From positions 1 through 52,636 of the forward strand of contig CACYHU010000005.1 in NCBI GenBank assembly GCA_902774215.1: DNA of 52,636 nucleotides, read 5' to 3'. How positions within the stretch are numbered: position 1 is the stretch's first letter; every line of letters starts with the position of its first letter. Both the position numbers and the translations under genes were made by a program. The notes under the pieces are model-generated. The model searched no databases. It was given only the letters and a program-made list of their open reading frames with translations, and was not told the DNA's origin. The DNA is from an uncultured Chloroflexota bacterium (lineage in GTDB: Bacteria; Chloroflexota; Anaerolineae; Anaerolineales; Anaerolineaceae). Of this stretch, positions 1 through 52,636 are shown one piece after another.

Positions 1-1
1 T

Positions 2-133
2 TATTGCTATATATTCTGCAAGAATAAATTCTGGCACGAGGAAGGCATTTGGGATAAACCAATCTTTTCTGATTGGTTCATGAAAATTACACGACAGTAT
101 CAAATTCCTCTTGTGAAAGTTTCCTATCCATAA
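2..133 (+). CDS. C-terminal end of an unrecognised protein (cut by window edge)
   Basis: The frame is open from the window edge to a TAA at 131-133 and gives 43 residues rich in aromatic and charged residues (it contains FWHEEGIWDKP and ends VKVSYP). The composition looks like a real protein end rather than random translation. No start is visible and I do not recognise the family. It runs toward the convergent minus-strand gene ending at 181. It could be a chance frame. Confidence 0.35.
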   Translation, partial: YCYIFCKNKFWHEEGIWDKPIFSDWFMKITRQYQIPLVKVSYP

Positions 134-180
134 AACATTATGCTTCTTTACAGGCAGTCTTTTTATACACGTAAGAAAAT

Positions 181-1524
181 TTAATTCCTGTTCTCCTGAA
201 TCATGTCGATAACTGCAGATCTGTCGATATTTTCCGGAAGGATCATCCAATAAAGAATGTTATCCTGCCGAATAAGATAAATTACCTCTCCGTTTTCGCC
301 TGCCCATACCTTATCGGCAGTTTGTTCTCTGAAACGTTTATTTGAATACAATTCGAAAATTGTCTCCGCTTCTTCAGCATCCTGAATGTTATCCCACAGA
401 ACTTTTGAGAAGAACAGCTGCTTCCCATCTTTTTCAGCATAAATATAACTTCCGCCGCCCCATCCGGCAGCAGCAATTTCAGTCTGCCGTTCACTGAGCT
501 GCCATTCTTCCTTATAACCGCTGCCAAGAATCAATTTAATATCAGATTCATTCAGCACGGTTTCCCGTTTAATATCAAAACCGTTTTCAACAATTAACGA
601 CCGGAATGAGTCAACTGAAACATCGGAAGGCGCATCCGACAGATATTTTTCCGGATGCATGATCTGTTCAATGCTTTCCGGAGGTTTCATAAATAAATCG
701 TTAACAGCGGCAAAACCACCTTTCAGATAATGGTAAGAAACAAAATCGAAACCATATTTATATGGGAAAAGCAATGTATCCTGGAAAAATTTTGGTGCAG
801 AATATAATACATTTCCTGATTTTTTCACGCTGCTTTGTCTGTTTCCCAATATTGTTTGAGGATTCAAAAGGGTTTCAGTCAGGGTCGCGTCCCCTTCGAT
901 CAATGCATCTATGACCAAACAATTTTCCGGGTTATTTATACAGTAATCATCTTCATGTTTTAATGTTTGAGCAAAATTCGGATTGTTGTACTGAAGGAAA
1001 TGTGTATATTCGTGAGCCAGGGTCAATGCATTATCATATGACGATTCATTTTCAATCAAGTGCATCTGATTCGTTTTCTGGTCATAAAAACCGGTGATCT
1101 GCTCAGTATACATATCCACATAAAATTGCCGAAGATCAAAATCTTTCGGTGTAAATCCAAGAATATAATATAAGGCAAGTTCATTTTTCAGATCTTCATC
1201 ATCCGAATCCTTCAGCTGCTCTATCAGATATTGCCTCAGCTCATCTTCTGTCTGATAAATCGGAGCAAATTTGTTTTCAGCGGATAATCCGCGAAGTTTT
1301 TCGGTGGCATCAATAATTTTTGCTTCTTCAGGAGAAAGATCTCCATCAGATGCATTTTCATCTTCATCAATGCAATCAAGCGGGTTTTTACATGAAGATG
1401 ACGGTGCGCTCGGATCGTTTTGCTGTGCCTGCCATGCATGACATGGGACTGTAAGACAATCACAGATAATAATGATTGCCCAAATAAGAACAATACGTTT
1501 AGGTGTCTGTTTTTTCTCAATCAT
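181..1524 (-). CDS. Secreted HEYTH metalloprotease-like protein
   Basis: The 447-residue protein starts with a hydrophobic signal or anchor (about residues 10-30, VLIWAIIIICDC), followed by an acidic linker. About residues 100-220 contain TGFYDQKTNQMHLI, then LAHEYTHFLQ, an HExxH-type zinc motif, then VIDALIEGDATLTETLL, where the Glu could be the third zinc ligand. I associate this combination with secreted proteins of Chloroflexota and Deinococci. The C-terminal part contains AAAGWGGGSY and resembles no domain I can name. The start is preceded by a GAGG-type ribosome site. It lies 28 bases behind the histidine kinase gene on the same strand, so it probably belongs to that operon. Peptidase activity is inferred from the motif only. 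Confidence 0.75.
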   Translation of the reverse strand: MIEKKQTPKRIVLIWAIIIICDCLTVPCHAWQAQQNDPSAPSSSCKNPLDCIDEDENASDGDLSPEEAKIIDATEKLRGLSAENKFAPIYQTEDELRQYLIEQLKDSDDEDLKNELALYYILGFTPKDFDLRQFYVDMYTEQITGFYDQKTNQMHLIENESSYDNALTLAHEYTHFLQYNNPNFAQTLKHEDDYCINNPENCLVIDALIEGDATLTETLLNPQTILGNRQSSVKKSGNVLYSAPKFFQDTLLFPYKYGFDFVSYHYLKGGFAAVNDLFMKPPESIEQIMHPEKYLSDAPSDVSVDSFRSLIVENGFDIKRETVLNESDIKLILGSGYKEEWQLSERQTEIAAAGWGGGSYIYAEKDGKQLFFSKVLWDNIQDAEEAETIFELYSNKRFREQTADKVWAGENGEVIYLIRQDNILYWMILPENIDRSAVIDMIQENRN

Positions 1525-1552
1525 GGTTTAAAAAGTCCTCAATCGAATTGCC

Positions 1553-2965
1553 TTATTTTGCGAAAGGCAGATAGATATCCGTACAGAAGGTATGAGTCTC
1601 TTGTGAAGTCTTCATAGTGCCTTTATGCATCTTTATGATCCGGTTACAGGTGTTCAGCCCTATGTTTGTACTCTCTTTTCTGTTTAATGGATCAGATGAT
1701 ACGTTATTGAGAGAAACGTCGAGTGATTCGGAACCGGAATTTTTGTTTTTTTCATTTTTCTCGGAGATGTTATTAAAAATATGAAGATGGATCAGATCAT
1801 TTTCCCTCCGATAAGAAATGTAGATCGTCTTTGCAATATCTGCATATTTCACAAGATTCGCATACAGATTATCAAATGCCCTCCTGATAAGTTCGATATT
1901 GACAAGCACAGACCCATCCAATTCCTGAAAATCAGTATTTACGCTAAAATTCTGGTGTTCAAGAGCGAAGGCATATTCCTGCCAGAATTGTGACATCAAT
2001 TCATCAGCATTATGTAATTCCATCACGGGCTCTTCCCATTCAGTGGTATAGACGAGAAAATATTCAAAAAGCTTATCAGCCATTGATTTAATGTCCAAAG
2101 CCTTTGCATGACTTTGACGGATCAGATGACGTTTTTGTTCTTCATCGGAAACTTTATCCATATCCAGCAGTTCCAAAAACGCCAGTAATGATGTCAATGG
2201 TGTCCGCAGGTCATGTGACATGGCAGTTACAAGCTGAGAATTGGCTGAACGTATTTCAGCTTCTGATAACTGATGATTCAGGATGGACTGGCGCATTTCA
2301 TCGATTCCGGAAGCCAGCATGCCCAGTTCGTCCTGTCCTTTTACTGTTACCGGATATTCAAGGTTGCCTCCGGCCAGAATATCCAGTTCATTTTTAAGCT
2401 TTTGTATATAACGCAGTTTTCGGTTGACCAGCGTAATGAAACACAACGAAAATACTGCAAAGGCAAGCAGACCGGCCATGCCGATCATCAGATAATAATA
2501 AGCATCACCTGCATAGTAGTAAAGAAATGCCTGTGCCGTTATTCCATCGCTGAGAACCAGCGTAAACTCCCTCTCCAGGTTCTGCATATCTGATGCCAGA
2601 TGCTCCGATTTGGACTGTTCTGGATCATCTGCAGAAAATTCCTGATTAATTGCTGTCGGAGACATGTAAATCAAAATGTCATCGTTATAAATCGCGAGAT
2701 ATATTCCTTCTCCCCGATTGCACCAGGCATTGAGCTGATTCAGTTTATTTGTTGTGATATTTTCCTGCAGCACATAACTCTGCAGTCTTTTAAACTGACG
2801 GGAAGCCATCTTATCTGTAAACTCCTCACTGTAGAAAGTACGGTCGACCAGAACATTTCCAAAAAAATAAAAAATAAAGAAAACGATAACAGCCGCAGTC
2901 ATGGAAATAACGATTCCCACAAAGAGCTGAACCTTCAGGCTTTGTGAATGGTTTTTATTATTCAA
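1553..2965 (-). CDS. Sensor histidine kinase (two TM, HAMP, HisKA, HATPase)
   Basis: Membrane sensor kinase of a two-component system. I place the start at a TTG at 2963-2965 because AGGGGG sits seven bases before it and it slightly overlaps the regulator's stop. The longer frame from 3106 would run far into the regulator gene. With this start the protein has 470 residues: TM1 about 14-36, an extracytoplasmic loop of about 120 residues, TM2 about 157-181, HAMP, then MSHDLRTP with phospho-acceptor His251. The ATPase domain has an N-box (RRAFDNLYANLVKYA) and a G2-like IGLNTCNRIIK, but the classical DxGxG box is replaced by IFNNIS and a low-complexity Asn/Ser/Glu stretch. Its partner is the overlapping response regulator. 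Confidence 0.9.
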   Translation of the reverse strand: MNNKNHSQSLKVQLFVGIVISMTAAVIVFFIFYFFGNVLVDRTFYSEEFTDKMASRQFKRLQSYVLQENITTNKLNQLNAWCNRGEGIYLAIYNDDILIYMSPTAINQEFSADDPEQSKSEHLASDMQNLEREFTLVLSDGITAQAFLYYYAGDAYYYLMIGMAGLLAFAVFSLCFITLVNRKLRYIQKLKNELDILAGGNLEYPVTVKGQDELGMLASGIDEMRQSILNHQLSEAEIRSANSQLVTAMSHDLRTPLTSLLAFLELLDMDKVSDEEQKRHLIRQSHAKALDIKSMADKLFEYFLVYTTEWEEPVMELHNADELMSQFWQEYAFALEHQNFSVNTDFQELDGSVLVNIELIRRAFDNLYANLVKYADIAKTIYISYRRENDLIHLHIFNNISEKNEKNKNSGSESLDVSLNNVSSDPLNRKESTNIGLNTCNRIIKMHKGTMKTSQETHTFCTDIYLPFAK

Positions 2966-3653
2966 TACGATACCCCCTGCCCCAAACGGTCCGGATCGTA
3001 TGACAGTTTTGAGGATCATCACCAAGCTTTCTTCGGATGTTCCGGATATGTACCATAACCAGGTTATTTGATGTGTAGTAATACGGTTCGTTCCATACGC
3101 TCTCATAAATATTCTGTACAGAAAAAATCATTCTTGGATGGGAAGCCAGCAGATATAAGATGCGATATTCAATATCTGTCAGAAGAATTTCTTTTCCTTC
3201 CTGTGTCACCAGGCTTCTGTCCGGATCGATTTCAATATTTCCGCAGCAGTGGATCAAATGGTTTTGTCCGGCAGTTTTCGAACCATAAACATAATATCTT
3301 CTCAACATAGCCTTTACACGATTGATCAGTTCGCTGTAAGAAAAAGGTTTGACCAGGTAATCATCCCCGCCGGAAGAGAATCCCAAAGTCATATCTGAAT
3401 CCTGGGATTTCGCTGTAAGAAACAGTATGGGAACAGTGGAATTCTCCCGGATACGGGAACAGGCAGTGTAGCCACTCATTCCGGGCATCATCACATCCAA
3501 AATGACAAGATCTACCGTATCATCCAGCAGCTGCAAAACCTCTTCACCGTTTGCAGCTGCAACGGTATCATAGCCTTCACAGCTCAAAAGTAAATGCAAT
3601 GCTTCCCGTATCTCAGGATCATCATCAGCGTATAGTATCTTTTTCTTCTCCAT
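2958..3653 (-). CDS. OmpR/PhoB-family response regulator
   Basis: Receiver domain (residues 1-120) with the acidic pocket (ADDD), the phospho-acceptor Asp in VILDVMMPGMSG, the conserved Thr in LFLTAKS and Lys in LVKPFS. A winged-helix DNA-binding domain follows (about 135-231), ending VRNIRRKLGD...VWGRGYRIE. The ATG at 3653 is chosen over a TTG at 3656 because GGAG lies eight bases upstream. The gene is divergent from the glycosyltransferase gene, whose promoter carries direct repeats of the type bound by this family. The same promoter layout recurs six more times in the first 22 kb, which makes this regulator the leading candidate for control of those units. Confidence 0.94.
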   Translation of the reverse strand: MEKKKILYADDDPEIREALHLLLSCEGYDTVAAANGEEVLQLLDDTVDLVILDVMMPGMSGYTACSRIRENSTVPILFLTAKSQDSDMTLGFSSGGDDYLVKPFSYSELINRVKAMLRRYYVYGSKTAGQNHLIHCCGNIEIDPDRSLVTQEGKEILLTDIEYRILYLLASHPRMIFSVQNIYESVWNEPYYYTSNNLVMVHIRNIRRKLGDDPQNCHTIRTVWGRGYRIE

Positions 3654-3728
3654 CAATAATGCTCCATTTTCAATCAGCCTGAATTATAGCGAGATACATC
3701 AGTTATGGGAAGACCAAAAATCCCAAAA

Positions 3729-3782
3729 TTCAGAATTCTTCATAATTAAGCCGGGAAAGAATTCAGAATCCATATCTATAAT
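3729..3782 (+). promoter_or_regulatory. Regulator-type promoter of the glycosyltransferase gene (site A)
   Basis: Tandem 10-base repeats TTCAGAATTC (3729-3738) and TTCATAATTA (3739-3748) are followed after exactly 28 bases by a perfect -10 TATAAT (3777-3782). A further TTCAGAATCC starts 15 bases before the -10. There is no good -35 box, as expected for an activator-dependent promoter. The ATG at 3781 lies inside the -10, so it cannot be the start codon of the transcript made here. Confidence 0.7.
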
Positions 3783-3879
3783 GGCAACCAGTAGTGGTAA
3801 AGGTGATGTTGTGTACCAGCTCAAATCTTTTCAGAAGGTTGAAGAACCTGCACAAAAAACAGAAAACAAAGGAAGAATT

Positions 3880-5148
3880 ATGCAAACGCTGCGAATTGTT
3901 AATCAAATCATTGGGATTTTGTTCACTTTATGTTATTTATATCAGTTTTTCTATATCCCGATTCCCTGGTTTGCGGGAAAGAAGAAAAAGCCGGGTGTAT
4001 CCGATATGAGACGCTGTTATGCTGTTTTGATTTGTGCACGAAATGAAGAAGAAGTTATCGCAGATCTGATCAACAGCCTGAGGCTTCAGACTTATCCTTC
4101 AGACAAAATACACGTTTTTGTACTTGCTGACAACTGTACTGATTCCACCGCATCCATCGCCCGGAATGCCGGAGCAGCAGTATATGAACGCAGAGACAAC
4201 CGCCATTCTGGGAAGGGATATGCTCTTGAGAGCCTTCTCGGGCATCTTGATCGGGATTATCCAGACGGTTTCGATGGCTATTTTGTCTTTGATGCGGACA
4301 ATATTCTTAAAGAAGACTACATAGAACAGATGGACCGGGTTTTTTCTGAAGGAAATGACATTGTAACCAGTTATCGAAACAGCAAAAACTATGCAGGCAA
4401 CTGGATCAGCGCCGGTTATGCGCTTTGGTTTTTACGCGAGAGCCGCTACCTCAATCATGCCCGTTATCTGCTGAAAACAAGCTGCGCGGTTTCCGGAACG
4501 GGTTTTCTTTTTAGCCGTAAAGTTCTGGAGGAGATAGGAGGCTGGCCGTTTCACATGCTTACGGAAGATATAGAATTTTCCATCCATCAGATCACCAACG
4601 GAAAGAAAATCGCCTTTTGTGAAGACGCGGAACTTTTCGATGAACAACCGGTAACATTTTCGCAATCATGGCACCAGCGGATGCGCTGGGCACGTGGCTA
4701 CCTGCAGGTATTCAAAGGGTATAGATTGAGCCTTATTCGGGGAGCAGTAAAAGGAAATTTCTCCTGTTTTGATATGTCTATGACGATCATGCCGGCTTTT
4801 ATTCTCTCGACAATTTCAATTATCAGCGATTTTGTTCTTGGAATCTGGGGTGCAAGTATCGGCGATAATGTGATGATCGCAGTCCATTCCATAGGATCTC
4901 TGCTGAGCAGCATGTACCTGATGCTGTTTTCTCTTGGCGCAGTAACGACAATTACAGAATGGCAGCATATTCATACATCGACCATAAAAAAGGTCCTTTA
5001 TACATTTACTTTTCCGCTGTTCATGTTTACTTATATTCCGATATCGATTGCGGCATTGTTTGTAAATTCCGGATGGAAGCCGATCCGCCATTCTGTTTCA
5101 TTTTCCGTCCCGGCAGCCAGGATAAACATTCATGAATCCCAAAACTGA
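3880..5148 (+). CDS. Membrane glycosyltransferase family 2
   Basis: Processive-type GT2 of 422 residues from the ATG at 3880, which has GGAAG five bases upstream. The longer frame from 3781 begins within the -10 box and has no ribosome site. An N-terminal TM helix (about 10-30) precedes the GT-A domain: ARNEEEVI, the nucleotide-sugar Asp of LADNCTDST, the metal-binding VFDADN, TED in MLTEDIEF, and QRMRW (the QxxRW motif). Three or four C-terminal helices follow (TIMPAFILSTISIISDF onward). The layout resembles BcsA/PgaC-like polymerases, so synthesis of an envelope polysaccharide or glycolipid is inferred. The sugar substrate is unknown. Confidence 0.9.
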   Translation: MQTLRIVNQIIGILFTLCYLYQFFYIPIPWFAGKKKKPGVSDMRRCYAVLICARNEEEVIADLINSLRLQTYPSDKIHVFVLADNCTDSTASIARNAGAAVYERRDNRHSGKGYALESLLGHLDRDYPDGFDGYFVFDADNILKEDYIEQMDRVFSEGNDIVTSYRNSKNYAGNWISAGYALWFLRESRYLNHARYLLKTSCAVSGTGFLFSRKVLEEIGGWPFHMLTEDIEFSIHQITNGKKIAFCEDAELFDEQPVTFSQSWHQRMRWARGYLQVFKGYRLSLIRGAVKGNFSCFDMSMTIMPAFILSTISIISDFVLGIWGASIGDNVMIAVHSIGSLLSSMYLMLFSLGAVTTITEWQHIHTSTIKKVLYTFTFPLFMFTYIPISIAALFVNSGWKPIRHSVSFSVPAARINIHESQN

Positions 5149-5197
5149 AGAGCATATCTCCCGCTGACAGAATTGGTTTCGACAGCCACGACCCGCA

Positions 5198-5251
5198 TTC
5201 AGAAATCTTCAGAATTATGATAAAGGATAATTAAGAAATTTTTACTAATAT
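5198..5251 (+). promoter_or_regulatory. Regulator-type promoter of the acidic protein gene (site B)
   Basis: Repeats TTCAGAAATC (5198-5207) and TTCAGAATTA (5208-5217), a 28-base gap, and a -10 TAATAT at 5246-5251. TTAAGAAATT starts 15 bases before the -10. Spacing is identical to site A. Confidence 0.68.
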
Positions 5252-5300
5252 AAATAATATATGACAAAATATAAAAAATCCGAGAAGGAAGGAGCTATTT

Positions 5301-5789
5301 ATGAACTCAGAATTGGAAAAGGATAAAAAAAAGGAGATGAACGGTAATTTTTTGGAAGAAGAAAACAATCGTAAAAGTGATATGATGATCGAAGAATTTT
5401 TAACTGATAATGAGAATCCGGAAGCCATCACCGATAATGATCCGCAAACCACCCCGGAAAATCTCAATGACAGCGAACCTGACATGTCATTTTTTGAAGA
5501 GAATGAACAATTTGATATGACAGATTATGAATATCTGGCTGAGTTTGCAGAAAATTTATATTCAGATAAGTCAGATGATTGTGATGATGAAAATATGGAT
5601 GAAGATCAGATCGATGAAGAGAAAAAACCGGAGACCTTTGTCGATAAAGTCAGGAACACTGAAATCGGGAAAATGGTACTTGGAGAAGATGGGAAATTCG
5701 ATAACCATCATATTGAAAGAATTGCCGAATCCGCAAAGAGTGTGGTGAAAGGCGCAGCAGATATACTCAAAAACTTATTGGGTGAATAA
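5301..5789 (+). CDS. Highly acidic hypothetical protein
   Basis: A 162-residue protein with no signal peptide or TM helix, very rich in Asp, Glu and Asn. The last 55 residues are more ordered: FVDKVRNTEIGKMVLGEDGKF, then an amphipathic helix with AESAKSVVKGAADILKNLL. GGAAGGAG lies upstream of the ATG. The gene stands alone between its own regulator-type promoter and a terminator. I do not recognise the family. Sharing a promoter layout with envelope genes suggests a role in the same response, but the function is unknown. Confidence 0.72.
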   Translation: MNSELEKDKKKEMNGNFLEEENNRKSDMMIEEFLTDNENPEAITDNDPQTTPENLNDSEPDMSFFEENEQFDMTDYEYLAEFAENLYSDKSDDCDDENMDEDQIDEEKKPETFVDKVRNTEIGKMVLGEDGKFDNHHIERIAESAKSVVKGAADILKNLLGE

Positions 5790-5818
5790 CCCGGAACCGT
5801 AAAGTCTCCTTTTCCAAG

Positions 5819-5843
5819 CGCCGGCAGAAATGCCTGCGTTTTT
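5819..5843 (+). terminator. Intrinsic terminator after the acidic protein gene
   Basis: CGCCGGCA, loop GAAA, TGCCTGCG (one mismatched pair), then TTTTTG. It lies 30 bases past the stop codon. Confidence 0.75.
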
Positions 5844-5881
5844 GTCTGCAGAGAATATGTGATATGATATTTCATATACTT

Positions 5882-6451
5882 TCATGGCTGAACCTCACCG
5901 TACAGCAGCGTGAACGATTCATAATGGTCTCCTGTGTAATAGATCAGCCCGTCGTTGGAAAATACGATTCGTTTCGCTCCCCGGGACCTTTTCCCGGCTG
6001 CTTCGATGTCACATTCATAATACACCCGCCCGGAGGTTTTCGGCAGCAAGCCTTCTCTGTTCCGGAATATATCTCCCCCAATGCTGAATCCAGGATAAAA
6101 CCTTTCCAGAGATCCGCCTTCCCATCCGGCTTTTTTAGCCTTGGCTCTGGTTATATAGTTATATGGAAGGTGCCCATATTTGTGGATATAGAGGGCGACC
6201 TCATCTTTTGTGTCGTATTTACCGTTTTCTTCAACGAAAATATCAGAGTCATTTTCTTTCGAAGTTACGGTTGGATCTGATACTGCTGGCACAGAAGATG
6301 GCTCAACTTGCAAAGCAACAGTGTTTTCGGGAATTTGCGGAGTTTTAGCAAAAGGAATTGAAACACCGGCTTGTCCAAAGATAAAACCGATGACCAGTCC
6401 TATGACAAATGCAATAAGAAGTGACAATTCATTGAGATTTTTCCTGTTCAT
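5882..6451 (-). CDS. Membrane-anchored or secreted barnase-type ribonuclease
   Basis: The 189-residue protein has one N-terminal helix (about 10-28, LLIAFVIGLVIGFIFG), a linker of about 45 residues and a C-terminal barnase (N1/T1) fold. Typical family blocks are visible: HLPYNYITRAKAKKAGW, SIGGDIFRNREGLLP, YYECDIE (catalytic Glu), AKRIVFSNDG (catalytic Arg) and YYTGDHYESFTLLY (catalytic His). Guanyl-specific RNA cleavage outside the cytoplasm is expected. No barstar-like inhibitor gene is evident beside it. GGAGG precedes the ATG. It follows the ABC operon on the same strand but beyond that operon's terminator. Confidence 0.88.
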   Translation of the reverse strand: MNRKNLNELSLLIAFVIGLVIGFIFGQAGVSIPFAKTPQIPENTVALQVEPSSVPAVSDPTVTSKENDSDIFVEENGKYDTKDEVALYIHKYGHLPYNYITRAKAKKAGWEGGSLERFYPGFSIGGDIFRNREGLLPKTSGRVYYECDIEAAGKRSRGAKRIVFSNDGLIYYTGDHYESFTLLYGEVQP

Positions 6452-6513
6452 GATAATACCTTTCCTCCGAAGATCAGAAACCAGCCCCGGAGAATGATCA
6501 GAAATAAAAACGA

Positions 6514-6551
6514 ACTTCAGCGATGACCGGCAGTCTAGTCATCGCTGAAGT
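6514..6551 (-). terminator. Terminator of the GldAFG/DUF4340 operon
   Basis: A 14-base perfect stem, ACTTCAGCGATGAC and its complement, around a 10-base loop. On the minus strand it is followed by TCGTTTTTATTTC. It lies just past the DUF4340 gene. Confidence 0.85.
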
Positions 6552-6574
6552 ATCCAAAAATACAAGGAGATTTT

Positions 6575-7948
6575 TTACTGCATGGAGCGGACGGTGCGCA
6601 CCAGCAGGTCAATTTTTTCAGCCGGTACCAGTTTCGGTGATCCTCCATCCACCACTGCCTGGTATGAATCCACACTGTAATCTGTTATTACAACGGTTGT
6701 CTCTCCGCCTTTTTTACTGACCGCATGGATAGACAAAACCTGCTTTCCATCCCTGGCAGTTTCCAGACGTTCCGTGGCATTCAAAGCGGTCACCTGGTCC
6801 CACAGTTTTTTCAACTCTTCATTCGGGCTTTCTTTTTTCGCATCAGCAGAATCAACCGGTGCTAATGTTTCTGCAGGTGCCATCTCAGAATTTTCCTTTA
6901 TCTTATTTTCAGGCGTTGTTTCGAAAGAATAGCTGCCTCTTTCGGTAATAAATTCTGCTTTTGCAAGATTCTCGTATGATATGGGCAGAACTGCTTTGTT
7001 CCATAATGTGTCGACGGAAGCTGCGAGGAGACTGCTGAGTGGATCCTTATCCACAATGTAAACCATAGTTGATTCAGGAAGCCGGGCGTAATACCCGCCA
7101 CTTTCGTTCTGTGAACCGATCAGTATGATCCGCGCAGGTCCATCAACTGCTGAAACAGAGATTTTTACAGCATTTTCTTCATCCAATTTCCAATCTGAAA
7201 GCTGCTTCTCGGAAGCTTTTGTCCTGACAAGTTCTTTCCATTGAATTCCGGATGCTTTTGTAAGCAATATCTTGATCTCGGAACCATCTAAAGGAATATC
7301 GGCAGATGCATCATACCAGAGCTGGTCAGGATCAACGGTCAGGCTTTCATTCTTTTTTACAATATTCAGTGCATTTCCGATTGAAAGCTGCACCGCATTC
7401 TGAACTGCCGGAATAGTTTCCATCTGAATAAGGTCTTTTTTGGTTTTACTAAACATAACCATCAGAGAGGAAGGAACCGTATATACGGTTTTGTCATCTT
7501 CGGAAAGCATTACATAATATCCATCGGCAAAGGGAGTCGCATCTCCCATACTGTATGTTGTGCTGCTTCCATCAGACCATGCGGCTGTAACGGAAAAAGA
7601 GGGAGTTTTAAGCCCATAATCAGAAAGCTCTTTAATATTCTCCAGTTTTCCGGAAGCCTGAAGCTTGAGAAAATTGTCCGCCAATTCGTTCACAGCTTTC
7701 TGTTCTACCGGGCACTCCGGTTCATTATCCGAAGTCCAGACACCATCTTTATTCGTGAAAGCATAAGCTGCTTCATCTTTTTGCCAGCTTATCTTCCGGA
7801 GATCAGCTGCCGTTTTATCTGTCAGAGCGAATGTTCCGGCTGATTTTGAGACATCTTCCTTTTTACCGCTTCGCTGCACGATGAAATAAACACCGGTCAA
7901 TATCAGCAGCGTGCATAATAACACTGTCATTTTCTTTTTGCGTTTCAC
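6575..7948 (-). CDS. DUF4340-type exported protein of an ABC operon
   Basis: A 457-residue protein starting at GTG 7948, with AAGGAGG eight bases upstream. The start overlaps the stop of the preceding gene (GTGA), which implies coupled translation. One N-terminal helix (MTVLLCTLLILTGVYFIV) is followed by a beta-rich exported region with the repeating WxS/T, PxF and YYVMLSEDDKTVY-like blocks typical of DUF4340. DUF4340 genes commonly follow GldG-like genes in ABC exporter operons; the biochemical role is unknown. The longer frame from 8029 would overlap the GldG-like gene by 85 bases and is rejected. Confidence 0.85.
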   Translation of the reverse strand: MKRKKKMTVLLCTLLILTGVYFIVQRSGKKEDVSKSAGTFALTDKTAADLRKISWQKDEAAYAFTNKDGVWTSDNEPECPVEQKAVNELADNFLKLQASGKLENIKELSDYGLKTPSFSVTAAWSDGSSTTYSMGDATPFADGYYVMLSEDDKTVYTVPSSLMVMFSKTKKDLIQMETIPAVQNAVQLSIGNALNIVKKNESLTVDPDQLWYDASADIPLDGSEIKILLTKASGIQWKELVRTKASEKQLSDWKLDEENAVKISVSAVDGPARIILIGSQNESGGYYARLPESTMVYIVDKDPLSSLLAASVDTLWNKAVLPISYENLAKAEFITERGSYSFETTPENKIKENSEMAPAETLAPVDSADAKKESPNEELKKLWDQVTALNATERLETARDGKQVLSIHAVSKKGGETTVVITDYSVDSYQAVVDGGSPKLVPAEKIDLLVRTVRSMQ

Positions 7949-9390
7949 TGTCGTTTCCTCCTTATATAGATGAACATACCAATTGAAATCAGGCAAACCG
8001 GTATCACGCCGATCATCACAATGCTCCAAAAATTCGAAGAAGATGCTGGTATAGTCAGTCTTGTTTCGTCGACAGATTTAGCCCTGATAGAGACGCTTTT
8101 TTCCTGACCTCCCATCCAATTCAATGTGTTTAAGACCAAATTGCTGTTTCCTCCCGCTACGGCACGGTCAATCTGAATGTTCAACAGATTCGCCGAAGTG
8201 ATCCATAACATTTTTCCGCCGTTAACACTGATCGCGCCGACATTGAACGGACCGTCAGCATCACCTTTTTCTTTGTCTGTGGATTTCATTTTCAGCCCTG
8301 CCAGTTTAGCATAAGAGCTTTTGGATGTCGTCAGAAGCCAGGTTATGTCAGCAGAGCTGTTATCTGCTTTTGTTATAGCCTGCGCGATGGGAGCCAAAAT
8401 ATAATACCTGGCCTTGATAATTGAATCGCTGACGGTATGACTGGCTATTTTCGGCAGCAGATAGTGCGGATTACGGCTCAGATGCATCTTATGGTTTCCT
8501 TCAATCACGATTCCATTCCGGACAGTCAATCCCATTACCTGCGTCACCTTAAGCAGGTTTGGCATTTTTCCTTCCTCGATATAATCCGTCAGCAGTACCA
8601 CATTTCCTCCTCCTGCGACATAGGACATCAGCATTTTTGTTTCATCTTCTCCCAAATCAGATGAAGGCGCATTAATGAGGATCGCGGCAGCATCTTCCGG
8701 TATTGCTTCAAGCGACAGAAGGGAAATTGAATCGTATGTCATGTTGTCCCGTTTCATCATTTCTGTCATATATTCAGGAAGCTCTTCTTCCCCATGTCCT
8801 TTGAGAACATATATCTTGGGAAGGTTTTCATTGCTCACATAATGGATCGCATTTGTAATCACTTTTTCTCCCTCAAAAGTTGTTGTTGTGTCATAACTGT
8901 AATTCGCATTATTCATGGAATATTGCGTTACAAAGATTTCATTAGTACCGACAAGGCGATGGCGTCCTCCACAATCTACGATAACGCTATTTTGGTAAAT
9001 CTGTTTTTTTTCAAGGTCATACTCTTTCAAAAATGTCGGCTGGATGTTGAGGTCGATATTCTCCACTTTGATATGATCGGAAAGGGCAGCATATCTGCTC
9101 AGGAATCTTGATATTGTCGGATCTTCATTCCCACTTACTGCCAGAAGATATAACTTCACATCCTTGTCAAGTGAGGAAACGATTTGATTTGTCTGAGCTG
9201 ACAGGGTGTACAGCGAATTTCCGGTCAGGTCGATCTGCGTGACGGTTGAAGGAAGTTTTTCAACGATAAGGTTAAGGATAACGGCAATCAGGATACAGAT
9301 CAGAGCGGCAAATGCAGACCAGCTTCCGGCAATGAACCGGTGTCCAAACATCTTCGCAATTTTTTTGGTTCCCATTTCAGTGCTGTTCAT
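7945..9390 (-). CDS. GldG-like ABC transporter auxiliary protein
   Basis: A 481-residue protein from the ATG at 9390 (AAGGAGG eight bases upstream, ATGA overlap with the permease stop). It has an N-terminal helix (about 25-45, AFAALICILIAVILNLIV), a large extracytoplasmic domain including DLTGNSLYTLS, LKGHGEEELPEYM and GGGNVVLLTDYIEEG (ABC_transp_aux/GldG-type), and a C-terminal helix (IVMIGVIPVCLISIGMFIYI) before a basic tail. In Bacteroidota GldG works with GldA and GldF in gliding, but the same set occurs in non-gliding bacteria. Export or membrane remodelling is therefore the safer reading. Confidence 0.86.
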   Translation of the reverse strand: MNSTEMGTKKIAKMFGHRFIAGSWSAFAALICILIAVILNLIVEKLPSTVTQIDLTGNSLYTLSAQTNQIVSSLDKDVKLYLLAVSGNEDPTISRFLSRYAALSDHIKVENIDLNIQPTFLKEYDLEKKQIYQNSVIVDCGGRHRLVGTNEIFVTQYSMNNANYSYDTTTTFEGEKVITNAIHYVSNENLPKIYVLKGHGEEELPEYMTEMMKRDNMTYDSISLLSLEAIPEDAAAILINAPSSDLGEDETKMLMSYVAGGGNVVLLTDYIEEGKMPNLLKVTQVMGLTVRNGIVIEGNHKMHLSRNPHYLLPKIASHTVSDSIIKARYYILAPIAQAITKADNSSADITWLLTTSKSSYAKLAGLKMKSTDKEKGDADGPFNVGAISVNGGKMLWITSANLLNIQIDRAVAGGNSNLVLNTLNWMGGQEKSVSIRAKSVDETRLTIPASSSNFWSIVMIGVIPVCLISIGMFIYIRRKRQ

Positions 9391-10253
9391 TCGTTCCACC
9401 TCCTTTTTTCCATGCTCTGTACAGTCAGGAAGAGAAATACGCAGATTATGGATAAATAATAAACAACAGCCGACAGATCAAACACCCCGTTCACAAAGGT
9501 ATTAAAACGTTCAAAAACGCTGATGGATTTCATCATATTCGCAAAAAGACCTGAAAAGAAGGGTTTGCTGCCAGCATACCATAAATACAAACCGCCGCAG
9601 CCAATCACTGCTGTCAGAATGCTGATAATCACATTCTTTGCCAGTACATACAATATCACGGCAAAGATCACTGTGAGCAGCATCAAAGCGATCAGAGATG
9701 CTGAAGCATCTGCCGGGACAAAGGATGCGAGTCCTTTCATAAAAAACAGGAAAAGCATGGTGATCAGCGTGATCACAGCAGCAGCTATCTGACTTTCCGT
9801 AACGGATGAAATGAACATTCCTATGGACAAAAGGCAGGCCCCCAAAAGGAAAAATGCAAACAGGGATCCATAAGCCGAGGAATATTGGATCGTTCCGAAC
9901 TGCGACAGGATCAACGGATACAAAGCAGAGATCAGCATCGGCATAGCCAGGACAACAAGCAGTCCCAGGTATTTACCGATTACGATCCCGGATAAATTGA
10001 TCGGGAGGGAATATAAAAGCTGATCAGTTTTTTGTCTTCTCTCCTCTGCCAGGACCCGCATGGAAATGATCGGAACAGCGATCATATAGATAAAGGAAAT
10101 TGCTGACAGCACCTGTTCAAACTTGGACGTATATCCGCTCAGATTATAGACCATGCAGTAGATTCCGACAAAAACCAGCAGAAAAGCCGCGAAAAGCCAG
10201 CCCGTTATACTCTTATAGTAGGATCCTATTTCCCGTTTCAGCACAGCTTTCAT
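9387..10253 (-). CDS. ABC-2 type permease (GldF-like)
   Basis: A 288-residue permease with six predicted helices: an N-terminal KREIGSYYKSITGW segment, a cytoplasmic loop ERRQKTDQLLYSLP between helices 2 and 3, and a last helix ending before MEKRRWNE. This is the NatB/GldF arrangement. It overlaps the ATPase gene by four bases upstream and the GldG-like gene by four downstream, so all three products are likely made in fixed ratio as one complex. Confidence 0.88.
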   Translation of the reverse strand: MKAVLKREIGSYYKSITGWLFAAFLLVFVGIYCMVYNLSGYTSKFEQVLSAISFIYMIAVPIISMRVLAEERRQKTDQLLYSLPINLSGIVIGKYLGLLVVLAMPMLISALYPLILSQFGTIQYSSAYGSLFAFFLLGACLLSIGMFISSVTESQIAAAVITLITMLFLFFMKGLASFVPADASASLIALMLLTVIFAVILYVLAKNVIISILTAVIGCGGLYLWYAGSKPFFSGLFANMMKSISVFERFNTFVNGVFDLSAVVYYLSIICVFLFLTVQSMEKRRWNE

Positions 10254-11299
10254 AGCAAATCATCCTTCCCGAAATCATCCATATCAATTTCTTTTATTTT
10301 CTCATCGGATCCTTCCGTCTGAATCTTTTCGGAAGAATGATTTTCTTCTTCATAACCGATCGGATGTATATCTCCCTGCGTTAATTCCAGAAATACACTC
10401 TCAAGGCTTGCCTGTACTGTCTTCAACTCCAATAACGGGAGCTGTGCCGCAGCAAACGCGGAGAAAACAGCTTCGCGGATATCCGTATCTTCATTAGGAT
10501 TGATTTCAACCATTACAGTATCATGATCACTGTTTTCTATATAAAGATCTTCGATGTTTTCGATCTGATCCAGCACATTTCTGATATCAGCATCATTCCC
10601 TTTAACTTCCAGATGCAGAGTTTTGACTCCCGTAAACAGTTTTGTCAAATTTTCCGGGGTATCACTGGCTACCAGTCGTCCTTCTGATAGGATCATAATC
10701 GAATCACAAACCGCCTGCACTTCACTCAGAATATGGCTGGAAAGAATGATCGTATGATCCTTTCCAAGATCCCGAATCAGATCACGGATCTCTATGATCT
10801 GGGCAGGGTCAAGTCCGACTGTAGGCTCATCAAGGATGATAACCTCGGGATCTCCAAGCAAGGCCTGTGCAATGCCGACACGCTGTTTATATCCCTTTGA
10901 AAGGTTGCGGATCAAACGGTTCCGCATGTTAGCTATCCCAGTTATATCCATGATCATATCTATTTGTGCCATTTTTTCATTTCCTGCCAGCGCTTTTGCT
11001 TCCGCTACAAAGCAAAGATATTCTAATGGCGTCATGTCAGTATACAGAGGCGGTTGTTCCGGGAGATAGCCAATCTGTTTTTTGACCAGCATCGGCTCTT
11101 CACTGACGGAATGCCCGTCTATCAATACTTCGCCTTCCGTAGTTCCCAGACAACCGGCGATAATATTCATGGTAGTGGATTTTCCGGCTCCGTTCGGGCC
11201 GAGAAAACCATAGATTTTACCATTTTCGATGGTAAATGACATATCAGACACTGCAGTATGATTGCCGTATCTTTTGGTTAAATGTTTCACTTCAATCAA
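10250..11299 (-). CDS. ABC transporter ATP-binding protein (GldA/NatA-like)
   Basis: A 349-residue ATPase starting at a TTG (11299-11297) with AAGGAGG seven bases upstream; the longer frame from 11389 has no ribosome site. Walker A is GPNGAGKST, the signature LSKGYKQRVGIAQAL, Walker B VIILDEPTVGLDP and the H-loop SSHIL. A C-terminal extension of about 130 residues (DUF4162-like, then an acidic tail) follows. It heads a four-gene operon with the permease, GldG-like and DUF4340 genes. The regulator-type promoter at 11449-11501 lies about 150 bases upstream. Confidence 0.92.
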   Translation of the reverse strand: MIEVKHLTKRYGNHTAVSDMSFTIENGKIYGFLGPNGAGKSTTMNIIAGCLGTTEGEVLIDGHSVSEEPMLVKKQIGYLPEQPPLYTDMTPLEYLCFVAEAKALAGNEKMAQIDMIMDITGIANMRNRLIRNLSKGYKQRVGIAQALLGDPEVIILDEPTVGLDPAQIIEIRDLIRDLGKDHTIILSSHILSEVQAVCDSIMILSEGRLVASDTPENLTKLFTGVKTLHLEVKGNDADIRNVLDQIENIEDLYIENSDHDTVMVEINPNEDTDIREAVFSAFAAAQLPLLELKTVQASLESVFLELTQGDIHPIGYEEENHSSEKIQTEGSDEKIKEIDMDDFGKDDLL

Positions 11300-11448
11300 T
11301 TTTTTTCCTCCTTGGAAGATTTCCTCTCGTTTGAAAGATTGTGAGGGATATCTGCTCTGATTCATTTGAGAAACAATACACACTTTCAAACTTAACGGTT
11401 CAGATTTACATCAGAAACTGAACTGTTTGATATTTTATTCATAAGACC

Positions 11449-11501
11449 AATATAACAAACGATTGTTAAGCAAACCATAAGTATTTCTAAAGAAATCTAA
11501 A
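11449..11501 (-). promoter_or_regulatory. Regulator-type promoter of the ABC operon
   Basis: Read on the minus strand: TTTAGATTTC, TTTAGAAATAC, TTATGGTTTGC and TTAACAATCG as consecutive 10-11 base repeats, the last starting 15 bases before a -10 TATATT (11454-11449). Repeat spacing matches the HtrA and CmpB promoters, and the segment before the -10 (GTTTGTTATA) is identical to that of the HtrA site. Confidence 0.65.
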
Positions 11502-11514
11502 AATGTCATCTGAT

Positions 11515-11544
11515 CCCGGGAATGACGTTTTATGGTATCCCGGG
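11515..11544. terminator. CCCGGG hairpin between two terminators
   Basis: CCCGGGA and TCCCGGG flank a 16-base loop that begins ATGACG, followed on the plus strand by CTTTTCGTTT. There is no plus-strand gene upstream to end, so a transcription-blocking role is uncertain. It contains the 11-mer CGGGAATGACG also found in the repeated elements at 22160 and 35300. Confidence 0.4.
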
Positions 11545-11587
11545 CTTTTCGTTTCCACGGAATATTTATCATGCCATTAAAAACAGT

Positions 11588-11623
11588 ACTGCACCATGAA
11601 CCTGAAACGTCTCATGGTGCAGT
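11588..11623 (-). terminator. Terminator after the HtrA gene
   Basis: A 12-base perfect stem (ACTGCACCATGA and its complement) around a 12-base loop. On the minus strand ACTG then TTTTT follows. It lies about 50 bases past the HtrA stop. Confidence 0.82.
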
Positions 11624-11673
11624 CTTTTGTTCAATACTGCAAAATTTTTAAAAACAATTCGTCGGATAACAAT

Positions 11674-13260
11674 TTATTTTGATATCGTATTGCCAAGCGT
11701 CAAACGAATATCTTTTTGTTCCCCATCGCGGAGAATCGTAATGCTTACACGGTCTCCCGGCTGATGTTTAGCGATTTCGTCTTTCAGACCCTGAACAGAG
11801 CTTACTTTTACACCATCAAAGACGGTGATAATATCTCCTTTTTCTAAGCCTGCATCTTCAGCTGTACTGTCTTCCATGACTGAATCTACGAGTATTCCGG
11901 TACCTTCCCCGGTTAACTCAGAGATATAAACACCCAGGGATGCTTTACCTGTTTCCTGATTATTTCTGATACCATCTGAAATTTTTCCTGAGATACCGGC
12001 ATGACGCTGTGCTGCAGTAGGACGGGGAGCAAGAGTTATTTCGGCGTCCATCTCTTTCCCGTCACGGATAAGATGCAGTATGATAGTGTCACCGATAGCC
12101 GTATTGGAACTCAGATAGGCAATGATATCATCCATAGTCTTAACATCATGATCATTGATCTTTGTGATAATGTCTCCTCCTATACGGATATTTGTGCCTT
12201 TTGTGATCTCCATCTCTTCCGTACCGCCCTGAATTCCTGCTTTTTCTGCCGGACTGTCCGGCTGAACGGTCTGGATATAAGCGCCGCGCTGGTCATGATC
12301 CAGTTCAAGCTGTTCATTGATGACAGGTGTCAGGGCAACCCCGCTGAAACCGATCCATGGATGTTCATATTCACCTTTTTCAATCAGTGCCGGCACAACA
12401 CGTTTAACAAGATTGGAAGGAATGGCGTAACCGATACCGGCGGAAGAGTATGAGTAAGAAGAAAAGGCCAACACCACACCAACGACTTCACCGTCTGCGT
12501 TGATAAGAACTCCACCGGAGTTGCCGGGATTGATGGCAGCATCTGTCTGAATAACATCCGGAATAGTGTAATTGCCGGAACCGTCATTTTCTCCGACAGC
12601 ATAGCTTCGTCCGAGTGCGGAAATGATGCCATGAGTCATTGTTCCGGTTTGTCCCATTGGATTGCCGATTGCCGCTGCAAAATCGCCGGGTTTCAAAATA
12701 GAGGAGTCACCCATCGTAACGGGGAGCAGACCCTCTTTCGGATTTTCAACTTCCAATACTGCCAGATCGCTGTCTGGATCAGCACCGATCACGGATGCCT
12801 TGCGCTGAATACCGTCGGAATATGTAACGGTCACCTCCACCGCATCTTCAACGACGTGATTATTCGTCACAATATGACCTTCTTCATCCCAGACGAAGCC
12901 GGTCCCGGAGCCATAAGTGAGCTGCTGCTCATCTTTCTTATTTTTTATTTTTCCAAAATCGTCATCATCTTCTTCCTCTTCAAACTGCCGGAAGAAATCT
13001 TTAAATCCTTTGCCGAAAAAGTCGTCGAAATCAAATTCATATTCATTCCTGTAGGATGTACCCACAGATCCGACAGCTTTTCCGACATATATGTAAACGA
13101 CCGATTGATTGATCTTATCGTAAAGATCTGAATATGAAGCCTTTACCTCATGGATCTCTTCAGTTTTCGGGTTGTCCGCGAAAACCGGTAAACAAACGGA
13201 AGCCAGTAATGACAAAACAACAAACACGAAGACAATATTTAATTTTTTAGTAATTTTCAT
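11674..13260 (-). CDS. HtrA/DegP-type serine protease with two PDZ domains
   Basis: Envelope protease/chaperone of 528 residues from the ATG at 13260 (GAAAGGG upstream; the longer frame from 13299 is not supported). A signal peptide ends at VFA28. An unusual Glu/Asp/Phe-rich insert (about 72-112) precedes the trypsin-like domain. The catalytic triad is His135 (TNNHVVED), Asp165 (DSDLAVLE) and Ser248 (NPGNSGG). Two PDZ domains follow (about 310-420 and 440-525). It is single-gene, with a near-consensus promoter close by and a second regulator-type promoter further upstream. Protein quality control outside the membrane is well established for the family. Confidence 0.94.
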   Translation of the reverse strand: MKITKKLNIVFVFVVLSLLASVCLPVFADNPKTEEIHEVKASYSDLYDKINQSVVYIYVGKAVGSVGTSYRNEYEFDFDDFFGKGFKDFFRQFEEEEDDDDFGKIKNKKDEQQLTYGSGTGFVWDEEGHIVTNNHVVEDAVEVTVTYSDGIQRKASVIGADPDSDLAVLEVENPKEGLLPVTMGDSSILKPGDFAAAIGNPMGQTGTMTHGIISALGRSYAVGENDGSGNYTIPDVIQTDAAINPGNSGGVLINADGEVVGVVLAFSSYSYSSAGIGYAIPSNLVKRVVPALIEKGEYEHPWIGFSGVALTPVINEQLELDHDQRGAYIQTVQPDSPAEKAGIQGGTEEMEITKGTNIRIGGDIITKINDHDVKTMDDIIAYLSSNTAIGDTIILHLIRDGKEMDAEITLAPRPTAAQRHAGISGKISDGIRNNQETGKASLGVYISELTGEGTGILVDSVMEDSTAEDAGLEKGDIITVFDGVKVSSVQGLKDEIAKHQPGDRVSITILRDGEQKDIRLTLGNTISK

Positions 13261-13336
13261 TTTTTTTCCCTTTCTCGGGACTTGCAATTTATGTCCCATA
13301 ACTCATGTAAACTCCAAAAGAAGTATTGGAAAATCA

Positions 13337-13365
13337 TTGTTATATAGATAAGCAGATCATGTCAA
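13337..13365 (-). promoter_or_regulatory. Sigma-A/70-type promoter of HtrA
   Basis: On the minus strand TTGACA (13365-13360), a 17-base spacer, then TAACAA (13342-13337). A consensus -35 with a weak -10, about 75 bases before the HtrA start codon. Confidence 0.5.
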
Positions 13366-13484
13366 TTGTCACCTCCAAGATTTATCATTGACAGCAAATT
13401 TTTTTCAAAAACCTGTTGGCAGAAATGTCTGCCAGAGAATGTCTTTAGCCTGATTCACCCGGCCTTTTTTCTGCATCAAAAGAA

Positions 13485-13537
13485 ACTATAACAAACAAAT
13501 CTTAAGAAATTCATAAGATTAATTGAAGAATTCTTAT
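13485..13537 (-). promoter_or_regulatory. Second, regulator-type promoter upstream of HtrA
   Basis: Minus strand: ATAAGAATTC, TTCAATTAATC, TTATGAATTTC, TTAAGATTTG in 10-11 base steps, then -10 TATAGT (13490-13485), with the last repeat starting 15 bases before it. A transcript from here would have a leader of about 220 bases before HtrA. Confidence 0.55.
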
Positions 13538-13604
13538 GGTTATTTTTTGTGCTCAAAGTTTGAAAATAAAACATTTTTACTGCATTATCTGATGAATTTG
13601 ATTA

Positions 13605-13658
13605 TTCAGATTTCTTCAGCTTTCTTTTCGGAAAAAAATCAGATTTTTTTCCTATAAT
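13605..13658 (+). promoter_or_regulatory. Regulator-type promoter of the VTC-DUF4956-CotH operon (site C)
   Basis: TTCAGATTTC (13605-13614), TTCAGCTTTC (13615-13624), TTCGGAAAAA (starting 26 before the -10) and TCAGATTTTT (about 15 before it), then TATAAT at 13653-13658. The gap from the second repeat to the -10 is 28 bases, as in sites A, B and D. Confidence 0.7.
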
Positions 13659-13711
13659 TGCTATCGATCCTACGCCTTGAAAGGTAATCATTAGGATTCA
13701 AAGGAAAAAAT

Positions 13712-14404
13712 ATGGAGAAAAGAAATCATTTCAGACATGAGCTTAAATATGATATTTCATATCATCAATACCTGGAAATGATTCCGCGGCTTGGAGCGGT
13801 TATGAAGAAGGATAAATTTGCCGGAGAGGATGGGAGATACCTTATCCACAGCGTTTATTTCGATAATTATCTTGATAAAGCTCTGAAGGAAAAGATTGAC
13901 GGCGTTCAAATGCGGGAAAAATTTCGTATCCGCTGGTATAACGATAATATGACAAAGTTGAAGCTTGAAAAAAAACAGAAGGTAAATGACCTGTGTCTAA
14001 AACATGCCACATCTCTGTCAAATTCGGAATTTGAAAAGATCCTGGAAGGAGATGTCAATTGGATGAAAAACAGCGAAGATAATCTTGTCCGGGAGTTTTA
14101 TGTCAAAACCCGCATTCTTCTGAATAAACCAAGAGTTTTGGTCTCGTATATGAGAGAACCGTATATATATTCTCCCGGGAATGTAAGAGTGACTTTTGAT
14201 TCCAGGATCAGAACTTCAATGAATCACCCAATCCTGTCAGATAGGCCAGCAGAGGATATTGACGCGCGGATGGAACCCGGACACATGATACTCGAGGTTA
14301 AATATGATGAGTTTTTGCCGGAGCTGATTTCCATGCTGCTCCAGTTAGGATCGGTACGTCAAACCGCTTTTTCCAAATACGGCATATGCCGCCGGTTCGG
14401 ATAA
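13712..14404 (+). CDS. VTC-domain (polyphosphate polymerase-like) protein
   Basis: A 230-residue soluble protein with the VTC tunnel-domain blocks: RHELKYDIS at the N-terminus, SVYFDNYLDKALKEK, REKFRIRWYNDN, KLEKKQKVND, a Lys/Arg-rich middle and EVKYDEFLPELI near the C-terminus. These basic residues bind nucleotide and polyphosphate in the yeast Vtc4 family. AAAGGA lies before the ATG. Bacterial VTC genes often sit next to DUF4956 and CotH genes as here. The in vivo product (polyphosphate or another modification) is not shown by sequence. Confidence 0.9.
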   Translation: MEKRNHFRHELKYDISYHQYLEMIPRLGAVMKKDKFAGEDGRYLIHSVYFDNYLDKALKEKIDGVQMREKFRIRWYNDNMTKLKLEKKQKVNDLCLKHATSLSNSEFEKILEGDVNWMKNSEDNLVREFYVKTRILLNKPRVLVSYMREPYIYSPGNVRVTFDSRIRTSMNHPILSDRPAEDIDARMEPGHMILEVKYDEFLPELISMLLQLGSVRQTAFSKYGICRRFG

Positions 14405-14439
14405 TAAAAAATTTTGCAATAAATGAAAGGATATTCACA

Positions 14440-15111
14440 ATGACTTTTAATGATATCTTCAAGTCTTCTTTTTTAGAAAATGTAAAGACATTTTCGTTGA
14501 CTGATACGGTAATCGCTCTGTTGTTCGCAACAGTACTTGGCTTGTTTATTTTTTATATTTATAAAAAGACATTTTCCGGTGTGATGTATTCAGCGGGTTT
14601 TGCGATGACGCTTCCGGGACTGACCATGGTTACTACACTTGTGATCATGGCTGTTACCTCAAATGTAGTTCTGTCTCTGGGGATGGTCGGTGCACTATCA
14701 ATCGTGCGCTTCAGGACTGCAATAAAGGAACCTATCGAAATCGTTTATCTTTTCTGGAGTCTTGCGGCTGGAATTGTTATTGGCGCAGGAATGTTTCCGA
14801 TGGCTGTTGCGGGTTCTATCATTATTGGTTTGATGCTTCTGCTCTTTTCTAATCGTAAGATACGTCTGAATCCATATATCGTCGTGCTTACATGTAAAGA
14901 CCGGAAATCAGAAGAAAGTGCCCTTATAGTTCTTCAAAAATCTGTCGATCATTGTGTCGTCAAGACCAAAAGTATCTCGGATAATGGCTCAGAGGTAACA
15001 GCAGAGATTCGCCTGAAGGATTCCGATACGGGATTTGTATACGATCTTTATGCAGTAGAAGGTGTAAAGAATGCAGTCCTTGTGAGCTATAACGGAGAAT
15101 ATATGTCGTGA
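14440..15111 (+). CDS. DUF4956 membrane protein
   Basis: A 223-residue protein from the ATG at 14440 (AAAGGA upstream); the frame from 14386 would overlap the VTC gene. Four helices: TDTVIALLFATVLGLFIFYI, YSAGFAMTLPGLTMVTTLVI, VYLFWSLAAGIVIGAGMF and AVAGSIIIGLMLLLF. Between helices lies the family hallmark GALSIVRFRTAIKEP. A cytoplasmic alpha/beta C-terminal domain follows. It is the middle gene of the VTC-DUF4956-CotH operon, 35 bases after VTC and 10 bases before CotH, and a membrane partner of the VTC protein is likely. Confidence 0.92.
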   Translation: MTFNDIFKSSFLENVKTFSLTDTVIALLFATVLGLFIFYIYKKTFSGVMYSAGFAMTLPGLTMVTTLVIMAVTSNVVLSLGMVGALSIVRFRTAIKEPIEIVYLFWSLAAGIVIGAGMFPMAVAGSIIIGLMLLLFSNRKIRLNPYIVVLTCKDRKSEESALIVLQKSVDHCVVKTKSISDNGSEVTAEIRLKDSDTGFVYDLYAVEGVKNAVLVSYNGEYMS

Positions 15112-15121
15112 GGGAGGCCAA

Positions 15122-16249
15122 ATGATTTCTTCGAAATACATCGATAAGATCATATTCTTTTCAATGTTGACAGCGATTGTCTTAAGCCTGTTGATGCTCT
15201 CCAATCCCACACGGAATGCGAGAGTATCACAGGATACCGGTACGTTTCAGGAGTATGAGAAAAAATTATTTGATACTTCAAAACCGATCACGATAGACAT
15301 TATTATGGATCCTGATCAGTGGACAAGTATATTAAAAAACGCATCGGAAAAGAAATGGGAAAGCTGTGATGTTATCGTAAACGGAACAAGATTTTATAAT
15401 GTGGGAATCCGGGCAAAAGGGGATTCCAGTCTCAGCAGCATTGCCATGGCACCGAACAGTAACCGCTACAGTTTCAAGCTTGAATTTGATAAGTTTGTGG
15501 ATGGGCAGAAATGTTTCGGACTTGATAAACTCTGTCTGAATAATAACTATGGCGATGCAACAAACATGAAAGAAGCATTTGTCTATGACATGTTCAGGTA
15601 TCTTGGAGCTGATGCATCGCTTTATAATTATGCCCGGATCACAATAAATGGAAATTTCTGGGGTTTATATCTGGCACTGGAGGAGGTCGAAGATTCTTTT
15701 CTGTCCAGAAACTATGGGAGTCAAAAAGGCGCTCTCTATAAACCCGGGGCAGGCAAAGGTCAGGAATCTGACAGCGAATGGGCCATAGAGGATATGCAGA
15801 AGCTGATGACAGAAGCCGATGCTGTGAATACTGATACAGCCAATTCGGATGATATAAATGAATATGACGGTGAAGGGGGTGCGGATCTGAAATACCTTGA
15901 TGATGATCCTGCCAGCTACTGGGGAATCTGGCCGAATCAGAAAAATAAAACAGACGAAACTGATCATCGCGGTGTAATAGAGGCTCTGAAAAACATATCT
16001 GAAAAGAACAATATTGAAAAATATATGGATATTGATAATATAGTACGCTATATGGCTGTACATAATTTTTCCGTAAACAATGACAGCCTTAGCGGAGATG
16101 GGGCTCATAATTATTATCTGTATGAGACAGAAGGACGCCTGAACCTTATTCCGTGGGATTACAACCTGTGTTTTGGCGGTTATGAGATGGAGCAGGGCAC
16201 TGTTGAAACGGCAAAGGCTATGATCAATTTTCCAATTGATGATTCCTAG
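15122..16249 (+). CDS. CotH-like kinase, 5' part ending at an in-frame TAG
   Basis: The reading frame encodes 375 residues before TAG (16247-16249). It has an N-terminal helix (IIFFSMLTAIVLSLLML), then CotH kinase blocks: NVGIRAKGDSSLSS, the RYSFKLEFDKF loop, LDKLCLNNNYGDATNMKE, NGNFWGLYLALEEVEDSF and NLIPWDYNLCFGG, which contains the metal-binding Asp. CotH proteins are exported atypical kinases in surface or spore-coat assembly. The same frame continues without another stop to 16801 with CotH-like sequence, so this is probably one 559-residue gene interrupted by a point nonsense codon or by recoding. GGAGG precedes the ATG. Confidence 0.88.
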   Translation: MISSKYIDKIIFFSMLTAIVLSLLMLSNPTRNARVSQDTGTFQEYEKKLFDTSKPITIDIIMDPDQWTSILKNASEKKWESCDVIVNGTRFYNVGIRAKGDSSLSSIAMAPNSNRYSFKLEFDKFVDGQKCFGLDKLCLNNNYGDATNMKEAFVYDMFRYLGADASLYNYARITINGNFWGLYLALEEVEDSFLSRNYGSQKGALYKPGAGKGQESDSEWAIEDMQKLMTEADAVNTDTANSDDINEYDGEGGADLKYLDDDPASYWGIWPNQKNKTDETDHRGVIEALKNISEKNNIEKYMDIDNIVRYMAVHNFSVNNDSLSGDGAHNYYLYETEGRLNLIPWDYNLCFGGYEMEQGTVETAKAMINFPIDDS

Positions 16250-16801
16250 GCTCTCTCCTCTTTCTTTGATGGGATTCTGCAGAATGAAAAATATTGTAAT
16301 TTATACCATCAATATTACCGGCAGCTGATAGACAGATATATTCTCGGCGGAAAATTTGATGTTTTTTATGCCAGAACAAGAAATCTGATTGATAGTCTGA
16401 TAAAAACCGATCCAAATGCGTTATATACTTATGAAAAGTATGATGCTGCAGCTGCCATGTTTAAAGAAGCTGTAAAACTGCGGGGTGAGAGTATACGCGG
16501 ACAGCTGAATGGTACAATTCCATCCACACTGGAAGGTCAAAAGCTTAAGCCTGAAGTGCTGATTAATGCTGAAAACATAAACCTTCTGACTATGGGATCG
16601 GATGATGTTGGTGATGTTGAACGGAAGGATGAAGAAGATTCGCCTGAAGATTGGATCGCACAGATGAACGCTTATTTTGAAAAACAGAAAATTATAAAAC
16701 ATAATACAATACGCAGAAATACGCTGAAGATGGGGCTGAGTTTCGTAATGATGCTTTCTGTACTTGGATTTGCTGCAAACTATCGAAGAAGAAAAATATA
16801 A
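16250..16801 (+). pseudogene. CotH-like kinase, 3' part beyond the in-frame TAG
   Basis: Open in the same frame as the upstream part. It begins ALSSFFDGILQNEKYCNLYHQYYRQLIDRYIL, which is the usual helix after the catalytic core in CotH proteins. The end has a C-terminal TM helix (KMGLSFVMMLSVLGFAANY) and a basic tail, giving the complete protein an anchor at each end. There is no internal ribosome site near the join; the next ATG in frame is at 16459. Either the gene is newly inactivated or the TAG is read through. Confidence 0.7.
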
Positions 16802-16812
16802 GATACCGGTTT

Positions 16813-16866
16813 TTCATATTTCTTCAGAATTGTTGCGTGAAAAAATTAAGTTTTCTCTGATATTCT
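16813..16866 (+). promoter_or_regulatory. Regulator-type promoter with no gene behind it (site D)
   Basis: TTCATATTTC (16813-16822), TTCAGAATTG (16823-16832), 28 bases, then -10 TATTCT (16861-16866), with TTAAGTTTTC 15 bases before the -10. The architecture equals sites A-C, but no sizable ORF follows before a strong hairpin at 16950. Confidence 0.55.
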
Positions 16867-16872
16867 AAACTT

Positions 16873-16998
16873 ATAAATTGATGAAGGAGGTAAGCGAAGG
16901 GAAAATTATAAAACCAGATTAGAGGGATAAGTAAAATTCATATATTCTCCTAAACAAACAAATCTGCAGCGGTTCAATTGCTGCAGATTTTGTTTAGA
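16873..16998 (+). ncRNA. Candidate small RNA or leftover leader between site D and a terminator
   Basis: A transcript from site D would run about 125 bases into the hairpin at 16950-16998. It contains a strong AAGGAGG at 16884-16890, but no start codon follows at a usable distance; the only ATG-led frame is 13 codons. A CTCCT at 16947-16951 could pair with the AAGGAGG. It may be a regulated small RNA or the remnant of a deleted gene. Confidence 0.35.
16950..16998. terminator. Bidirectional terminator
   Basis: AAATCTGCAGC and GCTGCAGATTT form an 11-base stem around a 9-base loop, extended by CTAAACA and TGTTTAG. T-rich tails occur on both sides. It can end site D transcripts and the minus-strand ABC exporter operon. 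Confidence 0.75.
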
Positions 16999-17046
16999 AG
17001 ACGATTTGGGTGTCAAACACAGAGTATTCAGACAGTCGTTATGAGG

Positions 17047-18885
17047 TCATAAGGCAAACTGACTGTTGTACAGATCGGTATAAAACCCATTTTTCCTCAT
17101 CAATTCCTCATGAGTCCCCTGTTCTATGATCGAGCCTTCTTTCATAACCAGTATACAGTCCGCATTACGTATGGTCGACAGGCGGTGAGCTATTACAAAA
17201 CTGGTCCTGCCTTTCATCAAAACATCCATAGCCTTCTGAATCTCAAGCTCTGTCTTTGTATCAACGCTGGAGGTCGCTTCATCCAGTATCAGTATCATAG
17301 GATCAGCGAGAATTGCACGGGCAATGGTTATGAGCTGACGCTGTCCCTGAGACAAGCTGTCTATCTCTTCATTCAGAACCGTATTGTATCCGAACGGAAG
17401 TGTGCGGATAAAATGATCCGCACAGGCAGCCTTTGATGCTTCATAAACAGCTTCATCGGATGCCCCTTCGTGTCCATAAGCAATATTTTCCATAATGGTT
17501 CCACCAAACAGCCAGCTGTCCTGCAGAACCATTGCTGTAAGGGATCGGAGTTCTCCCCTTCCCATATCAACAATGTCCACGCCATCCAGTGTGATGCGTC
17601 CCCCCTTGAGATCATAGAAACGCATAAGGAGATTCACAAGCGTTGTTTTTCCTGCTCCGGTAGGCCCAACGATAGCGACTTTGCTTCCGGCTTTTGCATC
17701 GATGGATACATCTTCCATTAATATTTTTTCGTCGCTGTACCCAAAGCGTATATGTTCAAAACGGACGTTCCCCCGGGGATCATCAGGAAGGACCGGTACT
17801 GCGGGATCAGGCTCTTCTTCCTGTTCATCCAACATTTCGAATACCCGTTCTGCGGCAGCTATTGCGCCCTGAATCTTATTGATCGTGTATGAGATATCTG
17901 TTACAGGTTCAGAAATCTGGTTAACATACTGAATAAAAGCCTGAATGTCTCCGACAGAGATTTTTCCTTTCATGACCTGAATCACACCCCTTACAGCAAT
18001 TATCACATAACCGAGGTGATTGACCATGCGTACCAACGGGTTGACAATATACGATAAAAACGCTGCTTTCGTCCCGGACCGGTAAAGATATTCATTCAAC
18101 CGTTCATTCTCTTCAGTCATCTTATTTTCCAGACCAAAAGCCTTGACGACAAGGTTCCCGGTAAATACATCTTCTATGCTGCCATTTAGTTTTCCCAGAA
18201 TCTCCTGATTATCCGCAAAACTTTGTTCGGTTTTGGATGCAATTTTGAATGCGATTGCTATACTGAGACCAATAGTACCCAATGATATCAGCGCAAGAAC
18301 CGGACTTATTATCACCATCATGACAAGAGCTCCGGTAATACCGATAACGGAAGAGATCAGCTGAGTCAGACTTTCATCCATTGTATCTGCCAGTTTTTCT
18401 ATGTCATTTGTGATGCGGCTGAGTATTTCCCCTTTCTGATGGCTGTCAAAATACCTGAGCGGCAGCCTGGTCAGTTTCTCACTGATTTGCTTACGCAGAG
18501 AAAGTGTGAGTGTTTGGGATACAGTCGTCATCGTCATCTGCTGGATATAGCTGAAAACAGACTGAAGGAAATAAAGACCAAGGAGAGCTGAAAGCACAGC
18601 CCCCAGATTCTCGAAGCCGACACGGAAAGGCTTAGCGTTCAGAGCGGCATTTCTGACTCCTTCATATATTTCATTTATGGCAATGCCGAGAACTTTGGGT
18701 GAAAAAATCTCAAACAAAGAACTTGCAAAAATACAGATGACTACCAGCAGAAGCTTCCATTTCTGTTTCAAAAGACAAGACATAAGACGAAGAATTGTCT
18801 TTCGGGAGTTTTTAGCCTTTTCGATGGTGATATCAGGCCCGAAAACATCTGCTTGATTTTCATGAACATCGATTCTCTCACTCAT
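17047..18885 (-). CDS. ABC exporter half-transporter (TMD-NBD), consensus catalytic site
   Basis: A 612-residue half-transporter. A six-helix exporter domain (about 25-330) is followed by an NBD with Walker A VGPTGAGKTTL, signature LSQGQRQL, Walker B MILILDEATSSVD with the catalytic Glu, and H-loop VIAHRLST. The start overlaps the stop of the upstream half-transporter by four bases (ATGA), and AGGGAGG lies upstream. The pair should form a heterodimeric multidrug-type exporter like LmrCD/BmrCD, with this subunit carrying the intact Walker B Glu. Confidence 0.92.
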   Translation of the reverse strand: MSERIDVHENQADVFGPDITIEKAKNSRKTILRLMSCLLKQKWKLLLVVICIFASSLFEIFSPKVLGIAINEIYEGVRNAALNAKPFRVGFENLGAVLSALLGLYFLQSVFSYIQQMTMTTVSQTLTLSLRKQISEKLTRLPLRYFDSHQKGEILSRITNDIEKLADTMDESLTQLISSVIGITGALVMMVIISPVLALISLGTIGLSIAIAFKIASKTEQSFADNQEILGKLNGSIEDVFTGNLVVKAFGLENKMTEENERLNEYLYRSGTKAAFLSYIVNPLVRMVNHLGYVIIAVRGVIQVMKGKISVGDIQAFIQYVNQISEPVTDISYTINKIQGAIAAAERVFEMLDEQEEEPDPAVPVLPDDPRGNVRFEHIRFGYSDEKILMEDVSIDAKAGSKVAIVGPTGAGKTTLVNLLMRFYDLKGGRITLDGVDIVDMGRGELRSLTAMVLQDSWLFGGTIMENIAYGHEGASDEAVYEASKAACADHFIRTLPFGYNTVLNEEIDSLSQGQRQLITIARAILADPMILILDEATSSVDTKTELEIQKAMDVLMKGRTSFVIAHRLSTIRNADCILVMKEGSIIEQGTHEELMRKNGFYTDLYNSQFAL

Positions 18886-20618
18886 AAAGGTTCATCCTCC
18901 CTGAGTTGTGACCGGGCGATCTGTCTGTATGTTTCACAGTTCTGTATCAGTTTTTGATGGGTTCCGATTCCTGTTATACGGCCTTTGTCAAGAACAATGA
19001 TCTGATCCGCATCCACGATCGTGCTGATTCTCTGTGCTATTATGATTACGATCGCATTTCCGACCTCGTTTTTCAACGTGGTGCGAAGCATGAGATCTGT
19101 CTTAAAATCCAGAGCGGAAAAGCTGTCATCAAAAATGTATATATCCGGTTTTCTCACCAGTGCTCTTGCTATGGCAAAACGCTGCCTCTGTCCTCCGGAA
19201 AAATTAGTGCCGCCCTGTGATACTTTTGTTTTGTATCCATCTTCCAGCCCGTTAATGAACTCATCGATTTGAGCGGTCTTCGCTGCGTGACGCATCTCTT
19301 CTTCCGTGGCATCTTCCTTTCCGCAACGGAAGATATCCTGTATCGTTCCGCTGAAAAGGTATGATTTCTGCGGTACAAAACCAATATGTTTTCTGAGCTC
19401 GACCAACGGTATTTGTTTGATATCCGTATCGTTTATAAATATCGTTCCGCTCTGATAATCGAAAAACCGGGGAATCAGGTTCACAAGTGTCGTCTTGCCG
19501 CTTCCGGTACATCCAATGACAGCGGTCGTTTTTCCGGCTTCTGCTGTGAAACTGATATCAGACAGTACCGCTTCATCTGCATCTTTATAACGAAAACTGA
19601 CGCTGCAAAAAACAAGCCGTCTGATTTTCTCTCCCAAAAGGTGGCTGTACTCCGGCTCATTCTCATGTGGTTGGGTTTTCCGGCATTCCAGAACTTCACG
19701 GATTCGTTCCGCACAGGTTTGGGCTTGGGGCATATCCATGAATACCATGATTCCCATAGTCATGTTCATCAGTATCAAAGCCGCGTATTCGATCATCGCC
19801 ATGATATCGCCAATCTCCATTTTGCCTGCTCCAATACTGTTCCCTCCAATGATGATGATCAGTATTGTACAGATATTCATTACTGCCAGGATCAAAGGCA
19901 TTAAAAACGAGAATAAGCGATTCACATCAACAGCTAATACGGAGAAGTTTTCAAACACCCGGTCTGTTCTTTCCTGTTCATAGAGTTCTCTGTTGTAAGC
20001 GCGTATGTCTCGCATGCCTGTCAGGATCTCCCGCAGATTTCTGTTAATTCCATCCAGCATCTTTTGAAGCTTATTGAACAACCGGATCGCTCTCGCGTTA
20101 AAAAGGAACATTAAAACACAGATGGTAAACGTGGAAACAGCGATCAGCAATGCAAGCGAAGTGCTCTTGCGGAACGCAAGAACAAGTCCTGCTATTGCCA
20201 TGACCGGAGCAGGAAGAAGCATTTCGATCGCTTCCATATATGCTTCCTGAACCTGTTCCACATCGTGCGTACAGCGTGTGATCATAGATGCCGGGCCAAA
20301 GCTATTAAATTCGCTGATCGAAAGCTCCTGTGACTTTCTAAAAAGACTGTTTCTGATATCTCTGCCCACTGCAGAAAAGGCTGATATCGACAAATATGTT
20401 GCCAGAATGGAAATTCCTGCTGTCAGAATCGCAGTGATCAGCATCAGGCATCCGGTCTTCCATACAAAGTCTATATCACCTTTTACGATGCCATTATTCA
20501 CGATCTCGGCAGTTAGTGTGGGAAGATACAACGTGCCCGAGACCTGAAAAAACAGCATCACAAGCATAAATAAGATTTTCCTTTTGTACGGTATCAAGAA
20601 TTTGCTTAGTTTTAACAT
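18882..20618 (-). CDS. ABC exporter half-transporter (TMD-NBD), degenerate catalytic site
   Basis: A 578-residue partner of the next gene. Six helices start LFMLVMLFFQVSGTLYLP. NBD: Walker A IGCTGSGKTTL, signature FSGGQRQRFAIARAL, Walker B IYIFDDSFSALD. The residue after the Walker B Asp is Asp instead of Glu, and the switch region has AQR instead of AHR, so this subunit should carry the degenerate site of a heterodimer. AAGGAAGG precedes the ATG. The upstream leader contains a GC-rich structured region and a terminator, suggesting attenuation control. Confidence 0.92.
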   Translation of the reverse strand: MLKLSKFLIPYKRKILFMLVMLFFQVSGTLYLPTLTAEIVNNGIVKGDIDFVWKTGCLMLITAILTAGISILATYLSISAFSAVGRDIRNSLFRKSQELSISEFNSFGPASMITRCTHDVEQVQEAYMEAIEMLLPAPVMAIAGLVLAFRKSTSLALLIAVSTFTICVLMFLFNARAIRLFNKLQKMLDGINRNLREILTGMRDIRAYNRELYEQERTDRVFENFSVLAVDVNRLFSFLMPLILAVMNICTILIIIIGGNSIGAGKMEIGDIMAMIEYAALILMNMTMGIMVFMDMPQAQTCAERIREVLECRKTQPHENEPEYSHLLGEKIRRLVFCSVSFRYKDADEAVLSDISFTAEAGKTTAVIGCTGSGKTTLVNLIPRFFDYQSGTIFINDTDIKQIPLVELRKHIGFVPQKSYLFSGTIQDIFRCGKEDATEEEMRHAAKTAQIDEFINGLEDGYKTKVSQGGTNFSGGQRQRFAIARALVRKPDIYIFDDSFSALDFKTDLMLRTTLKNEVGNAIVIIIAQRISTIVDADQIIVLDKGRITGIGTHQKLIQNCETYRQIARSQLREDEPL

Positions 20619-20689
20619 TTCAGTTCCTTCCTTTTAGTTTGTTTTCAGTAATAATGGTCCAGGTTGTGCTTCTTATAATTCTGAAAAAA

Positions 20690-20824
20690 TAAAAAAGCCC
20701 GGTAACAGAAGGCTTGATCAATCAAGCCTTTTGTTCCGAGCGCACCCGGCACCTTATCCGACAGGCGGCCTGCAGGCTGCTGCCTGCGATCCCCAGTGCT
20801 GCGGCACTCTGTCCTCCGGTGACC
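20690..20824 (-). promoter_or_regulatory. Structured leader with terminator upstream of the ABC exporter operon
   Basis: Minus strand, 5' to 3': hairpin AGTGC/GCACT (20808-20795), hairpin GCAGGC/GCCTGC (20787-20772), both enclosed by GGACAG/CTGTC-type pairing, then a long terminator stem AAAGGCTTGAT/ATCAAGCCTTC extended by GCTCGGAACA with TGTTACCGGGC and followed by TTTTTTATTTTTT. A terminator in the leader of its own operon indicates attenuation. The junction resembles a riboswitch aptamer in shape, but I do not recognise its class. The surrounding 20619-20952 region has no ORF I would call. Confidence 0.6.
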
Positions 20825-20952
20825 ATTATTTTATTTTTATTTTTGTTTTTTTATTTTACCTGATTATCGAAAGACAGCAGAAAGACACCTTATTACAGAT
20901 TATTGTATTCTTCGAATAAATGTTGATTCACCTTATTTTTTTGCAGAAAGAA

Positions 20953-21648
20953 TTATTCCTGCGAGGCACTTTCCTCAAGTTCATCAACAAAATACCAATC
21001 CATAAATCTTGAGCTCATCCATTCATCATTCATAGAACGATCCAGATAAGAACCAAGCCGGGTTTCAGGCCTAAATCCATAATGACGATCACTCCATCGT
21101 ACGATTGCGGCCGATGCAAAACAGTAATTCAAACCCAATACTATGCTCAGAACAACAGCAGCTATATGTATCCGGGGATGTTCGATCTTATCAAGTATAT
21201 GGCTTATTCTTCGAAAGGAGAGACTGAATATCAATGCCATGAACCCCCAGGCAAGAGAAAATGCCGGACAGATAAACCCGTCAATATTCATGAAACGGGT
21301 TGAATAATTCCACGCTCTCATTCCCAAAACGTGTTTCAGCAGAATTCCGCACACCAGTTCAACGATCGTTGCAATTGCTGTCATTATGAAGACCTGCATT
21401 GCCAGAGATCTGTCTTTTAATTTTGCAGCACCGTAATAAAAGCCAAGCGCACCGATGCCATACAGCAGATTAAACCAGCCCCAGACTGTTACAACATGGC
21501 TTTCCCAGTATCCGTTGACCCAAACACTATAAAGCCCTTCGACGATAACTCCCAGAAAACTGCCGGCAAGAAATATCCAGAAAAGCTTGTCAAATGAGAG
21601 AATTGTCTCTGTAGAATTTTTAAAATTCATAAGTTCTCGTTTCTTCAT
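20953..21648 (-). CDS. CmpB-family putative ABC transporter permease
   Basis: A 231-residue membrane protein with about six helices, starting near FWIFLAGSFLGVIVEGLYSVW. The family hallmark sequence runs VWGWFNLLYGIGALGFYY, and later FICPAFSLAWGFMALIF. The C-terminus is acidic and soluble. Proteins of this family are annotated as putative ABC permeases but usually lack an ATPase partner, as here. The regulator-type promoter at 21754-21806 lies about 100 bases upstream. The transport role is unproven. Confidence 0.82.
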   Translation of the reverse strand: MKKRELMNFKNSTETILSFDKLFWIFLAGSFLGVIVEGLYSVWVNGYWESHVVTVWGWFNLLYGIGALGFYYGAAKLKDRSLAMQVFIMTAIATIVELVCGILLKHVLGMRAWNYSTRFMNIDGFICPAFSLAWGFMALIFSLSFRRISHILDKIEHPRIHIAAVVLSIVLGLNYCFASAAIVRWSDRHYGFRPETRLGSYLDRSMNDEWMSSRFMDWYFVDELEESASQE

Positions 21649-21753
21649 TTTTATTACAGGTTAGTAAAATGAACTGTATGTTGGCTGTTTGTAATATAAA
21701 CAGTCTCTTTGACGAAATTCGGTGTCTCTGTGGACCCGTATCCATTATTTTTT

Positions 21754-21806
21754 ATCTTATCAAATGATTCTTAATTTTTTATGAAAGAACCGTAAAGAAC
21801 TCTGAA
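21754..21806 (-). promoter_or_regulatory. Regulator-type promoter of the CmpB-family gene
   Basis: Minus strand: TTCAGAGTTC, TTTACGGTTC(T), TTCATAAAAAA, TTAAGAATCA, then -10 TAAGAT (21759-21754). Repeats start 47, 37, 26 and 15 bases before the -10, the same phasing as the HtrA and ABC operon sites. Confidence 0.65.
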
Positions 21807-21865
21807 AATGTATTCTCTTGCATCACCATCTTAGAAAAGTAAAACATCAGATAATAATTGTTAGA

Positions 21866-21893
21866 TTGTAAAGAAAAACCTCTCGACTATAAC
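21866..21893 (+). promoter_or_regulatory. Possible promoter of a small ORF
   Basis: TTGTAA (21866-21871), 16 bases, TATAAC (21888-21893). It lies about 70 bases before a small ORF with a ribosome site. Confidence 0.4.
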
Positions 21894-21962
21894 ACATAAT
21901 AAGCTCATTCGATCTTCATGCATATAGTGAAAATGCTTTAAAGATTAAGGAAAGGTGGAATT

Positions 21963-22076
21963 ATGACGTATTGCTGTCAAGTCCGAGATAGCGGGTACGA
22001 AGGAGCATTATTTACCCATAAAGTAACATTTAACAATAAGGTGATTTTTAACAAAAAATTAGCAAAATTTCGTTGA
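21963..22076 (+). CDS. Small hypothetical ORF (37 residues)
   Basis: ATG with AAAGGTGG at a good distance and a plausible promoter upstream. The peptide has CC near its start and a basic C-terminal half (KVTFNNKVIFNKK, ending KFR). No family recognised. It lies in the 930-base gap between CmpB and the sugar operon and could be a leftover or a chance ORF. Confidence 0.3.
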   Translation: MTYCCQVRDSGYEGALFTHKVTFNNKVIFNKKLAKFR

Positions 22077-22130
22077 TTTTACTGAAATTTTGCTCATTTT
22101 TGCTTGAAAATGTGTAGTTGTTAATCAAAA

Positions 22131-22186
22131 AAGGTAACTTTTTGAAAAAGTTACCTTGTGCGGGAATGACGGGGGTGATTTTCCCC
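22131..22186 (+). repeat. Two-hairpin repeated element, copy 1
   Basis: A perfect palindrome AAGGTAACTTTTT/AAAAAGTTACCTT (22131-22157), two bases, the conserved GCGGGAATGACGGG (22160-22173), then a second small hairpin GGGG/CCCC ending at 22186. Copy 2 at 35267 has the same order and spacing, but its first stem has a different, compensated sequence. The rest of 22187-22440 shows nothing I can name. Confidence 0.65.
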
Positions 22187-22448
22187 AAAGAGAACTATTT
22201 TTACGAGGAATTACTCTCAAATTTATTTTACCATAAGTATACAATTTGAAAGATACTTACTTCTAAAACTTCCAAGAAAGCATCATCCGTTTCTCTTTTT
22301 ATAGCCTAATATACAATCAGCTTTATAGTTCCTTATCAGAAGAATATTATACTTTTATAAGCTTCCCCACTATCCCTAAAAGTTGACCTGTTAACTATCC
22401 GTCTGCTTAATGTTCAAAAAAGGGTTATTAATCAGCGTTACCCTAAAA

Positions 22449-22466
22449 AAGTGATGATTGTCACTT
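22449..22466 (+). promoter_or_regulatory. CRP-like operator upstream of the sugar operon
   Basis: AAGTGA, six bases, TCACTT: a perfect inverted repeat containing the GTGA-N6-TCAC core of CRP-family sites. It lies about 110 bases before the MglB-like start codon, so activation by a CRP/FNR-family protein is plausible. Confidence 0.5.
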
Positions 22467-22526
22467 ATGTTTCCGCATATATACACTTCAAAAGATAGCC
22501 ATATCTAATTAAAATATGGGCGTTGA

Positions 22527-22543
22527 AATCGGACGTACCGATT
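22527..22543 (+). promoter_or_regulatory. Palindrome before the sugar operon
   Basis: AATCGG, five bases (ACGTA), CCGATT. A perfect 6-base inverted repeat in the leader, 35 bases before the ATG. It could be an operator of a sugar-responsive repressor. Confidence 0.35.
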
Positions 22544-22578
22544 ATCATCTCATTTTAATCTATTGTAAAGGATTACCC

Positions 22579-23625
22579 ATGAAAAAAGCATTATTATTCC
22601 TGCTTGTCGTTTCAATGCTGGCTCTTGTTCCGGCCGTTTTCGCTGATGACGCTCCTGTCGCCGGCGTGATTTGGTACAACTTTGCCGATACATTCATTCA
22701 GAATGCCCGGCAGACCCTGCTCAACACCGCTGCCGCTGACGGCACCATCGAGATCATCGACGCCGACTCCATGAATGATGCAGCCACCCAGACCAACAAT
22801 CTGAACAACATGTACACCAACGGCGTAAAATACCTCGTGCTAAACAACATCAACACCGCCGGCATCAGTGAGATCTGCGAACAGGGTAAAGAAGAAGGCG
22901 TGACCATGATCTTCGCCAACACCGACTCCCCGTCCGATGAAGATTTCGAAAACTACGAAAACCTGTACCTCGTCACCTCCCGTGCTGAAATGTCCGGTAC
23001 CATGATGGGGAAAGCCGTCGTTGATTACTGGACTTCCCATCCGGAAGCTGACCGCAACGGCAACGGGAAACTTGACTACATCATGCTGCTTGGTTTCACC
23101 TGGCACTATGACACCCAGGTTCGTGCTGAATATTCCGTCGCTGCCTGTGAAGAAGCCGGCATCGAAACCAACCGCATCGGCGGTGAAGTGATCGCTGAAT
23201 ACAACCGCGGTAAGGCTCAGGAAATGGTTGCCGCTCTGCTGGCAAACTACGGTGATGACATCGATGTGGTTTTCGCCTGCAACGACGATATGGCCCTCGG
23301 TGCTATCGAAGCTCTGAAAGCTGGCGGTTTCTTCCAAGATGAAGCTTCCTTCATCCCCGTCTGCGGTGTTGACGCCACTGTCGTCGGCTGCGAAGCTGTC
23401 GAAGAAGGAACCATGCTGGTCACCGCACTGAACAACCCTGTCAAGCTCGGTAAGGCCATCTACAAAGTCATGTGGCTGCTCGAAAACGGTCAGGAAGTTA
23501 ACACTGAAACACTGGATATGGAAGGCGTTGAAGTGGAAGGCCATCGTGTCTGGATCAATTACGTCGGCATCACCAAGGATAACCTCGAAGAAGCTGCCTA
23601 CGATATCACCGACCCAACTTTCTAA
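22579..23625 (+). CDS. MglB-like periplasmic sugar-binding protein
   Basis: A 348-residue Peripla_BP_4-type protein from the ATG at 22579 (AAAGGAT upstream; the frame from 22516 adds a non-signal extension). The signal peptide ends AVFA22 and lacks a lipobox Cys. Blocks match galactose/glucose-binding MglB: NNLNNMYTNGVKYLVLN, SEADRNGNGKLDYIMLLG-like residues (the DRNGNGKLDY loop resembles the MglB calcium site), ACNDDMALGAIEALKAGG and VCGVDATVVGCEAV. It is the first gene of the operon with an Mgl-like ATPase and permease. Codons are GC-richer than neighbours, as in highly expressed genes. The exact sugar is unproven. Confidence 0.9.
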   Translation: MKKALLFLLVVSMLALVPAVFADDAPVAGVIWYNFADTFIQNARQTLLNTAAADGTIEIIDADSMNDAATQTNNLNNMYTNGVKYLVLNNINTAGISEICEQGKEEGVTMIFANTDSPSDEDFENYENLYLVTSRAEMSGTMMGKAVVDYWTSHPEADRNGNGKLDYIMLLGFTWHYDTQVRAEYSVAACEEAGIETNRIGGEVIAEYNRGKAQEMVAALLANYGDDIDVVFACNDDMALGAIEALKAGGFFQDEASFIPVCGVDATVVGCEAVEEGTMLVTALNNPVKLGKAIYKVMWLLENGQEVNTETLDMEGVEVEGHRVWINYVGITKDNLEEAAYDITDPTF

Positions 23626-23696
23626 TCAAATTAATTCAATGACTGACAGCCGGGACCTGGTTCCCGGCTGTTTCTTGAATGGAAAGGAAGAATCCG

Positions 23697-25247
23697 ATGG
23701 AGGATTCCAGATATATTCTTGAACTGAAAAAAATCAGCAAATCCTTTCCCGGCGTAAAAGCATTGGACAACGTCTCATTCGCGGTAAAGCCCGGGAAAGT
23801 CCATGCATTAATGGGCGAAAACGGAGCAGGAAAATCGACCCTGATGAAGTGTGCCTTCGGGATCTACCAGCCTGACAATGGAGAGATTTTTGTCAACGGA
23901 AAGAAGGTCGTTTTTTCCGGTCCCGCCAACGCACTGGAAAACGGTATCGCGATGATCCATCAGGAACTGCAGCCGATGCGGGCACTTACCGTCATGGAAA
24001 ACGTCTGGGTGGGCCGCCTGCCTCATCACAATACGCTGGGTGTACAATGGGTCGATTGGAAACAGCTCTATAAGCAGACCAAAGAGCTGTTGGACGATCT
24101 TGAAATTCCCATTGACCCGAAAACGAAGGTTCAGAACCTTTCAACTTCGCACTGCCAGCTCATTGAAATCGCTCGTTCCGTCTCCTTTAATGCGAAGATC
24201 ATCATCATGGATGAACCCACATCCTCACTGACAGAAACAGAAACGGAACTGCTCTTCAAGCTGATCGCCCGTCTGACACAAAAGGGTGTTTCCATCATCT
24301 ACATCTCGCACAAGATCGATGAGATCTTGAGAATTTCCGATGATGTCACCATCATGCGCGACGGACAGCTTGTCGGTGACTGGCCGGCAAGTGAGCTGGA
24401 CATGGATACCATTGTCAAACGCATGGTCGGACGAGAGATGAGCAACCGTTTTCCGTCGAAAAAACACAAACCGGGCGAGGTAAAAATGGAGGTTTCTCAC
24501 CTCACATCCGCAAATCCGCACAGCTTCAAAGATATCAGCTTCACGCTCCACAAAGGAGAAATTCTTGGTATCGGCGGACTGGTCGGTGCCCAGCGGACAG
24601 AACTGGTCGAAACCATCTTTGGGCTTCGCAAAAAGGCCTCGGGTGAAGTGACGATTGACGGGCAAAAGGTCGAGATCAATTCTCCGGAAGATGCCATTCG
24701 CCACTCCATGGCGCTGCTGACGGAAGAACGTCGCGTTTCAGGTATCTTCCCGAAAATCAGCGTATTGGAAAACGTGACCGTTGCCAAACAGACTGCCGAT
24801 CACAGCAGCTACACCAACGGCCTGTTCCTGAACAACAAAAAACGTCAGAAAGACGCAGAGCAGTTCGTAAAAACCTTTGAGATCAAAACACCCAGTCTGA
24901 AAGCTGAGATCCAAAATCTTTCCGGTGGAAACCAGCAAAAGGCAGTCCTTGCCCGCTGGATGCTCCTCACACCCCAAATCCTGATTCTGGACGAACCAAC
25001 ACGGGGTATCGATGTCGGTGCCAAGTATGAGATCTACAGCCTGATGGAGCAAATGGCACAGGAAGGGAAAGCCGTGATCATGATCAGCTCGGAAATGCCC
25101 GAACTGCTGGGCATGTCTGACCGGATCGCGGTCATGTGTGAAGGGCACCTGTCCGGTATTCTGGATGGGAAAGATGCTACTGACGAAAAGGTGATGTACC
25201 TCGCAAGTACTTATCAAAAAAGCGGAGTAACAACGGATGCAAACTAA
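23697..25247 (+). CDS. Sugar ABC transporter ATPase, two fused NBDs (MglA/RbsA-like)
   Basis: A 516-residue protein from the ATG at 23697; AAGGAAG lies six bases upstream and inside the longer frame's start. The first NBD has GENGAGKST, LSTSHCQLIEIARSV and IIIMDEPTSSLT. The second has the usual RbsA/MglA-type altered Walker A (GGLVGAQRTEL), signature LSGGNQQKAVLARWML and ILILDEPTRGIDVG. It lies 71 bases after the binding-protein gene and overlaps the permease gene by 11 bases. It energises import of the sugar bound by the MglB-like protein. Confidence 0.94.
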   Translation: MEDSRYILELKKISKSFPGVKALDNVSFAVKPGKVHALMGENGAGKSTLMKCAFGIYQPDNGEIFVNGKKVVFSGPANALENGIAMIHQELQPMRALTVMENVWVGRLPHHNTLGVQWVDWKQLYKQTKELLDDLEIPIDPKTKVQNLSTSHCQLIEIARSVSFNAKIIIMDEPTSSLTETETELLFKLIARLTQKGVSIIYISHKIDEILRISDDVTIMRDGQLVGDWPASELDMDTIVKRMVGREMSNRFPSKKHKPGEVKMEVSHLTSANPHSFKDISFTLHKGEILGIGGLVGAQRTELVETIFGLRKKASGEVTIDGQKVEINSPEDAIRHSMALLTEERRVSGIFPKISVLENVTVAKQTADHSSYTNGLFLNNKKRQKDAEQFVKTFEIKTPSLKAEIQNLSGGNQQKAVLARWMLLTPQILILDEPTRGIDVGAKYEIYSLMEQMAQEGKAVIMISSEMPELLGMSDRIAVMCEGHLSGILDGKDATDEKVMYLASTYQKSGVTTDAN

Positions 25248-26235
25248 AAAATTCAACATCAAAAATATTCTGTCGAACTATGCGCTTTATTTCATCATGA
25301 TCCTGATGGTCATCGTTATCGGCAGCATGTCACCGAAGTTTTTCTCATGGCGTGTTCTGCGCGACATTCTGATGCAGAGTTCGACCCGTATCATTGTGGC
25401 ACTGGGTTGTCTGTTCATCCTGATTTCAGGGTCGGCAGACCTCTCGGGCGGACGTACGGTCGGTCTGACCGCTGTGATTGCCGGATCTCTGGCCCAGAAA
25501 GCTGACTATTATATCAAATTCTGGAACCTGCCGGAATTACCGCCGATCGTTCCGATTTTCGCCGCGGTCCTTGTCGGTCTGATCGTAGGTCTGCTCAACG
25601 GTTTTACCGTTTCCAAGCTGAAGGTCCCGGCCTTTCTGGCAACGCTGGGCTGGATGATGGTCGTTTACGGCACGAACCTGCTGCTGTGCAACAAACCACC
25701 GAACAATTCCCAGCCTCTGGGCGGTTTCCTGAAGAACTTCACCAATCTCGGTTCCGGAAACATTGCCGGAATTCCGATCATCGTGTTCTTCGCGCTGGGA
25801 ATGTGCATCATCGTCCATGTTCTGCTGACAAAAACCACACTCGGGCGTGAGATTTTCTCCGTTGGCTCCAATGCTGAAGCTGCCCGTGTCTCCGGTATCA
25901 ACGTCTTCAAAATCCAGATGATCACCTTTGGTCTGGCCGGTGCCTGTTACGGTCTGGCCGGTGCACTGGAAGCTGCCCGTACCGGTTCCGCCAACAGCTC
26001 CTACGGGAATGGCTATGAAATGGACGCAATTGCTTCCTGTATCGTCGGAGGATGTTCCATGACCGGCGGTGTCGGTTCCGTGATCGGTGTTTTTCTGGGG
26101 GTGATCATTTTCAACGTGATCAATTACGGTCTGACCTTTATCGGTCTGTCCTCCTATTGGCAGTGGGTTGTCAAAGGCCTGATCATTATCATCGCCGTCT
26201 CCATCGACATGCGGAAGTACAGCTCGAACAAATAA
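25237..26235 (+). CDS. Sugar ABC transporter permease (MglC/RbsC-like)
   Basis: A 332-residue BPD_transp_2-family permease. Helices begin YALYFIMILMVIVIGSM, and conserved blocks include LISGSADLSGGRTVGLTA, LLNGFTVSKLKVPAFLATLGWM, SVGSNAEAARVSGINV (EAA-like loop), AARTGSANSSYGNGYEMDAIASCIVGG and a last helix before SIDMRKYSS. The start overlaps the ATPase gene by 11 bases, so the two are translationally linked. Confidence 0.94.
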   Translation: MQTKKFNIKNILSNYALYFIMILMVIVIGSMSPKFFSWRVLRDILMQSSTRIIVALGCLFILISGSADLSGGRTVGLTAVIAGSLAQKADYYIKFWNLPELPPIVPIFAAVLVGLIVGLLNGFTVSKLKVPAFLATLGWMMVVYGTNLLLCNKPPNNSQPLGGFLKNFTNLGSGNIAGIPIIVFFALGMCIIVHVLLTKTTLGREIFSVGSNAEAARVSGINVFKIQMITFGLAGACYGLAGALEAARTGSANSSYGNGYEMDAIASCIVGGCSMTGGVGSVIGVFLGVIIFNVINYGLTFIGLSSYWQWVVKGLIIIIAVSIDMRKYSSNK

Positions 26236-26246
26236 AGGGGGATGCT

Positions 26247-27308
26247 ATGCTTTATGATGAATGCCTGAAGGTTCTCAGGGAAAAGGGAGAACTCATCCGC
26301 AAGGGCGCTTTGGAAATCTGCGTGAAACCGGTTCCGGAAAGTTCCGAACCCGGAACGGTCGATCCGAGAGAAGCCCATTGGTTCCGCGTCAAACCGACCG
26401 GACCAAACATCAAAGACCCGGCACATCTGACAGGAGCGGAGATTCATGCGATTCGCACATCCATGGGCTGTGTCAGCGTAGACCTCAGCCATGATGTCAC
26501 GACCGAAATCCAGGTCATCACAACCGGTGCGGGAGATCTTCCGATCCTGATCTATACACCGCAAAAGGGCAAGAGTCCGAAACCGGTTGTGGTCTACATC
26601 CATGGCGGTGGTTTTTTTGGCGGTACAGCCCGTGTGATTGAAAATGCCTGCAAGTCTCTGGCTGATAAAGCTGATGCGGTAGTCGTCAGTGTCGATTATG
26701 ACCTGGCACCGGAGCACAAATTCCCACACCAGGTCACCCAATGCTATCAGACCGTACGCTGGGTCCATGACCATGCCGAAGAGCTGGGTATTGATCCGGA
26801 AAAAATCGCTGTTTCCGGTGACTCAGCCGGCGGAAATTTGTCAGCTGCCTGCTGCGTTCTGGACGAAGAAAAGCTCATCAAGCTGCAGTTGCTGCTCTAT
26901 CCCGGTGCATTCAACCGCACTGAAGAAGAGATCGGATGGTCACTGGATCAGTATGATCTCCGGGAAGATGTTGAGATCAAGATGGAATTAATCAACGACA
27001 TCCGGAACATGGTTCCATTTACTACCGCTTTGTATGTAGAAAATGAGAGCCAGATCCATGATCCGCGTGCTTCGATCGGTGATGCGAAAGATTACAGCTG
27101 TTTCCCGCCCACTTTCATTGCTGTGGGAGAATATGACTACCTCCGCATTCAGGATGAACTCTATGGGCAGAAACTGGCAGAAGCCGGCATTCCCGTCCGC
27201 TTTGTTGAATACAAAGGTATGGGGCATGCATTTTGGGAACACACCGGTGAATTTCCGCAGGCGGAAGACTGCACAGAGGAGATGGCCGCTCTGGTTCGGA
27301 AGCTCTGA
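26247..27308 (+). CDS. Alpha/beta hydrolase, HSL (esterase/lipase) family
   Basis: A 353-residue cytoplasmic enzyme from the ATG at 26247 (AAAGGGGG upstream, 11 bases after the permease stop); the longer frame from 26052 runs through the permease gene. HSL hallmarks: oxyanion HGGG (119-122), nucleophile Ser193 in GDSAGG, an Asp in GEYDYLRIQDE and a His in GMGHAFW. N-terminal extension of about 100 residues. As the last gene of a sugar uptake operon it may de-esterify an imported acylated sugar; this is inference. Confidence 0.9.
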   Translation: MLYDECLKVLREKGELIRKGALEICVKPVPESSEPGTVDPREAHWFRVKPTGPNIKDPAHLTGAEIHAIRTSMGCVSVDLSHDVTTEIQVITTGAGDLPILIYTPQKGKSPKPVVVYIHGGGFFGGTARVIENACKSLADKADAVVVSVDYDLAPEHKFPHQVTQCYQTVRWVHDHAEELGIDPEKIAVSGDSAGGNLSAACCVLDEEKLIKLQLLLYPGAFNRTEEEIGWSLDQYDLREDVEIKMELINDIRNMVPFTTALYVENESQIHDPRASIGDAKDYSCFPPTFIAVGEYDYLRIQDELYGQKLAEAGIPVRFVEYKGMGHAFWEHTGEFPQAEDCTEEMAALVRKL

Positions 27309-27337
27309 ATATAAAATAAATAATTCAAAACAAAAAG

Positions 27338-27364
27338 AAAAGGGCTTGGATTTCAGGCCCTTTT
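27338..27364. terminator. Bidirectional terminator between convergent operons
   Basis: AAAAGGGC, 11-base loop, GCCCTTTT, with TTTT-rich tails on both strands. It ends the plus-strand sugar operon and the minus-strand MFS gene. Confidence 0.85.
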
Positions 27365-27396
27365 CCTTTTGTTTATTGTTTTTTTGTTTTGTGTTC

Positions 27397-28575
27397 TCAG
27401 TTCTGCCGTTTGACCGCCATTACACTCAGCACCAAAACGATCGGGAAGAAAATACCCGCAAGGATTCCCGCCTGGATGTTTTCCCCCATCAGGTGAGATA
27501 CACTTCCCACAATAGCAGGTCCGGCTGCGCCGCCTAAATCACCTGCCAAAGCCAGAAAGGCGAATAAGGCCGTACCACCCTTGGGGAGCTTTGCGGATGA
27601 TATACTGATGGAACCGGGCCACATAATACCTACAGAGAAACCGCACAGCATACAGCCGATCAGACCCATGACAGGCCATTTGGCAAACGCAGCCAACAGG
27701 TAACTGCACAGGCACAGCACACCGGAAGCAATCATAAAGCCGGACAAATCCACTTTTTCACAATATTTCCCGTACCATACCCGGCTGAATCCCATGAATA
27801 CCGCAAACCCACAAGGGCCCAGCAAATCGCCGGTGGTCTTTGTTACCCCCAGCGCGGATTCCGCGAAAGCAGAAGCCCATTGTGCCATGGATAGCTCAGA
27901 TGCCCCCGCGCACACCATCAGCACGACAAAAAGCCAGAATATTTTCGTTTTCAACAGCTGTCCGATGGTCATACTCTTGCCTTCATTGACGATTGGTTCA
28001 ATCGGACAGACTGCAAAATTGGTAATGTTGTACAGCGGAATTACAGCCCATAAGCAGGACAATATGCGCCAGTTTTCAGTGCCGAATATCGTGAAAAAGA
28101 CTGTTGACAGAAGGATCGTACCCACGGCGCCCCAGCAATAGAAGGAATGCAGCAGGCTCATCATACCGGCTTTTCCTTCAAACGGACAGGCTTCGATGAT
28201 TGGACTGCAAAGCACTTCGATCAATCCACTGCCGATCGCGTAAATGATCACACAAAGCAGAATTCCCTCAAAGGGACGGGGAAAAAGGTCCGGAACAAAA
28301 GAGAGCATGACCAGCCCAGCCCCAGCCAGGATCTGTGAGATGACGATGCTTTTCCTGTAACCGATCCGGTCCACAAATTTTGCGCAGAAAAAATCCACGA
28401 TCAGCTGCGTCAGAAAAAATGTCAGCGGGATCAATGCAAGATCAGCATAGGAAATGCCATAGGTCTTGTAAAACGTTAGAAATAGCAAAGGAATAAAATT
28501 TGCTACGATTGCCTGTGTGACGAAACCAAGATAGCAGGCAAGTTTTGTTTTTTTGTAGTTTTTTTCTTCATTCAT
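27397..28575 (-). CDS. MFS transporter
   Basis: A 392-residue, 12-helix permease from the ATG at 28575 (GGAG upstream overlaps the end of the recombinase fragment). It has the motif-A-like FVDRIGYRKSIVIS between helices 2 and 3, a Gly/Pro-rich helix 5 region (GAVGTILLSTVFF) and NEEKNYKKTK at the N-terminus. It looks like a sugar or FucP/YbjJ-like MFS member. It starts five bases after the truncated recombinase gene and faces the sugar operon across a terminator. Substrate unknown. Confidence 0.87.
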   Translation of the reverse strand: MNEEKNYKKTKLACYLGFVTQAIVANFIPLLFLTFYKTYGISYADLALIPLTFFLTQLIVDFFCAKFVDRIGYRKSIVISQILAGAGLVMLSFVPDLFPRPFEGILLCVIIYAIGSGLIEVLCSPIIEACPFEGKAGMMSLLHSFYCWGAVGTILLSTVFFTIFGTENWRILSCLWAVIPLYNITNFAVCPIEPIVNEGKSMTIGQLLKTKIFWLFVVLMVCAGASELSMAQWASAFAESALGVTKTTGDLLGPCGFAVFMGFSRVWYGKYCEKVDLSGFMIASGVLCLCSYLLAAFAKWPVMGLIGCMLCGFSVGIMWPGSISISSAKLPKGGTALFAFLALAGDLGGAAGPAIVGSVSHLMGENIQAGILAGIFFPIVLVLSVMAVKRQN

Positions 28576-28580
28576 GGTGA

Positions 28581-29354
28581 TTATTCTACTCCGCAAGCCT
28601 TGATTTTACGAGATGTTATGATAAACAAATCAAGAAGAGATGTTGTTAACGTGATTCGGGTATTAATTGCAACCGAATCCTTGGGAAGTTTTTGAGTAAG
28701 TTCATCAATCAGCTGCTGATCAGCTTTTTGGTCACGTTCATATTTTTCAAAATTCTGGTGAACTCCGGAGACAGTATATGCATCACGGCGCCGCTCCATT
28801 CGATTTCTGACTCTCGTTATCTGTTCTTTTAGCTCACGACAGGTGTCAGTTTCTGATCCTCTTGCGATAATTTGATCTATCCAATTCCTTGGCAGATTGA
28901 TTGACGAAACAAAATTTGAAACAAGGTTATCAAGAAATGGAGCCTGAATTTGTTTGCCGTCATCCTTGCATTCAAGTCCTCTTTCATCTGAGTAATCTTT
29001 ATAATTACAGGACCATTCTGTAGAGAAAACTCGTAATCTTCTACGACATGTTTCACAACATACTAGGTTCTGAACCATATACCTAGCTTTCAGGCTTTCA
29101 GCATCGTATTTTGTTCTTGTTATACCCGGTCCTCTTCTTTCACGTACCGCAGCGACCTGGTTAAAGAGTTCTGATGAAATCAGTGGTTCATGCTTACCTG
29201 GATATGTGAGATAAGTATCTTTTTTGGTTCCCTGATATTCAATAATGCCAATATAAATAGGGTTTTCAAGCATACCTCGTAGTGTATCATCACGAAAAGG
29301 GCGGCCCGTCCGGCTGATAAACCCCTGTTCATTCAAATAGTCAGCAAGATCCAT
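28581..29354 (-). pseudogene. Large serine recombinase, C-terminal part only
   Basis: 257 residues equal the recombinase DNA-binding domain (LADYLNEQGFISRTG, LRGMLENPIYIG), a zinc ribbon (CCETCRRRLRVF ... CNYKDY ... GLECKDDG) and the C-terminal coiled coil. The N-terminal resolvase domain with the catalytic Ser, about 230-260 residues in complete relatives, is missing. The frame meets a stop at about 29390, at the edge of the neighbouring gene. It is a remnant of an integrated element; no partner genes or attachment sites could be identified. Confidence 0.85.
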
Positions 29355-29390
29355 ATCGAGGCTGTTTACATAAAAAATGTGATCTAGAAT

Positions 29391-30656
29391 TTAGTTTGTT
29401 TCTATGATAATGTCTATGATGTTCAAATCTTCTAGATGTTGAATCATTTTTTGAATGTCTCTATCAACTATTCGAGCAAAAATCGTATTGGCTTTTGAAA
29501 ACCTCAGTATCTTTTCATCAACATACTTATCAAAGGCTTCCTCCGTAATACCCAAGCCGCTACAATCTTCCCGAATTCTTTGTTCGTAATAGCCACGGAT
29601 ATTATCTGTTATGAAAAATCTGGCAGGGTTCTGTTCAAAAGAAGAACTATCAATTCCAATAAATCCAGGCCCATCAATTGTTTTTGATCTATCATATTCA
29701 ATATCAAAGCTGTAACCGGGTTCGACGACACTTTCCGCGTTCCAAATTGATTCATCATTACTCTGAACCAGTGTAATTCCGTCAAACCAACCGGATTCTG
29801 CTAGATAAATGAAGCTGTTCACAGCATTGGGAGCAGTATCCGGGAACAGTTCCACATGGATGTCGCCAATCTCTGTTTCAAGTACTGCTGTATATGTTTT
29901 ACCTTCTTCAATAACGACATCAGGACATTCCTGAATCCGATATTCACTCATCCGAATTTTCTCGATGTATGAATCCAAAGAAGCAGCATCAAACATGTAG
30001 TTTGAATCAATGTAATTCAGAAAAACAGTTGGAGTTCCGCTGACCATTCCCGTTTTAATTACCTGTGAATACAACTTCTGCACTGCAGCTTCATTATCTC
30101 TATCGGAAAAGGCCAGGTACCAGAGATCAATATCGAGATCCGCGAACTGACTGAACTCTTGAATCAGCCATTCAATAACAATATAATCGACGAGAAATCC
30201 GTTTTTCTCAAGGTTTTCCATTGCTTCCGTGCATTCTTCCTCAGACGGTTCCTCTTCTGGCCACCAGCTTTTCCCGATTGTCCGGCAAGCCTTGTCGATG
30301 CTCAGGCCTCCGCCGAAAGTGAAGATGCTCCTGCCATCTATATTGAATACCTGACCGCGCATCAGATGAAACACTTTGTCCGTGACTCTGTGGATCTTTC
30401 CGCCGTTCCACATTTCAACGGGACAGCTGTTCAGAAGGTCGAAATTCTCATGGTTCCCATCGATGAATAAGGTCGTATAAGGCTTTATTGAATAATAATC
30501 CAGAATATCCTCGTCATGCATTCCGCCGTCCCAGACTCCGCCGAAATCACCAGTGATCAGCAGATAATCATTCTCAGACAGCGAAGCCAGCGTCTTGTTC
30601 AGAACAAGCTTGTCTATATCGTTGAATCCATGTGTGTCGCCTGTAATGCAGATCAT
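29391..30656 (-). CDS. In-frame chimera: metallophosphoesterase N-half with thioredoxin-like/cyclophilin C-half
   Basis: 421 residues from the ATG at 30656 (GGGGAG five bases upstream). Residues 1 to about 163 are a calcineurin-like phosphoesterase: GDTHG, GDFGGVWDGG, FIDGNHENFD, LMRGQVF, FGGGLSID and SWWPEEEPSEEE, breaking off at LVDYI where the metal-binding Thr-His segment should follow. The rest begins inside a DsbA-like fold (LWYLAFSDRDNEAAVQ, cis-Pro in SGTPTVFLN), followed by a cyclophilin domain (AVLETEIGDIHVELFPDTAPNAVNSF) with a diverged FFIT segment. Such thioredoxin-like/cyclophilin proteins are normally secreted and occur in Anaerolineae, but no signal peptide is left here. Probably a deletion fusion and non-functional. 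Confidence 0.8.
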   Translation of the reverse strand: MICITGDTHGFNDIDKLVLNKTLASLSENDYLLITGDFGGVWDGGMHDEDILDYYSIKPYTTLFIDGNHENFDLLNSCPVEMWNGGKIHRVTDKVFHLMRGQVFNIDGRSIFTFGGGLSIDKACRTIGKSWWPEEEPSEEECTEAMENLEKNGFLVDYIVIEWLIQEFSQFADLDIDLWYLAFSDRDNEAAVQKLYSQVIKTGMVSGTPTVFLNYIDSNYMFDAASLDSYIEKIRMSEYRIQECPDVVIEEGKTYTAVLETEIGDIHVELFPDTAPNAVNSFIYLAESGWFDGITLVQSNDESIWNAESVVEPGYSFDIEYDRSKTIDGPGFIGIDSSSFEQNPARFFITDNIRGYYEQRIREDCSGLGITEEAFDKYVDEKILRFSKANTIFARIVDRDIQKMIQHLEDLNIIDIIIETN

Positions 30657-30774
30657 TGCCACTCCCCAGTATATTATACCGAACCAGGGAATTTAAAAAA
30701 CAAACCCGAAATAGAAATACGACTGATGCGTATTCCGTTTCCAGGAATGTTTCTGTCAGATATAAAAATCCGGA

Positions 30775-30948
30775 TTATTTCTTGGGGGCTTCCATTCCCT
30801 CATGAAGTTCAGTGCGGCCGATGCGGTAGATCTTGGTTCCGCATTCAGGGCAGGTGCCATAAACGACAGCGCTGCCGCGCTTGTTGAAATCGGCGACGGG
30901 ATTCTGGATCTCACGCTTTGCCTTACACTTTACACAATATCCTTCCAT
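30775..30948 (-). CDS. DUF5679 zinc-ribbon protein
   Basis: 57 residues from the ATG at 30948, with GGAGG five bases upstream; the frame from 30981 is not needed. Two CxxC knuckles, GYCVKCKAKREI and GTCPECGTKIYRIG, fit DUF5679, a small zinc ribbon common in Chloroflexota and Actinomycetota. Function unknown, possibly nucleic-acid or protein binding. It is monocistronic, with 126 bases to the next gene upstream. Confidence 0.88.
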   Translation of the reverse strand: MEGYCVKCKAKREIQNPVADFNKRGSAVVYGTCPECGTKIYRIGRTELHEGMEAPKK

Positions 30949-31053
30949 TGTTCCCTCCGTATTGTTGAAGTTTATGAGCAATGCTCATGTCTCATTTTAC
31001 TACAGATTATGAAGGGGCCTTATATTAAATAAAGCTCCCTCATGCTTATCCAG

Positions 31054-31104
31054 CAGTAAAATCAAAGCCGTTTTCGTTATTGCTGATATGGCATGATTTT
31101 ACTG
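31054..31104. terminator. Hairpin overlapping the dehydrogenase stop codon
   Basis: CAGTAAAATCA (31054-31064) and TGATTTTACTG (31094-31104) are perfect 11-base complements, extended by AGCC/GGC. It could stop transcription of the dehydrogenase gene, although a clean U-tract is lacking. Confidence 0.45.
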
Positions 31105-32064
31105 TTTCTTATAATCGTAGAAACCTTTTCCGGCGTTGATGCCGGTTTCACCTTTGTCGATTTTCTCCTTCAGCATCTTACCCATCCGGTACTCAAGCGT
31201 TCCTTCCTCATGAGCTACCGGTTTCATTTGGTTGATGTTATACGCTGTTTCCAACCCGACAATGTCAAGGATCTCAAATGGTCCCTTCGGAGCGCCGGTC
31301 GCCAGTTTCCATGTCAGGTCGATCGTCTGAGGATCGGCGACTTCATTCGCCCACAATGCCTGTGCGGAGGTCAGGAAGGGAACCAGCATGGAGTTGAGAA
31401 TATACCCTGGCTGTTCTTTGTGAAGTTGAAGCGGTACCATTCCGATGCTGGCTGCGAATTTTACCACCTCATTATAGACATTGCCATCCGTTCCGGGATG
31501 TCCCATGATTTCAGCCGTATTGTTCTTCCAGATGGTATTGGCAAAATGCAGAGAGCAGTATTTCTCCGGACGTCCGGTATGTTCAGCGAACATGCTCGGA
31601 AGGAGTGTTGAAGAATTCGTGCAGAGAATCGTTTCGGGATCTAGCAAGTCTCTGAACTTTTCGTAGACAGCAATTTTCGCTGCAGGTTCTTCAGCCATTG
31701 ATTCAATCACAAGATAGGCGCTTTCAACGGCTTTTTTCGGATCCAGTTCAATATGGATATTCTCGCTCAGGTTCTTTTTCCCTTCCGCAAGCAAAGCGTC
31801 AATGCTTTCAACAGTTGCCTTCGACCAGTCTGTGATCATTCCGCGGGGATAAAGATAACCGCCCATCGGATTGCCTACGAGAGCCTTCGATTTTTCCAGA
31901 TCAGAAAGCATCATCGCGGAATAGCGTTCGATTTTTGGAGTCGTCCGTCCAATGGATGATTCAGAACGAAGCCAGAAATATGTATCATATCCGTAATAGG
32001 CGCACATCAGACCGATCTGGGTTCCAAGAACACCGCCGCCTAAAATAACAACCTTTTTACTCAT
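31099..32064 (-). CDS. 3-hydroxyacyl-CoA dehydrogenase family protein
   Basis: 321 residues from the ATG at 32064 (GGAGG eight bases upstream). The N-terminal Rossmann fold has ILGGGVLGTQIG. The catalytic region has TNSSTLLPS, then LHFANTIWKNNTAEIM, which holds the His and Glu of the HFFNP-type active site in altered form. The C-terminal domain includes GYILNSMLVPF and ends INAGKGFYDYKKQ. NAD-dependent oxidation of a 3-hydroxyacyl-CoA or a related 3-hydroxy acid is expected. Other fatty-acid genes are absent nearby, so the pathway is not clear. Confidence 0.9.
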   Translation of the reverse strand: MSKKVVILGGGVLGTQIGLMCAYYGYDTYFWLRSESSIGRTTPKIERYSAMMLSDLEKSKALVGNPMGGYLYPRGMITDWSKATVESIDALLAEGKKNLSENIHIELDPKKAVESAYLVIESMAEEPAAKIAVYEKFRDLLDPETILCTNSSTLLPSMFAEHTGRPEKYCSLHFANTIWKNNTAEIMGHPGTDGNVYNEVVKFAASIGMVPLQLHKEQPGYILNSMLVPFLTSAQALWANEVADPQTIDLTWKLATGAPKGPFEILDIVGLETAYNINQMKPVAHEEGTLEYRMGKMLKEKIDKGETGINAGKGFYDYKKQ

Positions 32065-32246
32065 ATAATAATCCTCCATTTCTCAGGTCATGCTGAAAAC
32101 GATAATGTCGAAGAGAGTTCTCTTTCAACCAATCAGTTAGAATTTACTTATTTATAACTATACCACATTTCACGAAAGAGAATACTCCGGAACCGGAATA
32201 CATACTGATGATAGTCGGAAAACGATCCGGGAAAACAAAAAGAAAT

Positions 32247-32278
32247 GTCAGCCGCCTATTGATAGCATAGCGGCTGAC
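32247..32278 (-). terminator. Terminator after the beta-helix protein gene
   Basis: GTCAGCCG/CGGCTGAC stem around a 16-base AT-rich loop. On the minus strand ATTTCTTTTTG follows. Confidence 0.75.
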
Positions 32279-32320
32279 TAATTCGGGGAGATGTATTAGA
32301 GGAGTGCCTGTTGTGCTAGA

Positions 32321-33844
32321 TTACAAAACGTTATGTTCTTCAAATGCGTCGATGGTTCCAGCATGCTCAAGGTTCACATCTGTTGTAAAGGAAGACACTG
32401 TTACTGAATAATCACTGTTACCCTGAACAAAGACCGTTCCGTCTGTCCCGGCAATCGTAACAATATTGCCTGCCGCATCCGTAATGGTTCCAGCACATTC
32501 CAAATAAGTAACTTCGCTGTTTCCGGTAACGATCCATGAAGATGTACTGTCGATAACGACACGGGCATAGCCGCTGCCGCTGTCTCCGGCCCAGCTTTCA
32601 TTATCAATGATTGCTCCGGTCAAAATAGACCCTTCAGTAAGATACAGATCCAGGGTGGAAATACTGTCCCAGATCACATCGCCATTCATTTGCTGGGCAA
32701 TGGCAGTGAAATCACAGTCAGCGCCGTTCGCTCCGCTTTTACCCCAGCCGCGCTGATTGGCATTTCCGGTCACACGGAGGAAGTATTCGGAGTCCACAGA
32801 ACTTTCGATTTCAACATTGCGGATCACAAAGACACTTTCGGTATTGGTTGTGTAGAATAGTCCGCCGTTCTGACTGACGAGCTTTCCGCCGTCCATCGTG
32901 AAGGTTCCCTGACCGATCTGGCTGTCGCCACTCATGGACTGATAAAGGATAACTGTCCAGGTGTTGTCGTTCTGTTCCAGGTCAGGCATATTTCCGGTCA
33001 GGACACTGTCGTAAAGCCGGACGGTGTTCAGACCTTCGAGACAGAGCGCTTCAGAACCGGTTGCGGTCAGATCCGCGTTATGTATGGTAATATCCGCGGT
33101 AACATAAACTGCCGGAGACCCTGAACCGTTGGATGTATAGGAACCGCCGTCAACAATCATCGTACCGGACCCACGGTCGCTGCGGATCGCAGCCGCTGAT
33201 CCGCCGTTCGTATTGATCGTCAGGTTCGCGGCATAAAGCTTTCCGCCGCCGGCGACATGGATGCCTCCGGATGTGTTCTGTTCCGTATTGATGGTGCTGT
33301 TGCTGATATAAACCACGCCGTCTCCGTAAGAGAAGACACCCGCGCCACCGGCTGAATCCGTCGTAATATTCACATTATCGATCGTCAGGGTGCCGCCTGT
33401 TGCAAGCAGTGCCGCTCCAACGCCATAGAAGCTGGAGTTGTCTCCGCCGGTTGAGTCTGAAGAAACGCGTGTCACATTCACATCATTCAGGCTGACTTTT
33501 CCATCAGTAACCAGGAGCGCATTTTCGTTGGTTCCAGTTGAAGTAAGATCCTGATTCAGAACAGTGTCACTGTCAATCGTCAGGACAGCATCATACTCTC
33601 CGGAAAAACTGGATCCGCCTCCGGGCATACCGCCAGGACCACCGGGACCGCCGCCAAAACCATCCGGAGGCGTTCCCATCGGCATTCCGTCAGGACCGCC
33701 CTGTCCTCCTCCGAAACCGTCCGGAGGCGTTCCCATCGGCATACCGCCGGACGGAGGTTCCGGAGGGTTTCCCTGCTGTGCAAAGGCTGACACACTTGTC
33801 AGTAATAAACTAAAGATCAATAATAAGGTCAAAGACTTTTTCAT
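32321..33844 (-). CDS. Secreted beta-helix (adhesin-like) protein with Gly/Pro repeats
   Basis: 507 residues. The signal peptide ends SVSAFA22. Residues 24-78 are Gly/Pro/Met-rich with two 19-residue tandem repeats beginning GMPMGTPPDGFGGG. The rest is a parallel beta-helix rich in Asn, Thr, Ser and Gly with recurring turns (TLTIDNVNITTD, VVYISNSTINTE, KLYAANLTINT). No LPXTG, dockerin or membrane anchor is visible at the C-terminus (EEHNVL). Surface attachment or a polysaccharide-active role is possible. It stands alone between a terminator and the TadC gene. Confidence 0.82.
   Translation of the reverse strand: MKKSLTLLLIFSLLLTSVSAFAQQGNPPEPPSGGMPMGTPPDGFGGGQGGPDGMPMGTPPDGFGGGPGGPGGMPGGGSSFSGEYDAVLTIDSDTVLNQDLTSTGTNENALLVTDGKVSLNDVNVTRVSSDSTGGDNSSFYGVGAALLATGGTLTIDNVNITTDSAGGAGVFSYGDGVVYISNSTINTEQNTSGGIHVAGGGKLYAANLTINTNGGSAAAIRSDRGSGTMIVDGGSYTSNGSGSPAVYVTADITIHNADLTATGSEALCLEGLNTVRLYDSVLTGNMPDLEQNDNTWTVILYQSMSGDSQIGQGTFTMDGGKLVSQNGGLFYTTNTESVFVIRNVEIESSVDSEYFLRVTGNANQRGWGKSGANGADCDFTAIAQQMNGDVIWDSISTLDLYLTEGSILTGAIIDNESWAGDSGSGYARVVIDSTSSWIVTGNSEVTYLECAGTITDAAGNIVTIAGTDGTVFVQGNSDYSVTVSSFTTDVNLEHAGTIDAFEEHNVL
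33632..33745 (-). repeat. Two tandem 57-base coding repeats
   Basis: Encode residues 34-52 and 53-71 of the beta-helix protein. The copies are nearly identical at the protein level for 14 residues, then differ (QGGPD versus PGGPG). Copy number could vary between strains. Confidence 0.75.
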
Positions 33845-33949
33845 TCCAAAATTTTCCTTTAATATTCATTCAAATTTTATTTCAGGGTTCATTTTTCATT
33901 CCCTTATTATTGATTTTATATTGCCAACCTTTAATCAACCTTAGAATTT

Positions 33950-34816
33950 TTAGAAACCGGTATTCTGCATGATGATGAAGATCGGGCCGATCAGAACGAA
34001 CAGCGAGGACATCATGACAAACGCGGATGTCAGCATCGTGACTGTGACCTTCGCCTTGCCGCCTGCCTCGATGATCTCATTTTCCAGTCTGTCGCGCTGA
34101 AGCATTGCCATAACCCGGAAAGGCTCGACAAGATTCTGCCCCTTACTCTCCATACGGACCAGTTCAAGAAACTCGTTCATCACAGAGATTTCAGGCAGTT
34201 CCGCCTTGATCTCATCAATAATTTCCCCGATCGTACGGTTTGTCGCCTTCCCTACGGCGATATGTTCGCAGATCTGTCCGAACTCCCCGGTCTTCTTTGC
34301 GGATGACAGAGCCTTTTCCAGCTGTTCGCCGGATGTCAGCATCAGGGAGATCTGTTCAAGTCCGAACCCCATCTCCCGCTGGATCGTCTTTTTCCGTGCG
34401 TTAGTCGCGCTTACGATCTTCCGGTCCGGTGTTATGAACCCAAAAACAGCCGCTCCGGTTGCGAGCAGGGCGACCGTCAGGAAGCTTCCTTTCAGGATCA
34501 TCCCCAAAGCGACAGGAATGATAAAGAAAAGGATCGCGATCGTCATGCGCTTGGCATGGTATTCCATCGGGCCCTGATAAACCCAGCCGGATTTCCGCAG
34601 GCGCGTCTCCAGATTTCCATCGACCGGACGGATCTTGTTGGAAAGATCCGCGAGCATGGCAGTGAAAACAGTTGATTCATTAGCAGCCACAGGACGAAGA
34701 TAGCCGTTTTCATCTTCCCGGAGCACTTTCCTGCCGGCAGTTTTTCCGCTCAGAATGCCGATCATGATCAGAGCGATACCGGCCGCTGCCGCAAAAGCAA
34801 AAACGATGTAATTCAT
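33950..34816 (-). CDS. tadC: TadC-like type II/IV secretion F-domain protein
   Basis: 288 residues: an N-terminal helix (VFAFAAAAGIALIMIGIL), a pair of helices around 95-130 (MTIAILFFIIPVALGMI, ALLATGAAVFGFI), a cytoplasmic T2SF domain with EMGFGLEQISLMLTSGEQLEKAL and a C-terminal helix (MLTSAFVMMSSLFVLIGPIFII). TadC and TadB are the inner-membrane platform of Tad pili. Here only a TadB fragment lies beside it, with no TadA, pilin or secretin, so this is probably a locus remnant. Confidence 0.78.
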   Translation of the reverse strand: MNYIVFAFAAAAGIALIMIGILSGKTAGRKVLREDENGYLRPVAANESTVFTAMLADLSNKIRPVDGNLETRLRKSGWVYQGPMEYHAKRMTIAILFFIIPVALGMILKGSFLTVALLATGAAVFGFITPDRKIVSATNARKKTIQREMGFGLEQISLMLTSGEQLEKALSSAKKTGEFGQICEHIAVGKATNRTIGEIIDEIKAELPEISVMNEFLELVRMESKGQNLVEPFRVMAMLQRDRLENEIIEAGGKAKVTVTMLTSAFVMMSSLFVLIGPIFIIMQNTGF

Positions 34817-34825
34817 AAAGCCTCC

Positions 34826-35155
34826 TTATTCTCCACCGATCTCAAGAACCTTGCCCGCGGAATTCAGGACCTTGTTCCCGACGATATACCCGACGCATGC
34901 TGTCGCGATGGACAGGATCAGGAAGAAAGTTCCCAGCGGCGTCTGATAGGCTTCCCGTGAATCCGGGAAGAACAGGCGCATGGCGATCATGAAGACAAAG
35001 GGAGAAGCCGTGATATGAATTGATATATTCAGGTTTCTAAAACCATTGATTATCAATTGACGAAACTGGAAATTTGAAAATGAGATTCTTTCAAATTCAT
35101 GATCTGCCAAAATTGTATATATTATCTGCAGATAACGGAAGTCAGACACATCCAT
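34826..35155 (-). pseudogene. Truncated TadB fused to an unrelated N-terminus
   Basis: 109 residues from the ATG at 35155 (AAAGGA upstream). The last 60 or so (FVFMIAMRLFFPDS, YQTPLGTFFLILSIATACVGYIVGNKVL) match the final two helices of a TadB-type protein. The first 45 to 50 (MDVSDFRYLQIIYTIL...) are AT-richer and unlike TadB. The join is near 35015-35025. A full TadB has about 300 residues, so about 80 percent is missing. It ends 9 bases before TadC. Confidence 0.7.
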
Positions 35156-35189
35156 GAAAGGTTCCTTTCTGGAGAAGCCATATTTAAAC

Positions 35190-35214
35190 AAAAAAAGGGC
35201 TTTTCCGCCCCCGA
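35190..35214 (-). terminator. Small minus-strand terminator
   Basis: GGGC, loop GGAAAA, GCCC followed by TTTTTTT on the minus strand. It is placed to stop transcription from the AAA-ATPase gene but lies beyond the repeated element. Confidence 0.5.
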
Positions 35215-35266
35215 AAAATTGTGTTTGAGCCTCGTAATCTGCTAAGATATGACGAAATATGAAAAA

Positions 35267-35323
35267 AAAGAGAACTTTGTCATAAAAAGTTCTCTTTAGG
35301 CGGGAATGACGGGACTAAATCCC
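35267..35323 (+). repeat. Two-hairpin repeated element, copy 2
   Basis: AAAGAGAACTTT/AAAGTTCTCTTT stem (35267-35297), two bases, GCGGGAATGACGGG (35300-35313), then hairpin GGG/CCC ending at 35323. Relative to copy 1 the stem bases differ on both arms so that pairing is kept, while the 14-base linker is identical. Confidence 0.65.
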
Positions 35324-35380
35324 TCTTGTTGTACTCTGCCTTGACAGGTTTCTCTTCTCTTATTATTGTACCATATTGCT

Positions 35381-36964
35381 TCATGTCTGAGCCATATTAT
35401 ACTTTGTGATCCGGCAGGAATGTTTTCTTTCCACTACAGGGGCGTCTTTGTTGTAATAGATTCCGACCAACAGAATATCGCTGCCGTAGTTTTCCAAAGC
35501 GCTGGGATAATGCTTCTGCAATATTTGATCGATCGCGCCTTCTGCACTTTTATCCCATTTCAGTTCGATCAGCAATGCAGGATAATCCTTTGTGATAGGA
35601 AGGTACAAAACATCTGCAAAACCGTCTCCGGATGGTAATTCCTCGATTTGTAAGTAATGATCCTTATATGTATAATACGCGAGTTTGATAACACTACGGA
35701 GAGAGTCTTCCCGGTTATACTTCAGCGGATGCGTTTCTTCCATGTGTATTTTTTCGATCTGCTTTGCTACGGCTTCTTCATTCCCATGAATGGTATCAAG
35801 GAATAGCTGATCGCATTCCATGAGCCGTTTGAATGTTGCTTCATGATCAACGCCCCGGATTGCACGCTGAAATTCAAGCCTGATTTCTTCATTGGGAATA
35901 TGAGCTGTCTTGTTTTCAGAATCATATGCGAGGTATCCCAAATGGATCAGAAGCGTCAGCACATCATCCCGATTTTTGAAGGTCACAAGATCGTTTGCAA
36001 ATCCAACTGTATTCACCGGCACATCGATTCCTCCGATCAACTCGGCAATTGTCTTGCTGAGACCATTGTAATCCATGCTGATATATTTCATAAATCCTTC
36101 TGCTGCGGATGTCTCAGTCCAATAAGCAGCAAAATCATTATAATTGGCAGCTTTCATAACGGAATTGGGATTGTATACAGATCCTGTACCTTTAAATCTG
36201 TATCCGTCATACCACTGTTTCATGAGAGCAAAGTTACCCTTTTTTTCTTCACAAAGGTTTCTGACTTCGTTTTCCGTAAATCCTACATAATTTGCATAAG
36301 TTCTTGGACTGATCATGGTAAATTCTTCGAAGTCAGAGATTGCTGATTGTGATCCGTCTTTTTTGATTGGGAGAATTCCAGTCATATAAACTGCTGCAAA
36401 TACTTTAGGTGTTACTCCACTATTTTTAAATAGAGAACGTAAAAATTCTAAATATTCTTGCTGGGTTTCCGGATTTTCACGAATGGGTGCATCCCATTCG
36501 TCGATGATCATGATGAACTTTCTGGCTGAATCTTTCACCGCTTCAACAAGGGTTCCGGGCAGCTCATTTCTAAGACGAACATCAGGGTAAGATTCTCTGA
36601 TTTCTTCACTAATGTTCTTCTTAAGAAATGGAATCAAAGTCTTAAAATCATCCGCATAAGGTTTTATTCCGGTGAGATCTATATAGATTACATCATATTG
36701 ATTCAAATGCTTTTCATATGTCTGATCTGAAGAAATCTCCAGACCGGAAAACAGATCATGGGAATCGCAGGTTCTATCGTAATAAGCACAAAGCATTTGA
36801 GCGGCATATGATTTTCCAAAGCGCCGGGGCCGTGAAACACATATCAATTTACTTTTTGTGTTTATTGAATTATTTATGAGCCCAATTAAACCGGTTTTGT
36901 CGACATACTTGGATCCAAGTACTTCCATAAAATCGCTATTGCCCGGATTCAGATATACACCCAT
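35381..36964 (-). CDS. AAA-ATPase-like / PD-(D/E)XK nuclease family protein
   Basis: 527 residues from the ATG at 36964 (AAAGGA seven bases upstream). The N-terminal AAA-ATPase_like domain has YVDKTGLI, Walker A SRPRRFGKS and Walker B FIMIIDEWDAP. A helical middle (RTYANYVGFTENEV, QWYDGYRF) follows. The C-terminal PDDEXK_9 nuclease-like domain has FADVLYLP and ALLIELKW (the ExK pair) and ends CRITKYN. The family is highly multi-copy in anaerobes and its role is unknown; a selfish or defence function is often proposed. It neighbours gene debris on both sides. Confidence 0.9.
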   Translation of the reverse strand: MGVYLNPGNSDFMEVLGSKYVDKTGLIGLINNSINTKSKLICVSRPRRFGKSYAAQMLCAYYDRTCDSHDLFSGLEISSDQTYEKHLNQYDVIYIDLTGIKPYADDFKTLIPFLKKNISEEIRESYPDVRLRNELPGTLVEAVKDSARKFIMIIDEWDAPIRENPETQQEYLEFLRSLFKNSGVTPKVFAAVYMTGILPIKKDGSQSAISDFEEFTMISPRTYANYVGFTENEVRNLCEEKKGNFALMKQWYDGYRFKGTGSVYNPNSVMKAANYNDFAAYWTETSAAEGFMKYISMDYNGLSKTIAELIGGIDVPVNTVGFANDLVTFKNRDDVLTLLIHLGYLAYDSENKTAHIPNEEIRLEFQRAIRGVDHEATFKRLMECDQLFLDTIHGNEEAVAKQIEKIHMEETHPLKYNREDSLRSVIKLAYYTYKDHYLQIEELPSGDGFADVLYLPITKDYPALLIELKWDKSAEGAIDQILQKHYPSALENYGSDILLVGIYYNKDAPVVERKHSCRITKYNMAQT

Positions 36965-37047
36965 TTTGTAATCCTTTCTTTGCCTCTCCAGTTTTTCCTT
37001 CCGAGTAGATTTCTCATTTTCATTCTTAAGTATTGTTGAGCCCATGA

Positions 37048-37200
37048 TCAGCTGTTTATATCGTTGATCGCTTTTCTGGGCTTTTTCGCAAATACATACG
37101 GCTGCGACGGGTTGCCGTAGTACTCTGTCAGAAATGGCTTCATCGCATCAAAAGTATCTTCATTCAACCGCATCGTCGCGGTATTGTCGGCGTAGGTCAT
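37048..37200 (-). pseudogene. Cysteine desulfurase (NifS/IscS family), N-terminal stub
   Basis: 50 residues from the ATG at 37200 to TGA. They match the N-terminus of NifS-like enzymes: TYADNTATMRLNEDTFDAMKPFLTEYYGNPS, then QPYVFAKKPRKAI. The PLP lysine and catalytic Cys regions of the roughly 380-residue enzyme are absent. Its ATG overlaps the TGA of an open frame upstream (37200 to about 37300, ending ISEKLGKK), hinting at a former operon partner. The region was cut between this point and the AAA-ATPase gene. Confidence 0.7.
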
Positions 37201-37308
37201 TTTTTTCCAAGTTTCTCCGATATTACGTCAGAGATTTTTCTAATTAAAATCCATTTTTCACTAACATCACTGCCATCTCGTCTAAGTCCATCAGTTTTAT
37301 ACTAATAT

Positions 37309-37404
37309 TTATTCTTGGAAATCTTCTAAAGATGCCACGATTTCGTTGAATGAACAATCAGATGACGCTTTTTCAATTCTATTTTTATTTACATTTTTGT
37401 CCAT
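37309..37404 (-). CDS. Small ORF (31 residues) overlapping the end of the acidic protein gene
   Basis: ATG at 37404, inside the last codons of the 147-residue gene, to TAA at 37309. The peptide begins MDKNVNKNRIEKASSD and ends ASLEDFQE. No independent ribosome site is evident, so it could be made by coupling. It may be a real small protein or a fragment. Confidence 0.3.
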   Translation of the reverse strand: MDKNVNKNRIEKASSDCSFNEIVASLEDFQE

Positions 37405-37828
37405 CTAAGTAATCATTATATGGCTGTAATTGTGCGGGATCCCATCCATCCCAAAGAGCAAGATCTGCAATTAATCTCCGCTGCCGCAAGAATTCTGCCG
37501 GATCAGAACTGTGAATTCGTGCCATTTCATCAGGTTCTAAAATAATCTTTTTTACACTTGGTGCTGGTTTTTCAACAGCATACCTGACCATATCAGCGAT
37601 ACCGTATTCATCATCTTCATCTTCCAATAATTCCCATGCATAATCGGAATCATAATAGAAATGTTTATAAAAATTAATTGCTTCTTCAGACCAATCACCA
37701 GAAGAATCTTCAAAGCCATTTTCAGTTGTTTCCCGATAATAAAAATCGCCAGTATCTGAATCTTCTAATTCAAAGAAGGGAATTCTTCCGATTTGTTCAT
37801 ATAAAGAAGCAAATTGATCATCATCCAA
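37385..37828 (-). CDS. Acidic protein of the helicase operon
   Basis: 147 residues starting at TTG 37828 with GGAG eight bases upstream; there is no in-frame ATG near the start. Very acidic (GFEDSSGDWSEE, LLEDEDDEYG), with aromatic residues spread through the first half and a basic QRRLIADLALWDGWDP segment near the end. No recognised domain. It starts three bases after the helicase stop codon, so it belongs to the same transcript. A DNA mimic or accessory protein is conceivable but not shown. Confidence 0.72.
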   Translation of the reverse strand: MDDDQFASLYEQIGRIPFFELEDSDTGDFYYRETTENGFEDSSGDWSEEAINFYKHFYYDSDYAWELLEDEDDEYGIADMVRYAVEKPAPSVKKIILEPDEMARIHSSDPAEFLRQRRLIADLALWDGWDPAQLQPYNDYLDGQKCK

Positions 37829-37831
37829 CTT

Positions 37832-40800
37832 CTACACTCCATTGAATAATTCTGCAAATACCGATGGTATTATTTCACTGATAGATAAACATTTCCATCC
37901 CTGTATATCTATTTTGTTATCGTCATCATTGAACACCATTATTTTTTTGCTATTCCAGATAAACAGGCATTCAACTTTAATATTTTTTGATTGCACTGTT
38001 ATCCTACTGTAAGATTCCGAAGGTAAAGGAACACCAATAATATCCATTTCAGCGAATGTTTCTTTATATTCCTCAGGAATCATGTATGATAATTCATTCC
38101 AATTCTGGTAATCACTGCAGCTGTATCCGTTGGATATTACTACCTGGTCTTCAGAAATTTCATCATTTGTTTTTACTAAATTTTCTTCAAACTGGTCGTC
38201 CGGAATTGCTGTTGCTGGACCATAAAAATGTTCGAGGAATGAATAGGCTTCTATACGGTTCAGTTTGTCATGTATAGCCTGATTGTAATAGTTTCTCAGA
38301 CAGTTATAGCATGAAGGATCACAGTTGCATCCTTTCGTAATATCTATTGCTTTCCCGATGACCTTTTGGAAGACATTACAATCATCAGTAACCAATCGGC
38401 GTACGTGCCCAGCACCCCCGGCGACAGCGTCGTACAAAATGATTTCATATATCATTCCGTACCCGTATCTTACTTTGTGAAGGCACCCTTTGATATCTGA
38501 CCTTTCAATATCGAGAACACTGGATGCAGCCTCAAGTAACGCATACATTACTGAAAGCATTGTTGACTGACTTTTTGCCCTGACTGTACCAAAAGTGATT
38601 CTTACAACATCAGTCTTGAACGAATGACACAATTCTTTGCGATAAAGTTTCCCGTTGCAATCTGATCCCCATGGAGCTTTGTGTTTTTTCTCATAGCTTA
38701 GTGCGAAAGAATTGAAATCCTTTTCTTCCTGTCCGGATACTGAGCTAATAGAATAACCGCAGCGGTCACATACATAGAAATGATCGTTGCAGATGACCAT
38801 CAAGGAGTCATTTGCTGATGTTTCCATTTTCAGTTTCTCATCATCAAATATCCTGAAGGTTTTCTTATTCATGACCTTTCTCATAGGGTCACCGATATAA
38901 TAATCCTCGCTCTTAAAAGAACGCTCCGGTTTTCTCAGCGGGACATCTTTGGGTTTCGACTCTGCTATAAACCCTTTTCTTGGTTCGATAGCCTTTTTCC
39001 ATTTTGCCCGTTCGATTTTTTCACCGCACGAAATACATGTTTCACCTTCACTTGATGGCTCGATAATTCTCTGATTCCAAGTCATACAAGATGGATTTGA
39101 ACATTGGGCAATATAGACATCTTTCCAATCCTGTCCTGTTGCCTGCGGCAGCTTTCTGATGTAACGGCTTGTATAAAGTTTTCCGTCTGCAACAACCTGA
39201 GAATCAGGGGCATATTCAGCAATTGCGATTTGGAGATCGCGAACCATTTGAAGTTTCTTTTCCTGGTTTGCAGTCATCCCCTGGTATAACTCAACAGTAT
39301 CAACAGGAAAACCATATTTAGGCAGAACATTGTTTCGGACAAGAAATTCAATTAACTCATTGTAGCCCCTTTTATCCTCTTCACTCCGTCGAAAATCCTG
39401 AAGCTGACGCTGACATGAAGCAGCGCCTTGAATATCATTTTTTCGTTTTCGTTTGTTAAATTCTTTTATATACCAAGAAACAGTTTCTCTGAATTCTGAA
39501 ACAGCAACGGCCAAAGCACCGTCAGATCCTATCAGTTTTTCTATCCAGCCCCAATCATATAGTCCCATTGCTGAATGCATCTCGGATGGAATCGAATTCA
39601 GGAGGATATTTTTCAGATCTTCCGGCTTTGCCTGAAGATAAGCCACTAACCTTTCATAACCATCCTGGTTCAGTAGGACATCAGCGTCATTGCCATTGTA
39701 TACGTCCGGATTGCTTGCCAGAAAATGGCTTATCGCAACAGCAAAAATATGCCGCAGGATTATTTTCTCATTTGTTATTGAGAAAAGTGGGACGCCGATC
39801 TTCCCTGAGATCATCCTTTCAGGATGCTCAAAGAAAGTAAAATCGTGTGAGCTCAGTTTTGAATAAGTAAGTGAATACGCAGTTGAGTGCAAACCTCGAC
39901 CGGCGCGACCGGCACGTTGGACATAATTCGCTGGTGACGGCGGCATGTTCCGCAAATAAACGGTTTCCAGGTCCCCTACGTCCACACCCATTTCGAAAGT
40001 AGTAGAACAACTAAGGGCATTAATCGATTTATTTACAAACATTTCCTGATATCTTTGTTGTTCTGCACGTCCTAATTGCGCTGTATGCTCCTTGATATGC
40101 AAAGGTGTCATTAATTTCTCAGAATACAATCTTGCAAAATGGTTCCCGTTTATCAGTGAATCATGTGTCACGGGTTTCAGCTGCCCATCGCATTTTAAGG
40201 CTGTACATGTATTTTTACAATTTAACATTGTGGTTTTGCCGCACTTTTTACAGACATAGATTGGTCTATCTTCATTCCCGGCTACAACAGTAAATTTATC
40301 TGTAGAAATGTAATATTCACCGTATTCATCAATGGAAAGCCCGTATTTTCCACCTGAAAGAACTGCATCCCAATACATAGACAAAAGATCTTTGGCCTGT
40401 TCTTCTGTCAGATTCATCATTTTCATCAAACGGCTAATTCTTCCGTTTTTAAAAGCTTTTCCGTTTTCCTTTACGCGAGGGATCCAACTATTTAAATAAT
40501 TCTTCTTTCGGTCAGATTCCGATTCTTTGCATTTCTTGAATCTCCGGGGATGAGATGAATAATAAATGTACTCGCGTTCATCATTTGAGAGAGAAATATT
40601 TTCCCCTTCAACAGCTCCGTTATATACAATGTCCATTACAAGCAGATTAAATAAAGCCTTTACATCAGCTATTTCCTGATGATATAAATCGGCAACTCCG
40701 CTCATCAGCTCATCCGTGTTGCCCTTATAAACAAAATCCAGGATACCCAGTGATACCAGGCTCGTCGATCTCCTGGCATTTACCATTTCGTTCAGAACAG

Positions 40801-43036
40801 CCTTCCAAGCCTCCCGTCTGCTAATGACAGTAAGGTTTTCGTTTCCTTCATCACCCGGCTGGGCAAAACTTCGGTTTGCGTCAAAATATGAAGTCAATTC
40901 CTGAACCAAGGTGGAAATTTCCCATGGATGTCTGCTGATGTTCTCTTCATTGGCTTTAATCACATGGTAAATTCCTCTGCGTCTTAGAAATTCCTCATAA
41001 AAGGATGTCATGTAGCATGCATAAAATGCCGCTTCGCTTCTGCTGTCTGAAAATGTCAGAAACTGCCTTTTCTTTCTGACAATTTCCACACTCTGTTTTG
41101 GTAAAGATGATTGTGAAAAAATATTAAAGGCGGGTTTTTCTTCGACTTTTTGTATTTCAAGTTTTTCTTCAGTCTCGGGCAGCTGTTCATACAGTTCGGT
41201 GCCCAATACAGCAGTGGCAACATCATACCCAAGATAAAAAAGCTTCATTCTTCCCAGACTGCAGCACGGACATTTTATGTCATTTCGATTTTTACTATGT
41301 TCCGCTTTCCTGATACTGACAAGATTTTCACTTCCATGGCCGCACCGGAATGCATTTCTTTGGCTTTCATGATGAATTTCTCCGCACTTGGCGCATACCA
41401 CATAATCATCGCGGCCGATTTCATCAAAAGATTCTTCCTCATCTTCATCCTCTTCTTCGATGTACGAATCTTCATCCTGATTTCTCAGAAGATAAACTTC
41501 AATTGACTCATCGAAGCGGTTTCCGGCGGGAACAAGGCAGCTGTTTACGGTTTTTCCGGCAATACCGATCCTGCCGCAGTCATCGCATACAGCGGCTTCA
41601 AATACTTTCCACGTCTCATTTCCGATATCGGCATAATTTTTCCGGTTTAGGAACATTTTTTTATCTTTATTCAGTGTAATAAATGCTCCTTCCAGCGCTC
41701 TGACAAACATATGATATCGGGCTTTGATCAGCGCTGTCTTATTCTTTTCCGCTTTGGCTGCGACATAAATCAGATTTATGAGATCGATATCCTGCAGATC
41801 CATGCATTTCCGCATCTCCGATGCAATTTCATGCACAGTCATAGGACCGGCTGCACACTTTCGTAAAATCTTATATACGGAAGATGAAATACACAGATCG
41901 TATAAGATTTCCGATTCCGGTTTTGTTTTGTCAGCTTCTATCAAATACTTATTCAGTATGGAATCCATCGGACTTTCAGGATGGGCTAATTCCTCAAATA
42001 ATTTCACCGGCAGGTCAATTGTGTGTTCCGGAAGATCAGGCATAACGGTTTTGGAACGAATAATGTCATCCTTCTCAAACCGGGCATCGCATAGTGTCTT
42101 CGCGAATGATGTAATATCTTCATCAGCGTCTTTTCCGCCAAGCGTGGCGCTCGTAAGAATGTGCTGAACTTTTCCAGGATTACTGATCCTTGCTTTCAAG
42201 CGGCGCAGAAGCAAAGATGTCTCAATTCCGGTTGCCCCTCGATAAATATGGGCTTCATCCAGGACCAAAAACCGCAGCCTGGCTCCTGAAAAAACGAGAT
42301 CATCATTCGGGCGGAGCATCATATATTCAAGTATTGCATAATTCGTAACAAGGATATGCGGCGGATGTGTCTGCATCGAGTTCCGTGAAATAACCTCATT
42401 TTTCAAGGGCTTCGAAGGTCTTCCATCACTATCTTTGAATACTCTCCCGTATTCAGATATGCCTCTCTGGTCCTCCTGCTGCGTACTGCTGTTATATACG
42501 CCAAAGGTGATATCCGGATATCCTTTCAATATCGAGCGCAGCCGCTTCATCTGATCATTTGCCAATGCGTTCATTGGGTAAATCAATATAGCCCGGACAC
42601 CGTCGTTTAACGTTCCTGATTCTTTTTCCCTAAGCAAATGGTTGATGATCGGAAGGATAAAACATTCCGTTTTCCCCGAGCCGGTGCCCGTGGTAACGAT
42701 GATGTTTTTGCCTTTATTTGTTTTCCGGATCGCTTTTTCCTGATGCTTGTACAATCCTCTTTTTAGTTTGATTTCTTTCTTGTCTTCAGGAACATCAGGC
42801 TCAAGTTCACTGAATAATTTGGATAATTCTCCTTCTTCAATCAAGGAATCGATACTGTTCCCGGATTCGAAAGAATCGCTGATATCAAGATACGGGCCTT
42901 TCGAAATGGTATTTACCGATCCGAGCAGTTCCGTAAATTGGTTGGAATAATTCTGGTCAGCAATGTGGAATATTGTTGAAATATAGCTCACAAATTCATC
43001 GCGGATGCTGTCTGAAGCTTTAATTGGATCGAACAT
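37832..43036 (-). CDS. Large DEAD/DEAH helicase with DUF1998-type C-terminus (DruE/MrfA-like)
   Basis: 1734 residues. RecA1: YKHQEKAI, Walker A TGTGSGKT (116-123), DEAH (260-263), SAT (296-298). RecA2 ends with TTFEMGVDVGD and motif VI QRAGRAGR (about 1045). Several zinc knuckles lie between and after them (CAKCGEIHHES...CGHG, CPCC, CKKCGKT...CTALKC, CSNPSC...CISC, CDRCGYS). The C-terminus has the DUF1998/MZB block CNCDPSCYNCLRNYYNQ. This is the layout of DruE of Druantia defence systems and, in shorter form, of MrfA. AAAGAGG precedes the ATG. It lies four bases after the 1458-residue gene. ATP-driven action on DNA is expected; anti-phage function is inferred. Confidence 0.9.
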   Translation of the reverse strand: MFDPIKASDSIRDEFVSYISTIFHIADQNYSNQFTELLGSVNTISKGPYLDISDSFESGNSIDSLIEEGELSKLFSELEPDVPEDKKEIKLKRGLYKHQEKAIRKTNKGKNIIVTTGTGSGKTECFILPIINHLLREKESGTLNDGVRAILIYPMNALANDQMKRLRSILKGYPDITFGVYNSSTQQEDQRGISEYGRVFKDSDGRPSKPLKNEVISRNSMQTHPPHILVTNYAILEYMMLRPNDDLVFSGARLRFLVLDEAHIYRGATGIETSLLLRRLKARISNPGKVQHILTSATLGGKDADEDITSFAKTLCDARFEKDDIIRSKTVMPDLPEHTIDLPVKLFEELAHPESPMDSILNKYLIEADKTKPESEILYDLCISSSVYKILRKCAAGPMTVHEIASEMRKCMDLQDIDLINLIYVAAKAEKNKTALIKARYHMFVRALEGAFITLNKDKKMFLNRKNYADIGNETWKVFEAAVCDDCGRIGIAGKTVNSCLVPAGNRFDESIEVYLLRNQDEDSYIEEEDEDEEESFDEIGRDDYVVCAKCGEIHHESQRNAFRCGHGSENLVSIRKAEHSKNRNDIKCPCCSLGRMKLFYLGYDVATAVLGTELYEQLPETEEKLEIQKVEEKPAFNIFSQSSLPKQSVEIVRKKRQFLTFSDSRSEAAFYACYMTSFYEEFLRRRGIYHVIKANEENISRHPWEISTLVQELTSYFDANRSFAQPGDEGNENLTVISRREAWKAVLNEMVNARRSTSLVSLGILDFVYKGNTDELMSGVADLYHQEIADVKALFNLLVMDIVYNGAVEGENISLSNDEREYIYYSSHPRRFKKCKESESDRKKNYLNSWIPRVKENGKAFKNGRISRLMKMMNLTEEQAKDLLSMYWDAVLSGGKYGLSIDEYGEYYISTDKFTVVAGNEDRPIYVCKKCGKTTMLNCKNTCTALKCDGQLKPVTHDSLINGNHFARLYSEKLMTPLHIKEHTAQLGRAEQQRYQEMFVNKSINALSCSTTFEMGVDVGDLETVYLRNMPPSPANYVQRAGRAGRGLHSTAYSLTYSKLSSHDFTFFEHPERMISGKIGVPLFSITNEKIILRHIFAVAISHFLASNPDVYNGNDADVLLNQDGYERLVAYLQAKPEDLKNILLNSIPSEMHSAMGLYDWGWIEKLIGSDGALAVAVSEFRETVSWYIKEFNKRKRKNDIQGAASCQRQLQDFRRSEEDKRGYNELIEFLVRNNVLPKYGFPVDTVELYQGMTANQEKKLQMVRDLQIAIAEYAPDSQVVADGKLYTSRYIRKLPQATGQDWKDVYIAQCSNPSCMTWNQRIIEPSSEGETCISCGEKIERAKWKKAIEPRKGFIAESKPKDVPLRKPERSFKSEDYYIGDPMRKVMNKKTFRIFDDEKLKMETSANDSLMVICNDHFYVCDRCGYSISSVSGQEEKDFNSFALSYEKKHKAPWGSDCNGKLYRKELCHSFKTDVVRITFGTVRAKSQSTMLSVMYALLEAASSVLDIERSDIKGCLHKVRYGYGMIYEIILYDAVAGGAGHVRRLVTDDCNVFQKVIGKAIDITKGCNCDPSCYNCLRNYYNQAIHDKLNRIEAYSFLEHFYGPATAIPDDQFEENLVKTNDEISEDQVVISNGYSCSDYQNWNELSYMIPEEYKETFAEMDIIGVPLPSESYSRITVQSKNIKVECLFIWNSKKIMVFNDDDNKIDIQGWKCLSISEIIPSVFAELFNGV

Positions 43037-43040
43037 ATGA

Positions 43041-46000
43041 TTACCTCTTTATTGAGAATATGTATAAGTCTGAATAATAATACATGTCCTGGTAAGCCAA
43101 GGTTGGTTCCCTGTCGGTGATTTGATAAACGTATCGGCGAATATCTCTATCTAGTATCCTGCAAAAATAGAAACCTTCCCCATCTTCATTTACTATGATA
43201 AGTGTATTTTCGTTCAGCAAGTTGATCGTTACCGGGTTTATTTTCCATAACTTATTTCCATGTTTATCGGTTATGTAATCGTATGAATATTCCCGTCTTC
43301 TACCGTCTTCTAGTTCATAATACATGATACCTGTATAAACTGGGCACTCTCTCTTTTCGCTTGCGATGTACTCTACCCCAACAAACTTTATATTGTCGAT
43401 GAAGCTCTTTCTAACATCTATGCTCCTATATGGAGATTTTTCCTCACATGTTATTGAATCGATCTGAATCGTCTTATCCAAAAACCTCAGCTCGTTTACA
43501 TCACCTACAGGGAATTCCCCGGATATTATTTCCTGTTTTTGTACAGAGAAGATATTACTTGATACTTTACAGACCTTATATTTGTAAATACCCGTTGGGA
43601 GGGAAAGACCTTCATCGATTGTTTCCGTTTCTTTTGTGATCGAATATTCTTTCTCGTATTCAGTACCCTCACACACAGTAAGGAAAAATCGGGCGTCATT
43701 ATCTCCAATAAAACCATGACCCTGGTCCCAGCTAAGCTTTCCGTCCGATAAAGACAGCACCGGCGTTTCGGCAAACTGTTCTTTAACCGCAATCCGTCCT
43801 ATCAGATACTCCCTGGTTATTCCATTTGTTGGAGTCAGTTCAGCATAGACATTCAATATGTCAGTGCTGTCATCGTTACTGTACGCATATAGTGCATTTC
43901 CCAACCCAAACACATTCTTCTTTTCGGTACTGATATTATTTGTATTCAGTAAAAGCGTTATGTTTACATTTTCAGGTACTTTTGCATATAAGAAACACTC
44001 TTGAGGAATATTTTTGATCCACTTAAGGTCATTTCCATTCCATTCGTTATTATTGCTGTCTGTAATTTTCACAAAAGGTACCGGTATCTCTATTTTCCCG
44101 TCCAGGTAATCAATACTTATTGCGGTTTCCCCGGGCATTACTTGAATGGTTTGTTCGTTCTGCCCGGTTCTGAGTTTCAATACTGCATTATCGTAATCCG
44201 CAGCAGAGAATAGGAAAGGCTTATTGAATGAATATCTGAATTCCGGAATCCGGATAAAAAAGCCTTGATATACAGGATAGCGGTTTTCAAAGTCCACTAA
44301 TTGAATGGTGACTTTGTTTGTATTAATACTTGCGAAATTGATTTCATATACTCTTCGCCCTTCAACTTCCTTATACGGATAAGCTGAAATATCAAACGGC
44401 TTATTATTAATTACAAGCGGGAATTTTTTATCATTCCCGGTATTCGGGAAAATAACCTGAATAATTTCATATCCGCTGACAATCTGATATGTAATCCCAT
44501 TCTCGGTGTATACGGACGCATAGTTGGTCTTTACGTTCACTATTGGTTTTGTTTCACTGTGGGAACTGTCGAGACAAATGACATTATTATTAAGAAATAC
44601 TGCAAAATTCTCTTGAAGATTTACAAAATCTCCCCGTAATAATGATGTTTCTGTGATTGGTGAAATCTCGGCGTTTATCACAATAAATTCATTTTTACCT
44701 GAATAAAAAAATGAATAACCGCCAAGTACGCAGCTTCCTGCTGCTATTTCCGTATTATTTTTGAAAACGATCACATCTCTGAACAATGTTTTGCCGGAAT
44801 TATATAATTCTTTGGAATCGCATTTGATGATAATTTGAGGAGCGATCAAATCCGTCCCTGAAAGGTGAAAATAATCTTCAAGATCTATAGTAAATCCGGA
44901 CATCGTTTTTCCAAGTTCGTTCCCATAGAAGTTCAAATTCTTTTGTTTCACGATGTGCCCGTCATAATAAATATTCATCGTTAACTTGTCAAATTCATTT
45001 TCTGCAAGGCGAATATCCGGAAAGACGATTTGGACTTGATTTTCATTATGCAGATAATAATACGGTTTGATCCGTGTATAGTCCACTGCAACAGTGCGCT
45101 GGTTATCAGTTGCATCCCTTTTTCTGGAAGTTACAATTCCTTGGAGTTTATTTTTCATCCATTCATCGCAAATTTGTTCTTCATAATTTATAGCAGGCTG
45201 TGACGTATGGTTGATTAGTTCATCTATCCTTTTCACCATTCGCATTGCTATTTGTGAAGCGTAATGCGGACGATAGAGAATAAGTTTTATGATACCTTCC
45301 CGAAAATGATAATATGTCGCGTTGATTCCAATTTGCTCGTCAGAACCGTCATCCACATCCTGGATTTTATTTCTCAGAGCTTCGATCATACGGAAAAACA
45401 TAGGATCATTTTCAATATATGTCCAATTCAAATTGTATTTATAAAAATCGAATAGAAAATCGCAGAAATACTGCCATGACCGTCTTGTCGAAAAGGCATG
45501 AATAACAATTGTTGACTTGTACAGATTTTCCCCGCCCTTGACTAAGAACCATCTCCGGTTAGACATTAAGGCGTTTTGCAAACAACCGCACAAAAGATTT
45601 CTTAACTTATACTGGCTGTCGCCATATCCGAATTTTGTCGTCATAAAACGCCAGAAACCCGTTTCGTCAATACTGTCCCATTCCTTAGCGTGGGAAATCA
45701 TGGCAAGTGATAGGGTCATGTCATCATGAAGTTTTGTTCTTTCATTCGGGTCACTCAAGAGTTTGTTTATGTATCTGTTGCTGTCCTGGTAAATTTTACT
45801 CAGTTCGTCTTTTGGAATAATCGCATTGCCTAACAGTGGGTTTTCAGCAAAGATTTTTTCTATAAAGTCCATCGATTTCAGGCTTAATTGAACAATCATA
45901 TCGCTTTCAGGAGAATTTTCCAATGATACAGTCGGATCATCAGGATTGTTTGAATTAAATCCATAAAAAGCTATTAAGTCCTCGGCAGAGAAATTATTTC

Positions 46001-47417
46001 TGGTAATAAACGTGCGTAACCATATGCTGTCAGGTGTAGTCGGGATAAAAGTTATTCCATCGACTGTATGGTCTTCTAAATAAGAAACTATTTTTTCATC
46101 AGTAATTGAGGTGTTTTTCCGGCAATATGGAATACCATAAAGAAACCTGGAATATTCATCTGCGTTCATTTTCCGGGATTGGGCAAGCCTTCGAAATACA
46201 GAAGTATCGTCTGGTAAAAAAGACTGTTCCTTTAGAATAGTGTATACCTGTCCCTGAATCGGAAATGCATTAATTTCCTCTTCTGTATACTTTTCAAGCC
46301 CAGATTCCAGAATCTGAATTTGTATGTCCTGCGGAAGATCCTGTAGGAAAAAACATTTAATGGATTTATCCGAGACCAGCAGGATCGCGGCATCGTCATT
46401 CTTATTGTTCAGAAGATAACATTCTGTATTTTCATATTTTGAATAGAATAATTTATTGGAAACCATATCTTTGATCAAAGTTGATTCATTCGGCAGTAAT
46501 TCATTGCCGCACCAGCTGCCTTTATTTTTACTTCTTAACTTTTGCGACAATTTTTGCCTTGTAAACCCGTACCATTCACAAACCCAATTCGGCTGCAGGT
46601 TGAAATCGTCTTTGAGTTTTTGATATGTTACTTTATCAAATTTTTTGTTTCCGGATTTTTTCTGAACTCCAACTGGATCCGGATCAAAGAATTGATCACC
46701 AAGTTCAACAATCTGAGAAATTAGGTCACTTATTTCCTTCTTATATCTGGGGGTTAGTTTTTTAATTGAGGCTATATCATCCCAGCTGAGTGACAGAATC
46801 TTTTCTACTGTTTCAATATTATTTTCTAGCAGTGCTTCTATTGCACGGTCTGATAAATTAAGATCAGGAATAGGAGTTTGCAAGTTTTCAGTACTAATTG
46901 AGCCTTTTGATATCTGCATATTGCTGTTGTTAGTTTCATAATCATCTGAATCAAAAAATTTATCACCCAATTCAATTAATAACGAAACTTTCTCATCCAA
47001 TTCAGCTATGAAAGCTGGATCCATTGTATGCAAACTCAAATAATTGCAGCTTTTTAGCTTTAGAACGTGTTCTATTGTTTGGACATTACGTTCATGCAAA
47101 GCTTTCAAAATTGGATTTGAAAGATTTAATACTTTTAAGTTTTTTTGAAGATTTTCCGCGCTAAAAGAATCTTTTTTCGTCTGCAAATTATTGTTTATGT
47201 CATTAAATGCATTAATTGCCCCGCTACTGAAAATTGCTTCTATTTCTTCAATACTTTTACTACCTAAACCTTTAACATCATTGAGCTTGTCCATTTTTTC
47301 GATCAGAGTATAAAGGGAATTAATTCCACCACGCATCAAAGCATTGCTTGTCCTTATTTTGAAGCCTAATAAATAAATTGGCACATTTTTATATTCAGGT
47401 TTATTTTCAATCAGCAT
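43041..47417 (-). CDS. Very large protein with RpoA-CTD-like/HhH repeats (candidate defence component)
   Basis: 1458 residues, no signal peptide or TM helix. The N-terminus (about 1-250) has at least three helix-hairpin-helix modules like the RNA polymerase alpha C-terminal domain: LLGFKIRTSNALMRGGINSL...GLGSKSIEEI, NLSNPILKALHERNVQTIEHVL, and NLSDRAIEALLENNIETVEKIL. A region near 270-310 (NWVCEWYGFTRQKLSQKL) could be DNA-binding. The middle is alpha-helical; from about 780 on the protein is beta-rich. I recognise no enzyme motif. The start overlaps the preceding gene by 11 bases (AAGGAG upstream) and it precedes the helicase by four bases. It occupies the place of the large partner (DruH in type III Druantia), but homology is unproven. 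Confidence 0.85.
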   Translation of the reverse strand: MLIENKPEYKNVPIYLLGFKIRTSNALMRGGINSLYTLIEKMDKLNDVKGLGSKSIEEIEAIFSSGAINAFNDINNNLQTKKDSFSAENLQKNLKVLNLSNPILKALHERNVQTIEHVLKLKSCNYLSLHTMDPAFIAELDEKVSLLIELGDKFFDSDDYETNNSNMQISKGSISTENLQTPIPDLNLSDRAIEALLENNIETVEKILSLSWDDIASIKKLTPRYKKEISDLISQIVELGDQFFDPDPVGVQKKSGNKKFDKVTYQKLKDDFNLQPNWVCEWYGFTRQKLSQKLRSKNKGSWCGNELLPNESTLIKDMVSNKLFYSKYENTECYLLNNKNDDAAILLVSDKSIKCFFLQDLPQDIQIQILESGLEKYTEEEINAFPIQGQVYTILKEQSFLPDDTSVFRRLAQSRKMNADEYSRFLYGIPYCRKNTSITDEKIVSYLEDHTVDGITFIPTTPDSIWLRTFITRNNFSAEDLIAFYGFNSNNPDDPTVSLENSPESDMIVQLSLKSMDFIEKIFAENPLLGNAIIPKDELSKIYQDSNRYINKLLSDPNERTKLHDDMTLSLAMISHAKEWDSIDETGFWRFMTTKFGYGDSQYKLRNLLCGCLQNALMSNRRWFLVKGGENLYKSTIVIHAFSTRRSWQYFCDFLFDFYKYNLNWTYIENDPMFFRMIEALRNKIQDVDDGSDEQIGINATYYHFREGIIKLILYRPHYASQIAMRMVKRIDELINHTSQPAINYEEQICDEWMKNKLQGIVTSRKRDATDNQRTVAVDYTRIKPYYYLHNENQVQIVFPDIRLAENEFDKLTMNIYYDGHIVKQKNLNFYGNELGKTMSGFTIDLEDYFHLSGTDLIAPQIIIKCDSKELYNSGKTLFRDVIVFKNNTEIAAGSCVLGGYSFFYSGKNEFIVINAEISPITETSLLRGDFVNLQENFAVFLNNNVICLDSSHSETKPIVNVKTNYASVYTENGITYQIVSGYEIIQVIFPNTGNDKKFPLVINNKPFDISAYPYKEVEGRRVYEINFASINTNKVTIQLVDFENRYPVYQGFFIRIPEFRYSFNKPFLFSAADYDNAVLKLRTGQNEQTIQVMPGETAISIDYLDGKIEIPVPFVKITDSNNNEWNGNDLKWIKNIPQECFLYAKVPENVNITLLLNTNNISTEKKNVFGLGNALYAYSNDDSTDILNVYAELTPTNGITREYLIGRIAVKEQFAETPVLSLSDGKLSWDQGHGFIGDNDARFFLTVCEGTEYEKEYSITKETETIDEGLSLPTGIYKYKVCKVSSNIFSVQKQEIISGEFPVGDVNELRFLDKTIQIDSITCEEKSPYRSIDVRKSFIDNIKFVGVEYIASEKRECPVYTGIMYYELEDGRRREYSYDYITDKHGNKLWKINPVTINLLNENTLIIVNEDGEGFYFCRILDRDIRRYVYQITDREPTLAYQDMYYYSDLYIFSIKR

Positions 47418-48750
47418 CGATATGCTCCTTGTGATTCAGCAAGCATGCAGTGTGTTCCGGCTTTTTGCTTTCGATTGCGAAGTCAATCAAATACTCGAGT
47501 TCTTTGTCCGTGAAACGCAGTTTTACACTGTTAATAAGGATTGCGGTAGTCTCGGCTGAATTGGAGCTGATGGCGTCATGCAATAATCCGACATGCCAGA
47601 AATCCATGAATTCGTCTGGTATATCTAATATGTCGATTAATAAACGAATCATTTCTGAATCGTTTTTATCGATGTATTTTTTCAGAAGTGCATAAATATC
47701 GTGGCATTCACATTGATCCGTATTGATATGGATTTTGTGATTTACTGCATATTGGAGAATATCCCGAAGTACGGTAAACTCTTCATTGAAGAATCTATCT
47801 TGAATATATGCAGATTCCATTAACGAATTTAAGAAAGTATTACTCTGTATCAGTTCACGGAATTGCTCTTCATTTTCTGATTTTTTATCATTTAATTCTG
47901 AGAGAATGGTATTTGATTTCGGGCTTTCGTGGATATCCGTTTCTAAAGGTTTATTGTGGTTTATATAGAATTTATCTAATCTTTCGTTATACCACCACTC
48001 CGGAGCTAATTTGTCAATATCACCGGAGCAAATTGCTTCTTCAACAGAACATTCATCTGCGCACCCATAAAAATTATAAAGATTGCTTGCAGGTGCCCAT
48101 CTTTTTTTATAATCCGTCCATTTTGCTAATAAATACTTAAAATGAGGAGTCCCGGGTTCAGTATGCGAATCAGATCTGAATTCGTCGGAATCTTCTTGAC
48201 TGCACCAATCAATATAACGGATCTGACAATAATCATAACTTTTCCAGAAAATATATTCAATATCAGAAGCAGAAATTGGCTTATTAGGAACTTGTACTTC
48301 TTTAACTGCTTCCATATTCAGCAACGGCTCTTCTAATATATCTGAAATTATATTCTTACACCATGTAATCAAATCTTCATCTGAATCATAATCATCTTCA
48401 GAAATACATTCCAACTGATCGATTATTTCCCATACGGTGTCATCAACATCAGAATCGATGCCCCGGTTGATCTCTCGAAGTTTCTCTAAAAAATCATCAA
48501 AAGTCATTTTTCCTTTGTAAAAAAGAAACATCGGCAAAATAATCTCTTTTTGCCACTTTGACTCAAAATTCTCAATATTGGGACCTACGCAGATAAAAAA
48601 ACAAATATCCGTTGAAGATGTAACCTCTATTTCTTCCAGATATTTGTATTCATCAGGATAATATAGAGCGCTCGTATCACAAAATATATGTACAGTCGAA
48701 CCATTTTTCAATTTAAGATCAACTGATGTAATCACTTCTGTAATTTGCAT
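47407..48750 (-). CDS. Acidic protein with ankyrin-like C-terminus in the helicase operon
   Basis: 447 residues. The N-terminal 150 (VDLKLKNGSTVHIFCD..., FFICVGPNIENFESKW) are mixed alpha/beta and unrecognised. The middle is acidic, with WTDYKKRWAPASN. The C-terminal 120 have ankyrin-like helix pairs: IYALLKKYIDKNDSEMIRLLIDIL, LLHDAISSNSAETTAILI, LEYLIDFAIESKKPEHTACLL. The last unit resembles the end of the protein encoded at 50132-51613 across the divergent promoter. AGGAG precedes the ATG. It overlaps the 1458-residue gene by 11 bases. Likely an adaptor in the defence-like operon. Confidence 0.78.
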   Translation of the reverse strand: MQITEVITSVDLKLKNGSTVHIFCDTSALYYPDEYKYLEEIEVTSSTDICFFICVGPNIENFESKWQKEIILPMFLFYKGKMTFDDFLEKLREINRGIDSDVDDTVWEIIDQLECISEDDYDSDEDLITWCKNIISDILEEPLLNMEAVKEVQVPNKPISASDIEYIFWKSYDYCQIRYIDWCSQEDSDEFRSDSHTEPGTPHFKYLLAKWTDYKKRWAPASNLYNFYGCADECSVEEAICSGDIDKLAPEWWYNERLDKFYINHNKPLETDIHESPKSNTILSELNDKKSENEEQFRELIQSNTFLNSLMESAYIQDRFFNEEFTVLRDILQYAVNHKIHINTDQCECHDIYALLKKYIDKNDSEMIRLLIDILDIPDEFMDFWHVGLLHDAISSNSAETTAILINSVKLRFTDKELEYLIDFAIESKKPEHTACLLNHKEHIDAD

Positions 48751-48764
48751 ATCAATATCTCCTG

Positions 48765-48914
48765 TTATTCTCGATTAATAACCATAACCCAAAACATGAA
48801 TCCAATAATAGCCAGAACCACTGCAATGAAAATACTGTGGAAGTATTGAACTCCAATGCGCCACATACTGATTACAAAAACAACACCTAAAGCAGTTTTA
48901 ATTATGAAAAACAA
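48765..48914 (-). CDS. Small membrane protein at the head of the helicase operon
   Basis: Up to 49 residues from a TTG at 48914 with AAAAGGT nine bases upstream; an ATG at 48866 would give 33. Two hydrophobic helices: FFIIKTALGVVFVI and SIFIAVVLAIIGFMFWVMVI, with a short basic tail (NRE). It ends 15 bases before the next gene and shares its promoter. The frame is closed by a stop just upstream, so it is not the end of a longer gene unless that was deleted. A two-helix protein here could act as a membrane effector; that is speculation. Confidence 0.5.
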   Translation of the reverse strand: MFFIIKTALGVVFVISMWRIGVQYFHSIFIAVVLAIIGFMFWVMVINRE

Positions 48915-48966
48915 AACAGGTTTACCTTTTAAAGTCTTTCAAAACAAACCAATAATTAATCGTATA

Positions 48967-48994
48967 GTTATATTATAATTGTTTATAACATCAA
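48967..48994 (-). promoter_or_regulatory. Promoter of the helicase operon
   Basis: Minus strand TTGATG (48994-48989), 16 bases, TATAAC (48972-48967). About 50 bases before the small membrane ORF. The AT-rich stretch also lies in front of the divergent radical SAM gene and holds TATAAT on the plus strand. Confidence 0.5.
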
Positions 48995-49055
48995 TTTTTG
49001 TTCTGAGCTACGTGCATTCAGCAGTAAATCTTCCTTAATTTTGCTGAGAAATGTA

Positions 49056-50135
49056 ATGAGATACACATTTTACGATAAGAAATATCACTTCAAGACCGGA
49101 TTTGATACACGGACCGGCTTTTATATGCGCACAGGAATCCTGGATGAAAACGGGAAAGATACCGGTGTGGATCCGTTTATGGCTTCCTATCCCCATTTGA
49201 TTGATGTCGGGATCATGGGACATTGTATCCATGGAAAAACAGGCTTATGCATAAAAGCCGGTGTGGAGTGCTATCAAAGCGGTCTTACCATCAATAAACC
49301 GAACATGGCCGTTGAAGATTTTGCATCCATTGCTCAGCAATGCTGGGGACATACGAATCAGTTTGCCCTGGGCGGACGGGGCGACCCAGATCAGCATGAG
49401 CATTTTGAGGAGATCCTGAAGATCTGCCGAAGAAACAGAATCGTCCCGAATTTCACGACCTCCGGGCTTGGTATGACACCGGAAATTGCCGCGATATGCA
49501 AAAAATACTGCGGTGCGGTTGCCGTGAGCTGGTATCGCAGTGACTACACCACTGCTGCCATTCAGATGTTGTTGGATGCCGGCGTGAAGACCAATATCCA
49601 TTATGTGGTCGGGAACAACACGATCAATGAAGCTGTCGAGCGTCTGAAAATCGATGGCTTCCCGGAAGGGATCAACGGGGTGATTTTCCTGCTCCACAAA
49701 CCGGCGGGGCTGGGCACCGCAATAAATATGCTACGGTATGACGATCCAAGGGTTGCCGAGTTCTTCGAACTTTTTGATATTCAACACCCATATAAAATCG
49801 GAATCGACAGCTGCAGCCTTCCCGGGACGATCGCGTTCTGTAAAACACTGAATCCGGATGCGGTTGATACTTGCGAAGGCGGTAGGTTTAGCTGCTACAT
49901 TTCAGCGGATATGAAGATGATGCCATGCAGCTTTGACCAGCCCAGTCGTTATGTCGTTTCACTTTTGGATCATACAATTCAAGAAGCCTGGGAAAGCGAA
50001 CCGTTCGACAGGTTCCGTGATCACTTGAAAGGTTCCTGTCCGAAATGTGAAAAGAGAAATCTGTGCATGGGCGGTTGTCCATTAATGCCTGAAATTGTTC
50101 TTTGTAATTCTGAATCCAAGGAGGGATTAAAATGA
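49056..50135 (+). CDS. Radical SAM/SPASM protein with unusual cysteine spacing
   Basis: 359 residues from the ATG at 49056 (a TTG at 49041 is a less likely start). A partial TIM barrel is indicated by FALGGRGDPDQHEHF, IVPNFTTSGLG and KTNIHYVVGNNT. The presumed SAM-cluster cysteines are Cys57, Cys65 and Cys72 (C-x7-C-x6-C) instead of CxxxCxxC. A SPASM domain follows with Cys273, 280, 291 and CxxCx5CxxxC (Cys328, 331, 337, 341) plus Cys350. SPASM enzymes usually modify peptides or proteins. The stop overlaps the next gene's ATG (ATGA), so that protein is the obvious partner or substrate. Confidence 0.88.
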   Translation: MRYTFYDKKYHFKTGFDTRTGFYMRTGILDENGKDTGVDPFMASYPHLIDVGIMGHCIHGKTGLCIKAGVECYQSGLTINKPNMAVEDFASIAQQCWGHTNQFALGGRGDPDQHEHFEEILKICRRNRIVPNFTTSGLGMTPEIAAICKKYCGAVAVSWYRSDYTTAAIQMLLDAGVKTNIHYVVGNNTINEAVERLKIDGFPEGINGVIFLLHKPAGLGTAINMLRYDDPRVAEFFELFDIQHPYKIGIDSCSLPGTIAFCKTLNPDAVDTCEGGRFSCYISADMKMMPCSFDQPSRYVVSLLDHTIQEAWESEPFDRFRDHLKGSCPKCEKRNLCMGGCPLMPEIVLCNSESKEGLK

Positions 50136-51613
50136 AATTTAGAACTGATTTTGTTACAAACTCGAGCAGCAGTAATTTTATGTCTGTTACGCTCAATTTA
50201 AATAATTCAACTGAAGAAGAATTTTCTGTATTTGAAGAAGGAACAGGGTGGAATAATTTTATTAAATATTCCGAAGATGAAGGTTTGACTTTCCTTGGAT
50301 ATCCAATCAAAACACTTGATGAATTATTTGCCTGTTTGTATCTCTACTACAACGGGGATGACATGTATGAAATCAATATAATCCCCATTTTGACTCCGAT
50401 TTTCCAGTTTATTGCAAGAAAAATCGATTCTGCTGCTATGATAGAAATCATCCACGACTATACTCAGGAAAACGATATTACTTTGGATTGGTATCCGTTC
50501 GATGAGTTGGAAAACTTTTCGTCTGATGATTATGATGATGAAGATCAACTGAGAGATGAAATTGAAAATACTTTTTCCTGTGGAAGTGAAGAGTTAATTG
50601 AATCTTACTCTAAGCTCTCTAAAAAAAATATTTCTCTTTCCGATATTGAATCACTCGTTTTTTACGATAATTGTAGGGATTACGGTGAATTTCTAAATCA
50701 TTTTTCAGAAGATGTATATTATGACAGCTATATAAAAAACAATTTTCCTCAAGTAGATAAAGATGATCCATTATTTGAAAAAGAAGTCACCAAATGGACC
50801 GATATTTTTTATGAGAGGATATTTGAAGTTGTTCCCGGAAAGAAAGAAATCGAATTTGACAATGACATTGATATAGAAGCCGGACTTGAATCCGGTGATT
50901 TGGACGATTGTATTGGTGATCTCGAGGGAGCTAATACACACAAATGGGTCACAATTATTCTAAATCCGAATAAAAAATCAGAGGAAATGTCTTCAACCAC
51001 AAAAAAATCCGAATACAAACTATCCGAAGAGGATACTTCCGAACATGACTACTACTTTGAAATTTTTAACTGTCTTTCTGAATTTTCATACTATCCCCCC
51101 AAATATTTAGTTGAGAAGTTGAAAGAGATTACAGAAGAAAAACATTTTCCAAAATGCTTTCATAGGTATCCGATCACAGATATTCTTGAAAATATTTCCA
51201 AATATGCTTCTGATAAAGTGCGTGATGCACTGAAGAATGTTGGTTTGGAAATGGATCCTGACGAAATTTTCAACCACATTTTTGATGAATCTTGGGATTC
51301 GTTATATACGTTTATCGAAAAAAGCATGGCAGAGAAAGGTGAATCTATCAATAGAGATGATATTTTAGGTTATTTTGAGCCATTACGCTCTGTTCTGAAC
51401 ATTCTGCCCGGCCTTGGAATCAAGCTTGATTTTGCTGATGTTTCACATTATATATATAATGACTCTATTGAAACAATATATCCGCTTTTTGAAAAAGGAG
51501 TAAAAATAGAGAAATCAGCATTTGATGAGTTATCTAAATATGCAGTTGAACACGGAAAAGAAGATTTTTCTGCATGGCTTATGGATAATAAAGACAATAT
51601 CTCTGCGAATTAA
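50132..51613 (+). CDS. Acidic protein with N-terminal FVTNSSSS motif, probable partner of the radical SAM enzyme
   Basis: 493 residues, no signal peptide or TM helix. The N-terminus is MKFRTDFVTNSSSSNF, a signature I have met at the start of otherwise unrelated hypothetical proteins of anaerobes, often next to radical SAM genes (from memory). The body is acidic (SSDDYDDEDQLRDE, GLESGDLDDCIGDLEG). The C-terminus has ankyrin-like helix pairs ending FDELSKYAVEHGKEDFSAWL, similar to the end of the protein at 47407-48750. AAGGAGG precedes the ATG, and translation is coupled to the enzyme gene. The Ser-rich N-terminus may be the modified site. Confidence 0.82.
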   Translation: MKFRTDFVTNSSSSNFMSVTLNLNNSTEEEFSVFEEGTGWNNFIKYSEDEGLTFLGYPIKTLDELFACLYLYYNGDDMYEINIIPILTPIFQFIARKIDSAAMIEIIHDYTQENDITLDWYPFDELENFSSDDYDDEDQLRDEIENTFSCGSEELIESYSKLSKKNISLSDIESLVFYDNCRDYGEFLNHFSEDVYYDSYIKNNFPQVDKDDPLFEKEVTKWTDIFYERIFEVVPGKKEIEFDNDIDIEAGLESGDLDDCIGDLEGANTHKWVTIILNPNKKSEEMSSTTKKSEYKLSEEDTSEHDYYFEIFNCLSEFSYYPPKYLVEKLKEITEEKHFPKCFHRYPITDILENISKYASDKVRDALKNVGLEMDPDEIFNHIFDESWDSLYTFIEKSMAEKGESINRDDILGYFEPLRSVLNILPGLGIKLDFADVSHYIYNDSIETIYPLFEKGVKIEKSAFDELSKYAVEHGKEDFSAWLMDNKDNISAN

Positions 51614-51633
51614 AGGCTAAAAAGGACTTCATC

Positions 51634-51735
51634 ATGCCTAAACTGCAAATCGAATCAGTTCACAATAATTATGAAAAATACCGCACTTATAAATCTCAAA
51701 CGGGACGATATGGATTTAGCCCGATACGTCGATAA
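51634..51735 (+). CDS. Small ORF (33 residues) after the NSSSS protein
   Basis: ATG with AAAAGG upstream, 20 bases after the preceding stop. The peptide begins MPKLQIESVHNNYEKYR and ends GRYGFSPIRR. It overlaps a longer frame at 51671-51862 that is read one base apart; together they may be one frameshifted gene. A precursor peptide for the radical SAM enzyme is possible but unsupported. Confidence 0.35.
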   Translation: MPKLQIESVHNNYEKYRTYKSQTGRYGFSPIRR

Positions 51736-51862
51736 TCAAATTGCAAAAGTCAAAAAGGGGAATTATATCCGCCGCAGTGTTAAATTAAAGGTTGAAAGGA
51801 AAAAACTGTCTTGTTGTTCGAAAACTCCGCAGTCCATTTACTCACGTTATGATATTTTCTGA
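51671..51862 (+). CDS. Basic small ORF (63 residues), possibly the frameshifted continuation
   Basis: Protein-like sequence (DLARYVDNQIAKVKKGNYIRRSVKLK) with CC near the end and no ribosome site before its ATG. Most likely it is the downstream part of a gene that begins at 51634, or a degraded gene. Confidence 0.3.
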   Translation: MKNTALINLKRDDMDLARYVDNQIAKVKKGNYIRRSVKLKVERKKLSCCSKTPQSIYSRYDIF

Positions 51863-51927
51863 TTTATAAAATATCCGCTGATGCGGCGGGCATTTCTTCC
51901 TGCCCAATCCCGTCGGTCTTTCTCCTG

Positions 51928-52254
51928 TTAACCTGCCCACAAAATGAAATCGATTTTCTTCACGGAACTCATATTCTGAAACTCCGGGAACTCACTGTCG
52001 AATTGCCGTATCATATTCTTCGCGGTTTCCGTTTGCAGAAATGCCTTATACCATCGGCAGATCCTGTCATACAGAACCACTGCATTCGATAATTTCAATT
52101 CCGGTGTTTTTCCGGTCAGCTTCAGATTGAGAGCTTTCAGAACACGGCTGTCCCAAATCGGCATATCAGAATCAAGCGTCGCCAGCATTTTGCTTGCGAA
52201 AGATGCTTCGATTTGCCCGGTTGCCTGATAAAGACGCAGCAGAATTTCTCCGAA
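51928..52254 (-). pseudogene. 5'-truncated hypothetical protein
   Basis: About 105 residues, from roughly GEILLRLYQATGQIEA to SSVKKIDFILWAG. The sequence has ordinary protein character (DSDMPIWDSRVLKALNL) but runs in a different frame from, and overlaps, the end of the gene at 52172-52630. No start codon with a ribosome site fits its N-terminus, so the front of the gene seems lost. The segment WDSRVL recalls helical DNA-glycosylase-like hypothetical proteins; weak. Confidence 0.45.
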
Positions 52255-52630
52255 TGTCAGGGCGGTCCGGATGTCCAATTGCTTTATCCGGATCGATATC
52301 AGGGATAAAACAATTCTCCGTATTTTCAAGATAGCGGACGGGTTTGCCGGTCATTTCGGCATATTCAATTTCAGATCTTGTACTTGAACCGATATAACCG
52401 TCAACGTTTATAACAAATATCTCATCCGCCATATCGATTTTCCGCTTATGCATATCGTCCAGCATCTCTTTTGTTCCTTCTGTCCAGACCTCATTATCTC
52501 CGGAGTGTCCGAACAGCCCGACACTGATGACAATATTGCCTTCCAGAGTAAGACGTTTCTGTGTTTCCAGAAAAGCGTCCTTAAATCGTGTACTGCCGCA
52601 CAGCGTGATGACTTTATATCTTCCAACCAT
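52172..52630 (-). CDS. DUF4406/nucleoside deoxyribosyltransferase-like protein, tail altered
   Basis: 152 residues. The first 100 have a compact Rossmann-like layout: KVITLCGSTRFKDAFLE, EGNIVISVGLFGHSGDNEV, MLDDMHKRKIDMADEIFVIN, GYIGSSTRSEIEYA, GKPVRYLE. This family is related to nucleoside 2-deoxyribosyltransferases, with GSTR and SEIEYA at the presumed active site. After PVRYLE the tail (RRNSAASLSGNRANRS...) looks like out-of-frame translation of the neighbouring fragment, so the natural end is probably lost. The ATG is at the window edge. Confidence 0.7.
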   Translation of the reverse strand: MVGRYKVITLCGSTRFKDAFLETQKRLTLEGNIVISVGLFGHSGDNEVWTEGTKEMLDDMHKRKIDMADEIFVINVDGYIGSSTRSEIEYAEMTGKPVRYLENTENCFIPDIDPDKAIGHPDRPDIRRNSAASLSGNRANRSIFRKQNAGDA

Positions 52631-52636
52631 AAGACT

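Follow-up and report, generated by a model that had tools for sequence, protein, structure and literature searches.

Gene pair and its surroundings

A radical SAM/SPASM gene that overlaps the gene of a full-size protein raises the question of what such an enzyme would act on. The reading that we consider probable is a tag-and-maturase system, in which a dedicated radical SAM/SPASM enzyme covalently modifies the N-terminal tag of full-size proteins. The window (the whole stretch of DNA analysed, 52,636 nucleotides from an uncultured Chloroflexota bacterium) carries the enzyme gene on the plus strand at 49056..50135 (359 aa), as indicated by the ORF list, SPASM models above cut-off, relatives and an AlphaFold model; a TTG start at 49041 is a possible alternative to the ATG at 49056 and would give a 364-aa enzyme. 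The tagged gene follows on the plus strand at 50132..51613 (ORF list; ATG start, 493 aa), and AAGGAGGG at 50118..50125 (plus strand) is, from its sequence, its likely ribosome-binding site. The ORF coordinates bore out the earlier note, which had described a radical SAM/SPASM gene overlapping its partner by four bases: in the shared ATGA, the enzyme stop codon TGA occupies 50133-50135 and the start codon ATG of the tagged gene 50132-50134. A divergent, defence-like operon, also described there, lies to the left on the minus strand (37385-48750), and the product of 37832-43036 matches PADLOC DruE (Druantia; E 1e-177).

The 493-aa protein matched no Pfam family at E <= 1, and its single NCBIfam match, to EXLDI, scored 18 bits, below the cut-off of 32. 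None of the 430 tagged proteins collected had a body related to its own. A weak match (E 0.024) was seen to the neighbouring gene at 47407-48750.

Sequence and distribution of the N-terminal tag

The tag of the 493-aa protein, MKFRTDFVTNSSSSNF (50132..50179, plus strand), was delimited by motif comparison across tagged proteins. The pattern M-K-[IFV]-[RK]-x-D-F-V-[TS]-N-S-S-S-[ST]-x-[FY] represents 430 unique proteins. The earlier note had linked an FVTNSSSS start with other hypothetical proteins near radical SAM genes, and the motif proved to be a general tag, borne by many proteins that are unrelated to one another and in many cases come from phages. Among 207 unique proteins encoded at enzyme-fetched loci, T9, N10, S11 and S12 were invariant, although the pattern permitted other letters. 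A chance low-complexity match was rejected, as 176 of 178 unanchored tag cores at enzyme-fetched loci began exactly 6 residues past a start codon, and the forward motif was found in 65 of 80 bacterial and 52 of 79 viral loci, compared to 0/80 and 0/79 for the reversed motif. All six serine codons were used across S11-S13 in the same 207 proteins, and since AGY and TCN codons were both present at each of these positions, a DNA- or RNA-level element was rejected as well. By sequence comparison, the tag is a portable element under protein-level selection, carried by many bodies without detectable kinship.

Such a tag could be a recognition leader only, as in classical RiPP biosynthesis: the enzyme would dock there and modify a residue of the body or of the C-terminus. 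RiPPs as a rule have N-terminal leaders, according to an excerpt of PMC10858898. We regard a leader-only role as unlikely, because the bodies of the 430 unique proteins fell into up to 83 clusters, and outside the tag a pooled alignment of 94 tagged proteins had no column that was invariant or close to it. The comparisons strongly support the conserved N-terminus of full-size proteins as the element in common. The partners were also not the short precursors of classical RiPPs, as the earlier note had rightly said of the window's protein with its 493 aa; 229 tagged ORFs had a median of 139 aa, and most tagged proteins exceeded 100 aa.

Family and fold of the enzyme

The window enzyme scored above cut-off with the SPASM models of Pfam (PF13186, 27.8 versus 21.5 bits) and NCBIfam (TIGR04085, 33.9 versus 27), and with the seven cysteines from C273 to C350 it falls in the SPASM subfamily. 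The SPASM region at 49812..50105 (plus strand), placed by alignment and by the anSME ligand sets, comprises C253, C273, C291, C328, C331, C337, C341 and C350, with C262 and C280 falling between them. When compared to the anSME auxiliary-cluster ligand sets given in part of PMC5682303, these eight cysteines appear to follow the order of the Aux I and Aux II ligands, an assignment made by order and spacing. Many phage relatives had a truncated SPASM region, in which the retained cysteines were C253, C273, C291 and C341 (window numbering); this type would be expected to hold one auxiliary cluster, compared to two in the window type.

The Pfam Radical_SAM model (PF04055) scored 16.4 bits, below its gathering cut-off of 29.5, and a likely reason is the stretched cysteine motif. 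In the alignment the enzyme has CX7CX6C in place of the canonical CX3CX2C, and this cluster-binding loop, C57-x7-C65-x6-C72, is encoded at 49224..49271 (plus strand; alignment and spacings of relatives). The spacing was CX3CX2C in 75, CX7CX6C in 103, different in 13 and unreadable in 2 of 193 unique relatives, and the usual CX3CX2C was found in most phage relatives. Since the three cysteines and the fold are retained, the window enzyme was taken to work in the manner of a radical SAM enzyme and treated as a divergent relative. The stretched motif would widen the radical SAM signature, and searches that require CX3CX2C miss this enzyme.

The AlphaFold model of the enzyme (pLDDT 78) showed a radical SAM fold by Foldseek, with matches to SuiB (E 3.1e-11) and anSME (4k38, E 1.2e-10). 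The best matches were SuiB, anSME, PqqE and SkfB, followed by TigE, 5why/5wgg, ChlB and EpeE, all of which we take to be modifiers of peptides or proteins. A profile search gave weak matches to SkfB and SuiB (E 1.2e-6 each), with BtrN third. On the question of an RRE, the leader-binding domain of classical RiPP systems, the model has just three strands (residues 2-27) and no helices ahead of the barrel.

Known SPASM enzymes would differ from this one in their targets. The RiPP maturases SuiB, SkfB, CteB, PqqE and EpeE, to which the likeness consists of the fold matches and the weak SkfB and SuiB profile matches, act on short precursors that are often encoded next door, whereas here the motif stands at residue 1 of whole proteins; the proteins scanned fell far short of the cut-offs of NCBIfam equivalogs. 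The enzyme resembles anSME, the founding SPASM enzyme, in fold and apparently in cysteine order, but anSME serves sulfatases at an active-site residue, and the target proposed here is an N-terminal tag on many families. The NCBIfam anSME model (TIGR03942) scored 11.8 versus a cut-off of 349.45, and the loop differs (CX7CX6C). The sulfatase motif C/S-x-P-x-R is absent from the tag logo. An excerpt of PMC5682303 describes anSME as modifying a serine or cysteine of a protein.

Association of tag and enzyme in bacteria

The earlier note had expected the motif to be enriched for radical SAM neighbours, and this was found in both directions. When the nearest 80 of 253 bacterial matches were fetched by the enzyme alone, 71 of the 80 loci held a tagged gene; in 65 of the loci it lay within 500 bp of the enzyme, downstream in 52, upstream in 10 and on the opposite strand in 3. 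Seven of the genomes behind the nine remaining loci had a tag match (E <= 4e-7) elsewhere or a very short one, and no tag at all was found in 2 of the 80 (those behind L199 and L204). Five relatives of the enzyme with 63-67% identity were found within the window's family, three of which adjoin a tagged gene. Among 147 genomes of that family, 7 had both tag and enzyme, none the tag only, 1 the enzyme only and 139 neither (Fisher p 3e-11), at an E-value cut of 1e-5 that was chosen after seeing a gap between 8.8e-6 and 0.039; kinship among genomes and loci, and the overlap of the 80 bacterial loci with the 147 genomes at the same tag sites, mean that these tests are not independent. From tag to enzyme, all 7 tag-bearing genomes of the family thus had the enzyme, and in one of them (G103) the two were on separate contigs.

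In a class-wide sample of 396 genomes, 15 matches were obtained at E <= 1e-15, two of them of the family (the window's own genome and a fragment in G075). The other 13 were partial (E 5e-16 to 6e-19) and were taken for other radical SAM proteins. The G075 fragment (113 aa), with a stop codon 56 bases from the contig end and conserved residues lost, looks from its sequence like a decayed copy.

Phages and viral records

Enzyme and tagged proteins occur in gut bacteria, plasmids and many phages. The window enzyme as a single query found nothing in the viral contigs, whereas an alignment query did find relatives. The nearest 80 of 267 viral matches were fetched by the enzyme alone, and 60 of the 79 loci counted held a tagged gene, 49 of them within 500 bp. 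Among the 19 loci without one, whose records are fragments of 4-42 kb, many with 3-5 kb flanking on both sides, 16 showed no tag at E <= 1e-3 in the whole record, and 3 had a 19-codon broken tag frame. When records were fetched by the tag, the enzyme was present in 36 of 47; no enzyme was seen in the other 11, one of which is 121,660 bases long.

One enzyme may accompany several tagged genes, adjacent or unlinked. In the stretches read, phages GAP161 and RB43 had the enzyme plus two tagged genes 20-24 kb off; in RB43, a phage of E. coli, the tagged proteins CCK73964.1 and CCK73969.1 are unlinked to the enzyme gene (CCK74014.1). Mere linkage in one lineage is therefore unlikely, given this unlinked co-occurrence in G103, GAP161 and RB43 and the several body clusters near the enzyme (15 at bacterial loci, 11 at enzyme-fetched and 15 at tag-fetched viral loci). 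PHROG 7293 matched phage enzymes and the window's enzyme (E 8.6e-20), and PHROG 7397 matched a phage tagged protein; among seven non-enzyme proteins scanned, three tagged proteins did not match PHROG 7397. Both families are listed as of unknown function, and the resource gives no link between the two.

The tag could instead be a targeting or assembly signal, with the enzyme linked otherwise, for example by making a small molecule for the tagged proteins. A few tagged bodies are LRR (4/94) or BRCT (3/94), domains that bind other proteins, and the fold list of the enzyme also includes the small-molecule enzymes AbmM, BtrN, viperin, DesII and BlsE. We consider this improbable, somewhat more so than a leader function, since tag and enzyme co-occur nearly exclusively in the window's family, the top fold matches are modifiers of peptides or proteins, and the commonest further family near bacterial enzymes, a BspA-like repeat protein, occurred at just 22 of up to 87 loci. 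No third constant partner gene was seen beside the bacterial enzymes.

Proposed function

The sequence data strongly support a functional link between enzyme and tag. The earlier note had suggested modification of the N-terminus in a full-size protein; the conserved N-terminus as the common element stood, and the chemical modification itself we infer from the enzyme's fold and family. The binding of the tag by the enzyme, its role as the modified target and the chemistry of the change are predictions as well. In the proposed tag-and-maturase system, the enzyme would recognise the exposed tag MK[I/F][R/K]xDFV[T/S]NSSS(S)x[F/Y] on full-size proteins and covalently modify it; the most likely site would be the invariant Asn10-Ser11-Ser12 (Ser13). 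In the model of one phage tagged protein (pLDDT 89), residues 1-12 are coil (residues 1-6 below 50) and the first strand runs from residue 13, so the tag has the look of an accessible tail. A fold search with one phage tagged protein gave no match at E <= 0.001. That the tag is cut off once modified, leaving a short modified peptide (RiPP) and the body as carrier, would fit the length of the tag, which is close to that of a small core peptide, and the several SPASM maturases that yield RiPPs, yet is very improbable, because the body in the one modelled family is well folded and has its own conserved residues (E160 and H176) and the tag, in the model, leads straight into the first core strand.

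For covalent modification of the tag, the favoured chemistry would be serine oxidation, as anSME makes formylglycine, then a side-chain crosslink, as with SuiB, and third epimerisation, as with EpeE/YydG. Cysteine was present in the tag of a minority of proteins only, at positions 14-15 and 17-18, so a thioether would not be the general product. The mark could stabilise or localise the proteins or supply a reactive group.

Portable tags with a dedicated enzyme are known from LPXTG/sortase and PEP-CTERM/exosortase, which likewise combine one short motif, unrelated proteins, one enzyme family and co-occurrence; those tags are C-terminal sorting signals served by transpeptidase-like enzymes, whereas here the tag is N-terminal and the enzyme a radical one. 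No description of the tag-enzyme system was found in the literature searched, and the string TNSSSS appeared there in one paper, on a plant membrane protein. The data suggest that proteins are marked chemically by a system not described before. If a radical enzyme does serve a portable tag at the N-terminus of dozens of unrelated proteins, this would be a new way of modifying proteins, and a large number of phage proteins that lack annotation would gain a common function. RB43, a laboratory phage with the enzyme and no fewer than two tagged genes, puts the claim within direct reach of experiment, and the tag would be a possible tool for labelling proteins at defined sites.

We give about even chances to a broader reading, a general phage and bacterial protein-marking system in which one radical SAM enzyme turns the N-terminal tag of many unrelated proteins at once into a new chemical group, with bacteria reusing the tag in defence. 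The tagged subunit of an Avs2-like cassette may then act as a decoy for the marking system of the phage, or as its sensor, and the link to the NTPase raises the question of phage sensing. Alphaproteobacteria (Rhodobacter sp. CZR27 among them), a clostridium and two viral contigs carry this cassette, in which the genes of the enzyme, of a tagged protein and of a small protein accompany that of an Avs2-related NTPase.

Gene pair in the window

ORF reading placed the radical SAM/SPASM enzyme at 49056-50135 and bore out the earlier note's observation that its gene overlaps by four bases that of a 493-aa protein, which starts MKFRTDFVTNSSSSNF. The enzyme scored above the cut-offs of the SPASM models and below that of the general Radical_SAM model (Pfam, NCBIfam), and no NCBIfam equivalog was matched at cut-off. 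The 493-aa partner matched no Pfam family, and its body (the protein beyond the N-terminal motif, or tag) had no relatives among the tagged proteins collected. In the window's own genome the enzyme matched only itself (E ≤ 1e-3), and the core pattern of the tag matched twice, the motif proper being present only in the window's protein.

Co-occurrence of enzyme and tag

Loci were fetched with a 28-row alignment of the enzyme, not with the motif, and those nearest to the window's enzyme were read: the best 80 of 253 bacterial loci in genome_contigs and the best 80 of 267 viral loci in viral_contigs, counted as 79 after removal of one duplicate. The strict motif was present in 65/80 bacterial and 52/79 viral loci, and the reversed motif, used as the control, in 0/80 and 0/79. 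When GTG and TTG starts and close variants were allowed (ORFs of at least 60 aa), a tagged gene was found in 71/80 bacterial loci, within 500 bp of the enzyme in 65, and the relaxed pattern gave 60/79 viral loci, 49 of them within 500 bp. The enrichment of radical SAM neighbours for the motif, which the earlier note had proposed as its check, was seen in this direction and in the reverse one described below.

Nine bacterial loci were missed (L138, L172, L177, L178, L182, L196, L198, L199 and L204). L138 has a tagged ORF of only 38 codons, and in L177 the contig ends directly after the enzyme. A profile of the tag found it in seven of the nine whole genomes (E ≤ 4e-7), the match in the L138 genome probably being the short ORF already seen, and found none in those behind L199 and L204. 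Among the 19 viral misses, three contained a broken 19-codon tag frame and 16 had no tag at E ≤ 1e-3 in the whole records, all 4-42 kb long.

In the reverse direction, a search of IMG/VR with an ATG-anchored, degenerate DNA pattern gave at least 120 stretches, the first 50 of which represent 47 viral records. The enzyme was detected (E ≤ 1e-15) in 36/47, and in nine of the ten that reach 100 kb. The exception, a viral contig of 121,660 bases (G574, behind L038), has several tagged genes and no enzyme of this family at E ≤ 1e-15; it may be incomplete or may rely on a different enzyme. A hand-picked set contained the enzyme in 26 of 29 records (E ≤ 1e-6); the tag had been the reason for choosing 23 of these, and 20 of the 23 had the enzyme.

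Within the window's family, 147 genomes were scored at E ≤ 1e-20 for the enzyme and E 1e-5 for the tag profile, the latter cut-off being set after the result was seen (weakest accepted match, E 8.8e-6). Seven had both, none the tag alone, one the enzyme alone and 139 neither (Fisher p 3e-11, uncorrected for kinship). Tag candidates in 47 further family genomes, at E 0.039 to 1 only, were taken for chance. The enzyme-only genome (G075) has a 113-aa fragment that looks like a decayed copy. Tag and enzyme lie on separate contigs in G103, and in G146 about 3 kb separates the enzyme from two tagged genes downstream of it. The enzyme-fetched bacterial set and the 147-genome set overlap, with the same tag places in both. 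Taken from sequence, the data indicate that enzyme and tag are almost certainly linked.

Characteristics of the tag

A first protein pattern recognised 229 tagged ORFs in the IMG/VR loci (median length 139 aa; at most five matches in any one locus). All loci collected together yielded 527 tagged proteins (minimum length 60 aa), of which 430 are unique. The tag logo was M-K-I-[RK]-x-D-F-V-T-N-S-S-S-[ST]-S-[FY]-[IV]. Because the IMG/VR DNA pattern demanded N10 and restricted the choice at the Ser positions, the fair count was that of 207 unique proteins of the enzyme-fetched loci, where the protein pattern allowed other letters. T9, N10, S11 and S12 were identical in 207/207, and all six Ser codons were in use at S11, S12 and S13; constant residues with such codon usage argue that selection on the tag acts at the peptide level. 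Searched without an anchor, the core gave 178 occurrences across the enzyme-fetched loci; 176 began six residues past a start codon (140 ATG, 19 TTG, 17 GTG).

Clustering of the 430 bodies from residue 21 (single linkage, phmmer E < 1e-4) gave 83 clusters, an upper bound since remote homology could merge some, of which 52 were singletons. No conserved column beyond the tag was seen in 94 tagged proteins sampled from the clusters, and their Pfam matches were few (BspA-type LRR 4, BRCT 3, others one or two). By these comparisons the motif is a portable N-terminal tag. The tagged phage protein of L035 (176 aa, 49-row alignment), from one family distinct from the window's protein, was modelled at pLDDT 89, with residues 1-12 as coil, residues 1-6 at pLDDT < 50 and the first strand from residue 13. 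In this model the tag would form an exposed tail leading into the core, the arrangement that a modifying enzyme would need.

Enzyme features and proposed mechanism

The stretched cluster-binding loop of the window's enzyme, CX7CX6C, was found in 103 of 193 unique relatives (81 from bacterial and 22 from viral loci), and the usual CX3CX2C in 75, of which 73 were viral with a truncated SPASM domain. The other spacings were CX5CX3C in eight (including two rows misread by script as CX12CX9C), CX7CX8C in two, CX7CX2C in two and CX5CX6C in one; in two the spacing was unreadable. A tree of 138 thinned rows (FastTree, loop columns included) requires 8 changes of loop type (minimum 6; shuffled mean 54.9). 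C253, C273, C291 and C341 were invariant in all 28 aligned rows, and the 20 truncated phage rows stop at C341 and lack C328, C331, C337 and C350. According to PMC5682303, the anSME ligands are C255, C261, C276 and C330 for Aux I and C317, C320, C326 and C348 for Aux II. The eight cysteines named above correspond to these by order and spacing. By this correspondence, the truncated type may hold one auxiliary cluster and the window type two.

The AlphaFold model of the enzyme (pLDDT 78, pTM 0.84; stretched loop at low confidence) has three strands and no helices ahead of the barrel. Its best solved fold matches were SuiB, anSME, PqqE and SkfB, followed by AbmM, BtrN and TigE, with viperin, DesII, ChlB and EpeE lower down; AbmM and BtrN act on small-molecule substrates.

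We propose that the enzyme would bind the tag and abstract a hydrogen from a tag residue, the likeliest site being one of the invariant Asn-Ser-Ser, and that the end product would be a marked protein. It is probable that the tag is modified by the enzyme, possibly through Ser oxidation, a crosslink or epimerisation. Because the tags have no conserved Cys, thioethers would not be the general product.

SPASM maturases whose substrate is encoded with them are already known; a tag that numerous unrelated full-size proteins have in common, both in phages and in defence-like cassettes, is not known to us. The system may even be categorically new. In the enzymes scanned, no NCBIfam or Pfam model other than SPASM was above cut-off, and PHROG annotates the phage members as of unknown function. 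Full-text searches of open-licence papers for the motif strings turned up no relevant publication; other literature may hold a description.

Distribution in phages

By two queries, between 166 and 172 of 50,697 phage records carry the enzyme family, most of them phages of Klebsiella, Enterobacter, Cronobacter, Citrobacter and Escherichia; GAP161 and RB43, the two phages whose taxonomy named a genus, are Pseudotevenvirus. PHROG 7397, one tagged family, was in 169 phage records, counted separately from the enzyme list. GAP161 has one enzyme match (GAP161_155), with tagged genes GAP161_106 and GAP161_111 20-24 kb away (tags read in 40 of 178 kb). In E. coli phage RB43 the enzyme is CCK74014.1, and the 36 of 180 kb read contain two tagged genes, CCK73964.1 and CCK73969.1. 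In the 21 kb read of Vibrio phage D479, one enzyme gene accompanies four tagged genes.

In a viral contig (L300, 703-2562), a 619-aa ORF joins, in one frame, a front part that by eye resembles a GIY-YIG homing endonuclease to the radical SAM enzyme. In L233, L237, L243, L266 and similar viral loci the phage enzyme lies near small membrane-like proteins and a short secreted-looking, perhaps CreA-like protein (16 loci). A second, different radical SAM-like protein, with CX3CX2C near residues 12-28 and CxxCNHxC near the C-terminus, was seen in tag-fetched loci L024, L032, L086, L089, L094, L106 and L108.

Possible defence setting and NTPase cassette

The window's pair adjoins a Druantia-like operon on the minus strand (37385-48750), comprising a DruE-type helicase (37832-43036, minus strand; PADLOC E 1e-177) and proteins of 1458, 147 and 447 aa, the first with two RNA polymerase alpha-CTD-like stretches. 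A scan took in 78 neighbouring proteins, a selection from 198 with a minimum length of 330 aa that covered part of the bacterial loci. Defence matches among the 25 of 116 families listed were DISARM, DRT, Zorya-like, Gabija-like, BREX-helicase and restriction-modification, with one or two members each. The scan had no background control, so it only suggests that the bacterial enzyme loci are defence islands.

The enzyme was found on 7 of 72,556 plasmid records. A cassette of NTPase, small protein, tagged protein and enzyme was present in the four plasmids opened (L333-L336), in a clostridial genome (L337, G140) and in a viral contig (L098); viral contig L062 has the first three, and its record also contains the enzyme. 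The small protein of L333 is an 80-aa ORF only, and the NTPase of L335 is split into two ORFs. In NCBIfam, the SMEK domain was matched by the NTPase of L333 (E 1e-24) and by that of L334 (E 1e-21), and both matched Avs2 below its cut-off. With PADLOC, the N-terminal parts of the L333, L334 and L336 NTPases matched a model for an Argonaute-associated nuclease (E 1e-49 to 1e-52), and the same three NTPases matched Avs2 models at E 1e-20 to 8e-27. The NTPase of L337 is related more distantly (phmmer E 1e-40). The cassette is a candidate for an undescribed anti-phage system.

The commonest third gene, in 22 of up to 87 bacterial loci, encodes a BspA-like leucine-rich repeat protein (e.g., L166, L191 and L302).
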